A DNA stretch of 64,000 nucleotides from Alphaproteobacteria bacterium 65-37. GTDB lineage: Bacteria > Pseudomonadota > Alphaproteobacteria > Reyranellales > Reyranellaceae. Where the stretch lies: positions 1 to 64,000 of the forward strand of contig MKRV01000266.1 in NCBI GenBank assembly GCA_001897995.1, in the 5' to 3' direction. Numbering within the stretch: the first letter of the stretch is position 1; each line of letters opens with the position of its first letter. The notes under the pieces are model-generated. The model was not told where the DNA came from, searched no databases, and worked only from the letters and a program-made list of their open reading frames with translations. The position numbers and the translations under genes were made by a program. Of the stretch, positions 1-64,000 are shown one piece after another.

Positions 1-1
1 C

Positions 2-1384
2 GTGGCCGAAGCCGCGTCGGCGCCGCTCGTCGTGTCGCGGCCGCAGCCGCTCTGGTCCGAGCAGGATCCTGCGGCGTGGTGGCAGGCGGTCGTGTCGGTG
101 CTCGACGAACTTGCCGCCCAGGCACAGTCCGAGATGGCGGCGGTTCAGGGCGTGGGGCTCTCCGGCCAGATGCTGGGCGTGGCGCTGCTCGATCGCGACG
201 ACGCGGTGCTGCGGCCGGCGCTCTTGTGGAATGACGGGCGCGCCTCGATGGAAGGGGCCGAGCTCCATCGTCGCTTTCCCGACTTCGTGGAACGGGTGGG
301 AAGTCGCGCCATGCCGGGCTTCAGCGCACCCAAGCTGCTCTGGCTGGCGCGCCACGAACCTGCCGTGCTGGCCCGCACGCGCCGCGTGCTGCTGCCCAAG
401 GACTACGTGCGGCTGTGCCTCACGGGCGAGGCGGCGAGCGATCGCGCCGACGCCTCGGCGACGTTGCTGATGGACACCGCGCAAGGTGACTGGGCGGGAG
501 ACATCGTGGCCGCCTGCGGCATCGACATGGCCTGGCTGCCGCGGCTGGTCGAGAGTGCCGAGGTTGCGGGCACGGTGCGCGACGTCTGGGCGGCGCGCTG
601 GGGCCTGCCGCGCGGCGTGCCGGTGGTGGGCGGCGGCGGCGACAATATGTGCGCGGCCGTCGGGGTGGGGGCGGTGACGGCCGGCGACGCCTATATCGGC
701 CTCGGCACGTCGGGCGTGTGCTTCGTGGCCAACGACAGGTTTCTGCCGGCGCACGGCCACGGCATGCACACCCATCGCCACGCCGTGCCCGGCCTTTTCT
801 GTCAGAACGCCGTGGTGCTGAGCGCCGCCGGTGCACTCGCCTGGATTGCGGAGATGATCCAGGCCCGCGATATCGGCAAGCTGGTGGCCGAGGTCGAGGC
901 GGCGAAGCTGTCGCCCGCCGACACGCCCGTTTTCACCCCCTACCTCGCCGGCGAACGCACCCCGCACGACAACCCGCATCTCACGGCGAGCTTCTCCGGC
1001 CTCACTCACGCGACCGGTCCGCTCCATCTCGCGCAGGCGGTCATGGAGGGTGTGGCGCTCGCCCTCGGCGACGCTCACCGCGCGCTTCGCAGCACTGGCG
1101 CCGCGATCGAGCGCCTTTCGCTGACTGGCGGCGGCGCCCGCAGCGACCTCTGGGTGCGCCTGATCGCGACTGCGCTCGGTATGCCGCTCACCGTGGCGTC
1201 CTCGACCCATGCCGGCCCGGCACTGGGCGCCGCCCGGCTGGCGCGTGCCGGCACGGGCGGTCCGCTGATCGCCAGTGATCCTGCCGATGGGCAGCTACGC
1301 CGCGTCACGCCCGACCCGGCACTCGCTGTCCTGCTCGGCGATAAGCGTGCCGCGTTCGACGCGCACCTCCGTCTGGTGCGTTAG
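2..1384 (+). CDS. xylB: xylulokinase (FGGY carbohydrate kinase), possibly 5'-truncated at window edge
   Basis: FGGY-kinase motifs: GVGLSGQMLG, LLWNDGRA, GGGGDNMCAAVG, LTGGGARSDLWVRLIA; starts at window edge. Confidence 0.85.
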   Translation: MAEAASAPLVVSRPQPLWSEQDPAAWWQAVVSVLDELAAQAQSEMAAVQGVGLSGQMLGVALLDRDDAVLRPALLWNDGRASMEGAELHRRFPDFVERVGSRAMPGFSAPKLLWLARHEPAVLARTRRVLLPKDYVRLCLTGEAASDRADASATLLMDTAQGDWAGDIVAACGIDMAWLPRLVESAEVAGTVRDVWAARWGLPRGVPVVGGGGDNMCAAVGVGAVTAGDAYIGLGTSGVCFVANDRFLPAHGHGMHTHRHAVPGLFCQNAVVLSAAGALAWIAEMIQARDIGKLVAEVEAAKLSPADTPVFTPYLAGERTPHDNPHLTASFSGLTHATGPLHLAQAVMEGVALALGDAHRALRSTGAAIERLSLTGGGARSDLWVRLIATALGMPLTVASSTHAGPALGAARLARAGTGGPLIASDPADGQLRRVTPDPALAVLLGDKRAAFDAHLRLVR

Positions 1385-2046
1385 AACTCGACGTCGAGTT
1401 CCTCGACCTCCTCCGGTTCGGCTTTGGCGGCGATCGTCCATTCGACCATGGCGGGGAAGCGCAGCATCAGGTCGCGATAGCTGGCCGACGCCGGATCGAG
1501 CTTCACGTCGTAAGTGGCAAAGCGCGTGCAGACCGGAGCGTACATGGCGTCGGCCATGGTCGGGGTCTTGCCGAAGAGATAGGGGCCGCCATAGCGCTGC
1601 AGGCAGTCGCGCCAGATGGTCGTCACCCGTTCGATGTCGGCCTGCGCGCCGGCCCAGACCTTGAAGCCGGTGTGTCGCACCTTGAGATTCATGGGCAGCG
1701 CCGAGCGCAGATTGGCGAAACCGGAATGCATCTCGCCGCACACGGCCCGGCAGTGCGCCCGCGCGACCGGGTCGGTCGGCAGCAGGCCGGCCGCCGGCTT
1801 CAGCTCGGCGAGATATTCGCCGATGGCCAAGGTGTCCCAGACCTTGACCGCTCCGTGCTCCAGGCAAGGCACCAGGAAGGAGGGCGAGAGCAGCAGCAGT
1901 TCGGCCCGCGTCGCCGGATCGTCCAGGGGCGCCACGCGCTCCTCGAAGGCGAGGCCGGCCATGCGACAGAGAAGAAAGCCGCGCAGCGACCAGGAGGAAT
2001 AGTTCTTGCTACTGACGATGAGCGAGGCCTCGGCCATGGACGCCAC
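1381..2046 (-). CDS. glutathione S-transferase family protein
   Basis: Thioredoxin-like N-term SSKNYSSWSLRGFLLCRMAGLAFEE and GST C-terminal architecture. Confidence 0.8.
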   Translation of the reverse strand: MASMAEASLIVSSKNYSSWSLRGFLLCRMAGLAFEERVAPLDDPATRAELLLLSPSFLVPCLEHGAVKVWDTLAIGEYLAELKPAAGLLPTDPVARAHCRAVCGEMHSGFANLRSALPMNLKVRHTGFKVWAGAQADIERVTTIWRDCLQRYGGPYLFGKTPTMADAMYAPVCTRFATYDVKLDPASASYRDLMLRFPAMVEWTIAAKAEPEEVEELDVEF

Positions 2047-2118
2047 CCCTCCTTTTGGCGGGTAAGTCTGTGTCTTCGGTGCCTAGCAAAGATGCAAATT
2101 TCGAGCCGGTCGCCCCTC

Positions 2119-3309
2119 ATGCTCTATGCGCTGTATCAGACCGCCGCCGACACGATGCTTCCGTTCCGGGCCTGGTCCGCCGTGGCCGGCCAGGCAAGCT
2201 TGGCCGCCTGGCGGCCCGCCGAGGCCTTCTGCGAGATGGTGAGCCGCGCCGGCCTCAGCCATCGCCGGCCGTCTTTCGGCATTTCCGAGGTCGAAGTCGG
2301 CAATCAGCGGGTTCCGGTGCGCGAGGAAGAGGTCCTGGCGACACCCTTCGGCACGCTGCTGCGCTTTGCCAAGGAAGGCGTGGCACCGCAGCCAAGAGTG
2401 CTGCTGGTGGCGCCGCTCTCCGGTCACTTCGCGACATTGCTACGCGATACGGTGCGCGTGCTGCTGCCGGAGCACGATGTCCATGTCACCGATTGGGCAA
2501 ATGCCCGCGATGTCGGCATCTGGCACGGCTCTTTCGGCTTCGACGAGTATATCGAGCACCTGATCGCCTTTCTCGAAGCGATGGGGGCGGGCACACATGT
2601 CGTCGCCGTCTGCCAGCCCTGCGTCCAGGCGTTGGCGGCGACGGCGCTCATGGCCGAGGACAATCATCCCGCCCAGCCGGCCAGCCTTACCCTGATGGCC
2701 GGACCCGTCGACACGCGGGTGAACCCGACCAAGGTCAATGAGCTTGCCACCGGGCGGTCGATCGATTGGTTCGAGCGGAACCTCATTGCCCGCGTCCCGC
2801 TGCGCTATCCCGGAGCCTTGCGACGGGTTTATCCGGGCTTCGTGCAGCTCACCGCCTTCATGAGCATGAATGCCGAGCGGCACCTGAAGGCGCAGGTCGA
2901 CCTCTATCGCGCCATGGCACGTGGCGAGCACGAGCAGGCCAACACCATCAAGACCTTCTATGACGAATACTTTGCCGTGCTCGACCTGACGGCCGAGTTC
3001 TATCTCGAAACCGTACAGCGGGTGTTTCAGGAACAGCTCCTTGCACGCGGGATGCTGGAGTGGAAGGGCCGCCGGGTCGATCCCAAGGCGATCCGCCGCA
3101 CCGCGCTCTTCACCGTCGAAGGCGAACGCGACGACATCTGCGCCATCGGCCAGACGGTGGCGGCGCACGATCTCTGTTCCGGCCTGCGGCCCTATCGCAA
3201 GAAACACTATATGCAGGCCGGCGTGGGCCATTACGGCGTGTTCAGCGGCCGCCGCTGGGCCGGCCAGATCTATCCCTTGGTGCGAAACACGATTTTGGCC
3301 AACGAATAG
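2119..3309 (+). CDS. phaZ: intracellular polyhydroxyalkanoate depolymerase (PhaZ-type)
   Basis: MLYALYQTAADTMLPFRAW start inside longer ORF; DWANARDVG, VCQPCVQALAATALMAEDNHPAQPASLTLMAGPVDTRVNPT and GVGHYGVFSGRRW are typical of the family. Confidence 0.88.
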   Translation: MLYALYQTAADTMLPFRAWSAVAGQASLAAWRPAEAFCEMVSRAGLSHRRPSFGISEVEVGNQRVPVREEEVLATPFGTLLRFAKEGVAPQPRVLLVAPLSGHFATLLRDTVRVLLPEHDVHVTDWANARDVGIWHGSFGFDEYIEHLIAFLEAMGAGTHVVAVCQPCVQALAATALMAEDNHPAQPASLTLMAGPVDTRVNPTKVNELATGRSIDWFERNLIARVPLRYPGALRRVYPGFVQLTAFMSMNAERHLKAQVDLYRAMARGEHEQANTIKTFYDEYFAVLDLTAEFYLETVQRVFQEQLLARGMLEWKGRRVDPKAIRRTALFTVEGERDDICAIGQTVAAHDLCSGLRPYRKKHYMQAGVGHYGVFSGRRWAGQIYPLVRNTILANE

Positions 3310-3348
3310 CGGTCTTTTCTGGCCAGAAATCCGCAGTACATTGGGGGC

Positions 3349-5505
3349 ATGACCGACTTTCCGAAGAAGACCCTGGCGGATTGGGAAAAGCTCGCGGCCA
3401 AGGAGCTGCGGGATCGCCCGCTCGACGACCTGACCTGGATGACGCCCGAGGGCATCGCCGTGAAGCCGCTCTACACGGCGGCCGACCTGGAGCAGCTCGA
3501 GACCGTAGGCTCGCTGCCCGGCTTCCCGCCCTTCACGCGCGGCCCCAAGGCGACCATGTATGCCGGCCGTCCCTGGACGGTCCGCCAGTATGCCGGCTTC
3601 TCGACGGCCGAGGAGAGCAACAAGTTCTATCGCGCCAACCTGGCGGCGGGGCAGATGGGCCTGTCGGTGGCCTTCGATCTCGCCACCCATCGCGGCTACG
3701 ACTCCGATCATCCCCGCGTCGTGGGCGATGTCGGCAAAGCTGGTGTGGCGATCGATTCCGTCGAGGACATGAAGATCCTGTTCGATGGCATTCCGCTCGA
3801 CAAGATGAGCGTGTCGATGACCATGAACGGCGCCGTGCTGCCGGTGCTGGCCGGCTACATCGTGGCCGCCGAGGAGCAGGGCGTGCCGCAGGACAAGCTC
3901 GCGGGCACGATCCAGAACGACATCCTCAAGGAGTTCATGGTCCGGAACACCTATATCTATCCGCCCGGACCCTCCATGCGCATCGTGGCCGATATCATCG
4001 AGCACACCGCGAAGCACATGCCCAAGTTCAACTCGATCTCGATCTCCGGCTATCACATGCAGGAAGCCGGCTCGACCCTGGTGCAGGAGCTGGCCTTCAC
4101 CCTGGCCGATGGCCTCGAATATGTGCGCGCCGCCAAGGCCAAGGGCCTCGACATCGACGCCTTCGCGCCGCGGCTGTCGTTCTTCTTCTGCATCGGCATG
4201 AACTTCTTCATGGAAGTGGCGAAGCTGCGCGCCGCGCGCTTCCTGTGGGCGGAGCTGGTCAAGCCGTTCGAGCCGAAGAAGGCCGATTCTCTATCGCTGC
4301 GCACGCACTGCCAGACTTCGGGCGTGTCGCTGACCGAGAAGGACCCGTACAACAACGTGATCCGCACCGCCTACGAGGCGATGGCGGCGGTGCTGGGTGG
4401 CACGCAGTCGCTGCACACCAACTCGTTCGACGAAGCCATCGCGCTGCCGACGCCGACCTCGGCGCGCATCGCACGCAACACCCAGCTCATCCTCCAGCAC
4501 GAGACCGGCGTCACCAAGGTCGTCGATCCGCTGGCCGGCAGCTACTATGTCGAGGCGCTGACCGCGAGCCTCGTCGCCGAGGCGCGCAAGCTGATCGGCG
4601 AGGTCGAGGCGCTGGGCGGCATGACCAAGGCGGTCGAAGCCGGCATGCCGAAGATGCGTATCGAGGAGGCGGCTGCCCGACGGCAGGCGCGAATCGATCG
4701 CGGCGAGGAGATCGTCGTCGGCGTCAACAAGTTCCAGCTCAAGGAAGAGCCGGCCATCGAGATTCTCGACGTCGACAACGACGTCGTGCGCGAGGCCCAG
4801 GTCAGCCGCCTGACCAGGATCCGCGAGACCCGCGACGAGGCGAAGTGCGTTGCCGCACTCAAGGCGCTGGGCGATGCCGCGCGCAACGGCACCGGCAACC
4901 TGCTTACCCTCTCGATCGAGGCGACGCGGGCGCGCGCCACGGTTGGCGAGATCTCGTCGGCCCTGGAAGGCGTCTACGGCCGCTACCAGGCGACGGTGCG
5001 GTCGATTTCCGGCGTCTATGCCGGCGAGTGGGAGGGCGATGCAGGACTGGAGCGTATCCGCACCGACATCTCGGCCTTCGCTGAAGAAGAAGGCCGCCGG
5101 CCGCGCCTCATGGTCGTCAAGATGGGCCAGGACGGCCACGATCGCGGCGCCAAGGTGATCGCCACCGCCTTTGCCGACCTGGGCTTCGATGTCGATATCG
5201 GGCCGCTGTTCCAGACGCCGGAGGAAGCCGCGCGGGCGGCGATCGAGAACGACGTGCACGTGATCGGCGTGTCGAGCCAGGCCGCCGGCCACAAGACGCT
5301 GGTGCCGCACCTCATCGAGGAACTCGCCAAGCAGGGCGGATCGGACGTGATGGTCGTGGTGGGTGGTGTCATCCCCGCCCAGGACTACGACTTCCTGAAG
5401 AACGCCGGTGTCGCCGCGATCTATGGACCGGGCACCAACATTCCGGCGGCGGCTGCCGAGATCCTGTCGATCCTGCGCCAGCGCGACCAGAAGCGCGCCG
5501 CATAG
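3349..5505 (+). CDS. scpA: methylmalonyl-CoA mutase (single-chain, B12-binding C-terminal domain)
   Basis: 718 aa; [40 protein letters not shown]12-binding motif [34 protein letters not shown]. Confidence 0.95.
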
Positions 5506-5557
5506 GCAGACCTTTGAGCGGTCGCCGAGGCCCGCGACCTAACCTGACGTCGCGGCC

Positions 5558-6433
5558 CTAACGCCGCGGCACCTGGCTTTCCTGGGGTGTCAGCGCGCGT
5601 TCGCTGAAGGAAAGGAGCTTGCCGCGCAGGGTGCCGAAGCCGGTCTGGGCTTCCATCTTCACGGGGTAGCGGAACGGCGTCTGGTCCATGCGGGCGAACC
5701 AGATCTTGATCGGCCGCTCGCGCTCGGTCTCGGCCTCCTTGGGTGCATCGTAGAATTCGCCGGCGATGCGCTTGGTGTAGATCTCGCAGACCAGCAGGTC
5801 ACCCTGCACGCCGGGCACGCCAGCCGTCGTGGCAGGTTCGGTGCCGACCTTCTTCAGGATCACGTCGATGCGCCGCTTGCCGTCATTGCTCGGCACGGTG
5901 CGATCGCAGGCGCCGTCGCCGGCCAGGCCGACACTCATTGCCGCAGACAACGGATCGAGCGAACCGCGCTTCTGTTCTTCGGAGATCGTCTGCTGCGGCT
6001 GCGGCTTCCATTCCGGCGAATGCTTTTCCGTCATGGTGCCGCCGGCATACTGCGCCACCCAGGTGCGTGGCTTGTCGCCGACGATGATCGACATCGACCC
6101 GGCCGTAGGCTGCGCGCCAGCGCCCGTGAAGCCGCCCCAGGCACGATTACGGCCGTCATAATGGATGGTGACCGCTCGCAGGAGCCCTTCCTTGAAGGTG
6201 TGGGTTTCGACGTCATAGGCCGAACCGTTGAAGCGTGCGTTGACGTCGATGCGGAAGCCGGAAAGGCCCACGAAGGTGATTTCGTAGGAGATATCGACCT
6301 GGCGGGCCTCTTGGCCAGCGCCGGGGGCGGCGCTCTGGGCAGCACTCTGGGCAAGACTGGGCGCTCCGGCCGCCGCACCCCATATGAAGCCCATGCACAA
6401 AGCGGACGTCAGCAAGGCCTTACGAAAACTCAT
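5558..6433 (-). CDS. DUF3108-like secreted protein
   Basis: Signal peptide MSFRKALLTSALCMGFIWGAAAG...A; YEITFVGLSGFRIDVNARF...; start chosen inside a 943-aa open frame. Confidence 0.7.
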   Translation of the reverse strand: MSFRKALLTSALCMGFIWGAAAGAPSLAQSAAQSAAPGAGQEARQVDISYEITFVGLSGFRIDVNARFNGSAYDVETHTFKEGLLRAVTIHYDGRNRAWGGFTGAGAQPTAGSMSIIVGDKPRTWVAQYAGGTMTEKHSPEWKPQPQQTISEEQKRGSLDPLSAAMSVGLAGDGACDRTVPSNDGKRRIDVILKKVGTEPATTAGVPGVQGDLLVCEIYTKRIAGEFYDAPKEAETERERPIKIWFARMDQTPFRYPVKMEAQTGFGTLRGKLLSFSERALTPQESQVPRR

Positions 6434-6538
6434 GAAATCCCTTTCCGAAGGGGGCTTACGTCGGCTGTACTGGCACGATAGAAGGCCCGCGACCCCAGCG
6501 CCACAAAGACTGCAGGCCCAATAAGGCAATTTTGGTCC

Positions 6539-8407
6539 ATGTCGCCCCCCAATAACGAACAAGCCTCCCCAGTGAACGCGTCGCGCACTTGGGGCGTCCT
6601 GGCCATTCTCGGTCGTCATTTGTGGCCCAAGGGTGAGCCGGCGTTGCGGACACGCGTGATCGTGGCGCTGGCCATGCTGGTCCTGGCCAAGGTCGTCGCC
6701 GTCTACGTGCCTCTGCTCTACAAGCAGGCGATCGATGCATTGGGCTCGCCCGCGGCGCAGGCCGTCGCCGTGCCGGTCGCACTGATCCTCGCCTACGGCC
6801 TGGCGCGCGTGCTCTCGCAGGCCTTCGGCGAAATCCGCGACGCGGTGTTCGCGCCGGTGTCCCAGCGCGCGATCCGCAACTTGGCGCTGGAGGTCTTCGA
6901 CCACCTGCATGCGCTGTCGCTGCGCTATCACCTGGAACGCCAGACCGGCGGGTTGAGCCGCGTCATCGAACGCGGCACCCAGGGCATGGAATTCCTGATC
7001 CGCTTCACGACCTTCAACATCCTGCCGACGATCCTCGAGATCCTGCTGGTCGGCGGCATCCTGTGGAGCCTCTACGACTGGCGCTTCTCGGCGGTCACCC
7101 TGGTAGTCATCGCGGGCTATATCGTCTTTTCGATCATGCTGTCGGAATGGCGCATCAAGTTCGTCAGGCGCATGAACGATGCCGACACCGAGGCCAACGC
7201 CAAGGCGATCGACAGCCTGCTGAACTACGAGACGGTGAAGTATTTCGGCAACGAGGCGCACGAAGCGCGCCGCTTCGATGTCGGCCGCCGGCGCTACGAG
7301 GTGGCGGCGATCCATTCCAGCCGCACCCTGTCGCTGCTCAATATCGGCCAGGGCGCCATCATCTCGGTCGGCCTGATCCTGGTCATGATCATGGCGGGGT
7401 ACGGCGTCGTGCACGGCACGATGACGCTTGGCGACTTCGTGGCCGTGAACACCTTCCTGATCCAGCTCTACATGCCGCTCAACATGCTGGGTTTCGCCTA
7501 TCGCGAGATCCGCAATGCGCTGGTCAATATGGAGAAGATGTTCGGCCTGCTGGGCGTCCCGGCGGAGATCGCCGACCGGCCGGGCGCGCCGGCGCTGAAA
7601 ATCGGCGGCGGCGAGATCGTCTTCGATCATGTCGACTTCCACTACGAGCCGGCACGACCGATCCTGCACGATGTCAGCTTCCGCGTGTCGCCGGGCCACA
7701 CCGTGGCGATCGTGGGCTCGAGCGGTGCCGGCAAGTCGACCGTGTCGCGCATCCTGTTCCGTTTCTACGATGTGGCCGCAGGCAGTGTGCGCATCGATGG
7801 CCAGGACATTCGCGAGGTGACGCAGTCGAGCCTGCGCGCCGCGATCGGCGTGGTGCCGCAGGATACCGTGCTGTTCAACGACACGATCTACTACAACATC
7901 GCCTATGGCCGCCCCGGCGCCACGCGCGAGGAGGTCGAGCAGGCGGCGCGCCTCGCCCGCATCCACGACTTCATCATGGCGCTGCCGCTGGGTTATGACA
8001 CGACGGTCGGCGAGCGTGGTCTGAAGCTGTCGGGGGGCGAGAAACAGCGTGTGGCGATCGCCCGCACCATCTTGAAGAATCCGGCGATCCTGCTGTTCGA
8101 CGAGGCGACCAGCGCGCTCGACTCGCGCACCGAACAGGAGATCCAGCGTTCGCTCGAAGAGGTGAGTCGCGGCCGCACGACGGTGGTCATCGCGCATCGC
8201 CTGTCGACCATCATCAATGCCGACGAGATCATCGTGCTCGATCGCGGCCGCGTCGTGGAGCGCGGTGGCCATGCCGAGCTGATGGCGCGGGACGGCATCT
8301 ATGCCGAGATGTGGCGCCGCCAGCAGGAGGCCGCCACCGAAGCCGAACGCCAGGTCGAGGAACCACCATCGCTGCGGACGGAAGGCCATCTTCGTGTCGC
8401 CGAGTAG
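6539..8407 (+). CDS. ABC transporter, ATM1-type (ABCB7-like) fused permease/ATPase
   Basis: TM domain plus Walker [61 protein letters not shown] typical of Atm1 homologues. Confidence 0.92.
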
Positions 8408-9560
8408 CCTGGTGTCCGGCAGCGCCGCCAGTCCCTGGCGGGCGCTGCTGCCGATCTACGTCGCCTGCCTCGCCTTCGGCATCCAGGTCGGTACGTCCAT
8501 GCCGCTGGTGCCATTGGCGCTGGAGCAGCAGGGCGTCGACAAGTTCCTGATTGGCATCGTCGGTGCCGCCTGGGGTGTCGGCATGATCGCCACCACGCCG
8601 TTCGTGCCGGCGGTGGCGGCGCGGCTGGGCGCGGTGCCCCTGATCTGCGGCGCGGCCGTGATCAGCGCGGCGCTGTCGGTCGCCTTCGCCTTCACGAGCA
8701 GCGTGCCGTTGTGGTTCGGGCTCACCCTGCTGCAGGGCGTGGTCGGCGGCGTTCCCTGGGTGGTGAGCGAGATCTGGATCAACCTCGTGATCGACGAGAA
8801 GCGCCGCGGCCGCGCCATGGCGGCCTATGCCGCCCTGATCGCCGTCGGCATGGCGATCGGTCCGCTGGTGCTGCAATTCGTCGGTCTCTACGGGCCGCGG
8901 CCGTTCCTGGTCGCGGCGGCCCTGATGCTCGTAGTCATTCTGCCGCTGCTGCCCGCCTGGAAGTCGGCGCCACCGATCCACCTGGTGAAGGACGGCGGCA
9001 TATTGCGCGTCGTACGCGCGGCGCCCGTCGCCATGCTGGCCGCCTTCGCCTGTGGGCTGGGTGAGCAGGTCGCGTTCAGCTTCCTGCCGATCTTCGCGGT
9101 CGAAGCGAAGGTGCCAGCCGAGACCGGCGCGCTGTGGCTGTCGGCCTTCGTGATCGGCAACATCGTCCTGCAATGGCCGATCGGTTGGGCGGCCGACGAG
9201 CTCGACCGACGGATCGTGCTTGCCGTCTGCGCGCTGGTGAGTGCCGCGCTGGTGGCCTCGATCGCTTTCATCGATCCGCAGTCCAACGCCATCCTCGTCG
9301 TGCTGGTGCTGTGGGGCGGCATTTCGTTCGGCATCTATACGGTGGGCCTGGCGTTGCTCGGCCAGCGCTTCAGCGGTGGCGACATTGCCCGTGCGAATGC
9401 CGCCTTCACGATCGTCTACACCGTGGCGGGCCTGGTCGGACGGCCGATCGCCGGCGGTGCGATGGACGTGATGGGCCGCTCCGGCATGACCTCGACGGTG
9501 ATGCTGTTCTACGTGATCGCCGGCGTCGCCGCCTTGCTGGCCTTGCGCCGACGCGACTGA
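8394..9560 (+). CDS. MFS transporter
   Basis: 12-TM-like hydrophobic pattern; probable GTG start overlaps the ABC transporter stop. Confidence 0.8.
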
Positions 9561-9575
9561 TAAACCAGCCGCGGC

Positions 9576-10574
9576 ATGAGTGCGTCCGTCGCCACTTCGC
9601 AGACTTCCGCAGATCCGCTGCTCGCCCCGCTGCTGGCAGGCGATCGGCGAGCCCTGGCGCAGGCCATCACCCTGATCGAATCGACGCGCAGCGACCATCG
9701 CGAGCGGGCCGACGGGCTGCTCGCTGCCGTGCTGCCGCACACTGGCAAGTCGGTGCGGCTCGGCATCACCGGCGTGCCCGGCGTCGGCAAGTCGACCCTG
9801 ATCGAACGGTTCGGGCTTTCGCTGATCGAGCGCGGCCGCTCGCTCGCGGTGCTGGCGATCGATCCCTCGTCGAAACGCGGCGGCGGCTCGATTCTGGGGG
9901 ACAAGACGCGCATGGAGGAACTGTCGCGCCATCGCGGCGCCTTCATCCGACCTTCGCCGGCCGGTGCCACCCTGGGCGGCGTAGCGCGGCGCACGCGCGA
10001 GGCCATGCTGCTGGCCGAGGCCGCGGGTTTCGACACGGTGATCGTCGAGACGGTGGGCGTCGGCCAGTCCGAGACGGCGGTGGCCGACATGGTCGACATG
10101 TTCGTCGTCCTGCTGCTGCCGGCGGGCGGTGACGACCTGCAGGGCATCAAGCGCGGGGTCATCGAGCTTGCCGACCTGATCGTGGTCAACAAGGCCGACG
10201 GCGACCTCAAGGCGACCGCCCGGCGCTCGGCGTCGGACTATCAGCATGCCTTGCGCATGCTGCGCTCGCCGACGGCGGGCTGGACGCCGGAAGTCACGAC
10301 CTCCTCGGCCCAGACCGGAGAAGGTGTGGCCGAGATCTGGGAAGTCGTGCAGCGCTTCAATGCCGCTGTCGGTGAAAAGGGCATCGCCCGGCGGCGGGCC
10401 GAGCAGGCGCGCGCCTGGATGTGGAACGAGGTCGGCGAGACCCTGCTGGCCGATTTGCGCCGGCACCCGGACGTCCGAAAGCTGGTGGGGGGGCTGGAGC
10501 GCGAGGTCGAAGCGGGGCGGACTACCCCGGCGGCCGCCGCCCGGCGTATGCTACAGGCCTTCCATGGCCGCTAA
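9576..10574 (+). CDS. meaB: methylmalonyl-CoA mutase-associated GTPase MeaB
   Basis: [45 protein letters not shown]. Confidence 0.93.
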
Positions 10575-11049
10575 ATCGATCCTGAGGCGTGCCCGCCGTG
10601 CCGCCGCCGAAGCCCAGAAGGAACCCTTCTGGAAGCGCAAGACCTTGGCCCAGATGACCAAGCAGGAGTGGGAATCGCTCTGCGACGGCTGCGGCATGTG
10701 CTGCGTCAACAAGCTGGAATACGAGGGGACGGGCGAGCTCGCCCAGACCGACACCTGCTGCAAGCTGCTGGATCCCAAGACGGCGCGCTGCAAGGATTAC
10801 AAGAATCGCAAGAAGATCGTGCCGGACTGCATCCAGCTGACCCCAAAGGTTGTGGCCAAGATGGACTGGCTCCCCAAGACCTGCGCCTACCGCCTGGTCC
10901 ACTTTCGCCAGGACCTCTACTGGTGGCATCCCCTGCTGTCAGGTGATCCAAACACTGTGCACGAAGCGGGAATCTCGGCCCGCGGCCGGGTCATCCCCGA
11001 GGATCAGGTCGAGGATATCAGCGACAGAGTGGTGGATTGGTTTGCTTGA
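10564..11049 (+). CDS. YcgN/YkgJ-type cysteine cluster protein (UPF0260-like)
   Basis: [18 protein letters not shown]...[26 protein letters not shown]. Confidence 0.85.
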
Positions 11050-11074
11050 CGGGGCCCGCTTCGGCCCGTAAAAA
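11046..11074 (+). promoter_or_regulatory. putative sigma70-type promoter for rpmB (TTGACG-N17-TAAAAA)
   Basis: -35 TTGACG 11046-11051 and -10-like TAAAAA 11069-11074 with 17-nt spacer. Confidence 0.4.
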
Positions 11075-11082
11075 GCCGGCCT

Positions 11083-11109
11083 TCCCGCCCTTCGGCGGGA
11101 TCGTTTTTT
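11083..11109 (+). terminator. terminator-like hairpin plus U-tract in rpmB leader
   Basis: TCCCGCC-CTTC-GGCGGGA followed by TCGTTTTTT, 14 nt before rpmB ATG. Confidence 0.6.
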
Positions 11110-11122
11110 AGCGGATATCGCC

Positions 11123-11428
11123 ATGCCTCGTCGTTGCGCCCTTTCGGGCAAGGCCGTGCAGTACGGCAACAATGTGAGCCACGCGAACAACAAGTCGCGT
11201 CGTCGCTTCATGTCCAACCTGCAGGTCGCCTCGGTTCTGTCCGATGCGCTCGGCCATTCGGTGCGCCTGCGGCTGACCCCGCGCGGCATCAAGACGATCG
11301 AGCACAATGGTGGCATCGACGCCTACCTGCTCGGCACCAACAACAGCAAGCTGAGCCCCGAGATGCAGGTGCTGAAGCGCCGTGTCGTGTCGGCCAAGGC
11401 CAAGAAGGATGCGAAGGCGGCGGCGTAA
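11123..11428 (+). CDS. rpmB: 50S ribosomal protein L28
   Basis: MPRRCALSGKAVQYGNNVSHANNKSRRRFMSNLQ. Confidence 0.96.
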   Translation: MPRRCALSGKAVQYGNNVSHANNKSRRRFMSNLQVASVLSDALGHSVRLRLTPRGIKTIEHNGGIDAYLLGTNNSKLSPEMQVLKRRVVSAKAKKDAKAAA

Positions 11429-11452
11429 GCGGCCGTTTCCTGACGCTTGAAC

Positions 11453-11480
11453 AGCGGGCCTGCGGGCCCGCTTTTTATTT
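11453..11480 (+). terminator. rho-independent terminator after rpmB
   Basis: AGCGGGC-ctgcgg-GCCCGCT followed by TTTTATTT. Confidence 0.7.
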
Positions 11481-11516
11481 GTGCCGGCCTACTTGCACAA
11501 TCTTACTTGCCCAATC

Positions 11517-12533
11517 CTATTTGGCAGACCGAAGCGGGCTCTGCGGCAACTCGAACAGCATCAGGATGTTGCGCTGGAGCGGATTGAAGTTGTCGTCCGA
11601 GATCAGCCACAGCAGGGTCTCGCCACGCGTGCCCCGGGTGGCCGAGAGGCCTTCCAGATTATCGACGGCATAGGGCGTGGCGAGGAAGGCGAGTTCCTCA
11701 GGCGTCACCGTGCCGCCCGGCTGGAGCTGAGCTGCCTCGAAACGCATCACGCGCACCCGCACGCCGCGCACCACGTCGAAGGCCCGCTCCAGGGTCGCAT
11801 AGGCGCCGTCGGGCAGCCGGACGATGGCGGTCGGCCGGAAGTCGGGGTTGGTCGTGTAGCTGAAGCTGCTCCAGCTGTAGCGGCTGTTGCCGGCGGGGCG
11901 GCCGATCCAGCCCACCACCGTGCCGGGCTTAAGGCTGTATTCCTCGCTGATGGCGACGACTGTGCCGTCTTCCAGTGCCGTCATGGCCTCGATGCCGCCA
12001 TTGGCGGGCTGGCGGCCGATATCGGCCGGTCCCTCAATCGGCAGCGGTGTCGCCTCGAGCGTACGATAATGCCACAGCCGGTGCCGGCGCTCGAAGGCGA
12101 TCAGCCACGAGCCGTCGGGCAGCCGGGCCATCGCCTCGGCATCGGCCTCGGCCTTGCTGTGGATCGCCTTGCCGTCGAGGCCGCGCAACTGGCCGATCCG
12201 GGCCTGACCGAGGCCGGCGAGATTGCCGTCGGCGCTGTAGTCGATGGTCGCCGTGAACCAGGCTCCCTCGTCGGAGATCGAGGTCAGCGAACGGCCGTCG
12301 GCCGAGACATGCAGGTCGGACCAGCCGCCGAAATTGGGGGAATCGGCCTTCATCTCGACGCCGCCGCGCCAGATCAGCCGTCCGATCTCGGTCGCGGCCG
12401 GCTCGTCGAGCTTGAAGACCAGCCGCTGGTTGTGGATCGCGAGCGGCTTTTCCTGGGCGCCGGCCGGCGGCGGCGAACCGCCGATGCAGGCGGTGGCGAG
12501 CAGGCAGACCGCGAGAAGGGCGCGGCGCAGCAC
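11517..12533 (-). CDS. esterase-like-activity-of-phytase family lipoprotein
   Basis: Lipobox-like LLATAC; GGWSDLHVSADGRSLTSISDEGAWF, DNLEGLSATRG; directly downstream of cobT. Confidence 0.7.
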   Translation of the reverse strand: MLRRALLAVCLLATACIGGSPPPAGAQEKPLAIHNQRLVFKLDEPAATEIGRLIWRGGVEMKADSPNFGGWSDLHVSADGRSLTSISDEGAWFTATIDYSADGNLAGLGQARIGQLRGLDGKAIHSKAEADAEAMARLPDGSWLIAFERRHRLWHYRTLEATPLPIEGPADIGRQPANGGIEAMTALEDGTVVAISEEYSLKPGTVVGWIGRPAGNSRYSWSSFSYTTNPDFRPTAIVRLPDGAYATLERAFDVVRGVRVRVMRFEAAQLQPGGTVTPEELAFLATPYAVDNLEGLSATRGTRGETLLWLISDDNFNPLQRNILMLFELPQSPLRSAK

Positions 12534-12550
12534 CGGAGGCGAGACCGGAC

Positions 12551-14500
12551 TCAGGCGGCCCGCCGGCCGGACGATTTGCCGCCGGCCTTGCTGCCGGGAC
12601 CCGCCTTGCCGGCGCCGCCGCGGCCGCGCTGGCCACCGCCACGTGCGGCCCGCACGTCCTTGGCATCCTCTTCGTCGAACAGCGAGGCGAGCTGCTCCAT
12701 CATCGTGCCGCCCAGCTGGTCGGCATCGACAATGGTGACGGCACGGCGGTAGTAGCGCGTGACGTCGTGGCCGATGCCGATGGCGATCAGCTCGACCGGC
12801 GAGCGCGTCTCGATCCAGTCGATGACGTCGCGCAGATGGCGCTCGAGATAGTTGCCCGGATTGACCGACAGGGTCGAATCGTCGACCGGCGCGCCGTCGG
12901 AGATCACCATCATGATCTTGCGCTCTTCGGGGCGCGGCAGCAGGCGGTTATGCGCCCACAAGAGCGCCTCGCCGTCGATGTTCTCCTTGAGGATGCCCTC
13001 GCGCAGCATCAGGCCGAGATTCTTGCGGGCGCGGCGCCACGGGGCGTCAGCCGGCTTGTAGATGATGTGGCGCAGATCGTTCAGGCGGCCGGGATTGGCC
13101 GGCTTGCCGGCGGCGAGCCACTGCTCGCGGCTCTGGCCGCCCTTCCAGGCACGCGTCGTGAAGCCCAGGATCTCGACCTTGACGCCGCAGCGCTCCAGCG
13201 TGCGCGCGAGAATGTCGGCGCTCATCGCCGCCACGGTGATCGGCCGGCCGCGCATCGAGCCGGAATTGTCGATCAGGAGCGACACCACGGTGTCGCGGAA
13301 GTTCGTGTCCTTCTCCTTCTTGAAGGACAGCGCATGCATGGGATTGGCCACGATGCGGGCCAGACGCGCCGCATCGAGCGTGCCCTCGTCGAGGTCGAAG
13401 TCCCAGGAGCGGTTCTGCTGCGCCATCAGGCGACGCTGCAGGCGGTTGGCCAGCTTGCCGATCACGCCCTGCAGGTGCGAGAGCTGCTGGTCGAGGTGAT
13501 TGCGCAGGCGGCCGAGTTCCTCGGCGTCGCACAGCTGGTCGGCCTCGACGATCTCGTCGAACTTCAGCGTATAGGCATGGTATTGCTGGCCGAGCGGCTC
13601 GTTGGAGAGCGCTCCCGGCGGCAGCCACGGACGCTCGGCGCGGCCCGGCTCCTCCTCGTCGCCCGAGCCCATCTGCATCTCGGTCTGGGCCTGGTCGGCG
13701 ACGGTCTCCGACGCGTCCTCCTGCTCGGAGGCGTCCTCGGTCTCCTCGCCCTGGGCGCCGTAGCCCTGGGTCTCGCTGGAATCGCTCTGATCGTCGCCGG
13801 TCTCGTTGGACTGGCCGTCGGCGTTCTCCTGATCCTGGCTCTCTTCGGTATCGTCGTCCTGCAGGTCGGCCGATTCGTCGCCGAGCTTCAGGTCGCGGAT
13901 GAGCTGGCGCGCGGCGCGGGCGAAGGATTCCTGGTTGCCGAGCGAGTCGCGCAGCTTCTGGAAGTCGCGGCCGGCGGCGCTCTCGACGTCGGCGCGCCAC
14001 ATGTCGACCATGGCCTTGGCCGAGTCGGGCGGGGCGGCGCCCAGCAGCTGCTCGCGCGCGATCAGCCCGATCACGTCGGCGAGCGGGGCATCTTCCTTGC
14101 TCTTGATGCGGGCATGGCCGCGCTGGTCGGAGCGCTGGCGCCACAGCGCGGCGAGATTGTCGGCGACGCCCGCCATCTTGCGCGCGCCCAGCGCCTCGAC
14201 GCGAACCTGCTCGACCGCTTCGAAGATCGCCCGCGCGGTCTCGCCGCGCGGCACGCGCCGCAGGTGGGTCTTGCGGTCGTGATGGCGCAGCTTCAGCGCC
14301 ATCGAGTCGGCCTCGCCGCGGACACGGCTGACATCCTCGACCGGCAGATCGCGCGCCGGCACGGTGATGCGGGCCTCGCTGCCGAGCAGCGAGCCGCCAT
14401 CGGGAACGAACGAGACGTTCACTTCCTTGCGCGAAACCGCCCGCATGGTGGTGGCGGTGACGCGGCGGAACTCCTCGAGAGGAGTCGTGTCCTTGGCCAT
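12551..14500 (-). CDS. cobT: aerobic cobaltochelatase subunit CobT
   Basis: Acidic central region, [41 protein letters not shown]. Confidence 0.93.
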
Positions 14501-14568
14501 TTACGCGCTCTCTACTTCGGCGACTGGGTCTCTACTGCGGTAGCCGGGTTTCTGCTGCAGCAGCTCGG

Positions 14569-15573
14569 CTAGTGCAGCTTGCCGCCCTTGCCACTGCCCG
14601 ACGGCAATTCCTTGCCGAAGCAGCGCTGGTAGTACTCGGCGAGCGTGCTGCGCTCGACCTCGTCGCACTTGTTGAGGAAGGTCAGGCGGAAGGCGAAGCC
14701 GACGTCGCCGCCGAAGATGCGCGCATTCTCGGCCCAGGTGATCACCGTACGCGGCGACATCACGGTCGAGATATCGCCGGCGATGAAGCCGGCGCGTGTC
14801 AGGTCGGCCAGCGCCACCATGGCGGAGATCGTCTTGCGGCCGTCATCGTTGTCGTAGAACGGCGTCTTGGCCGAGACGATGTTCACTTCCTGATCGTGCG
14901 GCAGGTAGTTCAGCGTCGTCACGATCGACCAGCGGTCCATCTGGCCCTGGTTGATCTGCTGCGTGCCGTGATAGAGGCCGGTCGTGTCGCCGAGGCCGAC
15001 CGTGTTGGCGGTCGAGAACAGGCGGAAGGCCGGGTGAGGGCGGATCACCTTGTTCTGGTCGAGCAGGGTGAGCTTGCCTTCGACTTCGAGCACGCGCTGG
15101 ATCACGAACATCACGTCGGCGCGGCCGGCGTCGTACTCGTCGAACACCAGCGCCGTCGGGTTCTGCAGCGCCCAGGGCAGGATACCCTCGCGAAACTCGG
15201 TGATCTGCTTGCCGTCGCGCAGCACGATGGCGTCCTTGCCGATCAGGTCGATACGGCTGATATGGCTGTCGAGGTTGACGCGGATGCAGGGCCAGTTGAG
15301 GCGCGCCGCGACCTGCTCGATGTGGGTCGACTTGCCGGTGCCGTGGTAGCCTTGGACCATGACACGTCGGTTGTGCGCGAAGCCGGCGAGGATCGCCATC
15401 GTCGTGTCGTGGTCGAAGAGGTAGGCATCGTCGACTTCCGGGACATGCTCGGTGGCCGCACTGAATGCCGGCACCTCCATGTCGGTGTCGATGCCGAACA
15501 GCTGGCGAGCGGAAACCTTGATATCCGGCATGCCCGACACATTCTGGCGGGCCGCGGTCGTCGTCGAAGCCAT
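14569..15573 (-). CDS. cobS: aerobic cobaltochelatase subunit CobS
   Basis: AAA+ domain [42 protein letters not shown]. Confidence 0.94.
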
Positions 15574-15688
15574 CACACGGTTCCTACAAAACAAAGCCCG
15601 CCAAATTGCGGGCAACAACGATAGTCGCAGGCCGAATTGTGCACCGCAAGCGGCCAATTGCGGGGTCTGCCCTGAGCAGGGCTAATCA

Positions 15689-16267
15689 CTACGCCGGCAG
15701 GTGTTCTGATGCCCGCAGAGTGGAATAGGCGGCGTTGATTTCCTTGAGCTTTTCCTCGGCTGCCCGAGCCCCGCCATTGGCATCCGGATGGTGCAGCTTG
15801 ACCAGCTCCTTGTAACGGGATTTCACGACAGCCCGCGTAAGCGGCCATGAAAGTTCAAGGACATCCAAGGCGTTACGTTCCGCCGGGGTCAGTTGCTCAC
15901 TGCCATCGAGTTTGGGCGGCGGCTTTTCACCGAGGCCGGCATCATCGGCCAGGCCGAGCGGATCCTTGATCTGTGCATAGGCACTGCCGTTGCGGCGGGC
16001 GCCGAGCGGCCAGACCGGCCGGCGCCAAGTCGTGTCGGCACGGATATGCGCTTCGATCTGGTCAGCATCGAGGCCGGCGAAATAGTCCCACTTCTTGTTG
16101 TACTCGCGGACATGCTCGAGGCAGAACCAGCGATACTCGTCGAGGCGATCGCGGGCCCGCGGCGCACGGTACTCGCCGTGCAATCGGCAGCCCGGCGCTT
16201 CGCAGACCCGCTGATGCGGCAGCGGGCCTTCGGTCGCGGTCAAGGGTTTGGTTCGCCGGCGGGGCAT
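15689..16267 (-). CDS. DnaJ (J-domain)-containing protein
   Basis: C-terminal RYKELVKLHHPDANGGARAAEEKLKEINAAYSTLR. Confidence 0.85.
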   Translation of the reverse strand: MPRRRTKPLTATEGPLPHQRVCEAPGCRLHGEYRAPRARDRLDEYRWFCLEHVREYNKKWDYFAGLDADQIEAHIRADTTWRRPVWPLGARRNGSAYAQIKDPLGLADDAGLGEKPPPKLDGSEQLTPAERNALDVLELSWPLTRAVVKSRYKELVKLHHPDANGGARAAEEKLKEINAAYSTLRASEHLPA

Positions 16268-16314
16268 TCGGCTAATATGTGTTCCTGAATTGCAGTGGGC
16301 AAGTGAGGCGAGCG

Positions 16315-16605
16315 ATGGGCAAGGTTGCGATGGCGATTGACAACAAATTGCGGGCGACTTTCGCGCCGGCACGTCTTGCCATCGAAGACGAATCGTCGAA
16401 GCATCACGGCCATGCCGGCTGGCGCGAAGGCGGCGAGACGCATTTCAAGGTCGAGATCGTTTCCGCTGCATTCGAAGGCCAGAGCCGCGTGGCGCGCCAG
16501 CGTTCGGTCTACGCGGCGCTGAAGCAGGAGCTCGATGCCGGCCTGCATGCGCTCGCGCTGACGACCCTGACGCCGGCCGAGGAAGCCGCACGTATGTCAT
16601 CCTGA
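16315..16605 (+). CDS. BolA family protein
   Basis: ESSKHHGHAGWREGGETHFKVEIVSAAFEGQSRVARQRSVYAAL. Confidence 0.9.
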   Translation: MGKVAMAIDNKLRATFAPARLAIEDESSKHHGHAGWREGGETHFKVEIVSAAFEGQSRVARQRSVYAALKQELDAGLHALALTTLTPAEEAARMSS

Positions 16606-16666
16606 GGCTGCAGGCCGAAGGATCTTTGCCGGTCCGTAAAGGTCCCTCGCGTTGCTCGGGATGACG
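16595..16666. repeat. palindromic intergenic repeat, GTCATCC...GGGATGAC family (copy 1)
   Basis: TGTCATCCTGAGGC...AAGGTCCCTCGCGTTGCTCGGGATGAC; shares AAAGGTCCCTCGC...GCTCGGGATGAC with the element at 57227. Confidence 0.65.
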
Positions 16667-16675
16667 GCTACGCTG

Positions 16676-17365
16676 TCACCCTTCCATCTCGATTTCCTTG
16701 CCCGCGGCGGCCGTGCGCACCGCTTCGGCGTCGGGGCCGGTGTAGAAATCCGGCACCCAGCGGCGGGTGACGTCGCTGTCCGACGCCCAGGTATGGCAGG
16801 TGTCGAGCATATAGGGCTTGCGTCGCGGCTTTTTCGCGGCATCGGCATCGCCTTTGGGCCCGGCATTGTCCTTGGGCCCAGTATTGTCCGTGGGCAGAGT
16901 GCCGGCCTTCTGGCGATGGGCGCGATTGAGCTCCGACGCTTTGCGGGAGGCCACAGTCTGGAAGGCGGTGGTCGCCACTGGCCCGAGCAGCTCGACGATG
17001 TGCGTGCAGCCCTGGATACCGCCCAGGCGCGCCCGCACCTCGCGATGGAAGCCGCCGCCGATGCGCAGCCCGATCAGCTTCTTGAAGGCGGGCGTGATGT
17101 CGCCGCACATGCGGTAGGGCGACTTGTCCGTCACCGTCTCGACATCGACGATGGTGAAGGTGTGATCGAGCGTGAGCCGGATCGACATGTCGTGGATGAA
17201 GTCACCCGGCGCGAGCGGGCCGCGCCATTCGTTGGCGTGCTCGTAAGTCTTCTCGTCGGTGATGCGGCCTTCGATGTCCCAGAGCCCATCCTCGCGAAAG
17301 AAGCCCTGGCAGGTGACGCGACGCGTATGAAGGTGCTGTCGGCCGACGGGCGGCGGAAGCGGCAT
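16676..17365 (-). CDS. DUF2889 domain-containing protein
   Basis: RRVTCQGFFREDGLWDIEGRITDEKTYEH...GDFIHDMSIRLTLD; C-term GCTHIVELLGPVATTAFQT. Confidence 0.8.
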   Translation of the reverse strand: MPLPPPVGRQHLHTRRVTCQGFFREDGLWDIEGRITDEKTYEHANEWRGPLAPGDFIHDMSIRLTLDHTFTIVDVETVTDKSPYRMCGDITPAFKKLIGLRIGGGFHREVRARLGGIQGCTHIVELLGPVATTAFQTVASRKASELNRAHRQKAGTLPTDNTGPKDNAGPKGDADAAKKPRRKPYMLDTCHTWASDSDVTRRWVPDFYTGPDAEAVRTAAAGKEIEMEG

Positions 17366-17403
17366 GGTGGTTCCCTTGTAGAATGGGGACCCTGCAGAAG
17401 GGG

Positions 17404-18711
17404 TCAGTTGGCCGCTTGTATGGCGGCGGGCGGCACGATGCGCAACTCGGCGATACGGGTGCCCTCGCGCTTCAATATCTCGAAGCGAAACCCGTAAAAG
17501 GCGTAGGTCTGGCCCACTTCCGGGATGCGGCGCGCCTCGTGCAGGACCAGGCCGGCGATGGTCGTGGCCACCCCCTCCGGCAGGCCCCAGCCGAACTCGC
17601 GGTTGAGGTCGCGGATCGGCACGTCGCCCTGGCAGAGCAGGCTGCCATCGTCGCGCTTCATCACGCCGCGCCGGATGGCGTCGTGCTCGTCCTCGATATC
17701 GCCCACGATCTCCTCGATGATGTCCTCGAGGGTGACGATGCCGCGCAGTGCGCCGTATTCGTCGACGACGATGGCGAAATGCTCGTGGCGGGCGCGAAAA
17801 GCCTCGAGCTGGTCGAACAGCACTGTCGATTCCGGAATGAACCAGGGCGGCGTCATCACCGCATCGATCCTGACGTCGTTGCCCGAACCCTGGGCCGCCT
17901 TGATGGCGCGGAACAGGTCCTTGGCGTGCATCACGCCCACGATGTTGTCGGCCTCGCCACGATAGAGCGGGATGCGCGTGTAGGGCGCGGCCAGTACCTG
18001 GGTCACGATCTCGTCGATCGGCTGGCCGGCGTCGATCAGCGCCACGTTGCCGCGATGGGTCATCACGTCGCCCACCGTGCGGTCGCCGAGATCGAGCACG
18101 GAGCGCAGCATCGCCTTCTCGGCAGGCGCCGCCTCGTCGGTCAGATCCGCGCCGTGCAGCTCGATGGCGCCGCGCAGCAGGTCGCTGTGCTCCTGTGCGT
18201 CGTGGGCGCGATCGGCCCGGACGTTCATCAGGCCGAGGAAGAAGCGCGAGATCGCCGCCACGCCGCGCGCCATCGGCCCCAGGATGGCCAGCGTGAACAC
18301 GATCGAGGGCGCCAGCATCAAGGCCACCCGATCGGCGCGCAGCAGCGCCCAGGTCTTGGGCATGACCTCGGCGAAGATCACCACCATCACGCCGATCGCC
18401 AGCGTGGCGTAGACGATGCCCGCGGCGCCGAACAGGGCCGTCAGCACCGCCGTCGTGAGCGAGGCCGAGAAGATGTTGACGACGTTGTTGCCGAGAAGGA
18501 CGGCGCTCACCGTCTCGTCCTTGTGGTCGAGCAGCCGGTTGACCATGGCGGCGCGCTTGTTGCCCTGCTGGGCGAGCCGATGCATGCGCGGCCGCGATGC
18601 TCCGGTGATCGCCGTCTCGGCGGCCGACAGGTAGGCCGCCAGCAGCAGGCAGAATACGACCAGCGGTACCGCGATCGAAAGTGGCAGGTCGAAGTGAAGC
18701 TCGGCGTCCAT
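17404..18711 (-). CDS. HlyC/CorC family transporter (CNNM-CBS-CorC)
   Basis: AAETAITGASRPRMHRLAQQGNKRA, CBS pair, VDEYGALRGIVTLEDIIEEIVGDI. Confidence 0.9.
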   Translation of the reverse strand: MDAELHFDLPLSIAVPLVVFCLLLAAYLSAAETAITGASRPRMHRLAQQGNKRAAMVNRLLDHKDETVSAVLLGNNVVNIFSASLTTAVLTALFGAAGIVYATLAIGVMVVIFAEVMPKTWALLRADRVALMLAPSIVFTLAILGPMARGVAAISRFFLGLMNVRADRAHDAQEHSDLLRGAIELHGADLTDEAAPAEKAMLRSVLDLGDRTVGDVMTHRGNVALIDAGQPIDEIVTQVLAAPYTRIPLYRGEADNIVGVMHAKDLFRAIKAAQGSGNDVRIDAVMTPPWFIPESTVLFDQLEAFRARHEHFAIVVDEYGALRGIVTLEDIIEEIVGDIEDEHDAIRRGVMKRDDGSLLCQGDVPIRDLNREFGWGLPEGVATTIAGLVLHEARRIPEVGQTYAFYGFRFEILKREGTRIAELRIVPPAAIQAAN

Positions 18712-18721
18712 CGCTCGGGCG

Positions 18722-19849
18722 CTAGGCCGCGATGGCGTCGTCGAGCAGGCCGCGCAATCCGGCCTCGTCGACCTCGCGCGTCACGAAGGCTTTACCGATG
18801 CCGCGCGCCAGCACGAAGGTGAGCTTGCCGCCCTCGGCCTTCTTGTCGCCGCGCATATGCTCGACCAGCCGCGCGGCATCCCAGCGCCGGCGGTTGTCGC
18901 CGCCGATTGCGCGCAGCCGCACCGGCAGGCCGACGGCGCCGAGATGGCGGCGGACCCGCTCGGCATCGACAGCAGGGCAGAGGCCGAGGCGGGCCGACAG
19001 GTCGAAGGCCATCGCCATGCCGGCGCCGACCGCCTCGCCATGCAGCAGCTCCGGGCCGAAGCCGGTCTCGGCTTCCAGCGCATGGCCGAATGTGTGGCCA
19101 AGATTGAGCAGGGCGCGCAGGTCGGTGGTCTCGCGCTCGTCGGCGGCGACGATGCGTGCCTTGGAGAGGCAGCTCTGTTCGATGGCGTAGGTGCGTGACG
19201 CGGCGTCGCCGGCCAGCACCGCAGCCCCGTTGGCTTCGCACCAGTCCCAGAACGCCGGATCGTCGATCAGGCCGTACTTGGCCACTTCGGCATAGCCCGC
19301 CAGCAGCTCCCGGCGCGGCAGGCTGTCGAGCACGGTCGTATCGGCCACCACCAGGCGCGGCTGGTAGAAGGTGCCGACCAGGTTCTTGCCGTGGCGCGTG
19401 TTGATGCCGGTCTTGCCGCCCACCGAAGAATCGACCTGGGCGAGCAAGGTGGTCGGTACCTGGATGAAATCGACGCCGCGCAGCAGGACCGAGGCGGCGA
19501 AGCCGGTGAGGTCGCCGACCACGCCGCCGCCCAGTGCGACTAAGGTGGTCCTGCGGTCGGGGCGGTGGTCCAGCAGCTCGTTCATCAGCCGGCCGAAGCT
19601 CGCGAACTCCTTGCTGCTCTCGCCGGCCGGAACCGTCACGGTCGTGGCTTCGATGCCCGCCTTGTCGAAGGAGGCGGCAAGCCGCGCGCCGTAGAGCGGC
19701 GCCACGGTGTCGTCGCTCACGATGGTGACGCGCGGGGCGGCGAGCAGCGGGCGCGACAATTCGCCGACACGATCGATCAGGTCAGGCCCGATGACGATGT
19801 CGTAGGCGCGGCCCGCGAGATCGACACGGATGGTGCGAGGGGCACTCAT
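18722..19849 (-). CDS. aroB: 3-dehydroquinate synthase
   Basis: ALGGGVVGDLTGFAASVLLRGVDFIQVPTTLLAQVDSSVGGKTGINTRHGKNLVGTFYQP. Confidence 0.96.
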   Translation of the reverse strand: MSAPRTIRVDLAGRAYDIVIGPDLIDRVGELSRPLLAAPRVTIVSDDTVAPLYGARLAASFDKAGIEATTVTVPAGESSKEFASFGRLMNELLDHRPDRRTTLVALGGGVVGDLTGFAASVLLRGVDFIQVPTTLLAQVDSSVGGKTGINTRHGKNLVGTFYQPRLVVADTTVLDSLPRRELLAGYAEVAKYGLIDDPAFWDWCEANGAAVLAGDAASRTYAIEQSCLSKARIVAADERETTDLRALLNLGHTFGHALEAETGFGPELLHGEAVGAGMAMAFDLSARLGLCPAVDAERVRRHLGAVGLPVRLRAIGGDNRRRWDAARLVEHMRGDKKAEGGKLTFVLARGIGKAFVTREVDEAGLRGLLDDAIAA

Positions 19850-20454
19850 GCCGACGCTCCCGGTTCGGCCTGTGCGACAGGGCTGGGCTGCAGATAGGCG
19901 CGCAGCGTCTCGATCACCTGCTCGGTGGTGCGATCGGCTGGCTGGGCCGTCGAGTCGACCACGAGATCGGCTTCGGCGTAGATCGGATAACGTTGTTGCA
20001 TAAGTCGGTCGAGAATCTCCCGGGGATCGCCCTGGCGCAAGAGCGGACGATGGGTGCGCTTCTTCACGCGATCGAACAGCACGTCGAGCTCGGCACGCAG
20101 CCACACGGTGATGGCCTTGGTGCGCATCAGGGATCGCGTCTCGCTGTCGATGTAGGCACCGCCGCCGGTCGACAGGACCAATGGCGGCTGGTCGAGCAGG
20201 CGGCCGATGACGCGGCGCTCGCCGGCACGGAACTCCTGCTCGCCGTACTTCTCGAAGAATTCGGAGATGCTGCAGCCGGCAGCTCGTTCGATTTCATCGT
20301 CAGCATCGACGAACGGCAGGCCGAGCCGTGCCGCGAGGCGCTTGCCGATCGCGCTCTTGCCCGCGCCCATCAGCCCGACGAGGGCCACGGTGCGCGGCAA
20401 GGACAGGGGAGAAGGAACGTCCATGGCGATCTGTGCACCCTGGATGTCGCCCAT
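19846..20454 (-). CDS. aroK: shikimate kinase
   Basis: VGLMGAGKSAIGKRLAARLGLPFVDADDEIE; 4-nt ATGA overlap with aroB start. Confidence 0.94.
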   Translation of the reverse strand: MGDIQGAQIAMDVPSPLSLPRTVALVGLMGAGKSAIGKRLAARLGLPFVDADDEIERAAGCSISEFFEKYGEQEFRAGERRVIGRLLDQPPLVLSTGGGAYIDSETRSLMRTKAITVWLRAELDVLFDRVKKRTHRPLLRQGDPREILDRLMQQRYPIYAEADLVVDSTAQPADRTTEQVIETLRAYLQPSPVAQAEPGASA

Positions 20455-20563
20455 TCTTCCGTTCGATTCAAGCCGCTGGCGATTCAAGCCGCTGGACCAA
20501 ATGGTCCCGCCTTGGGCCGCGACGATTGCCGCTGTGGCATCGGTTGGGTAGTTTGCCGCCGTC

Positions 20564-20743
20564 GTGCCCCTGTTCCGTTCGCGAAACCGCTTCACCGTTC
20601 CCACTTTGCGCCTCGGCCCCCTGGTCGTGGTCGCTGCCGTATGCCTGCTGATTGTCGGGCTCGTGGCGTTGGCCGTTGTCGAGCCGCGGCCGCCGCTCAA
20701 GCAGTATGAAGTCCCGGTGCCCAATGAACGCCTGGCGCGTTAA
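20564..20743 (+). CDS. small single-TM protein (59 aa), not in supplied ORF track
   Basis: GTG start: MPLFRSRNRFTVPTLRLGPLVVVAAVCLLIVGLVALAVVEPRPPLKQYEVPVPNERLAR*; one predicted TM helix; between aroK and the 536-aa exported protein. Confidence 0.6.
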   Translation: MPLFRSRNRFTVPTLRLGPLVVVAAVCLLIVGLVALAVVEPRPPLKQYEVPVPNERLAR

Positions 20744-20761
20744 TCTACGGCATCGTCTTCC

Positions 20762-20865
20762 GGACCGCGGGCCTCCAGGCCCGCCTCATGGCTCTCGCAC
20801 ATTGATGAGGGCACTTGAGCGGGCTCCGCGCGGGGTAACCCCCGCGCTTTTGAGGCCCGCGGTCC
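20762..20865. repeat. palindromic element bounded by 14-bp inverted repeat GGACCGCGGGCCTC/GAGGCCCGCGGTCC
   Basis: Perfect 14-bp arms 20762-20775 and 20852-20865 with internal hairpins. Confidence 0.7.
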
Positions 20866-20866
20866 A

Positions 20867-22477
20867 ATGACTAGGCGCGCGCTCCCAGCGGTTCTGCTCG
20901 GTGCCGTTTTCGCTGTGTCGGCGGCACTCGCGCCAGCGATCGCCCAGGTGCCGGATTTCGACCAGCGTCCGACCGGTTTCCTCACGGCCCAGACCGGCGG
21001 CATGCCGGCCAATGCCTGGTCCGGCACCAGTCTCGCCACGGCCAAGCGCCTGGTCTCGGCGTTGCCGGCCGCGCCGCGCAGCCGGGCGCTGCGCGACCTG
21101 CAGTTCAAGCTGCTGGTGAGCCAGCTCACACCGCCGGCGGCCGACGGCAGCCCGCCGCCCGGCCTGTTCGCGCGCAAGGTCGAGAAGCTTGCCGCCATGG
21201 GCGAGGCGGAGAACCTCAACGAAATGGTGCGCAGCGTCGGCGGCTATGCCGATCCGGCGATCGCCGCCATCGTGGTCAACGCGCTGATGATGGCGGGCGA
21301 GAAGGAGGGGGCCTGTGCGATCGTGCGCAGCAATCCCCTGCCGCAGCCCTTCGCCTTGCGGGCCGACATCGTCTGCAAGCTGGTCGCGGGCGACAATGCC
21401 GGCGCACTTGCCGCCGTTCAGCCGCTGCGCAGCAGCGATCCCGCCTTCGCCAAGCTGGTCGAGATCGCCGCCGAAGGCCTGTCGCCGACGGCCTCGGCGC
21501 CGGCGCAGCTCGACGGTCCGGCCATGGTGATGCTGGACCTCGCCTATGTGCAGCCGTCGGCCAACGCGATCCGCTCGACGCAGCCGCCGCTCATCCGCTC
21601 GCAGGTCGTGCACCGCACCCTGCCGCCGGTGACGCGGCTCGATATCGCCGAACGCGGCGAAGCTCTGGCGGTGATCGAGGCGACGCGGCTCGGCGACCTC
21701 TATCTCGACGCGGTGCGCGACGGCGTTGCCATGCCGGCGCCGATGGCGCGTCGCGCCCGGCTGGTTGCGGCGGCGCGCGGTGCCTCGAACGCCCAGCAGC
21801 TCATCAGTTCCATCACCGCGGTCTATGGCGACGAGCGCGGCGGCGCGCTGTTCCCCACGGTGGCGCGCGCCGGCGCCCAGGCGCTGCTCAACCTGCCGCC
21901 GAAGCCCGAATATGCCAACGTCGCCCAGGAAGCGATGCGCGGCTTCCTGCTGCTGGGCGACAAGCAGCAGACCAAGGCCTGGATGAAGCTGGCGCTTTCC
22001 GCGGCTTTCAACGATCAGCGTGCCATGAGTGCGCTCGATCGCCTGATGCCCCTGATCGCCATCGCCGGCGTCGACGAGCGCCGCAGCATGCCGGGCGAGG
22101 AGCTCGACCGCTGGTACGCCGCGATCCGCCAGGAAAATCCGGCGCAGGCGCCGTTGCGCGGCTATCTGCTGCTCGAGCTGCTGCGCGCCGTCGGCATCGA
22201 CGTGCCCAAGGGCTCGACCAGCCTGCCGGAGACGATGCCGGGCGGCGGGCGTTTCGGGACGGCGGCGCCGGCCACGGTCCAGTCGCTGCAGGTCGCGGGC
22301 AATGGCCGCCGTCGCGCCGAGGCCTCGCTGCTCGCCCCGATCGCCACCGGCGAGGCGACGCTGACCGAGCTGCACCCTGCGCTGGTGAGCGCCATCATCG
22401 TCGCCTTGCGCCAGGTCGGCGAGGACAATGCCGGCCGTCTCTTCGCGATCGAGATCGCGATCGCGCACGGATTGTGA
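20867..22477 (+). CDS. hypothetical exported protein, all-alpha-rich
   Basis: Signal peptide MTRRALPAVLLGAVFAVSAALAPAIAQ; adjacent to xerD. Confidence 0.75.
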   Translation: MTRRALPAVLLGAVFAVSAALAPAIAQVPDFDQRPTGFLTAQTGGMPANAWSGTSLATAKRLVSALPAAPRSRALRDLQFKLLVSQLTPPAADGSPPPGLFARKVEKLAAMGEAENLNEMVRSVGGYADPAIAAIVVNALMMAGEKEGACAIVRSNPLPQPFALRADIVCKLVAGDNAGALAAVQPLRSSDPAFAKLVEIAAEGLSPTASAPAQLDGPAMVMLDLAYVQPSANAIRSTQPPLIRSQVVHRTLPPVTRLDIAERGEALAVIEATRLGDLYLDAVRDGVAMPAPMARRARLVAAARGASNAQQLISSITAVYGDERGGALFPTVARAGAQALLNLPPKPEYANVAQEAMRGFLLLGDKQQTKAWMKLALSAAFNDQRAMSALDRLMPLIAIAGVDERRSMPGEELDRWYAAIRQENPAQAPLRGYLLLELLRAVGIDVPKGSTSLPETMPGGGRFGTAAPATVQSLQVAGNGRRRAEASLLAPIATGEATLTELHPALVSAIIVALRQVGEDNAGRLFAIEIAIAHGL

Positions 22478-23475
22478 CCGGGGCAGTGAAGCGCAAGCCG
22501 GCGCCCGAACTCGCACGCGAGGTCGGGGCTTTCCTCGAGATGCTGCAGGCCGAGCGCGGCGCGTCGAAGAACACGGTTCTCGCCTATAGCGCCGACCTTC
22601 TCGATCTCCAGAAATTCCTGATCCTGCGCAAGCAGGGCCCGACAACGGCCGATGCGACGGCGTTGCGCGCCTACCTGAAGAAGCTCGATTACCTCGGCAT
22701 GACACCGCGTACGGTGGCGCGGCGCCTCTCGGTCATGCGGCAGTTCTTCCGCTTCCTGCTGGCCGAACGCCTGCGCGAGGACGACCCGGCGAGCACGCTC
22801 GATTCGCCCAAGCTCGGCCGGCCGCTGCCCAAGGTGCTGTCGCGCGTCGAGGTCGATCGGCTGATCGCGGCGGCCGAGGCCAAGGGCGGCATCGACGGCG
22901 GCCGGCTGGAGACGCTGTTGGAGATCCTCTACGGCTCGGGCCTGCGCGTCTCGGAGCTGGTCGGCCTGCCGATCACCGCAGCCGAGCGTGATCCCTCGAT
23001 GCTGATCGTGCGCGGCAAGGGAGCAAAGGACCGCATGGTGCCGCTCTCCGACCCGGCAAGAGTGGCGATTGCGCGATGGCTGAAGGTACGGGCCGCCGTT
23101 TTTGCGGAGGGCCAGACCTCGCGCTACCTGTTTCCCTCGCGCGGGCGGACCGGCCACCTCACTCGCCAGCGCTTTGCGCAATTGCTGAAGGAAGCCGCCC
23201 TGGCGGCCGGCATCGATCCCGCGCGCGTGTCGCCGCATGTCCTGCGGCATGCCTTTGCCAGTCATCTGCTGGAGGCCGGCGCGGATCTGCGCAGCGTTCA
23301 GCTCATGCTGGGGCATGCCGATATCGCCACGACCGAAATCTATACACATGTCCTTCCGGAGAAGGTGCGCTCGCTGGTCGAGGATCATCATCCTTTGGCC
23401 AAGCCATCGACAAAGCCGTCAGCCAGGCCGTCGACGACGCGGAAGCGCCCGCCGCCCGCCGGTGGCGCTGGTTGA
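22474..23475 (+). CDS. xerD: site-specific tyrosine recombinase XerD
   Basis: Catalytic R (YGSGLRVSELVGL), HVLRHAFASHLLEAGADLRSVQLMLGHADIATTEIYTHV. Confidence 0.92.
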   Translation: MTGAVKRKPAPELAREVGAFLEMLQAERGASKNTVLAYSADLLDLQKFLILRKQGPTTADATALRAYLKKLDYLGMTPRTVARRLSVMRQFFRFLLAERLREDDPASTLDSPKLGRPLPKVLSRVEVDRLIAAAEAKGGIDGGRLETLLEILYGSGLRVSELVGLPITAAERDPSMLIVRGKGAKDRMVPLSDPARVAIARWLKVRAAVFAEGQTSRYLFPSRGRTGHLTRQRFAQLLKEAALAAGIDPARVSPHVLRHAFASHLLEAGADLRSVQLMLGHADIATTEIYTHVLPEKVRSLVEDHHPLAKPSTKPSARPSTTRKRPPPAGGAG

Positions 23476-23509
23476 CAGGATTCCGGGGGCAGGCGACACC
23501 TGACCTTCA

Positions 23510-24463
23510 ATGACGACCTATCTCGACTTCGAGACGCCGATCAGAGAGCTCGAAAGCAAAATTGCCGAGCTCAGGCACCTGCCCAACTCGGGTGATGTCG
23601 ACATCGCCGAGGAGGTCATGCGCCTGCAGGACAAGGTGCAGAAGCAACTGCGCGCGACCTATGCACGGCTGACGCCGTGGCAGAGGGTGCAGGTGGCTCG
23701 CCATGCCGAGCGGCCACATGCGCAGAGCTACATCGACCGGCTGATCACCGACTACACGCCGCTGGCCGGCGACCGCGCCTTCGCGGAGGATGCCGCCATC
23801 GTCGGCGGCCTCGGCCGCCTGAAGGGCCGCAGCATCGTCGTGCTGGGCCAGCAGAAGGGCGACGATACCGAGTCACGCATCAAGCACAATTTCGGCATGG
23901 CCCGGCCCGAAGGCTACCGCAAAGCGCAGCGCCTGATGAAGCTCGCCGACCGGTTCCGACTGCCGGTACTGACCCTGGTGGATACGCCCGGCGCCTATCC
24001 CGGCATCGACGCCGAGGCGCGCGGCCAGGCCGAGGCCATCGCGAGCTCGATCGAGACCTGCTTGTCGCTCGGCGTGCCGCTGGTCAGCGTGGTGATCGGC
24101 GAGGGCGGTTCTGGTGGCGCGCTGGCGATCGCCTCGGCCGACCGCGTCTACATGCTGGAGAACTCGGTCTATTCGGTGATCACGCCGGAAGGCTGCGCCT
24201 CTATCCTGTGGCGCTCCAATGCGCAGGCGCAGGAAGCGGCCGAAGCCATGAAGGTGACGGCGGCCGACCTCAAGAAGCTCGACGTCATCGACGACGTGCT
24301 TCCCGAGCCGATGGGCGGCGCCCATCGGGCGCCCGACGAGGCGATCGACGTGGTCGGCCGGGTGGTGAACGAGGCCTTCACCGAGCTCGCCAAGCTCGAT
24401 CCCGATACCTTGCGCGAGCGGCGCCAGGACAAGTTCCTGGCGATGGGCAAGAAGGGCCTCTGA
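23510..24463 (+). CDS. accA: acetyl-CoA carboxylase carboxyltransferase subunit alpha
   Basis: [77 protein letters not shown]. Confidence 0.97.
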
Positions 24464-24468
24464 CGGCC

Positions 24469-25485
24469 TTGCCCCTCCGTCTCAGCGTTCTCGACCAGTC
24501 GCCGATCCGCAAAGGCGGCACGCCGGCCGACGCCGTGCGCGAGACGCTGGAGCTGGCGCAGCTCTGCGACCGCCTGGGCTACGAGCGCTACTGGCTCGCC
24601 GAGCATCACAGCAGCGACGCGCTGGCCGGCTCGACGCCGGAAGTGCTGATCACGCGCGTTGCCGGCCTGACCGCGCGCATGCGCGTTGGCTCCGGTGGGG
24701 TGATGCTGCCGCATTACGCCGCCTACAAGGTGGCGGAGAACTTCCGCATGCTGGAGACGCTGTTCCCCGGCCGCATCGATCTCGGCGTCGGCCGCGCGCC
24801 GGGCAGCGACCAGCACACGATGCGCATCCTGGCCGATGGCAAGCCCAACTGGAGCAATCCCGACAAGTACCCCTACCAGGTGCGCGATCTCGTGGCCTGG
24901 CTGCACGACGCCCTGCCGGCCAAGCACGAAGGCGCCGGCGTCACGGCGCAGCCGATCGGACCCACGGCGCCCGACGTCTGGCTGCTCGGATCGAGCGACG
25001 AAAGCGCAGCGCTCGCGGCCCATTTCGGCCTGCCGTTCTGCTTCGCGCACTTCATCAATCCCGATGGCGGCGACGGCGTGACCCGCGCCTATCGCGAACA
25101 CTTCAAGCCGTCGGCGCTGCATCCGACACCGATGCCGATGATGGCGATCTCGGTCCTGTGCGCGGAGACCGACGAGGAGGCCGACCTGCTGTCGCGCAGC
25201 CGCGAGGTCTGGGCGATGCGGCTGCGGACGCTCGGCAATCCCGGCCCAGTGCCGTCGGTGGAGGAGGCGCTGGAGGCGGCCAAGGCGCCCGGTGCCGAAC
25301 GCTGGCTGCCAGCGCTGCGCCGCCGCTCGGTCGTCGGCTCGCCCGCCACGGTGCGGGCGGCGCTCGAGAAGCATGCCGCCAACTATCAGGTCGACGAGAT
25401 CATGGCAGTGACGATCTGCTACGACTTCCAAAAGCGCAAACGCTCCTACGAGCTGCTGGCCGAGGCGTTCGGGCTGGAACGTTGA
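24469..25485 (+). CDS. LLM class flavin-dependent oxidoreductase (luciferase-like)
   Basis: LSVLDQSPIRKGGTPADAVRETLELAQLCDRLGYERYWLAEHHSSDALAGSTPEVL; TTG start inferred. Confidence 0.85.
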   Translation: MPLRLSVLDQSPIRKGGTPADAVRETLELAQLCDRLGYERYWLAEHHSSDALAGSTPEVLITRVAGLTARMRVGSGGVMLPHYAAYKVAENFRMLETLFPGRIDLGVGRAPGSDQHTMRILADGKPNWSNPDKYPYQVRDLVAWLHDALPAKHEGAGVTAQPIGPTAPDVWLLGSSDESAALAAHFGLPFCFAHFINPDGGDGVTRAYREHFKPSALHPTPMPMMAISVLCAETDEEADLLSRSREVWAMRLRTLGNPGPVPSVEEALEAAKAPGAERWLPALRRRSVVGSPATVRAALEKHAANYQVDEIMAVTICYDFQKRKRSYELLAEAFGLER

Positions 25486-25522
25486 ACTGCGATGACTTCG
25501 GCGTGCGTCGCCGGCTCATTCT

Positions 25523-25673
25523 CCTCTCCCCCTTGGGGGAGAGGCTGGGTGAGGGGGATCCTTCAACGCGCACGCTCGCTCCGTTACTCGCACCCTCACC
25601 TCCCCCATGCTTCGCATGGGTCCCCTTCCTCTCCCGCGACGCGGCTTGGTTACAAGCCGCGTCGCGGGAGAGG
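25523..25673. repeat. composite palindromic intergenic repeat (CCTCTCCCCC family, copy 1) ending in a 20-bp perfect hairpin
   Basis: CCTCTCCCCC-tt-GGGGGAGAGG at 25523-25544; CCTCTCCCGCGACGCGGCTT-ggttac-AAGCCGCGTCGCGGGAGAGG at 25628-25673. Confidence 0.85.
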
Positions 25674-25702
25674 ACGGATGAGAGATTAGCGCGGCAGGCC
25701 TA

Positions 25703-26983
25703 TCAAAGCCCCGCCACGGGGAAGCCCTTGCCGTGGCCGTTCTGCGGGCGGCGTTTGGATATCTGCGCGCGCGCTTCGGCGGCGCGGCCGTCGCGAACCA
25801 GCGCCGTCGTCACGACATACTCCAGCAGGTCGCGCTGGGCGCGGCTGCCGCCCAAGCGTTCGTGGGTGTCGAGCAGTGGCGTGATCTCGGACGCGGCCCG
25901 CGCCCACTTGCCGTCGGCATAGGCTTCGAAGCCCTGCGCCATCGCCGGCAGCATGTCGGCGGTGGCGCCGCGCGGGCTTTCGACGAATGTGGCGAGCGTT
26001 TCCTTGTCGCCCGCCATGGCGTAGGCGAGCACCGTGTGCATGTCGACGAAGCCGAGGCCGGACTTGCCGAACCACTTGGTGGCGTAGTCGGCGAGCTCGC
26101 GCCAGCGCTCGGGCTGGCGCTCCTGGCCCGCCATTTCGGCGCGCAGCAGGAAGGCCGGACCGTCGGTCGCGACGTTGATCTGCGGGCCCCAGGCGGCGCC
26201 GGGCCGCAGCGCGTCGTCGTAGATGCGCCAGGCCTCGGCATGGCGCCCCGTCTCCATCGACCACAGCGCGAGATGCCAGCTGTTGTGGCAGTGCATCAGT
26301 CCGTCGCGCGCATAGTCCTTCATCCAGTCGGTCAGGAAGGCGAGACCCGCCTCACGTTCACCGACTTCGTAGAAGAGATGGCCGCGAATGTGCGCGGCAT
26401 GGGCGCTGCGCGGATAGCCGGCCAGCGCCTTTTCGATGTTGCGCTCGCCGTCGTCGAGCTTGCTGAGCTCGATCTGGGCGAAGGCGAGTTGGGTGCGGTA
26501 CCACCAGTCGTCGCCATAGTGCTTCTCGAAAGGTTCGAGGATGGCGAGCTGATCGACTTCGCGGCCGACCTTGCCCGAAAAGCCGATCAGGCCGAACACG
26601 CTGGTGGCCGGCGCCAGTGCCATGGCATCGCGCGGCCAGCTCTTCATGTGTTCGTGGATCGCGTCGAGAGCCGCCATCCCCTGGCCGGTCAGGATCTTGT
26701 CGAAGATCGCGATCTGGCTCTGCTCGCGCGCCGTCGTGCCGGCCGCCAGTTCCTTGGCGCGCACCAGCGGAGCCTTGGCCTCGTGGCCGCGGCCGAGAAG
26801 CTGCTTGGCGCGGGCCAGCGAAATGTGCCCCAGCGCGAAGCCGTCGTCGGCCTCCACCGAGGCCTGGAACGCCGTGTCCATGCCGGGCGTCGCCGCCATC
26901 AGGCTGTCGACGCCGGCGAGGTAGGCGTCGCGGGCTGCGACCGAGCTGGTGCTCAGCTCGTTTCCGTAGCGGTCCTTGAGCAT
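25703..26983 (-). CDS. tetratricopeptide-repeat-like protein
   Basis: Helical repeats; start MLKDRYGNELSTSSVAARDAYLAGVDSL. Confidence 0.75.
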   Translation of the reverse strand: MLKDRYGNELSTSSVAARDAYLAGVDSLMAATPGMDTAFQASVEADDGFALGHISLARAKQLLGRGHEAKAPLVRAKELAAGTTAREQSQIAIFDKILTGQGMAALDAIHEHMKSWPRDAMALAPATSVFGLIGFSGKVGREVDQLAILEPFEKHYGDDWWYRTQLAFAQIELSKLDDGERNIEKALAGYPRSAHAAHIRGHLFYEVGEREAGLAFLTDWMKDYARDGLMHCHNSWHLALWSMETGRHAEAWRIYDDALRPGAAWGPQINVATDGPAFLLRAEMAGQERQPERWRELADYATKWFGKSGLGFVDMHTVLAYAMAGDKETLATFVESPRGATADMLPAMAQGFEAYADGKWARAASEITPLLDTHERLGGSRAQRDLLEYVVTTALVRDGRAAEARAQISKRRPQNGHGKGFPVAGL

Positions 26984-27137
26984 TGGCGTTTCATCCCGTT
27001 GGCAAGCATGCGAGGGCAGGCAGTGCGAAACTCTAGCCCCACGATTGTCCCTCGGGCAATTGCGGGAAACGACCTTCGGTGTTCCAATTGCCGCCTGGAG
27101 AAAGCCGGACACATAAGGCCAGGGAGGAACCCGACCC

Positions 27138-28037
27138 ATGCCCCTTTCAATTCATCCCGTGACCCCGGACTTCGTCGCCGAAGTGGGCGACGTCGCGCTT
27201 GGCAAGCCGCTGGCGCCTGCGGATCTCGCGGCCATTCGGGCGGCGTTCACCAAGTACGCCATCCTGATCTTTCCCGACCAGGAATTCGACGACGAGAGCC
27301 AGCTCGCCTTCGCGCGCAACTTCGGACCGCTCGAGACGACCGTGTTCAAGGCGCGCAAGGATCACACGCTGCGTCTGCACGAGAACATGGCCGATGTCGG
27401 CAATCTCGATTCGCAGAACCGCATCCTGGAGGCCGACAATCGGCAGCGCCTGTACAATCTCGGCAATCGTCTGTGGCACACGGATTCGTCGTTCAAGCGC
27501 CTGCCGGCCTACTGCTCGATGCTGCATGCGCGCTCGATCCCGCCGATCGGCGGCCAGACCGAGTATGCCGACATGCGGGCGGCCTACGATGCGCTGCCCG
27601 AGACGACCAAGCGGCGGCTGGTGGGCCTGGTAGCCGAGCATTCGATCATGACCTCGCGCGCCAAGCTCGGCTTCTCGGACTTCGACGAGTCCGAACGCGT
27701 GGCCTTCGCGCCGGTGCCGCAGGTCCTGGTGCGCAAGCTGCCCGACTCCGGCCGCATGAGCCTCTATATCGCGAGCCACGCCGGTGCGATCCGCGGCATG
27801 GCCGATACCGAAGCGCGCAAGTTGCTCGATGAACTGACCGCGCATGCCACGCAGCGCCAGTTCGTCCATTCGCACCGCTGGCGGGCCAAGGACCTGGTGA
27901 TCTGGGACAATCGCTGCACCATGCATCGCGGCATGGAGTTCGACGATCAGCGCTACAAGCGCGACATGCGCCGCGCCACGGTATCGGACGTGGCGCCGAC
28001 CTGCGAGCAGATGGGCCTGGCCGTCGCGGCGGAGTGA
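27138..28037 (+). CDS. TauD/TfdA family Fe(II)/2-oxoglutarate dioxygenase
   Basis: LWHTDSSFKRLPAYCSMLHARSIPPIGGQTEYADMRAAYDALP (HxD), WDNRCTMHRGM. Confidence 0.9.
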   Translation: MPLSIHPVTPDFVAEVGDVALGKPLAPADLAAIRAAFTKYAILIFPDQEFDDESQLAFARNFGPLETTVFKARKDHTLRLHENMADVGNLDSQNRILEADNRQRLYNLGNRLWHTDSSFKRLPAYCSMLHARSIPPIGGQTEYADMRAAYDALPETTKRRLVGLVAEHSIMTSRAKLGFSDFDESERVAFAPVPQVLVRKLPDSGRMSLYIASHAGAIRGMADTEARKLLDELTAHATQRQFVHSHRWRAKDLVIWDNRCTMHRGMEFDDQRYKRDMRRATVSDVAPTCEQMGLAVAAE

Positions 28038-28054
28038 TCACTGTATTTCATGTT

Positions 28055-28172
28055 CCTCTCCCCCGAAGGGGGAGAGGTTAGGTGAGGGGGCGGCTGCGAC
28101 CGCACACGCGTGCGGTCTCTGGCGCCCGTCGCTTCCCCCTCACCCGGCCTCTCCCCCGAGGCGGGGGAGAGG
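28055..28172. repeat. composite palindromic intergenic repeat (CCTCTCCCCC family, copy 2)
   Basis: CCTCTCCCCC-gaa-GGGGGAGAGG at 28055-28077, GACCGCAC-acgc-GTGCGGTC centre, CCTCTCCCCC-gaggc-GGGGGAGAGG at 28148-28172. Confidence 0.85.
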
Positions 28173-28177
28173 AGAAT

Positions 28178-28455
28178 GAGAGAGGCCGCGCCTGAGATAG
28201 AAGGGGCCGTTCCAGGGGACGTCTCGATAGGTCGGCAGATAGAGCCGGTCGTGGCCCAGCGCCCGCGCGGCGGCCGAGCGGTGAGGCCGCAATCCAGAGC
28301 CGCCGCTTGCGCCAGCCTTCCGTCAGCGACGCGATCGAATGTGCCGGCATGTCGAGGACGCATATTAGGCCTACGTCGCGATAGCGTCGGTCGGCGGCGT
28401 TTTCGATCTGCGGCAACAGGGCGATTTCGTGGGGATGCGGCGGGCGAATAATGAC
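28178..28455 (-). pseudogene. decayed/truncated GNAT acetyltransferase
   Basis: Minus-strand frames: IIRPPHPHEIALLPQIENAADRRYRDVGLICVLDMPAHSIASLTEGWRKRRLWIAASPLG, then in another frame RALGHDRLYLPTYRDVPWNGPFYLRRG; central acetyl-CoA-binding region missing. Confidence 0.55.
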
Positions 28456-28494
28456 CGGGATGGGCTAGGTTGTGGGCCGAATTGGAGGACAGTC

Positions 28495-29355
28495 ATGACG
28501 ATCGATATCGAACCGCTGAAGAAGGAACTGGGCCGCAAGATCGAGGACGAGGACGTCGTCACCCAGGCGCCGCTGAAAGCGATGATCGCCACCTTCGATC
28601 GCCAGGACAAGGTTCCCGCTTCCGGCGAGGCCATCGCACCGGGCTGGCATCTCTGCTTCCTGCATTCCTATGCCCGGCGCAACGTGCTGGCCGAGGACGG
28701 CCTGCCGACCGAAGGCGGCGTGCTGCCGAAGATCCCGCTGCCGCGGCGCATGTATGCCGGATCAACCTTCACCTTCGAGAGCGATATTCGCGTTGGCGAC
28801 AAGCTCCGGCGCGAGACGGAATTCTCCGACGTGCAGTTGCGCGGCGGCGCCACCGGCGCCCTGATCGTCACCAGCCAGACGCGGCGCATCTTCACGCCGC
28901 GCGGCCTGGCCGTCACCGAGGTCGCCAACACCGTCTTCCGCGAAGAGGTGAAGGCCGGCGAGAAGAGCGGCGTGCCGGTGCGCGAGGCGGCACCGACCGA
29001 CGTGCCGTGGCGGCGCACCATCAAGGCCGACCCGGTGATGCTGTTCCGCTACTCGGCGATCACCTTCAACCCGCACCGCATCCATTACGACCGCACCTAC
29101 TGCATCGAGACCGAGGGCTATCCCGGCCTGGTCGTCCATGGTCCCTTCGCGCAGCAATGCCTGTTCGACCTGCTGCGTGACTCCGCACCTGGCCGCGCGA
29201 TCAAGAGCTTCTCGATCCGTGCTCGCGCGCCGCTGTTCGACACGGCGCCCTTCGAGGCGATCGGCCGGCCGACCGCCGACGGCAAGGGCGCCGAACTCTG
29301 GACGGTGACGCCCAAGGGCACGATCGCCGCGCAGGCCACCGCGACCTTCGCCTAA
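28495..29355 (+). CDS. MaoC/FAS1-type dehydratase (itaconyl/mesaconyl-CoA hydratase-like)
   Basis: LPRRMYAGSTFTFESDIRVGDKLRRETEFSDVQLRGG...FRYSAITFNPHRIHYDRTYCIETEGYPGLVVHGP. Confidence 0.85.
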   Translation: MTIDIEPLKKELGRKIEDEDVVTQAPLKAMIATFDRQDKVPASGEAIAPGWHLCFLHSYARRNVLAEDGLPTEGGVLPKIPLPRRMYAGSTFTFESDIRVGDKLRRETEFSDVQLRGGATGALIVTSQTRRIFTPRGLAVTEVANTVFREEVKAGEKSGVPVREAAPTDVPWRRTIKADPVMLFRYSAITFNPHRIHYDRTYCIETEGYPGLVVHGPFAQQCLFDLLRDSAPGRAIKSFSIRARAPLFDTAPFEAIGRPTADGKGAELWTVTPKGTIAAQATATFA

Positions 29356-29359
29356 GGAG

Positions 29360-30637
29360 ATGCAGGCGCCACCGCTGCCGCGTGTTCTGATCGCGCGGCT
29401 GCCGTTCTTCTACGGCTGGGTGGTGCTGGGGTGCCTCTGCCTGGCGGGCTTTGCCCGCCAGGGGCCCGCCGTTGCCACCCTGTCGATCTTCGTCGTGCCG
29501 ATGACCGAGGCCTTCGCCTGGTCGCGCACGGAAATGGCCGGCGCGGTGTCGTTGGGCGGCCTGCTGGCCGCTTTCATCTCGCCGGTGATCGGGCCGATGG
29601 TCGATCGCCGCGGCGCGCGGCTGGTGCTCTGCCTGGCCGTCGCCGGCACGGGCCTGGCGACCCTGGCGCTGTCGCTCACGCACTCGCTGCTGGTCTTCTA
29701 TCTGCTGTTCTGTTTTGCGCGGATGGTGTGGGCGGGGCCGTTCGACCTCGGCCTCTACAGCGCGCTGAACAACTGGTTCGTCGCCCGCCGTGCCGTAGCG
29801 ACATCGATCGTCACCCTGGCGCAGATGGCGGGCCTGGTCGCGCTGCCGCTGATCGCCCAACTCGCCATGACGGCAAGTACCATGACGGGAGGCGCCACGG
29901 CCGGAAGCGACTGGCGGGCAGGCTGGGTCGCTGTCGGCGCGACGGTGCTGATCGTGGGGTTCCTGCCGTGCTGGCTGCTGCTGGTGCGACGGCCGGAGGA
30001 TGTCGGCCTGCAGCCCGATCGGCTGGCCGACGGCACGACCGCAGCGCCGGTCGAGGCGCGCTGGAGCCGGGGGGAGGCGATGCGCACGCCGGCCTTCTGG
30101 CTGCTCTCGCTCTACACCGTGCTGGTCTATCCCGTGCAGGCCGGCGTCAGCCTGCATCAGGCACCACACCTGATCGAGCACGGCATCCCGCCGGTCGCGG
30201 CGGCCAGCGTGATCGCCATCCTTGCCGCCGTGTCGGCACTGGCCGGCTTGGGCATCGGCTTCCTGCCGCGCCGCTGGCCGGTGCGGTACCTGATGGCGGT
30301 CGCCGCCGCCTGCCTGTCGGCCGGCAGTTTCGGCCTGATCGGTGTCTCGTCGACCGAGATTGCCCTGCTGCCGGCCTGCCTGTTCGGCCTGGGGATCGGC
30401 GGCCTCATGGTGCTGCTGCCCATGGCCTGGGCCGACTATTTCGGCCGCGAAAGCTTCGGCGCCATCCGCGGCGTGGCGCTGTCGCTGCAGGTGACGGCGC
30501 AGGCGGCCGGTCCCCTGGTGTCGGGCATGCTGCGTGACTGGAGCGGCGACTACACCGACTCGTTGCTTCTGTTCGGCGCCTTGGCAGTGGCGGCGACGAT
30601 CGTGGTGCTGGCCGCTCGGCGGCCTAGCCGTCCTTGA
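29360..30637 (+). CDS. MFS transporter
   Basis: FYGWVVLGCLCLAGFARQGPAVATLSIFVVPMTEAFAWSRTEMAGAVSLGGL. Confidence 0.88.
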   Translation: MQAPPLPRVLIARLPFFYGWVVLGCLCLAGFARQGPAVATLSIFVVPMTEAFAWSRTEMAGAVSLGGLLAAFISPVIGPMVDRRGARLVLCLAVAGTGLATLALSLTHSLLVFYLLFCFARMVWAGPFDLGLYSALNNWFVARRAVATSIVTLAQMAGLVALPLIAQLAMTASTMTGGATAGSDWRAGWVAVGATVLIVGFLPCWLLLVRRPEDVGLQPDRLADGTTAAPVEARWSRGEAMRTPAFWLLSLYTVLVYPVQAGVSLHQAPHLIEHGIPPVAAASVIAILAAVSALAGLGIGFLPRRWPVRYLMAVAAACLSAGSFGLIGVSSTEIALLPACLFGLGIGGLMVLLPMAWADYFGRESFGAIRGVALSLQVTAQAAGPLVSGMLRDWSGDYTDSLLLFGALAVAATIVVLAARRPSRP

Positions 30638-30656
30638 AAAGGGCCAAGATTGCCAT

Positions 30657-30675
30657 ATATTATGCCATATAATAT
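30657..30675. promoter_or_regulatory. TA operator candidate: perfect inverted repeat ATATTAT-gccat-ATAATAT
   Basis: 7-bp arms 30657-30663 and 30669-30675 immediately upstream of the antitoxin ATG. Confidence 0.6.
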
Positions 30676-30680
30676 GTGCA

Positions 30681-31130
30681 ATGGAGATGGCAATGGCGAC
30701 GAAAAAGGCGCTGGCCAGCGAAAAGACCGCGAGGGGCTCTCGAACCGCGCATGACGAGGAGCGCGCGCGCCACGAGTTCGCCGCGAGCAGTTTCTTCGAC
30801 TCCAAAGGCCTCATCACAGTCGACCGCGTGGCCGATTCCTTCGGCTTTTCGCGCGCGCAGCTTGCCGCTACGACCGGGCTCAGCGGCGAGACGCTTCTTC
30901 GGCCCGACAGGGCGGCGGCGCCGAAAGCCCAGGCCCGCCTGAAGGAGATGCTGGAGATCGTCGAACGCATCGCCGAGTGGGCGGGCGGCAGGGCGCAGGC
31001 CATGGCATGGTATCGGGCGCAACCGCTTCCGGCTTTCGGCGGTCGGACTGCCGAGTCGCTGGTCAAGGACGGCATGGCCGCCGACGTGCGCGACTATCTC
31101 GATCACGTCGCCTTGGGCGGCTTCGCTTGA
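30681..31130 (+). CDS. Xre/MbcA/ParS-type antitoxin (DUF2384-like)
   Basis: VDRVADSFGFSRAQLAATTGLSGETLLR...WYRAQPLPAFGGRTAESLVKDGMAADVRDYLDHVALGGFA. Confidence 0.85.
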   Translation: MEMAMATKKALASEKTARGSRTAHDEERARHEFAASSFFDSKGLITVDRVADSFGFSRAQLAATTGLSGETLLRPDRAAAPKAQARLKEMLEIVERIAEWAGGRAQAMAWYRAQPLPAFGGRTAESLVKDGMAADVRDYLDHVALGGFA

Positions 31131-31645
31131 GGTTCGTGGGGACGTGCTATCGCGCGCACGATCCCAGATGGGCTTTCTCACCGCTTTCCGGCGATGGTGC
31201 CAAGGTGCATGGCGGGCGCTTCAACCCGAAGGGCATGCCGGCGCTCTATCTTGCGCTCACCCTGGAGGGGATGTTCATCGAAATGGGGCATGGCCTCGCT
31301 CGGCGCTTCGAGCCGTTGACGGTCTGCACCTATGACGTGGACGTTGACGATATCGTCGATCTCACGAAAGACGAGGGGCGCAGCGCCAATCGCGTCACTC
31401 TGGACGACCTCGCCTGCGCCTGGGCGGCGGATGTCGCGAACAAGCGCGAGCCTGCGTCCTGGCAACTGGCAAGGCGCCAGATCGCCGATGGCAGTGCCGG
31501 CCTGCTCGTCCCGTCCTTTGCCGTCGGCGCCCGTACCGACATGCTCAATCTCGTGCTCTGGAAATGGGGTGCCAACCTTCCTCGTCGGGTCGAGGTTCAC
31601 GATCCGAGCGGGCGGCTGCCGAAGGATCAGCTGTCCTGGCGTTGA
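31127..31645 (+). CDS. RES-domain toxin
   Basis: YRAHDPRWAFSPLSGDGAKVHGGRFNPKGMPALYLALTLEGMFIEM; TTG start overlaps antitoxin TGA. Confidence 0.9.
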   Translation: MRFVGTCYRAHDPRWAFSPLSGDGAKVHGGRFNPKGMPALYLALTLEGMFIEMGHGLARRFEPLTVCTYDVDVDDIVDLTKDEGRSANRVTLDDLACAWAADVANKREPASWQLARRQIADGSAGLLVPSFAVGARTDMLNLVLWKWGANLPRRVEVHDPSGRLPKDQLSWR

Positions 31646-31668
31646 TGTGTCGGGCTTTTCATCTATGG

Positions 31669-31690
31669 CCTCCCCATTTGAATGGGGAGG
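31669..31690. repeat. solo palindromic repeat CCTCCCCATT-TG-AATGGGGAGG
   Basis: 10-bp perfect arms; same core as the hairpin ends of the 36100-36303 element. Confidence 0.75.
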
Positions 31691-31705
31691 AGTTGAGGTC
31701 GTGCC

Positions 31706-32977
31706 TCAGTCGTTCGCAGCGCCGAAGCGCAGGGGGCGGAAGAAGGCGCGGATATCCTCGACCAGCAGGTCCGGCTCCTCGAGGGCGGCGAAGTGGCCGC
31801 CGCGCGGCATCGGCGTGTGCTGGCGGAGATTGTAGCAGCGCTCGATCCATTCCCTGGGGGGCGGCGGCGCGAGATCGGCCGGGAAGGCGGCGAAGGCGGT
31901 GGGCGTCTCGACCCGCTGGCTCGTCGGCAGGCCACGATCCTTCTGCTCGGACACGCCGCGATAGAGCCACGTGGCGCTGCCGGCCGTGCCGGTCAGCCAG
32001 TAGACCATGATGTTGTCCAGCAGCAGATCCATCGAGAAGCGGCTCCGCGGATCGCCGTTGCAGTCGCTCCAGGCCTGGAACTTTTCGACGATCCAGGCGG
32101 CAAGCCCGACCGGTGAATCGGCGAGCGCGACGCCAAGCGTCTGCGGCCGTGTCGCCTGGATGCGCTGGTAGGCGGTTTTGTCGTCGCGTTCGCGGCGCAC
32201 CCGCGCCAGCCAGGCCTGCTCGTCGGCGCTGAACGCGGCCTTGTCGAGATCGATGCCCGGCCGCAGGCCGATCATGTTGAGATGCAAGCCGAGCACGCCC
32301 GACTTCCAGTCTTCTCCACCCGCGCGCGAGTCCTCCTTCTCGTCCGTCACCGGATGGTCGAAGGCGAGCCACGAGGAGACGATCGAGCCCCAGTCGCCGC
32401 CCTGCGCACCGTAAGGGCGACGGTAGTTCAGCTTCTCATGCACCAGCCGATGCCACAGGCCGGCAATGGCGCGCGGGCCGATCGGGCCTGTGCTGCCGTC
32501 GCTGCGGATCGGCGGGCCGGAGAAGCCGTAGCCCGGCAGGGAGGGCACGATGACGTCGAAGGCATCGAGCGCGTCGCCGCCATGGGCCTCGGGATGGGCC
32601 AGCAGGTCGATGATGTGCAGGAACTCCACGATCGATCCCGGCCAGCCGTGGGTCACCACCAGCGGCAGCGGCCGCGGGGCGTCCTCGACCTCGGTGCCGG
32701 GCTCGCGGATGAAGTGCAGGCGCTGCGGGCCGATATCGACCAGGTAGTTGGGCCAGCGGTTGATCGCCTCCTGGCAGCGCTGCCAGTCGTAGCCGTGGCG
32801 CCAGTATTCGACCAGGTCGGCGAGAAAGCCTGGATCGGTGCCGGAGGCCCAGGAGCCGCCATCGGCGATGGCGACCGGCGGCCGCCAGCGGCGCAGCCGT
32901 TCGTCGAGGTCGATCAGCGCCCGTTCGGGGATGTCGACCTTGAAGGGTTCGGGAGTGTCGTAACGCGTGTCGGCCAT
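31706..32977 (-). CDS. epoxide hydrolase family alpha/beta hydrolase
   Basis: EHN N-term; PLVVTHGWPGSIVEFLHIIDLLAHP, PSLPGYGFSGPP, HRLVHEKLNYRRPYGAQGGDWGS. Confidence 0.9.
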   Translation of the reverse strand: MADTRYDTPEPFKVDIPERALIDLDERLRRWRPPVAIADGGSWASGTDPGFLADLVEYWRHGYDWQRCQEAINRWPNYLVDIGPQRLHFIREPGTEVEDAPRPLPLVVTHGWPGSIVEFLHIIDLLAHPEAHGGDALDAFDVIVPSLPGYGFSGPPIRSDGSTGPIGPRAIAGLWHRLVHEKLNYRRPYGAQGGDWGSIVSSWLAFDHPVTDEKEDSRAGGEDWKSGVLGLHLNMIGLRPGIDLDKAAFSADEQAWLARVRRERDDKTAYQRIQATRPQTLGVALADSPVGLAAWIVEKFQAWSDCNGDPRSRFSMDLLLDNIMVYWLTGTAGSATWLYRGVSEQKDRGLPTSQRVETPTAFAAFPADLAPPPPREWIERCYNLRQHTPMPRGGHFAALEEPDLLVEDIRAFFRPLRFGAAND

Positions 32978-32999
32978 GGCGACAGGCGTAGCGCGGAAT

Positions 33000-33755
33000 T
33001 CACCCGTCCAGCAAATCGTGCTTCAGGCGCTCCCGCTCGGCGGGGCCAAGGCCGAGCGCCTTCTCGGCGAAGGCCTCGGGTGTGCCGAAGTCGTTTCGGA
33101 CGACCTCGAAGGCGGCTTCGAGATAGGGCGTGCGCGCCTCGATGATGGCCGCGCGGGTATCGATGTCGAGTTCGGGATAGCGGCCGATATGGCCGGTCCA
33201 CAGCTCGTTGGTGCGGAGATAGTCCTCCACCACCGTCTGCCAGGGAACGCCCAGCAGGCTGAGCAGCAGGGCCGACGCGAAGCCGGTGCGGTCCTTGCCG
33301 GCGGTGCAGTGGAAGACCAGCGGACGATGCACGCCGTCGCTCAAGGTGGCGAACAAGGTGCGGAAGCCCGGGGCGCAGCGGCGCGGATAGTCGCGATAAT
33401 GATCGGTCAGGAACTGCATCATGAGATGCGGGCTGGCCGTGCCGTCCTCGACCGCGCCGCGGATCTTGTCGCCGACGCCCGGTTCGATATGGGCGCCGAC
33501 GATGCGGCAGCTGACGCCTTCGATGCGGTGCGGCGTCTCGGCGGCCTCGTTCACGCCGCGCAGATCGACGATGGTGCGCACACCGATCGTGCCGAGGGCC
33601 GTGCGGTCCTCATCGGTGAGACCGCCGAGATGAGCGGAGCGGAAGACGGCGCCGCGGCGGACGAGGCGGCCGTCGGCAGTGCGATAGCCGCCGAGGTCGC
33701 GGAAGTTGGAGCCGCCTTGCAGCGGCAGCACATGGGGCAGGGTCTGATCGAGCAT
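33000..33755 (-). CDS. tyrosine-protein phosphatase (Y_phosphatase3-like)
   Basis: GGSNFRDLGGYRTADGRLVRRGAVFRSAHL and P-loop FHCTAGKDRTG. Confidence 0.92.
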   Translation of the reverse strand: MLDQTLPHVLPLQGGSNFRDLGGYRTADGRLVRRGAVFRSAHLGGLTDEDRTALGTIGVRTIVDLRGVNEAAETPHRIEGVSCRIVGAHIEPGVGDKIRGAVEDGTASPHLMMQFLTDHYRDYPRRCAPGFRTLFATLSDGVHRPLVFHCTAGKDRTGFASALLLSLLGVPWQTVVEDYLRTNELWTGHIGRYPELDIDTRAAIIEARTPYLEAAFEVVRNDFGTPEAFAEKALGLGPAERERLKHDLLDG

Positions 33756-33823
33756 GCCTCTAGTCTATCACGCCCGGACACGGCCGATCATGTCTGGACC
33801 AAGTCAGAATTTTTGCGGCCCCA

Positions 33824-36013
33824 TCAAAATTTCTGAGACAGGGTCACGAAGAAGGCCCGCCGCATTCCGTATTGCGGTGCGCCGACGCCCACGCCCGTGC
33901 CGTCGCGCAGCTGGTAGGAGAGGTCGGTGAGGTTGAGCGCGTCGAAGCGGATGGTCGTGCCCTTGCTGCCGGGCAGCGGCACCTTCTGCGCCACCGACAG
34001 GTTGAAGGTGGCATAGGCGGGCAGGGCCGTGTCGTTGGGGGTGATGACGCTGGTGCGCAGGCCGCTGCCGAACAGCATGTCGGCCGACACGCGGGTTGCA
34101 TGGTCGCTGTCCTGGTTGAAGACGTAGGCGACGCCTGCCGAACCCGTCCAGCTCTGGTCGTGGTCGGCGAAGATCCAGTGATTGGCGATGTAATTGAGGT
34201 CGGCCTGCTCGAAGTTGAACTGGGCGGAGTTGATGTTGGTGGCGGAGACTCGCGACCAGGCGAGGTTGGCGTAGGCCGACCACGGGCCCTTGTCGTAGTT
34301 GGCGAAGACCTCGAATCCTTTCACCTGCGCATAGGCGTAATTGAAGGCGGTCTGGAAGATCGGGGCGCCGAACTGGCCCTTGTCGAGATAGTTCTCGGCG
34401 AACTTGTAGAAGCCGCTGAAGCCGATCGCGAGGCCATCGACCGGCTTCACGGTGAGGCCGATGTCGAAATAGTCCGACCGCTCGGCGCGGACTGGGTCGT
34501 TTTGTGTCCCTTCGGTCGCTGCCGTGGTCCCAGCGCGCGCAGCGAGAGAGCCGAAGCCCACCTGGTTGAGCGGCGCCGGGACGAAGTAGCGGGAGTAGCC
34601 GGCGCGCAGGCTGATCTTCGGATCGGGTTCCCAGACCACGTTGATCCGGGGGCTGAGCTGGTTTTCCGTCGAAGGGCCTGAGATGGCATCGAAGCGCGCG
34701 CCGAAATTCACGGTGAGCGACGGCGTGACCTTCCATTCATCCTGCAGGTAGACGCTGTAGGTCCAGCCGACGAGGTCGGCGCCGTCAGCGAAACCCACGG
34801 GCTGCTGGCCAGGGATCAGTTCGCCCTCGGGATCGTCCGGGTTGGTTACGAACGGCAGGGCGGCGTTCTGTGCGTAGCTCGTCACCCTCTCGCGCTGGAT
34901 GAGAAAGCCGCCGCGCAGCGTGTGGTTCGAAGCGATCTTCCAACTGGCATCGGCCTGGGTCCCGACGGCGAAACTCGTGCGTTTCGCCCAGGGGGCGATG
35001 CCGTTGAACATCAGATCGCCCGTCGCGTCGGGCTGATAGGACAGGTTGGAATAGCGGACGAACCCCGAGAGTTGCAGGTTGAAGTCCTTGTAGCTCTTCT
35101 GCAGGGAAGCGATGCCGAAGTAGGTATCCTCCCACTGCCGCTGGTCGAGAAGCGAGCTGTTGAAGTCGGTAATGCCGTTCACCGAGAAGTTCGGTATCTG
35201 CCCCGGCCGATTGGGAATCTCGTAGCGGGCGCTGGCGCCGCCGGCGATGAAGCTCAGCCGCGTGTTCTCGTCGACGATGCCGGTCAGCTTGGTCAGCGCA
35301 TACCATTGCGCCGTATTGTCGTGGATCGGCAGCGCCGAGCTCGTCGGATTCTCGATGCCGATGCCGTTGTTGATGTACTGGCCGACGGCAAAATAGTCGA
35401 TGTTGCCACTGCGGCCGCCATATTCGAGGGCGGGCTGCACCCAGTTGTAGGAGCCCACCATCACCGAGGCTTCGCCGCCGGGATTGGTGGTGCCGGACTT
35501 TACGTTGATGTCGACGACGCCCGCCGTGCGCAGGCCGTACTGCGCGGGCAGGGCACCGGTGATGAGGGAGAGTGAGTCGGCAAAGCGCGGCGAGAGAATC
35601 TGGCTGAAGAGCGCGAGACCCTCTGGGAGCTGCACGCCGTCGAGACGATACTGCATGCTGCCGTGATCGCCGCGGACATGGATCTGGCCGAACCCGTCCT
35701 GCACCACGCCCGGCGCCCGCAGCAGCACCTGGTTGAGCGACGCGTTGTCGCCCAGCGGGATATTCTTGATCGCGTTGGGCCCGAAATCGTAGCGCGTTGC
35801 GCCGAGGCTTGGTTGGATCTCGCTGCGCTCGCGGTCGAGCTGCTGGGCCGTGACCTCGATGGCCGGCACGGTCACGACCGGGCCGGACCCCGTCGTCGGC
35901 GCGGGGGACGGATCGGGTTGCGTCGGACTTGTCTGAGCCCAGGCGGTACTCGCGGCCGCCAGGGAAGCCATGAGCGCCAATGCCGATACCCCCGTACGCC
36001 TGCGCAGCCGCAT
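33824..36013 (-). CDS. TonB-dependent receptor
   Basis: Signal peptide, plug IHVRGDHGSMQYRLDGVQLPEG, beta-barrel ending FFVTLSQKF. Confidence 0.93.
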   Translation of the reverse strand: MRLRRRTGVSALALMASLAAASTAWAQTSPTQPDPSPAPTTGSGPVVTVPAIEVTAQQLDRERSEIQPSLGATRYDFGPNAIKNIPLGDNASLNQVLLRAPGVVQDGFGQIHVRGDHGSMQYRLDGVQLPEGLALFSQILSPRFADSLSLITGALPAQYGLRTAGVVDINVKSGTTNPGGEASVMVGSYNWVQPALEYGGRSGNIDYFAVGQYINNGIGIENPTSSALPIHDNTAQWYALTKLTGIVDENTRLSFIAGGASARYEIPNRPGQIPNFSVNGITDFNSSLLDQRQWEDTYFGIASLQKSYKDFNLQLSGFVRYSNLSYQPDATGDLMFNGIAPWAKRTSFAVGTQADASWKIASNHTLRGGFLIQRERVTSYAQNAALPFVTNPDDPEGELIPGQQPVGFADGADLVGWTYSVYLQDEWKVTPSLTVNFGARFDAISGPSTENQLSPRINVVWEPDPKISLRAGYSRYFVPAPLNQVGFGSLAARAGTTAATEGTQNDPVRAERSDYFDIGLTVKPVDGLAIGFSGFYKFAENYLDKGQFGAPIFQTAFNYAYAQVKGFEVFANYDKGPWSAYANLAWSRVSATNINSAQFNFEQADLNYIANHWIFADHDQSWTGSAGVAYVFNQDSDHATRVSADMLFGSGLRTSVITPNDTALPAYATFNLSVAQKVPLPGSKGTTIRFDALNLTDLSYQLRDGTGVGVGAPQYGMRRAFFVTLSQKF

Positions 36014-36027
36014 CTCTCACCTTTTAT

Positions 36028-36063
36028 GTAATGTTATGCTGTAACGTTACAATATAACGTTCT
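36028..36063. promoter_or_regulatory. triple palindromic operator (Zur-box-like) upstream of the TonB-dependent receptor
   Basis: GTAATGTTAT-gct-GTAACGTTAC-aat-ATAACGTTCT: three 10-bp palindromic units with 13-bp period. Confidence 0.6.
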
Positions 36064-36099
36064 CGAAGGTCAACTGGAGTGCGGCGTTGCGATCATCTG

Positions 36100-36303
36100 T
36101 TTTGTCCTCCCCATTCAAATGGGGAGGTGCCCGCGTAGTCGCGGGCGGAGGGGGCATATCCCAGCATATGAGCAGCACTTCGCGCGAAGTAACCTTCGCA
36201 CTTGAGTGCCGCGCTCCCAGCAAGGACGCTTTGACTCAAAGGATCATGACCCCTCCGCCCCCGATTACAGGGGCACCTCCCCAATTGGATGGGGAGGACA
36301 AAA
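36100..36303. repeat. composite ~204-bp element with ~54-bp terminal inverted repeats, each made of two hairpins
   Basis: Left arm TTTTGTCCTCCCCATTCAAATGGGGAGGTGCCCGCGTAGTCGCGGGCGGAGGGG; reverse complement of right arm TTTTGTCCTCCCCATCCAATTGGGGAGGTGCCCCTGTAATCGGGGGCGGAGGGG. Confidence 0.8.
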
Positions 36304-36381
36304 CGCGCGAAACCGACTGAGCGCTTGCCGGGGGACGTACAGCGTCGATATTGGCGCCATCGGCACAAAGAGGAGCGTGAC

Positions 36382-36705
36382 ATGGCCAAGTCCCCGACAG
36401 ATCAGGGCAACGACGACGATGCGCGGGCAATGCTGCTGGAACTGCGCGCGAGCATCGACAACGTCGATGCCGCCCTGATCTATCTCCTGGCCGAGCGCTT
36501 CAAGTGCACGCAGAAGGTCGGGCGGCTCAAGGCGAAGCATGCGATGCCGCCCGCCGACCCGGCCCGCGAACAGCAGCAGGTCGCCCGCCTGCGGGCCCTG
36601 GCCAAGGATGCACAGCTCGATCCGGATTTCGCCGAGAAGCTGCTCGCCTTCATCATCAAGGAGGTCATCCGGCATCACGAGCGGGCCGCCGAGGAGCATG
36701 CATGA
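36382..36705 (+). CDS. chorismate mutase
   Basis: LRASIDNVDAALIYLLAERFKCTQKVGRLKAKHAMPPADPARE. Confidence 0.85.
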   Translation: MAKSPTDQGNDDDARAMLLELRASIDNVDAALIYLLAERFKCTQKVGRLKAKHAMPPADPAREQQQVARLRALAKDAQLDPDFAEKLLAFIIKEVIRHHERAAEEHA

Positions 36706-37556
36706 AGGCAGTCGTCGTCTCGGGCGTGTCGTCCGGCATCGGCGAAGGGGCAGCCCGCGAACTGTGCCGACGGGGCTACAAGGTCTACGGCACCGTTCGC
36801 AGGGCCGAGGACGGCGAACGCCTGCAGAAGGAACTCGGTGACGCCTTCACGCCACTCCATCTCGATGTGACCGATGCTGCGGCCGTGGCCGCGGCGGCCA
36901 GCCAGGTGCGGCAGGATCTCGGTGGAGCCGGCCTGTTCGGCCTGATCAACAACGCCGGCATCGCCGATCCCGGACCGCTCACGGCGATATCGCCCGACTC
37001 GTTGCGACGGCATTTCGAGGTCAATGTCGTGGGCGTCCTTCACATGGTGCAGGCCTTCCTGCCCTTGCTGCGGGCCGCGTCGGGGCAGCGGCCGGGCCGC
37101 ATCGTCAACATCAGCTCGATCGCGGGCCGGCTCGCCTATCCCTTCATGGGCGCCTACGCCGCATCCAAGCATGCGCTGGAGGCGCTGTCGGATTCGCTGC
37201 GGCGCGAGCTCCTGATCTATGGCGTCGACGTGGTGGTCATCCAGCCCGGCACGATCGGCACGCCCATCCTCGACAAGGCGGCGCATCTCGCCTCTTCGTT
37301 TTCCGACAGCGACTATCAGCCGACGCTCCGCTTCCTCGACATGAGCAACGACAAGCGCATGGCCATGCCGGTTGCGGTGGTGACGCGCCGGATCGTCGAC
37401 GCGCTCACGCTCGACCGACCGAGAACGCGCTATGTCATTCCCAACGAACGTTTCCGCCTGTGGCTGATCCCGCGATGCCTGCCGGATCGCTGGCTCGACC
37501 GCATCATCGACCGCATGCTGGGCTTCGAAAGGATCCGCGCCGCGCTCAAGCGCTGA
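36702..37556 (+). CDS. SDR family oxidoreductase
   Basis: VSGVSSGIGEGAARELCRRG, NNAG, YAASKHALE; overlaps chorismate mutase stop. Confidence 0.9.
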   Translation: MKAVVVSGVSSGIGEGAARELCRRGYKVYGTVRRAEDGERLQKELGDAFTPLHLDVTDAAAVAAAASQVRQDLGGAGLFGLINNAGIADPGPLTAISPDSLRRHFEVNVVGVLHMVQAFLPLLRAASGQRPGRIVNISSIAGRLAYPFMGAYAASKHALEALSDSLRRELLIYGVDVVVIQPGTIGTPILDKAAHLASSFSDSDYQPTLRFLDMSNDKRMAMPVAVVTRRIVDALTLDRPRTRYVIPNERFRLWLIPRCLPDRWLDRIIDRMLGFERIRAALKR

Positions 37557-38991
37557 CGGCCGAAGCGGCCTGCAAGCGCCGCCACGCTCGGACGGCGGTT
37601 TCCTCTGGATCCGCGTCGGGCGCTGCCGTGGACAGGCCGATGTTCACGCCGGTCTTCCGGGTCTCGCAAGCCAGAGCTTCACCGAGCCAGGTCGCGTAAG
37701 CCCTGCTTGCCTGGAAGGCAGCCCCCTTGCCGTGACCGTTCGCGGCCCCGAACAGGATCACGCCACCGCGCCGCCGCGCGACCATGCCGGGCAGCAGGCG
37801 CAAGGTGAGATCGCTCAAGGCGCGGATATTCACGGCGAGGAGGTCGAGCTGGGCCTGCCGGCCGAGATCGGCGATCGAGCCGGCGAGAGATGCCTGGGCA
37901 CCGTGCACCAGCACATCGCCATAAAGGCCGCGCTCGCGCAAAGCGCTTTCGACGCATGCACCGGCGTCGCGCCGGGCCAGGTCGACGGCAACGGGGCTGA
38001 CCGACGTTCCACGGGCCGACAGTGCCTCGGCCAGGCGGTCGAGGTCGCCTCCGGCACCGTCGACCAGAACCACGTGCTTCTTCTGCCCCGCGGCGAGCCG
38101 GGCGAAGGCACGGCCGAAGGGAGAGGTGGCGCCGGTGATCACGATAGCGGGCTTTGGGGCGGGCTCTGGCGTCGTGCTTGCGGCCGTTTCGTCATTCGGC
38201 GTACCGGACAGTCCCGCCGTCAGCAGGAGATAGGCACGGGTCGGCACCACATGCAGCGCGAGGGCGGCGAGATGAAAGAAGAGCTGCGGAAAGACGACCG
38301 TCTTTCCGCGCTTGAAGCCATGCCAGCCCGCCGCGGCCGTTGCGTGGGCGCTGATCATCGGCAGACGGTAGATCAGATCGCGGCCGCCCTCTCCGTTGGC
38401 CGGCCACATGCCTGTACGGGCCTTCCCCGGGACGAGGCTGCAGACCCTGACGCCGGTCCCGGAAGACTCACGGACGAGGGCGGCGGTGAACAGGCTGACA
38501 TAGCGCTTGGTCGCATTGTAGATCGCCATGTTCGGCCCGGGGATGTAGGCGCCCATGGAACTGACATTGATGATGCCGCCGCGCCGGCGCGCGATCATTC
38601 CCGGCAGGAAGCGGAGCGTGAGATCGCTGAGGGCGATCACATGGAGATCGACCAGCCGCAACTGAGCAGTCAGCTCATTGCCTGCCGCCGGACCGACGAG
38701 GCTGAGGCCGGCATTGTTGACCAGGATCTCGCAATGGAGGCCGTGTCGGGCAATCGCCGTTTCGACGATGTCGCCGGCACCGAGCGAGGTGAGATCGACA
38801 GGGACGGCATGTGCGTCGATGCCGGTCCGCGCCAGCTCCACGTGCAAGGCCTCGAGACCGGCCTGGTCGCGGTCGATCATCACCACGGCCATGTCTTTGC
38901 TCGGGGCTTCGGCGGCAGCCAAGCGCACGAATTCCCGCCCAATGCCAACGGCCGAGCCGGTAATGACGATGGCAGGCTTCGTGTCGACCAA
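37546..38991 (-). CDS. fused tandem SDR protein (active-like N domain, degenerate C domain)
   Basis: N: VITGSAVGIG/NNAG/YNATK; C: VITGATSPFG/VHGAQ/FQASRAY; TTG start; last 11 bp overlap the convergent SDR. Confidence 0.8.
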   Translation of the reverse strand: MVDTKPAIVITGSAVGIGREFVRLAAAEAPSKDMAVVMIDRDQAGLEALHVELARTGIDAHAVPVDLTSLGAGDIVETAIARHGLHCEILVNNAGLSLVGPAAGNELTAQLRLVDLHVIALSDLTLRFLPGMIARRRGGIINVSSMGAYIPGPNMAIYNATKRYVSLFTAALVRESSGTGVRVCSLVPGKARTGMWPANGEGGRDLIYRLPMISAHATAAAGWHGFKRGKTVVFPQLFFHLAALALHVVPTRAYLLLTAGLSGTPNDETAASTTPEPAPKPAIVITGATSPFGRAFARLAAGQKKHVVLVDGAGGDLDRLAEALSARGTSVSPVAVDLARRDAGACVESALRERGLYGDVLVHGAQASLAGSIADLGRQAQLDLLAVNIRALSDLTLRLLPGMVARRRGGVILFGAANGHGKGAAFQASRAYATWLGEALACETRKTGVNIGLSTAAPDADPEETAVRAWRRLQAASAVSA

Positions 38992-39144
38992 ACGTGTCGC
39001 CTCGTCACTCGAGGGCCCGACGCTTCGGGCAGGAATCGTCGATTGCGCTGCTCTTGTGCGTCTCCAGTATCTCCGACTTCTGCATTGTCCGGCTTGCTGA
39101 TGTCAGCCAGGCGGACAATGCTTTGGGGCTAACAAGCCCGATGG

Positions 39145-39693
<549 letters not shown>

Positions 39694-39827
39694 CGCGTGA
39701 GGCTGCCACGATCAGAGTTGGATGGGAAGCTTCGGCGGTTCGATTGGCCCGACGGACCGGACGAGCATGGACCTCGCATCCATCCGGCTATGGCTGAGCG
39801 CTCAGGAGCGCCTACCCTCGTTCACCG

Positions 39828-40535
39828 TCACTTCTGCGATCGGCTTGTCCAGCGCGGCGGCAAGAGGTGGGTGTTGAGGAAGAAACGCACGCTGTTGTCG
39901 GTCAGCCGCAGGAAGTCGATCAGCGGCACGTCGTACTTGGCCTGGAAGTAGATTTCCGACCGTTGGGCAATGCCAGGGTCTTCGTTGATCGGATGGCCGA
40001 TCAGGCTGCGAAAGGGGCAGGTGAAGGTTGCCGATTGCCCCGGTTCCAGGCCGCGAGCCGCACCCTGGGGAAACTTCACGTCAGTCGCCTCGAGCAGGGT
40101 GGGCGGCAGACCTGAGGCGCGGACATGGTCGAGCACGCAGCCGATCTTGAGGTTGGCCAGGGCGAACCAGGCGTCCTTGTTCTCCACCTTGAAAGTCACG
40201 TCGAAGGGCGAGCCTTCCTTGACCTCCTCCGAGACGTAGGACGGAACCGGCCGCAGTGACCAGACGGCGAAGCCGAGCGCACCGGCCACCATGAGGACGA
40301 TCAAGGTCATGAACAGGCGCTCGAGCGACTGCGCGCCGTCGCGCGCCATCATCATCAGCTCCTGCTTCAGTGTCGTCTTCGGGGGTGGCATCGGTGGCGG
40401 CGCCTGCCGCGCCCGGGCACGCGGGGCGCGCGGCTGCAGTGGCAGCTGCGGCTGCTTCGGAGGGGCGGCCTTCGAGCTCGCAGAAGCGCTCTTCTTGCTG
40501 CCTGCCTTCTTTTTAGGCTTCTGCTTCGTCGCCAT
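39828..40535 (-). CDS. hypothetical single-TM protein with Lys/Pro-rich N-terminus
   Basis: MATKQKPKKKAGSKKSASASSKAAPPKQ...; TM LFMTLIVLMVAGALGFAVWSL. Confidence 0.65.
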   Translation of the reverse strand: MATKQKPKKKAGSKKSASASSKAAPPKQPQLPLQPRAPRARARQAPPPMPPPKTTLKQELMMMARDGAQSLERLFMTLIVLMVAGALGFAVWSLRPVPSYVSEEVKEGSPFDVTFKVENKDAWFALANLKIGCVLDHVRASGLPPTLLEATDVKFPQGAARGLEPGQSATFTCPFRSLIGHPINEDPGIAQRSEIYFQAKYDVPLIDFLRLTDNSVRFFLNTHLLPPRWTSRSQK

Positions 40536-40722
40536 CGGGTTGGTTATCTAACAAGCCTGAGCGCCGAGGGCAGTTACTATTTTGTTCTCTCATCCTCCGG
40601 GCGGTTTTCTGCCTGGATCGTCGGGATCTTCCGTCACCGACATTGCACTTCCGTGATAGGTTTCGATGACCGCGTTCAGAAGCGTGCGCGTGCGCAGGGT
40701 TATGAGCCTGTTGGAGGGACGC

Positions 40723-40989
40723 ATGAATCCCGCTGCTTTCGAGGACCAGCTCAAGAGCGAAGGCTATGTCGTCTCGACCAGTGAGACGATCGGCCCCAAG
40801 GTGAATCCGGCGCACAGCCATCCCTTCGACGTGAAGGCGCTGGTGCTCAAGGGCGCCATCACGCTGACATGCGACGGAAAGAGCCAGACCTTCGGGCCAG
40901 GTGAGGTCTTCGAAATGGCGCGAAAGTGCGAACATTTCGAAAGCTATGGGCCTGAGGGCGCCGTGGTCCTCGCTGGGCGGCGAACCTAG
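40723..40989 (+). CDS. cupin domain-containing protein
   Basis: HSHPFDVKALVLKGAITLTCDGKSQTFGPGEVFEM. Confidence 0.8.
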   Translation: MNPAAFEDQLKSEGYVVSTSETIGPKVNPAHSHPFDVKALVLKGAITLTCDGKSQTFGPGEVFEMARKCEHFESYGPEGAVVLAGRRT

Positions 40990-41000
40990 GCTACCAAGCC

Positions 41001-41900
41001 TCAGTGCCGTCGACCGGCAGGAGCCGGCGCGAACATGTCGCGCATCCGGGCGAGATAGTGATCCTCAGAGGTCGTCCACCTGAGCTCGGCAAGCAGCTTG
41101 CTGTCGGCGCCGGCCGGATAGCGAAGCTTGTCGCTTTGGTCGGTCGCGGCCGCCAACGCGGCTTCTGCGACTTCCGCTTCGGTGCAGTAAGCCGTCGGGT
41201 AGCTGGCCAACTTCTGGAAATACGATTGAGCGAAGGCGCCATAATCGTCCGGGATCAAACCCTGCAGCCGCGGTCCGGCATTCGCGCTGAAGTTCGTGGT
41301 CGGCGCGTAGCCCGGCTCGATCAGCCTGGCTTTGATGCCGAATGGCTCCAACTCGTAGGACAGCGCTTCGGTGAAGCCTTCGACGGCGCACTTACTGGCC
41401 GCGTAGACCGCGGAGAGCGGCATCGGTCCGATGCCGGCACTCGATGTCACATTGATGATGGTGCCGCAGCCTCGTGCGCGCATACGCGGTATCACGGCGC
41501 GACAGGTGGCGAAGACGCCGAAGGTATTGGTCTCGAATATCTCGTGCACCACGCGGTCCGGCGTCGCCTCGACGATCGAGGCCAGTCCGATTCCCGCGTT
41601 GTTCACCAGGACGTCGATGGCCCCGAAGGCGGCGGCAGCTTCCTCGAGCGCATTCTCGATGCTCTTCGAATCGGTAACGTCGAGGGGCAGCACGACCAGC
41701 CGATCGGAGGGCAGCCGATCGGAGGGCAGCCGATGGGAGGGCAGCCGATGGGAGGGCAGCCGATGGGAGGCAGCCGCGAACACTTCGGGATCAGGACGCC
41801 GCATCGTGGCGACGACGTTCCATCCGCGGCGGTGAAAGAGGTCCGCCATCGCCTTGCCGTAGCCTGAAGACGTACCGGTTATCAGGACTGTCCTCGTCAT
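41001..41900 (-). CDS. SDR family oxidoreductase with in-frame pentapeptide repeat insertion
   Basis: LITGTSSGYGKAMADLF, NNAGIGLAS, YAASKCAVEGF; SHRLPSHRLPSHRLPSDRLPSDRL. Confidence 0.88.
   Translation of the reverse strand: MTRTVLITGTSSGYGKAMADLFHRRGWNVVATMRRPDPEVFAAASHRLPSHRLPSHRLPSDRLPSDRLVVLPLDVTDSKSIENALEEAAAAFGAIDVLVNNAGIGLASIVEATPDRVVHEIFETNTFGVFATCRAVIPRMRARGCGTIINVTSSAGIGPMPLSAVYAASKCAVEGFTEALSYELEPFGIKARLIEPGYAPTTNFSANAGPRLQGLIPDDYGAFAQSYFQKLASYPTAYCTEAEVAEAALAAATDQSDKLRYPAGADSKLLAELRWTTSEDHYLARMRDMFAPAPAGRRH
41701..41774. repeat. 15-bp tandem repeat, ~5 copies (CGATSGGAGGGCAGC)
   Basis: cgatcggagggcagc x2, cgatgggagggcagc x2, cgatgggaggcagc x1 (14 bp). Confidence 0.95.
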
Positions 41901-41947
41901 TATCTGTGCTCCTGTTTGCTGGCCTGCCCCAACCTAGACGAGGAATT

Positions 41948-41993
41948 TGGACGATAAATAATTGATCATCCTGATTTGATTACCTATCGTCCA
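41948..41993. promoter_or_regulatory. divergent-promoter inverted repeat TGGACGATA...TATCGTCCA
   Basis: 9-bp perfect arms 41948-41956 and 41985-41993 between the SDR and AraC genes; internal TGATCA. Confidence 0.65.
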
Positions 41994-41996
41994 GAT

Positions 41997-42935
41997 ATGG
42001 ACCCTTTGAGCGAAGTGATCGGGTTGCTCCGACCCCATGCCGCCCTGTCGAAGCCAATCACCGGGCGAGGCCGGTGGGGCGTCCGCTACGCCGCTTATGG
42101 CCAGCCGGGCTTTGCCCTTGTTCTCGAGGGCCGTTGCTGGCTGGCCGTAGAGGACGCCGAGCCGGCGCTTGTCGATCGTGGAGACTTCGTGCTGCTGCCG
42201 GCCACGCCGGCCTTCGCGCTGATGAGCGAGCCTGGCGCCGATTGCCTTCCGGTGGAGCCGACGAACGTCGCCGTTCGGCACGGCGATGCGACAGGGGAGC
42301 CGGACTTTCGGATGTTCGGCGGGGCCTTCCAGGTCGAGCCGGCGCATGCTGGCATGCTGCTCGCGCTGCTGCCTCGGGTGATCCATGTCAGGGCCGCCGA
42401 TCGCGGCACTGAGCGTCTCGCCCGTTTGGTCGATCTGATTGCCGAAGAGTGCGCCGGTGTGGCGCCCGGACGCGACATGATCCTCGAGCGGCTTCTGGAA
42501 GTCATGATGATGGAGTGCCTTCGCGGCAATGGACCGGCCGGGAACGGAATCGGCGAGGGAGGACTGTCGGCAGATCTGCTCGCTGGACTGCGCGATGGCG
42601 CGTTGGCGAGAGCGCTGGAGGTGCTCCATGCCGACGTGCGGGCGAAATGGACGGTGGCCGGGCTCGCCAAGCTTGCCGGCATGTCGCGGTCGGCTTTTGC
42701 GGCGCGGTTCGCCGAAGTCCTCGGCTGCAGTCCGATCGAGTACCTGCTGCGTTGGCGGATGACGTTGGCGTGCGACGCCTTGAGGCGGGGTGGGGTGCCG
42801 CTCGATCGCGTTGCCTTGGCGATTGGCTACGACTCCGCCAGCGCCTTCAGCACGGCTTTTCGTAAACGATTTGGCTGCTCCCCCGGAGCTTACGGCCGCG
42901 CGCAGCAGACAGGACGAACCGCTGCCCTGCAGTAA
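41997..42935 (+). CDS. AraC family transcriptional regulator (cupin_6 N-terminus)
   Basis: MDPLSEVIGLLRPHAALSKPITGRGRWGVRY; C-term MSRSAFAARFAEVLGCSPIEYLLRWRM...IGYDSASAFSTAFRKRFGCSPGAYG. Confidence 0.92.
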   Translation: MDPLSEVIGLLRPHAALSKPITGRGRWGVRYAAYGQPGFALVLEGRCWLAVEDAEPALVDRGDFVLLPATPAFALMSEPGADCLPVEPTNVAVRHGDATGEPDFRMFGGAFQVEPAHAGMLLALLPRVIHVRAADRGTERLARLVDLIAEECAGVAPGRDMILERLLEVMMMECLRGNGPAGNGIGEGGLSADLLAGLRDGALARALEVLHADVRAKWTVAGLAKLAGMSRSAFAARFAEVLGCSPIEYLLRWRMTLACDALRRGGVPLDRVALAIGYDSASAFSTAFRKRFGCSPGAYGRAQQTGRTAALQ

Positions 42936-43008
42936 CATGGAAATGGAATCCTATTTCCATTGACTCATTGAAGCCGGCGAGACTAACCTTGGGCCCAAGG
43001 AGAGACGA

Positions 43009-43776
43009 ATGCCGGACGGCTTGCAGACAACCGCGTCGATTGCGAGGGGCCTCGAAATCCTGAGGGCTTTCGCCTCCGATCAGGAGTGGCTCGGCAACCA
43101 GGAGCTGGCGGAACTGACCGGCCTGCCGAAGTCCACGATCAGCCGGGCCACGAACACGCTGGTCGCGGCTGGTTTCCTCGAATCGGGAGAGGGCCAGCAG
43201 AAGTTCCGCCTCGGACCTGCCGTCCTTCTGCTCGCAGGTCGCGTGACCGGCCTCGAGGCGCTGCGTGTCGCGCTGCGTCCAGAACTTCAGGCCGTGGCGT
43301 CGGGCTTTGGTGTCAGCGTCGGCGCTGCTCATGTCGACCGCGAGGACATCGTCTACTTCGAGTATCGGCGCTCGAGTGCGCCCGTATCGTTGTCACTGTC
43401 GGTGGGATCGCGTGTGCCGATCCTCAACACTGCGGCGGGATCGGCGATCCTGGCCTTGTCGTCGGCCGGCGAACGCGAGCTGATCTTCACGACGGCCGCC
43501 GAGCGCGGCGGCCGGCCGGCTACCGACGCGTTGCAGCGTCAGGTCGCCCAGGCGGAGGACGAATACCACCGTGACGGTTATTGCCGGTCGTTCGGCACGT
43601 GGCACGCCGAGGTCAATGCCATTGCCGTGCCTTACCGGGTTCCCGCCAGTGGACTGCTGACGGCGCTGACGGCGGCGGGCCCGCCATACAGCGTATCCAA
43701 GGAACACCTTGAGAAGGAGGTCGCGCCCGGTCTTCACAAGCTGATCCGGACCCTGGACTCGAGGTATGGCCGATGA
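43009..43776 (+). CDS. IclR family transcriptional regulator
   Basis: TASIARGLEILRAFASDQEWLGNQELAELTGLPKSTISRATNTLVAAGFLE. Confidence 0.92.
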   Translation: MPDGLQTTASIARGLEILRAFASDQEWLGNQELAELTGLPKSTISRATNTLVAAGFLESGEGQQKFRLGPAVLLLAGRVTGLEALRVALRPELQAVASGFGVSVGAAHVDREDIVYFEYRRSSAPVSLSLSVGSRVPILNTAAGSAILALSSAGERELIFTTAAERGGRPATDALQRQVAQAEDEYHRDGYCRSFGTWHAEVNAIAVPYRVPASGLLTALTAAGPPYSVSKEHLEKEVAPGLHKLIRTLDSRYGR

Positions 43777-44771
43777 CCGACGATGCGGCCTTCAAGGCGA
43801 TCTCTCGCCGGCTTCTGCTGAATGCCTTCGTGGCGACCGGCAGCGCCTCTTTGTCCGCGGCCGCCTTCGGCCAGGGCGCGTCGGGAGGCACGACGAAACT
43901 CATCGTCCCCTATGCGACGGGGGGAACCGCCGATCTCGTCGCACGCGCGGCCGGCGACCGCATTGCGCAGAAGCTGGGCGCGCCCGTCGTGCCCGACTAC
44001 CGTCCGGGCGGCAACCTCGTGATCGGGGCGCAGGCCGCGGCAGCGGCTCCTCCCGATGGCCGGACCTTGTTTCTGGGAACGGGCACCAGCCAGTGCCTCA
44101 ACCCTTTGCTTCGGAGCGATCTGCCCTATCGCGCCGATCAGTTCGCGCCCGTCGCGATGCTGACCGAGAACTCCTATCTCTTCGTGGTGCCGCCGAGCAG
44201 CCCGGCACGCTCGCTCAAGGAGTTCGTCGACTACGCCAGGCAGAAGCCCGGGCAGCTGAACTACGGCTCCTTCGGCGTCGGCAACATCACGCATCTCGGG
44301 ACCGAGTGGCTGTGTCAGATGGCCGGCATATCGATGCAGAACGTGCCTTACCGGGCCGGCACGCAGGCCGATCTCGACCTTCTCGGCGGTCGGCTGGACT
44401 TCCTGATGACGACGTTCTCGATCCTTCCTCACGTGAAGTCCGGTGCGGCCAGGGCGCTCGCGGTCTCCATGCCCGAGCGGTTCGCTTTGCTTGCGGAAAC
44501 GCCGACCGTCGCGGAGCAGGGATATCCCGACTATGACGTTCGAGGCTGGTTCGCCCTGTTTGCGCCGACCGGCACGCCGGCGCCGCTGCTGAAATCCCTG
44601 AACGAGGCCTGCAACCTGGCGATGGCCGACGCCTCGGTGCGCGAGGCCTTCGCGCCGCAGGGGCTCGTTCCGGTCGGGGGCGCTCCCGACCTCCTCGCCA
44701 AGCAGATCGCGGCGGAAAATGCACGCTGGGCGCCGATCATCGAGCGGCTCGGATTGCGGGACAAGGCCTAG
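43773..44771 (+). CDS. tripartite tricarboxylate transporter (Bug/TctC) substrate-binding protein
   Basis: LIVPYATGGTADLVARAAGDRIAQKLGAPVVPDYRPGGNLVIGAQAAA. Confidence 0.92.
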   Translation: MTDDAAFKAISRRLLLNAFVATGSASLSAAAFGQGASGGTTKLIVPYATGGTADLVARAAGDRIAQKLGAPVVPDYRPGGNLVIGAQAAAAAPPDGRTLFLGTGTSQCLNPLLRSDLPYRADQFAPVAMLTENSYLFVVPPSSPARSLKEFVDYARQKPGQLNYGSFGVGNITHLGTEWLCQMAGISMQNVPYRAGTQADLDLLGGRLDFLMTTFSILPHVKSGAARALAVSMPERFALLAETPTVAEQGYPDYDVRGWFALFAPTGTPAPLLKSLNEACNLAMADASVREAFAPQGLVPVGGAPDLLAKQIAAENARWAPIIERLGLRDKA

Positions 44772-44797
44772 GAAACCGAAAGCAAGGAGCCGGTAAG

Positions 44798-45184
44798 ATG
44801 ACGAAGTCGCGAACAGTTGCAGAAATTCTCGCCGCCATTGGGGACGCCTTCAAGGCGCACGACGCCAAGGGAATCGCCGCCCAATTCGCCGATGATGGTG
44901 TCTTCGTGAATGCCGTCGGCGATCTCGCCGGCGACACCTACACCGGGCCCACCGAGGTCCGCGGCTACTTCGAGAAGGTGTTCGCCGATACGCCCGACGT
45001 CGCCTGGGTGCCGCGCGCCGCGCCGATCGTCATCGGCAGCGACCAGGCCGTCACCCAATGGTGCCGCAAGGCGACCACCAAGACCGGCGAGGTCATGCAG
45101 TGGTACGGCGTCGACCTCTATGCCTTCCGCGACGGCATGGTGGTCAAGAAAGACACTTATGTGAAGAACGTCACGGTGAAGTAA
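44798..45184 (+). CDS. SnoaL-like/NTF2-fold protein
   Basis: ILAAIGDAFKAHDAKGIAAQFADDGVFVNAVGDLAGDTYTGPTEVRGYFEKVF. Confidence 0.8.
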   Translation: MTKSRTVAEILAAIGDAFKAHDAKGIAAQFADDGVFVNAVGDLAGDTYTGPTEVRGYFEKVFADTPDVAWVPRAAPIVIGSDQAVTQWCRKATTKTGEVMQWYGVDLYAFRDGMVVKKDTYVKNVTVK

Positions 45185-45313
45185 GGCGCCAGGTAGAGCA
45201 GGAATGCGCGAGGCTGCGCGATCGCGTGTCGTGCGGCCTTGCCCTTGCTCTCAAGGCGGCGGTCCAAACGGGCCCTTACTATCGGCGACTGCGCTTGCGT
45301 GGTTTTGAGTAGA

Positions 45314-46237
45314 TCATTGAGATTTTGTTGACGTCGATGACTCCGATCGCCCGGCATGACGAATTTTCACCAGTCCGGCCCATGCCATGGCCTTGATCAT
45401 CAGCCAGCTCAGATCCAACTCCCACCACTTATCGCCATGCTTAGCCGACTGAGGGAAAGCATGATGATTGTTGTGCCAGCCTTCACCGAAAGCAAGCAAG
45501 CCAACGATCGGGTTGTTGCGGCTGTTGTCCGATGTTGCGTGATTTCGATAGCCCCAGATATGGCAAACGGAATTGACCGAGAAGGTCACGTGCCAGACAA
45601 AGACGGTCCGTACTGCGGCACCCCAGACGACGAGGCTCAATCCGAATTGCACTGCTTCGGCGGTAGTGCCTTCTCTCAAGATCACGGCCAACGCACCTGC
45701 CATGAAATAGACAAGCCAAATCACCGGCGCGAAGTAGCCCCAGATGCCGCCCTTCTCGAGCCAGACATAGAATGGGTCCTTCAACAGGTCCTTGGCATAG
45801 CGCTCCATGAGAGTATCGGGATCGGTATTGTCGCTGGCGGCGAATAGCCAGCCGATATGAGACCAGAAAAAACTGGTCCTTGGGCTGTGCGGATCGCGAG
45901 GGTCGTCGGTGTGCTGATGGTGGCGCCGATGGATCGCAACCCAGTATGCAGGGCCAAACTGGTAGGCCAATACTCCCAGGACCGCCAGGAAATGCTCGAA
46001 CCGCTTCGAACAAGACAGCCCCCTATGGGCGAGCAGGCGGTGATAGCCAATATTGATCCCGAGCACGGAGAGGACGGATCCAATGGCTGCAAGCAGCACG
46101 CCCGTCCAACTGAAGAAGTAAGGAATCAGGGCCAGCAGCGCTACAAGATGGCAAAACGCCATCACGATCACTACAATTGGCCGTCCGGGGACTGGAAGCA
46201 GCGGATCGAGTTTGTCGGCGCCCATCACGTTAGCCAT
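45314..46237 (-). CDS. acyl-CoA/fatty acid desaturase
   Basis: His boxes HRLLAH, HRRHHQHTD, HNNHHAFP. Confidence 0.9.
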   Translation of the reverse strand: MANVMGADKLDPLLPVPGRPIVVIVMAFCHLVALLALIPYFFSWTGVLLAAIGSVLSVLGINIGYHRLLAHRGLSCSKRFEHFLAVLGVLAYQFGPAYWVAIHRRHHQHTDDPRDPHSPRTSFFWSHIGWLFAASDNTDPDTLMERYAKDLLKDPFYVWLEKGGIWGYFAPVIWLVYFMAGALAVILREGTTAEAVQFGLSLVVWGAAVRTVFVWHVTFSVNSVCHIWGYRNHATSDNSRNNPIVGLLAFGEGWHNNHHAFPQSAKHGDKWWELDLSWLMIKAMAWAGLVKIRHAGRSESSTSTKSQ

Positions 46238-46341
46238 TGGATGAGCTGCCCCAAACGAACGTTACAGACATTTACACTCTCTCTAATTCGGAAGAAGAAT
46301 ATCGCTGGCTGCAAATCGGCGGCGATTGTCTGAACTCTCTC

Positions 46342-46716
46342 TTAGTACATGCTCCGCGCGCGCTCGTCGATGAGTGCCGTTGCCAAGGCCGGACGCGCGA
46401 CAACGAAGCTCGTGGTGATTGCTGGGCCAACAATCGCCGCTGGGAGTCTGGCGTATTGCCCGCGCAGCCAAATGCCCAGTGCCTCGACCCATGGCCGGCT
46501 GCGTTCCTGGCGGACCGTGCGCCGCTCCTCGGGGGAGAGCCCGATGATGTCGCGCTCGACGGCGACTGGTGCCTTGGTGAGCCGCGCCGGGTCGAAGAAC
46601 TTGCACTGCGCATGGGCCCAATGCGCCGCCTCGACCAGCGGCGTCAAGGTGTCCGCCGAGGCGCCGATCCCGTCGCCATCGTCATTCGATGATGGTTTAG
46701 ACACCGGGCTGGCCAA
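46342..46716 (-). pseudogene. remnant of IS66-family transposase
   Basis: LVEAAHWAHAQCKFFDPARLTKAPVAVERDIIGLSPEERRTVRQERSRPWVEALGIWLRGQYARLP matches IS66 core pattern (WAHARRKFF...EERRR-RQERSRP...L-AWL), with internal deletion. Confidence 0.65.
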
Positions 46717-46899
46717 AGTGCGAGGCGCGCTCGCAGCCGCAGAGGAATTAGTGCTCTTCTATAAGAAGAATAGATCTTTGCTCGATTTGGCGGCTGCCAA
46801 ATGTTCAATGCCGAACGTCCAGGCCGCGCCAAACGATCGAATGTCAGTCATTGATGGGTGAGAACCTACCAACATCCGCATTTCATTAGGTTTCGGCGA

Positions 46900-48072
46900 T
46901 CAGCGCGATAGCGCTTCCTTCCGGTGGGAAGGCCGGAGGCCAAACCAGGGGCGAAGCCACTCGACGCGGCGCACGAGCTCGAACGTGGCAACGCAGCCGA
47001 CGACGCACAGGATCACAAGGACAAACGCTTCCAATGCGAGCGGGAGCGCCAGTCGCGTGAGTTCATGAGCAGCGAGTACAATGATCAGCTGATGAATGAT
47101 GTAGTACGGGAAAATTGCTTCAGTGAGGTATTGACGGACGGCGCCATCGCGCCCTCGGAGATGCCGGCTTGCGAACCCCAGTGCCGCGACGACCCAGCTC
47201 CATTGGTCGAAGCCGTAGGCGAAGGCCATCACGACCTTCAAAGCGATCGGGATAGACGCGCCGTCGTGATATTCCCATGTGTACGTCGATCGCAGGATGA
47301 ACGCTGTGATTCCGACACCGAGCGCGAGCCAGCGTAGAGATTCAAGCGTTCGCATGATCGAATTGTCTCGAAGTACTGTGAAGCCGAACAGGAACGCCGA
47401 GAAGAAGACCGCGTGTAGGTACCAATCGTCGACCAAGCCATGCGTTTCTGGAAAGAAGTGTTCGAGGCCTATGCGCATCATCGTCAAGAACACCGACGGT
47501 ACGACTAGAAGCCTCCAACCGCGCAGGATGCGGTGGAAGGACGGAACCGACGATAGGCGGCCCATTTTTCCCAAGCCGAGCGCAAGCAGTGTCGTGTAAA
47601 TCCACAGGTAGGCAACGAACCACAAATGCTCCCAGTTGGGCATCTGAAGACATCGTTCTGAATTGCAAAGCCGGTGGCGCAGATCGAAGTACCGCGGCAA
47701 GAACCGCCAGAAGTCCCCGTGATACCTGAATTGCTCGATGGCCTTGACGTACAGCTGAGGTGGAGACACCGCGATCACTGCGAACAGGAGCGGCGGCAAG
47801 AGGAAGACGCTGCGAGCGACGAAGAGTTCTCGTGGTGCCATGCGACGACACATGAAGGATGTGGCAGCACCCGAGATCATGAACAAAAGGAGCAGGCGCC
47901 ACGGGGCGCTCCACTCCAGCACCACCGCGAGCCAGGGAACGATACGCGGGCTCTTCACCTCCCATTCAGCCGGCGCATAGAACATGCCGACATGGAAGAG
48001 GATCAGGATCGCAAACGCGCCAATTCGCAGCCAATCAAGGTCAGTGCGCCGTTCCGCCATTGGACCACCCAC
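46900..48072 (-). CDS. acyltransferase family 3 membrane protein (OpgC/MdoC-like)
   Basis: ERRTDLDWLRIGAFAILILFHVGMFY, multi-TM, YIIHQLIIVLAAHELTRLALP. Confidence 0.8.
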   Translation of the reverse strand: MGGPMAERRTDLDWLRIGAFAILILFHVGMFYAPAEWEVKSPRIVPWLAVVLEWSAPWRLLLLFMISGAATSFMCRRMAPRELFVARSVFLLPPLLFAVIAVSPPQLYVKAIEQFRYHGDFWRFLPRYFDLRHRLCNSERCLQMPNWEHLWFVAYLWIYTTLLALGLGKMGRLSSVPSFHRILRGWRLLVVPSVFLTMMRIGLEHFFPETHGLVDDWYLHAVFFSAFLFGFTVLRDNSIMRTLESLRWLALGVGITAFILRSTYTWEYHDGASIPIALKVVMAFAYGFDQWSWVVAALGFASRHLRGRDGAVRQYLTEAIFPYYIIHQLIIVLAAHELTRLALPLALEAFVLVILCVVGCVATFELVRRVEWLRPWFGLRPSHRKEALSR

Positions 48073-48670
48073 ACCCTATAACAACGAGGAATCGGCCTCA
48101 TTGAGCGCAACAGCGAGCGATGAAATGGTGATATTGGCGGATTTCGATGTCGTCGTTGGTCCACACGTAGAATTTCAGACGCTGTGCGGCCTGTTTGCGG
48201 CGGCGATCCGTGCATGTGGCCATAGCACAAATCAGGTTGGCTCTGAATGAGAGTGCCTACTTTGAGTTCGATGACGTCGAAAGTCCTCTACAGGTATACA
48301 GCCGAGCCGACATCGAGAGGGTGCATGCCGCCGGCATCACCCTGTACCATCCATTGCCGGGGACGAAAAAGGGCAAGCCCGATCCGGCTCTGCCGCGCGA
48401 TGATGACGGGCTCGGCATAGCGGTCTGGCGCCAACGCACGTCCACGCCGTCAACTTCCTGCAGTTCTAGCGTTTCGCCGTGATCTGACACTCAGTAGCGT
48501 CTCGGTCACAGGCCGATTCCCGCTGTCCTCACCTTCGGCAAATCGGACCCGTGGTCTTCTTCGAGCCGCCCGTCATAAACTCACAGCCGCTGGAGGCCCG
48601 CGATCCGATGAGCTGCTTCTTGTTCGCGGCGCGCTCCCAGTCAAGAAGCCAGGCTAGCAGGTCTTCTGCT

Positions 48671-49063
48671 CTACTTACTTGCTTCGAGCAGCGCCTTATG
48701 GATGCGGTCCGCCAGCCTTCCCGCGCTGCCTTTTTGCCGCTGGTAGTCGATGCCTTGCACGACATAAGCCGTCTTGTTGTCGACCGCGATGCAGTAGACC
48801 AGGAGGGACGCACCTCCCTGTGCCGGTCCTCCGGATACGACCATCAGCTTTCCGGGTGTTCGATTGACGGAATACGAATATCCTTGGTCGCCGGCTTCCT
48901 GTTGGGCGATTTCGGCGCATCTATCGATGCTTAGTTTGGCAGCGTCGATGCGCTCGACGTTGAAGGCGACATTGAAAGTGTCCGGCGCCGCTTGGGTTAG
49001 TCTTGGGGCAAGTCCTGTGGCAAAGCCGAAGACAAGTGCTGTCGAAGCGATCAACATTCGCAT
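48671..49063 (-). CDS. hypothetical exported protein (DUF6180-like?)
   Basis: Signal peptide MRMLIASTALVFGFATGLAPRLTQAAP; AFNVERIDAAKLSIDRCAEIAQQEAGDQGYSYSVNRTPGKLMVVSGG. Confidence 0.6.
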   Translation of the reverse strand: MRMLIASTALVFGFATGLAPRLTQAAPDTFNVAFNVERIDAAKLSIDRCAEIAQQEAGDQGYSYSVNRTPGKLMVVSGGPAQGGASLLVYCIAVDNKTAYVVQGIDYQRQKGSAGRLADRIHKALLEASK

Positions 49064-49153
49064 AAGCCGAACTTCCTTGGTTGAGACAATCGCAGATTGA
49101 TCAAGCGCCTGCTGCCTTGGATGGGCGCTCCGATGGCCCGAACAAGAAAAATC

Positions 49154-49789
49154 TCATAGGGCGCCTTCGATGATGAATTCGACCCGGCGGTTCTTCTGTC
49201 TTCCCTCCGGGTTGTCGGAACCGTCCGCATTCTTGTTCGGTGCGACGGGCGAGGATTCGCCTTTGCCTTCGGTCGACTTTACGGAAGCGACGCCGGCCGT
49301 TTGAAGCCACGTCTTGACCGACGACGCACGCCGTTCGGAGAGTTGCTGATTGTAGTTGTCGTCACCTTTGGAATCCGTGTGGCCGATGATGGCCACCGCC
49401 GCTTTCGGCATCGTCTTCAATGCATCGGCGAGCCTCGCCAGCACCGGGCGTGCGTCGGCACGAATATCGAACTTGTCGAAGTCGAAGAGAACATCGCCGG
49501 GTAGATCGACGATGATTTTCTTTCCGTTCTGCCGAGCCCCCAGTTCCGACAAGGTTCTTTCCGTCTGGAGACGGGTTTGGGAATCCATGTTCTTGAGACC
49601 GAATGTCGAGACCTGAGTGGTCGGACTGGCACGGCTCTCGGCCGGACGTTCTACAAAGGTCGACTGCCCGATTTCGACCTCTTCGAAACGCGACGGCCTG
49701 TCGCCAATGGCCGGACCATCGAATTCCAGCGTGAATGCCGATGCCGAGACGGGGAGCACAACGGCGAGCGCCGTGAGCGCGATTCGCAT
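49154..49789 (-). CDS. OmpA family protein
   Basis: DVLFDFDKFDIRADARPVLARLADAL...IIGHTDSKGDDNYNQQLSERRASSVKTWL...GRQKNRRVEFII. Confidence 0.88.
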   Translation of the reverse strand: MRIALTALAVVLPVSASAFTLEFDGPAIGDRPSRFEEVEIGQSTFVERPAESRASPTTQVSTFGLKNMDSQTRLQTERTLSELGARQNGKKIIVDLPGDVLFDFDKFDIRADARPVLARLADALKTMPKAAVAIIGHTDSKGDDNYNQQLSERRASSVKTWLQTAGVASVKSTEGKGESSPVAPNKNADGSDNPEGRQKNRRVEFIIEGAL

Positions 49790-50247
49790 TATTTCGCAAG
49801 CTCCAGCGGGATCGTCACGCCGGGAGCATTGGTGTCGTTGCCGGACTTGCCGGGATTGAAGACCAGCGTCAGTTTTTTCGTGCCGGCCGGTACCACGCCG
49901 GGGAAGACAAGATCGCCCTCCATGGTCTGCCCATTGGCGATCCGCATCCACTTGTTGTCGGCGATTTGACGAAGGTGAAGCCGGTCCTGCTCGCCTTCAC
50001 CCCAGGCCAGATAGGCGTTTTCCCTGTCGTTCATGTCGACGAAAGTCGTCCGATGGCTGTCGAAGCTTGCAAGGACGCGGACGGTGGTGGCGTCCTCGCC
50101 AATGGTGACGGCTTTGACGTTGACAGTAAGCCCGACCGGGACGCTTACCTGGCCGCCGGTGACGGAATACTTCCGATCATCGGCGAGCGACGTGCTGGAT
50201 ATCAAAAGCGAAAGTACGACGATAAACTCTTTTGTTATCGACCCCAT
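49789..50247 (-). CDS. hypothetical exported protein, translationally coupled to ompA-like gene
   Basis: MGSITKEFIVVLSLLISSTSLADDRKYSVTGGQVSVPVGLTVNVKAV; TAATG overlap with the OmpA start. Confidence 0.65.
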   Translation of the reverse strand: MGSITKEFIVVLSLLISSTSLADDRKYSVTGGQVSVPVGLTVNVKAVTIGEDATTVRVLASFDSHRTTFVDMNDRENAYLAWGEGEQDRLHLRQIADNKWMRIANGQTMEGDLVFPGVVPAGTKKLTLVFNPGKSGNDTNAPGVTIPLELAK

Positions 50248-50439
50248 TGTCCTGCGCACTACATGATCTCCCGGTGGAGCAAAATTCACTTTGCTTAGAA
50301 TGCCAACTCGTCCTGCAGCTGGGTGACGCGTCGTCTTGGCCTCCTGTTCTCTTTCTGCTGAACACTCGCCACTTCTTCAACTGTCCCGGAACGCACCGAT
50401 GACCGAAAAGGATTATGTGACGAGATTTGTCGCGATCGT

Positions 50440-51110
50440 GGCAAAGATCAGTTTGAGATCGAACAAAGCTCACGAAGCGCTTTCATTCTTGATGCGGCAA
50501 CCAAAGCATCGTCCCTCCGGACCTGCTGGTTTCCGTGCGCGCTCCGGCGTGATGCCATGCTTGCCGTAGCACTGTTCGATCGTCTGCACGCTCGTGCCCA
50601 TGTTCTGCGCGACCGAGTAGATGTCGGCTCGTTCCAGCGAGCGAACGGCATAGCAGTGCCTCAAACTGTAGAGCGTGCACTTTGCTCGTCGGCGCTATCG
50701 GCAGCCCGACGTGGCTGAGGAACGTGTCGAATTGATCGATCAGGGTCATGATCGTGTCGCCGTTCGGCATGACGAACTGCAAGTCGTTCGACTTCATCTC
50801 GCCAGGATCAGCAATCATCCGCTGCAGAATTGGGCTAGCTCGATGTGAGATTGGACGGCTCTGTGCCCGTCTTGCCTCGCGCGATGAGCTGTATGGTTGG
50901 CCGGCCGTGACCTATCGCCGAAGCTCTGTTTGCAATGTCTTGAATTCTGTTGCGGTGAGTGGTGGCGAACACGCTTCGTCTTTGTCGTGATAGTCGGTCT
51001 TTCGCCACGGTATGATGTCGGCGAGCACCTTGTCGTCGATCGCTTTGCGATATCGCGATCGTCTTGCCGGTACGTTTCGTACTCTTCGAATACGCTGCTG
51101 AATGATCGTG
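50440..51110 (-). pseudogene. decayed phage-type tyrosine recombinase/integrase
   Basis: Frames together read AIDDKVLADIIPWRKTDYHDKDEACSPPLTATEFKTLQTELRR* ... LQRMIADPGEMKSNDLQFVMPNGDTIMTLIDQFDTFLSHVGLPIAPTSK / TLYSLRHCYAVRSLERADIYSVAQNMGTSVQTIEQCYGKHGITPERARK; several frameshifts and stops. Confidence 0.7.
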
Positions 51111-51370
51111 ACTGAACCGGCAGGCCTTATCCGAGTTTGTGCTTGGTTCGACGGAACAGCTTGTAGCCAGCGCGGTCGGCATCGGCTTCATTGCTGGTCC
51201 GAAAAGTTTTCTACAGGTATCGACGGTCGCCGATGCGGACCTGCCAAATACCGCTTCGAGTCAACAAGACGAGCTTGCCGCCCTCAAGACGACGTTCGTC
51301 AACCATGGCAGGCCGTGCCTGACAAAAATCGTCAGGCTTTTGATCGTTAAGTCATTGAAAAATATCGATC

Positions 51371-54139
<2,769 letters not shown>

Positions 54140-54421
54140 GAAAACCTCGATATTCTAATGACTTAGGCGGGCCCACGGCCCGCCATCCCAACCACAGATA
54201 GAGAGCGACCCGGGGAGTGTCAACGCAAGGTGCGGTGACGCCCGCCTGCTGCCGGTGCGGCCGGCCGCGGATCGCCTCGCTGCCGTCGCGGTGATCACGA
54301 AAAAGTGCCGCAATTCACCGCCATCAGCGAGGGCAACGGGGAGGCCGTGCTTGCTTGGTCCGACAGGGCCTGTGTAAACGGTTTGCGCCTTTCGCCACGA
54401 GATCGTCTTCGGAGCCTGTTC

Positions 54422-55426
54422 ATGAGCCATCGCCTGCGCTTTCTGCGCCTCTTCCTCCTGAGCGGCGCGGCCGCCGCAGTCGCGGGCTCGGCGTTGGCCC
54501 AGCAGCCTGCCCAGCAACCGGCCCAGCCAGCGGCCAAGCCGCCGGCCCAGCAGCCGGCAAAACCGCCGGCCCAGGCTGCCCAGCCGCTCAAGGATCCGAT
54601 CGTCGCCACCATCAACGGCCAGCCGATCCGCCTCTCGGAGCTCGAGGTCGCCCAGCAGTCGCTGCCGCAGCAATACCGCAGCATGCCGCTGCAGGCGGTG
54701 TTCCCGGCACTGCTGGAGCGCATCATCGACAGCAAGCTGGTCGTCCAGGAAGGCAAGAAGAACAAGGTCAACGAGGACGCCGCGTTCAAGAAGCGCATGG
54801 CCTTCGTCGAGGAGCAGGTGCTGCAGGATTTCTGGATCCAGCGCGAGATCGCCAAGGTGGTCACGGCGGAGAAGATCCAGCAGCGCTACCAGGAGCGGCT
54901 GAAAGCGATGCCGCCGGAAGAAGAGGTGCATGCCCGCCACATCCTGGTCGCGACCGAGGACGAGGCGAAGGCGCTGATCGCCGAGCTGAAGAAGGGCACG
55001 GCATTCGACAAGCTCGCCAAGGAGAAGTCGACCGACAAGGCCTCCGGCGCCGAAGGCGGCGATCTCGGCTGGTTCAAGAAGTCGGACATGGTGAAGGAAT
55101 TCGCCGACGCCGCCTTCAACCTGAAGAAGGGCGAACTCACCGAGACGCCGGTGAAGACCCAGTTCGGCTACCACATTATCCAGCTCGACGACCGCCGCAC
55201 CGCGCCGCCGCCGGCTCTCGAGGAGCTTGCCGACCAGATCCGCGAGGAGCTGGCGCGCGAGGCCGTCACCGCCCAGCTCGACAAGCTGCGCGCCGGCGCC
55301 AAGGTCGAGAAATTCAACATGGACGGCAGCAAGGCCGATGCGGCACCCGCTGCACCGGCCAAGCCGGCGGCACCGACGCCTGCGAAACCGGCGGCGCCTG
55401 CCGCTCCCGCTGGCACGCCCAAGTAG
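54422..55426 (+). CDS. parvulin-type peptidyl-prolyl cis-trans isomerase (PpiC/SurA-like)
   Basis: ARHILVATEDEAKALIAELKKGTAFDKLAKEKSTD...GGDLGWFKKSDMVKEFADAAF...TQFGYHIIQLDDRR. Confidence 0.92.
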   Translation: MSHRLRFLRLFLLSGAAAAVAGSALAQQPAQQPAQPAAKPPAQQPAKPPAQAAQPLKDPIVATINGQPIRLSELEVAQQSLPQQYRSMPLQAVFPALLERIIDSKLVVQEGKKNKVNEDAAFKKRMAFVEEQVLQDFWIQREIAKVVTAEKIQQRYQERLKAMPPEEEVHARHILVATEDEAKALIAELKKGTAFDKLAKEKSTDKASGAEGGDLGWFKKSDMVKEFADAAFNLKKGELTETPVKTQFGYHIIQLDDRRTAPPPALEELADQIREELAREAVTAQLDKLRAGAKVEKFNMDGSKADAAPAAPAKPAAPTPAKPAAPAAPAGTPK

Positions 55427-55515
55427 GATCACCTTTCGTCTCACGTTTTCCGGCGTTTCTGGTGTAGGCTCCGCCGTCCGGCGGCCGCCCCTGCGGCCGC
55501 CTCAAGGGGAGTTCC

Positions 55516-56754
55516 ATGGCTGCCACGCATGCCCAGTCACCGCTTGCGCCGAAAACGACGCCGACCTTGCCGCGCATTGCCGGCGTGAAGCTCGGCGCGG
55601 CGGGCTCGGGGGTGCGCTACAAGGACCGCGATGACGTCATGCTTGCCGTGGTGCCGGCCGGCGCCACGATCGCGGGCGTGCTGACACGGTCCAAGACCTG
55701 CTCGGCGCCGGTCGATTGGTGCCGCAAGAACCTGCCGCGCGGCAAGGTGCGGGCCATCGTGGTCAATGCCGGCAATGCCAACGCCTTCACCGGCAAGGCC
55801 GGCGACAAGGCGGTCGAGGAGAGCACGCGGGCGATCGCCCAGGCGCTGGGCTGCCCGCGCAACGAGGTGTTCATGGCCTCGACCGGCGTGATCGGCCAGC
55901 AGCTCGACTGGGAGAAGATCGCCGCGGTCGTGCCGGCGCTGATCAAGGCGGGCCGCGAGGACGGCTGGGCTGCCGCGGCCGCCGCCATCATGACCACCGA
56001 CACCTTTCCCAAGCTTGCCACCCGGCAGGCCAAGATCGGCGAGCGCACGGTCACCATCAACGGCTTCCTCAAAGGGTCGGGCATGATCGCGCCCGACATG
56101 GCGACGATGCTGGGCTTTGCCTTCACCGACGCGAAGATCCCGGCGCCGGTGCTACAGAAGCTGCTGGCCGATGCCACCGACAAGTCGCTGAACTGCGTCA
56201 CGGTCGATGGCGACACCTCGACCAGCGACACCTTGCTGATGGTGGCGACGGGCGCCGCGCGTCATGCCCCGATCGAGGAGTCGGACGACCCCGTCCTGGT
56301 CGATTTCAAGCGCGCCCTCGACGAAGTGATGATCGAGCTGGCGCAGCTCCTGGCGCGCGACGGCGAAGGCGCCACCAAGTTCGTGACCATCAATGTCGGC
56401 GGTGCGTCGTCGAACGGCGCCGCCCGCAAGATCGGGCTGGCGGTCGCGAACTCGCCGCTGGTCAAGACCGCCATCGCTGGCGAGGACGCCAACTGGGGCC
56501 GCATCGTCATGGCGGTCGGCAAGTCGGGCGAGCGGGCCGATCGCGACAAGCTCAGGATTTCGATCGGCGGCGTGCGCATCACCGACGGCGGCCAGGTGGT
56601 GCCGAACTACGACGAGGAACCGGTCACGCGGCACATAAAGGGCCAGGACATCGTGATCGACATCGATCTCGGCATCGGCCGTGGCCGCGCCACCGTGTGG
56701 ACCTGCGATCTGACGCACGGCTACATCGACATCAACGGCAGCTACCGCTCTTGA
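55516..56754 (+). CDS. argJ: bifunctional glutamate N-acetyltransferase/amino-acid N-acetyltransferase
   Basis: MIAPDMATMLGFAFTDA (self-cleavage region), SFNCVTVDGDTSTSDT-like SLNCVTVDGDTSTSDTLL. Confidence 0.96.
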   Translation: MAATHAQSPLAPKTTPTLPRIAGVKLGAAGSGVRYKDRDDVMLAVVPAGATIAGVLTRSKTCSAPVDWCRKNLPRGKVRAIVVNAGNANAFTGKAGDKAVEESTRAIAQALGCPRNEVFMASTGVIGQQLDWEKIAAVVPALIKAGREDGWAAAAAAIMTTDTFPKLATRQAKIGERTVTINGFLKGSGMIAPDMATMLGFAFTDAKIPAPVLQKLLADATDKSLNCVTVDGDTSTSDTLLMVATGAARHAPIEESDDPVLVDFKRALDEVMIELAQLLARDGEGATKFVTINVGGASSNGAARKIGLAVANSPLVKTAIAGEDANWGRIVMAVGKSGERADRDKLRISIGGVRITDGGQVVPNYDEEPVTRHIKGQDIVIDIDLGIGRGRATVWTCDLTHGYIDINGSYRS

Positions 56755-57203
56755 GCATCTCGTTCGACGAGGATTGCCCGGGCGGCCCGCCGCCGCTCGG
56801 CGACCGGCCGCTCGTGCTGGTGGCGGCGGTGGCCCTGGTCGATCCCGACAGCCGGGTGCTGATCGCCCAGCGGCCGCCCGGCAAGTCGATGGCCGGGCTC
56901 TGGGAGTTTCCCGGCGGCAAGATCGATCCCGGCGAGACGCCCGAGCAGGCGCTGGTGCGCGAGCTGCACGAGGAACTCGGCATCGAGACGGCGACCAGCT
57001 GCCTGGCACCGATCGCCTTCGCCAGCCACGGCTACGAGAAGTTCCACTTGCTGATGCCGGTCTTCGCCTGCCGCAAGTGGAGCGGCACGCCGCGGCCGCG
57101 TGAGGGCCAGGTCCTGAAATGGGTGCCGCCGGTCGAGCTGGCACGCTATCCCATGCCACCGGCCGATCTGCCGCTGGTCGGGCTGTTGCGCGATCTGCTT
57201 TAG
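56751..57203 (+). CDS. mutT: NUDIX (8-oxo-dGTP diphosphatase MutT-like)
   Basis: Nudix box GKIDPGETPEQALVRELHEELGI; TTG start overlaps argJ stop. Confidence 0.85.
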   Translation: MSISFDEDCPGGPPPLGDRPLVLVAAVALVDPDSRVLIAQRPPGKSMAGLWEFPGGKIDPGETPEQALVRELHEELGIETATSCLAPIAFASHGYEKFHLLMPVFACRKWSGTPRPREGQVLKWVPPVELARYPMPPADLPLVGLLRDLL

Positions 57204-57226
57204 CGGGGAGCGTGCCACAAAACCGC

Positions 57227-57294
57227 TGTCATCCCGAGCGAAGCGAGGGACCTTTGCGGATCAGGAAAGGTCCCTCGCTTCGCTCGGGATGACA
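57227..57294. terminator. 29-bp-arm perfect palindrome, bidirectional terminator-like repeat (GTCATCCCGAGC family, copy 2)
   Basis: TGTCATCCCGAGCGAAGCGAGGGACCTTT-gcggatcagg-AAAGGTCCCTCGCTTCGCTCGGGATGACA between convergent genes. Confidence 0.85.
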
Positions 57295-57310
57295 CCATTG
57301 TTGTGGCGCG

Positions 57311-58135
57311 CTAACCGCGCTCGGCCGGAGCCGACAGCGGCACGCCTTCGCGCCAGCCGGTCAGCTGGCGGAAGATGATGGCCTGCGCTGTGGCCAGCAC
57401 GCCGTTGCCGGCATAGGAAACCAGCAGGGCGAAGGTCCAGGTCACGACATAGGCGGCGAAGTCGGCGCCCAGCACGCCGCGTGTGGCGCCCAGAAGGATA
57501 AGGACGGCGGCCGCCGTCACCATCGTGCCGAGGAAGGAGATCAGAAACAGCGCGCCGACGATGACCCAGCCATTGCCGCGGCTCAGGGTCCAGGAGAGGG
57601 CCGGCGAGCCGCGCTCGTCGACGGACGTCGCGGCGAGGCCGAAGCTCACGCGCAGCGCCACCAGCGCCGAGACGATGAAGGCGGAGGCGAGCGGCGCCAG
57701 CAGCGTCTGCTTGGCGGCGGTCTCCGGGTCGGGCGGTGCGCCGCCGGTGAGCGCCGCGGGATCGATTTCGCCCATTGCCAGGATGAAGGCACCGAGCAGC
57801 ACGAAAGTGACGCCGCCGATCTTGATCAGATGCACCAGGAAGGACGTCTCGCGCGCCGACCATCCGAGGCCCGGTTGGCGGTCCAGGCGCTGCGGGCCGA
57901 GCAGCACGACACGCTGCCAGGCGACCATGAACATCACCAGCGGCACGATATCGATCAGCTTCTCGACCAGCACGGGGATCAGCGATTCGCGCGGCATCTG
58001 CGAGCCGATGAGCCGGATCACCAGGGAGAGGATCCAGGGAATCGTGACGATATCGAAGAAGAGCCGGATGTTGGCGAAGAAGTAGCCGAAGCTCTCGGAC
58101 AGCACGTCGCCAAAAGACAATTTCACTGAAGGCAC
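57311..58135 (-). CDS. hypothetical multi-pass membrane protein
   Basis: Several hydrophobic segments, e.g. VVLLGPQRL, GWVIVGALFLISFLGTMVTAAAVLILLG. Confidence 0.7.
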   Translation of the reverse strand: MPSVKLSFGDVLSESFGYFFANIRLFFDIVTIPWILSLVIRLIGSQMPRESLIPVLVEKLIDIVPLVMFMVAWQRVVLLGPQRLDRQPGLGWSARETSFLVHLIKIGGVTFVLLGAFILAMGEIDPAALTGGAPPDPETAAKQTLLAPLASAFIVSALVALRVSFGLAATSVDERGSPALSWTLSRGNGWVIVGALFLISFLGTMVTAAAVLILLGATRGVLGADFAAYVVTWTFALLVSYAGNGVLATAQAIIFRQLTGWREGVPLSAPAERG

Positions 58136-58138
58136 GAT

Positions 58139-59050
58139 CTAGCTCCGCTCCACTTTCTCGCCGGCACTCAACTCGGACGTTCCCAGCGCGTCGGCCAGGC
58201 GTTGCGCAGCACTTCCCGGCGCCAGCGGCTTGGGCTGCGAGGCATGCGGCGCCCAGCCGTGCAGGAAGAGAACCTCGAAGCTCGCGACGACCCTGCCCGA
58301 AGGCAGCGCGAAGCGCTCGCCGTAAAGCTCGGCCGCGCGCAGCAAGGTGGCGCGCCGCGTCGCCTGGCGCCGGCGCTCGACCACCAGGTTGCTCTCGCCC
58401 ATGGCGCTCAAGTCGCGCATCAGGGCGAGCGCGTTCTCGTATTCGACATCTATCGTTTCACTGTCGGCGACCGGCAGGGCGAAGCCGGCGCGCTGCAGAA
58501 GGCCGGCGGCGTCGCGCAGGTCCGCGAAGGGCGAGACGCGCGGGCTGAGGCCGCCATCGATCTCGCTCTCGGCAGCCCCCAGCGCCTGCCGCAATTGCCA
58601 CAGCGTTCCGCCGCCCAGCATGGCGCCCAGGAACAATCCATCGGGCTTCAGGATGCGACCGATCTGGATCAGGGTGCCGGGCAGGTCGTTCACCCAATGC
58701 AGGCTCATGGCGCTCAGCACGAGATCGAATTGCGCCGCTGCGAAAGGAAGCTGCTCCTCGTCGGCCACCACGGCCAGCCCCCGGGCTTTGCGGGCGAAGC
58801 CTTCGCCCAGATCGCTGCGGATCAGCTGCTCGACGATTTTGCGCGAGCCGAGCGCGGTGGCGACCTCGTCGCCGTGGCTGCCGAGATCGAGCGCCACCGG
58901 GAAGGGACGACGGACATCGTCCAGCCGTTCGACCAGTCGCTGGGCGATCTCGCGCTTCAGGAAGGCATGCCCGTCCCAGTGCGCGACAGCGCGCTCGCGC
59001 CGATGGCGCAGCATCGCGCGGTCGAAAACCAGCATGGGGTCGAGGGTCAT
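58139..59050 (-). CDS. SAM-dependent methyltransferase (NDUFAF5/BioC-like)
   Basis: MLVFDRAMLRHRRERAV...LDLGSHGDEV...FDLVLSAMSLHWVNDLPGTLIQIGRILKPDGLFLGAMLGG. Confidence 0.85.
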   Translation of the reverse strand: MTLDPMLVFDRAMLRHRRERAVAHWDGHAFLKREIAQRLVERLDDVRRPFPVALDLGSHGDEVATALGSRKIVEQLIRSDLGEGFARKARGLAVVADEEQLPFAAAQFDLVLSAMSLHWVNDLPGTLIQIGRILKPDGLFLGAMLGGGTLWQLRQALGAAESEIDGGLSPRVSPFADLRDAAGLLQRAGFALPVADSETIDVEYENALALMRDLSAMGESNLVVERRRQATRRATLLRAAELYGERFALPSGRVVASFEVLFLHGWAPHASQPKPLAPGSAAQRLADALGTSELSAGEKVERS

Positions 59051-59114
59051 CACGTCAGGACTCGTCACAGGGCGTATGTAAGGCGAAAGGGCGGCGGCGG
59101 GTAGGGGACGCGCC

Positions 59115-59951
59115 ATGCTCTCGGCGTATTTGCACGGCCCAATCCCTGTGATGTCGAGAGGCCTGCCGCGAGAATGGAGCCGCGCCCGTGCGCGAGAATT
59201 GACCCAAGTCTGCGGGCAGGCCGGACGGATGGTGCTGGATGCCGTCCTGCCGCCGCTTTGTCTCGGCTGCGGCGAGATCGTCGGTGAGCCGGGCGGCCTG
59301 TGCAGTGTCTGCTGGCGACGTTTCAGCTTCGTGTCGGCGCCCTACTGCGCCTGTTGCGGCACGCCGTTCACCCAAGACCTCGGCCCCGATGCGCTGTGCA
59401 CGGCCTGCCTGGTGCGGCGGCCGCGCTTCCGCCGGGCGCGCGCTGCCTTGATCTACGACGACCGCAGCCGACGGCTGATCCTGCCCTTCAAGCATGGTGA
59501 CCGGACCGACGTCGCGCGGGCCTGCGGGCGCTGGATGGCGCGCGCCGGCGCGGAGTTGCTGGCCACGGCCGACCTGGTGGCGCCGGTGCCGCTTCATTGG
59601 CGCCGTCTGTTCACGCGGCGGTACAATCAGGCGGCGTTGCTGGCGCGTGTCGCGTTGAGCGAAGAAATTTCCACCAGCGGGGCACGTCTGGCGCCGGATT
59701 TGCTGCGGCGTGGCCGCTGGACGGGATCGCAATCCGGCCTCACCGGCCAGGAGCGGCGCCGCAACGTTCGCGAGGCGTTCGAGCTTCATCCACGGTGGCA
59801 GGCCGCAATCGCCGGCAAGCGCATCCTGCTGGTCGACGACGTGCTGACCACGGGCGCGACAGTCGAGGCCTGCGTCCGCGTTCTGCAGCGCGCTGGTGCC
59901 GCCGAGGTCGATGTCCTTACGCTGGCGCGGGTTGTCCGGCCGGCGCTATAG
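59115..59951 (+). CDS. ComF family protein (phosphoribosyltransferase)
   Basis: LPPLCLGCGEIVGEPGGLCSVCW...; PRPP motif ILLVDDVLTTGATVEAC. Confidence 0.92.
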   Translation: MLSAYLHGPIPVMSRGLPREWSRARARELTQVCGQAGRMVLDAVLPPLCLGCGEIVGEPGGLCSVCWRRFSFVSAPYCACCGTPFTQDLGPDALCTACLVRRPRFRRARAALIYDDRSRRLILPFKHGDRTDVARACGRWMARAGAELLATADLVAPVPLHWRRLFTRRYNQAALLARVALSEEISTSGARLAPDLLRRGRWTGSQSGLTGQERRRNVREAFELHPRWQAAIAGKRILLVDDVLTTGATVEACVRVLQRAGAAEVDVLTLARVVRPAL

Positions 59952-59973
59952 TTCGGGAAAGAGGTTCACCACC

Positions 59974-60234
59974 ATGGCCAAGATCGAGATCTACACCACG
60001 CCGTTCTGCGGCTACTGCGCCCGGGCCAAAGGCCTGCTCGACGACAAGGGCGCAGCCTACGAGGAAATGGACGTGATGATGGACGACAAGAAGCGCAGCG
60101 AGATGCGCGAACGGTCGCGCCGCACGACGGTGCCGCAGATCTTCATCAACGGCCAGCATATCGGCGGCTCCGACGAGCTTGCCGCGCTCGAAAGCGCGGG
60201 CAAGCTCGACGCGCTGCTCGCCCAGCCGGGCTGA
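59974..60234 (+). CDS. grxC: glutaredoxin 3
   Basis: IEIYTTPFCGYCARAKGLLDDKG...TVPQIFINGQHIGGSDELAAL. Confidence 0.95.
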   Translation: MAKIEIYTTPFCGYCARAKGLLDDKGAAYEEMDVMMDDKKRSEMRERSRRTTVPQIFINGQHIGGSDELAALESAGKLDALLAQPG

Positions 60235-60243
60235 GCCGCGGCC

Positions 60244-61110
60244 ATGTCGTCCTTCAAGGCGGGACTCGTCCAGACCAACGTCTCCAACGAGATGGCGGAG
60301 AACATCGCCTTCGTGCGCGAGCAGGCGAAGCTCGCCCGCGATGCCGGTGCCGACTTCATCATGACGCCCGAGAATACCGGGCTGATCGGGGCCAATCGCG
60401 GCGAGACCCTGGCCAAGGCGCAGACGGAAGAAGAGCACGCCATGCTCGCGGCCTGCCGGGCCAGCGCCCGCGACACCGGCGCGTGGTTCCTGCTGGGCTC
60501 GATCCATGTCCGCGTGCCGGGCGAGGAGCAGATCCGCAATCGCTCCTATTTGATCGATCCGACGGGCGGGATCGTCGCAAGCTACGACAAGATCCACATG
60601 TTCGACGTGCAGCTCGCGGGCGGCGAGAGTTACCGCGAGTCCTCGACCTTCCGCCCCGGCGAGAAGGCGGTACTGGCCGAGACGCCCTGGGGCGTGCTGG
60701 GCATGACCATCTGCTACGACCTACGCTTTCCTTATCTCTATCGCGATCTCGCCCATGCCGGCGCCTCGATGCTGGCGATCCCGTCGTCCTTCACGGTGCC
60801 GACCGGCCAGGCGCACTGGCATACCTTGATGCGCGCCCGCGCCATCGAGACCGGCTGTTTCGTCTTCGCGCCGGCGCAGGTCGGCACGCACAAGGGCTCG
60901 AACCGCAAGACCTACGGCCATTCGATCGTGGTGGCGCCGTGGGGCGAGGTGCTGGCCGATGCCGGCGGCGAGAAGGCCGGTTTCGTCGTGGCCGATATCG
61001 ATGCCGGCAAGGTCGCCGAAGCCCGCAAGATGGTGCCGTCGCTGACCCACGATCGGACATACGCGGCGCCCGCCCTGCACAAGGCCGCGGTCGCGAAGGC
61101 GGCGGAGTAG
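60244..61110 (+). CDS. carbon-nitrogen hydrolase (Nit1/omega-amidase-like)
   Basis: FIMTPENTG, YDKIHMFDVQLAGGESYRES, GMTICYDLRFPYLYRDLAHAGASMLAIPSSFTVPTGQAHW. Confidence 0.93.
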   Translation: MSSFKAGLVQTNVSNEMAENIAFVREQAKLARDAGADFIMTPENTGLIGANRGETLAKAQTEEEHAMLAACRASARDTGAWFLLGSIHVRVPGEEQIRNRSYLIDPTGGIVASYDKIHMFDVQLAGGESYRESSTFRPGEKAVLAETPWGVLGMTICYDLRFPYLYRDLAHAGASMLAIPSSFTVPTGQAHWHTLMRARAIETGCFVFAPAQVGTHKGSNRKTYGHSIVVAPWGEVLADAGGEKAGFVVADIDAGKVAEARKMVPSLTHDRTYAAPALHKAAVAKAAE

Positions 61111-61148
61111 GGACGACCTTTCGCGATTTTTAGCTCTGATAGGGAAAA

Positions 61149-61256
61149 CCTCACCCTGAGGAGCGAGCGTAGCGAGCGTCTCGAAGGGTGGGAGCAAGCA
61201 CGTCGCCTGTTGCCGACCCTTCGAGACGCGGCCTGCGGCCGCTCCTCAGGGTGAGG
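61149..61256. repeat. nested palindromic intergenic repeat (CCTCACCCTGAGGAGCG family)
   Basis: 17-bp outer arms 61149-61165/61240-61256 and 13-bp inner arms CGTCTCGAAGGGT/ACCCTTCGAGACG 61177-61189/61216-61228. Confidence 0.9.
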
Positions 61257-61288
61257 CGTTCCTTGGATGTGCTGCAGTAGCGCACCGC

Positions 61289-61858
61289 TCAGCCTGTCTT
61301 CCGCGCGGCGATGCGCTGCACCATCGCCATCTTGGGCTCGCTGATCATGCGCGCCTCGTAGGCCGTCACCGAGAAGCGGCCGCGGACCAGCTCGAGCAGT
61401 TCGCCGTCCTTCAGCAGGAAGTCCGGCCGGTCCGGTTTGCCGAAGCGCTCGTTGCCCACCATGAAGGTCTCGTAGAGCAGGATGCCGCCCGGCTGCAGCG
61501 CGTCGAACAGATCGGGGAACAACGGCCGATGCAAGTAGTTAGTCACGACGGCGGCGCCGAAGCGGCGACTTCCGAGGGGCCAGGGCGAGCCGCCCTCGAG
61601 GTCGGCGGCCACGACTTCGACATTGTCGATGTCGGCGAGGCCGCTCGCGTCGCGATCGACGGCCGTTACGCGGTGGCCGCGCGCGGCAAAAAAGCGGCTG
61701 TGGCGGCCTTTTCCGGCGGCAAGGTCGAGCACGTCGGCACCCGCCGGCAGCAGACCGGCCCAGGCGGCGATCCAGGAAGAGACAGTCAAACCAGGCATAT
61801 CTCGGCGCGAAAGGAGCAAAGGGCGCGCGACAATCGGGCCTTGCGTCGTGTACGACAA
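61289..61858 (-). CDS. class I SAM-dependent methyltransferase (TehB-like); start may be 61798
   Basis: VLDLAAGKGRHSRFFAARGHRVTAVDRDASGL. Confidence 0.83.
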   Translation of the reverse strand: MSYTTQGPIVARPLLLSRRDMPGLTVSSWIAAWAGLLPAGADVLDLAAGKGRHSRFFAARGHRVTAVDRDASGLADIDNVEVVAADLEGGSPWPLGSRRFGAAVVTNYLHRPLFPDLFDALQPGGILLYETFMVGNERFGKPDRPDFLLKDGELLELVRGRFSVTAYEARMISEPKMAMVQRIAARKTG

Positions 61859-61878
61859 GCCACCATTTTCGGGGTGTT

Positions 61879-62394
61879 ATGATTCTATATCGCCTGCGCT
61901 GCGCCAAGGGCCACGAATTCGATAGCTGGTTCAAGGACAGCAAGACCTACGAGCGCCAGGAGAAGAAGTCGCTGATCGGCTGCGCCGTCTGCGGCTCCTC
62001 CAAGGTCGAGCGCGCCATCATGTCGCCGCGGATCGGCAAGAAGGGTGGCAAGGCAGAAGCGCCCATCGAGGTCACCGAAACCCCGACGCCGACACCAACA
62101 GGGGCACCGACAGGGGCGCCGGCCGTTCCCTCGCCCGAGCAGCAGCAGCAGATGGCGGCGCTCGCCCGTCACATGCCGAAAGAGCTGCGCGAGGCGCTGC
62201 TCAAGGTCCGCGCCGAGGTCGAGAAGAATTGCGAGCATGTCGGCGGCAACTTCGCCGAAGAGGCGCGCAAGATTCACTACGGCGAGAGCGACAAGCGCGG
62301 CATCTACGGCGAGACGACCGACGAGGAGGCCGAGGCGCTGGCCGAAGAGGGCATCGAGTTCGGCCGCCTGCCCTGGATCCCCCGCGGCAACTGA
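61879..62394 (+). CDS. DUF1178 family protein
   Basis: MILYRLRCAKGHEFDSWFKDSKTYERQEKKSLIGCAVCGSSKVERAIMSPRI. Confidence 0.92.
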   Translation: MILYRLRCAKGHEFDSWFKDSKTYERQEKKSLIGCAVCGSSKVERAIMSPRIGKKGGKAEAPIEVTETPTPTPTGAPTGAPAVPSPEQQQQMAALARHMPKELREALLKVRAEVEKNCEHVGGNFAEEARKIHYGESDKRGIYGETTDEEAEALAEEGIEFGRLPWIPRGN

Positions 62395-62421
62395 CGCCCG
62401 ACAACTGGCGGGCGTTCGCCG

Positions 62422-63219
62422 TCAGGCCGCCGGTCGCCGGCTCCCATAGAGCATGTAGTTCACGTCGAGGTCGTGCCTGTTGAGCGACCAACTGCGGCTG
62501 AGCGGTCTGTAGACTACGCCGACGACTTCCCGTGCGTCGACGCCGCCGTCGCGCAGGCCGCGCACGACTTCCGACGGCTTCAGGAATTTCTTCCAGTCGT
62601 GGGTGCCGCGCGGCAGCCAGCGCAGCACGTACTCGGCGCCGGCGATGGCCATTGCCCAGGCCTTGGCCGTGCGGTTGAGCGTCGACAGGAACAGCAGGCC
62701 GCCCGGCTTCACCATGCGCGCGCAGGAGTGCAGGAACAGGTCGGCGTCGGCGACGTGCTCGACGATCTCCAGTGCCATCACGATGTCGAACGCGGCACCG
62801 CCGTCGGCCAGCGCCTCGGCCGTGCCCGGGCGGTAGTCGATTGCGAGACCCTGTCGTTCGGCATGCAGCGCGGCGACGGCGATGTTGCGCGCCGAGGCGT
62901 CGACCGCGGTGACCGTGGCGCCCAGGCGGGTCATCGGCTCGCTGAGCAGGCCACCGCCGCAACCGATATCGAGCAGCGACAGGCCTTCCAGCGGCCGGCC
63001 CGAGAGGGCGTCGCGCTGCCAATGGGCGGCGGCACGGTCACGGATATAGCCGATCCGGACCGGGTTGAGCCGGTGCAGGGGGCCGAACTTGCCGGCCGGG
63101 TCCCACCATTCGTCGGCGATCTGCGAAAAGCGTTCGACGTCGGCGGGATCGATAGTCCCCCTGCCGGCTGTCCCCTTATCGTCTGCCTTCATCGTGTGGA
63201 TATGCGCGCTTTCGACCAT
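62422..63219 (-). CDS. ubiG: bifunctional 2-polyprenyl-6-hydroxyphenol methylase/3-demethylubiquinol 3-O-methyltransferase
   Basis: EVERF-like DVERFSQIADEWWDPAGKFGPLHRLNPVRIGYIRD, LDIGCGGGLLSEPMTRLGA. Confidence 0.95.
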   Translation of the reverse strand: MVESAHIHTMKADDKGTAGRGTIDPADVERFSQIADEWWDPAGKFGPLHRLNPVRIGYIRDRAAAHWQRDALSGRPLEGLSLLDIGCGGGLLSEPMTRLGATVTAVDASARNIAVAALHAERQGLAIDYRPGTAEALADGGAAFDIVMALEIVEHVADADLFLHSCARMVKPGGLLFLSTLNRTAKAWAMAIAGAEYVLRWLPRGTHDWKKFLKPSEVVRGLRDGGVDAREVVGVVYRPLSRSWSLNRHDLDVNYMLYGSRRPAA

Positions 63220-63297
63220 GGCTACCCTTGACCCATATGGCGCTGCCGGTGTCTATAGCCCGCTTTCCAGGCGGGGGCTTCCCCTTCGAGTAGGGTC

Positions 63298-64000
63298 ATG
63301 GCGCGCATTGTTCTGAAATTCGGCGGTACTTCGGTCGGCGACACGGATCGGATCAAGAACGTCGCGCGCAAAGTAAAAGCCGAGGTCGATCGCGGCAACG
63401 AGGTTGCAGTCGTCGTCTCGGCCATGTCGGGCGCGACCAATCAGCTCGTCAAATGGGTGAACGAGATCGCCCCGCTGCACGATCCGCGCGAGTACGACGT
63501 CGTCGTGGCGACGGGCGAGCAGGTGACGATCGGCTTGCTGGCGATGGCGCTGCAGCAGGAGGGCGTGAAGTCGCGCTCCTGGGTGTCGTGGCAGATCCCG
63601 ATCAAGACCGACGGCGCCTACGCCAAGGCCCGCGTGATCGAGATCGACACGACCGAGATGGCCAAGACCATGTCGGCGGGCGAGGTGCCGATCGTGCCGG
63701 GTTTCCAGGGCCTCTCGCCCGAGGGCCGGATCACGACGCTCGGCCGCGGCGGCTCCGACACTTCGGCTGTGGCGCTGGCCGCCGCGCTGAAGGCCGATCG
63801 CTGCGACATCTACACTGACGTCGACGGCGTCTACACGACCGATCCGCGGATCGTCGAAAAGGCGCAGAAGATCGATCGGGTGACCTACGAAGAGATGCTG
63901 GAAATGGCGTCGCTCGGCTCGAAGGTGCTGCAGACGCGGTCCGTCGAGCTGGCGATGAATCATCATGTGCGGGTGCAGGTGCTGTCGTCGTTCGACGAGG
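63298..64000 (+). CDS. lysC: aspartate kinase, 3'-truncated by window end
   Basis: MARIVLKFGGTSVGDTDRIKNVA...GRGGSDTSAVALAAALKADRCDIYTDVDGVYTTDPRIV. Confidence 0.95.
   Translation, partial: MARIVLKFGGTSVGDTDRIKNVARKVKAEVDRGNEVAVVVSAMSGATNQLVKWVNEIAPLHDPREYDVVVATGEQVTIGLLAMALQQEGVKSRSWVSWQIPIKTDGAYAKARVIEIDTTEMAKTMSAGEVPIVPGFQGLSPEGRITTLGRGGSDTSAVALAAALKADRCDIYTDVDGVYTTDPRIVEKAQKIDRVTYEEMLEMASLGSKVLQTRSVELAMNHHVRVQVLSSFDE

Follow-up and report, generated by a model that had tools for sequence, protein, structure and literature searches.

Organization of the receptor locus

The genome under study is a Reyranella, as judged from the orthologues, and the window (i.e. the whole 64-kb stretch of DNA that was analyzed) carries a gene for a TonB-dependent receptor on its minus strand. 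Two enzyme genes follow the receptor on the same strand, and a short palindromic region lies directly upstream of its start codon. The features discussed below are:

33824–36013, minus strand: TonB-dependent receptor of 729 aa (PF00593), predicted to be controlled by Zur
33000–33755, minus strand: tyrosine phosphatase (PF13350), 68 bp downstream of the receptor and a possible second gene of the operon
31706–32977, minus strand: epoxide hydrolase-like protein (PF06441), 22 bp after the phosphatase and a possible third gene of the operon
36045–36059, minus strand: predicted Zur box A, CGTTATATTGTAACG, scoring 30.2 bits, with its core GTTATATTGTAAC at 36058–36046
36032–36046, minus strand: predicted Zur box B, CGTTACAGCATAACA, scoring 29.6 bits, with its core GTTACAGCATAAC at 36045–36033
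36068–36073, minus strand: putative −35 element TTGACC, its first base 14 nt from box A
36046–36051, minus strand: putative −10 element TGTAAC, inside box A, with a spacer of 16 nt

The DNA upstream of the receptor contains GTAATGTTATGCTGTAACGTTACAATATAACGTTCT at about 36028–36063, as described in the original prediction, and on the minus strand it reads TTGACC-N8-CGTTATATTGTAACGTTACAGCATAACATTACATAAAAGGTGAGAG-ATG toward the gene. Upstream of the receptor ATG (36013, minus strand), the units of this operator are phased at exactly 13 bp, just as had been noted. The middle unit, GTAACGTTAC, is perfectly palindromic and both outer units are imperfect. Read on the minus strand, the region holds two 13-bp cores arranged head to tail with zero gap, box B abutting box A on the gene side, and both cores fit the inverted repeat GTTAY-N3-RTAAC (i.e. 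RNNNYxxxRNNNY). The cores were originally described as overlapping, which does not hold, as 36058–36046 and 36045–36033 adjoin; overlap is confined to the extended boxes of 15–23 bp. Two abutting 13-bp sites are the cleanest description of the operator, and the "three palindromes at 13 bp" correspond to their junction and outer edges.

We scored the window with a position matrix derived from the promoters of 37 orthologues, a set that excludes the window and its nearest relatives (i.e. its own clade). The two boxes score 29.6 and 30.2 bits, while the next matches in the 64 kb reach 7.9 bits (within the same operator) and 6.8 bits (an unrelated site). None of 20 shuffles of the 64 kb, and none of 2000 shuffles of the spacer, attains the scores of the boxes. 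Across the whole genome, the pattern at 1 mismatch gives 12 matches compared with 27 for the reversed control and shows no enrichment; as such, the argument is built on the location of the matches and on their conservation, not on their number.

Overlap with the promoter and conservation among orthologues

The operator both overlaps putative promoter elements and is conserved among orthologues. In 42 of 46 promoters, that of the window counted, the sequence TTGA is found 14 nt ahead of the first box, as read from the printed upstream sequences. With a 16-nt spacer, the putative −10 element is TGTAAC in the window and TATAAC in many orthologues, which in each case is the right half of the box. 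Given the fixed distance from TTGA, this half-site of box A overlaps the putative −10 element, and a bound repressor would cover it, as has been described for Caulobacter znuK, znuL, and znuGHI. The receptor promoter is absent from the output of a generic promoter scan of the window.

Conservation was assessed in 46 orthologues with at least 59% identity and readable upstream DNA. A box with 1 mismatch at most precedes 44 of these, and the other two have a box with 2 mismatches. A second full box is located 13 bp further on in 5 orthologues (the window, L019, L020, L021, and L023), and in 13 others the second box is placed at 15 bp and is partly degenerate, its right half being kept and its left half degenerate. 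The remaining orthologues, i.e. most of them, have a single box. Spacing classes are clustered on the receptor tree, with 6 changes compared with 16.1 in shuffles; the branch of one row (L065) in this tree is aberrantly long. A supported clade unites four of the 13-bp members and adjoins most of the 15-bp members, and L023 stands apart. Given this clustering, the tree presents the doublet as a lineage-specific elaboration with shifting spacing—i.e. 13 bp here, 15 bp in the sister clade, and a single box elsewhere.

The same motif at other zinc genes, and the regulator

The original prediction proposed the presence of the motif at zinc genes as its own test, and this was borne out. We scanned the genome (7.15 Mb in 319 contigs) by pattern and find perfect matches in three places only, including the receptor promoter. 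The other two are:

L001/L012, own genome: perfect match directly before a ZnuA/AztC-type zinc/substrate-binding protein
L002/L013, own genome: perfect match before an operon of a methyltransferase, a TonB receptor, and BtuF/BtuC/BtuD-like genes

Weaker boxes are located about 140 bp upstream of znuCB (17.6 bits) and 38 bp upstream of a gene for a COG0523 GTPase (16.7 bits; L014 5198–6293, own genome). The box of the GTPase gene is Zur-like and is kept in R. massiliensis (L201). Both znuCB and COG0523 GTPase genes are common Zur targets (PMC6103462). In R. massiliensis (G022) and in a further genome (G036), exact matches are found only at the same three kinds of gene. The motif is thus present at other zinc-uptake genes of the genome.

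A Zur protein is also encoded. The genome has four Fur-family genes, i.e. Fur, a second Fur-like protein, IrrA, and Zur. The best NCBIfam match of the Zur gene (contig C76) is NF008646, at 5.9e-36 and 123.7 bits, which is below the equivalog cut-off of 167. Solved relatives of the protein include 7dh7 and E. coli Zur (4mtd), and in an alignment it keeps residues equivalent to Asp49 and Arg52 of E. coli Zur, whose role is described in PMC4219657. The matrix scan finds no box at the zur gene of this genome, and a literature search on Reyranella and Zur gave no relevant title. The reading of the region as a Zur operator is well supported by the matches at zinc genes, by the same sites in the two other genomes, and by the presence of a Zur gene.

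The operon with BtuF/C/D-like genes (L013) has a further feature. A cobalamin riboswitch (RF00174, 128 bits; L013 5987–6389, own genome, contig C199) is located about 185 nt upstream of its Zur box, which directly precedes the methyltransferase, TonB receptor, and BtuF/C/D-like genes. The same tandem of riboswitch and Zur box occurs in R. massiliensis and G036 (L138 and L139). This arrangement suggests either a B12-type uptake operon that responds to B12 and zinc alike, or a promoter controlled by zinc that is located downstream of the riboswitch.

Identity and genomic linkage of the receptor

The protein has the barrel and N-terminal plug of a TonB-dependent receptor: PF00593 matches at 2.3e-30, the AlphaFold2 model has a pTM of 0.80, and TonB receptors in the PDB match it over the full length. 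The Pfam search matched no separate plug model, a single-sequence search of the PDB returned no match, and profile and fold searches point to generic receptors only. The receptor had been proposed to be ZnuD-like, which its sequence does not support, with no match to the ZnuD model NF038289 at E 0.001; the structure search names no ZnuD among the top 50 matches listed. Homology to Caulobacter ZnuK, ZnuL, or ZnuM was also rejected, as tblastn against loci with ZnuL-, ZnuM-, and ZnuK-type boxes gives no significant match; these loci are from Caulobacter-like genomes, are identified by their boxes, and cover each gene only in part.

Distant homologues of the receptor, at about 45% identity, are located next to zur in divergent orientation in Caulobacteraceae (L081, L203, and L204). 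Others at this level of identity are found downstream of zur (L071, a Sphingomonas), near znuABC (L074, a Phenylobacterium), and after znuA (L098, a Telmatospirillum genome). This linkage to zur and znu does not depend on the motif and provides the strongest evidence that the receptor acts in zinc uptake, which we consider likely. Conserved residues of the receptor include H112, H117, H231, and D617-H618; these are candidate metal contacts and serve only as a lead.

Receptor homologues in Sphingomonas and Verrucomicrobia are mostly without the GTTAY-N3-RTAAC motif. Four of the Sphingomonas homologues (L088, L091, L095, and L097) have another palindrome, for example TTGTGATAATATCACATAACAT, where the Zur box would be, and this is possibly a diverged Zur site.

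The phosphatase gene is found about 50–70 bp after the receptor in most or nearly all orthologous Reyranella loci, and the epoxide hydrolase gene is next, usually close by. No terminator-like site is present on that strand in the gap between receptor and phosphatase, and co-transcription of the three genes is plausible from this arrangement. Beside receptor homologues outside Reyranella, we found no homologue of the phosphatase or the hydrolase.

Between the receptor and a chorismate mutase gene, the window also contains a 59-bp inverted repeat (36099–36304, 88%) with the ends CCTCCCCATT...AATGGGGAGG, which is a small repeat element of this genome. A further copy of the short palindrome is located at 31669–31690.

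A model for zinc-dependent control and its alternatives

Judged from sequence, the region is very probably (probability of roughly 0.9) a Zur operator in which two dimer sites abut in tandem over the −10/start region of the receptor promoter. Observed here are the sites and their conservation, the motif shared with zinc genes, the Zur gene, and the linkage of receptor homologues to zur and znu. From here on we infer Zur binding, repression, and the ligand. With enough zinc, Zn-loaded Zur dimers would occupy the sites and, to go by their position, block RNA polymerase. When zinc is scarce, Zur would leave and the receptor would be made, perhaps together with the downstream phosphatase and epoxide hydrolase. 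The receptor would then import zinc, or a complex of it, through the outer membrane. Delivery to the cytoplasm would fall to ZnuCB and the ZnuA/AztC-type protein, whose genes have Zur-like boxes as well.

Another Fur-family regulator, i.e. Fur or Irr, might bind the operator instead, with the receptor serving in iron-siderophore uptake. Fur, the Fur-like protein, and IrrA are all present in the genome, and the receptor fold resembles that of siderophore receptors, as do those of all such receptors. However, exact matches to the motif are located at zinc genes, the sites have the form of those of Caulobacter Zur, and homologues are linked to zur and znuABC, which makes this explanation highly improbable. 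A receptor that is controlled by Zur and yet carries something other than zinc, for example cobalamin, another metal, or a compound handled with the aid of the phosphatase and epoxide hydrolase, would fit the conserved downstream enzymes and the other Zur-box operon of the genome, which looks like B12 uptake with a cobalamin riboswitch; the ligand is also not readable from sequence. Homologues outside Reyranella are found with zur or znu genes, no homologue of either enzyme was detected beside them, and we regard a non-zinc cargo as improbable.

The number of functional sites allows for more doubt. Most orthologues have a single box and the 15-bp class has a degenerate left half in the second, as would be expected if only one box functions and the other results from drift around a palindromic half-site. 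Nonetheless, the 13-bp class keeps both boxes across receptors that differ by roughly 13–23% in sequence, and the 15-bp class retains the right half of its second box; a single functional box is thus unlikely, if a serious contender. For the operator with two Zur sites, cooperativity across 13 bp is possible by analogy with E. coli, whose two-dimer register fits the operator at six positions, a pattern too loose to choose among them.

Few outer-membrane zinc receptors are known outside the ZnuD type, and both promoter context and gene linkage point to another family of zinc receptors. We propose, tentatively and with somewhat less than even odds, an unnamed Zur-linked family of zinc or zincophore receptors in Reyranellaceae, Caulobacteraceae, Sphingomonadaceae, and possibly Verrucomicrobia, in which the Reyranella operon includes a phosphatase and a hydrolase and a tandem operator, with a gap of 0 or 2 bp depending on lineage, tunes repression. 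The single, 13-bp, and 15-bp operators form a natural series that is already suited to relating the spacing of Zur dimers to the depth of repression. The conserved linkage also raises the question of why a phosphatase and an epoxide hydrolase would share the regulation of zinc uptake.

Comparison with known Zur systems

The closest parallel is Caulobacter crescentus, where znuK/znuGHI, znuL, and znuM have the same GTTAY-N3-RTAAC motif at promoters of TonB receptors (PMC4176598). Caulobacter Zur targets have been shown by EMSA, and the predicted sites, for example GATGTTATATCATAACAAT, overlap the −10 element or lie between −35 and −10 (PMC4176598). One predicted site is listed per gene in that species compared with two here (PMC4176598), and the receptors below the ZnuL-, ZnuM-, and ZnuK-type boxes have no significant similarity to the Reyranella receptor.

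Two Zur boxes on one promoter are likewise found at S. coelicolor znuA and B. subtilis yciC (PMC6103462). In these cases the boxes are placed at −35 and −10, whereas the Reyranella cores abut with zero gap; other Reyranella lineages have a 2-bp gap or one box. On the znuABC promoter, E. coli Zur binds as a dimer of dimers, each of which reads RNNNYxxxRNNNY (PMC4219657), a pattern that GTTAY-N3-RTAAC fits. The linker residues Asp49 and Arg52 are kept in Reyranella Zur. However, the two dimers within one E. coli box are shifted by 5 bp, compared with 13 bp between the Reyranella centers, so that dimers here would not necessarily make the same contact.

ZnuD of Neisseria is likewise a TonB-dependent receptor for zinc uptake under Zur control, a zinc role that in Reyranella is inferred, and the Reyranella receptor does not match its model. 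The receptor family is zinc-linked on this evidence and distinct from the ZnuD type. This family and the natural variation in operator spacing are new, and the kind of switch, like the kind of system, is already known.
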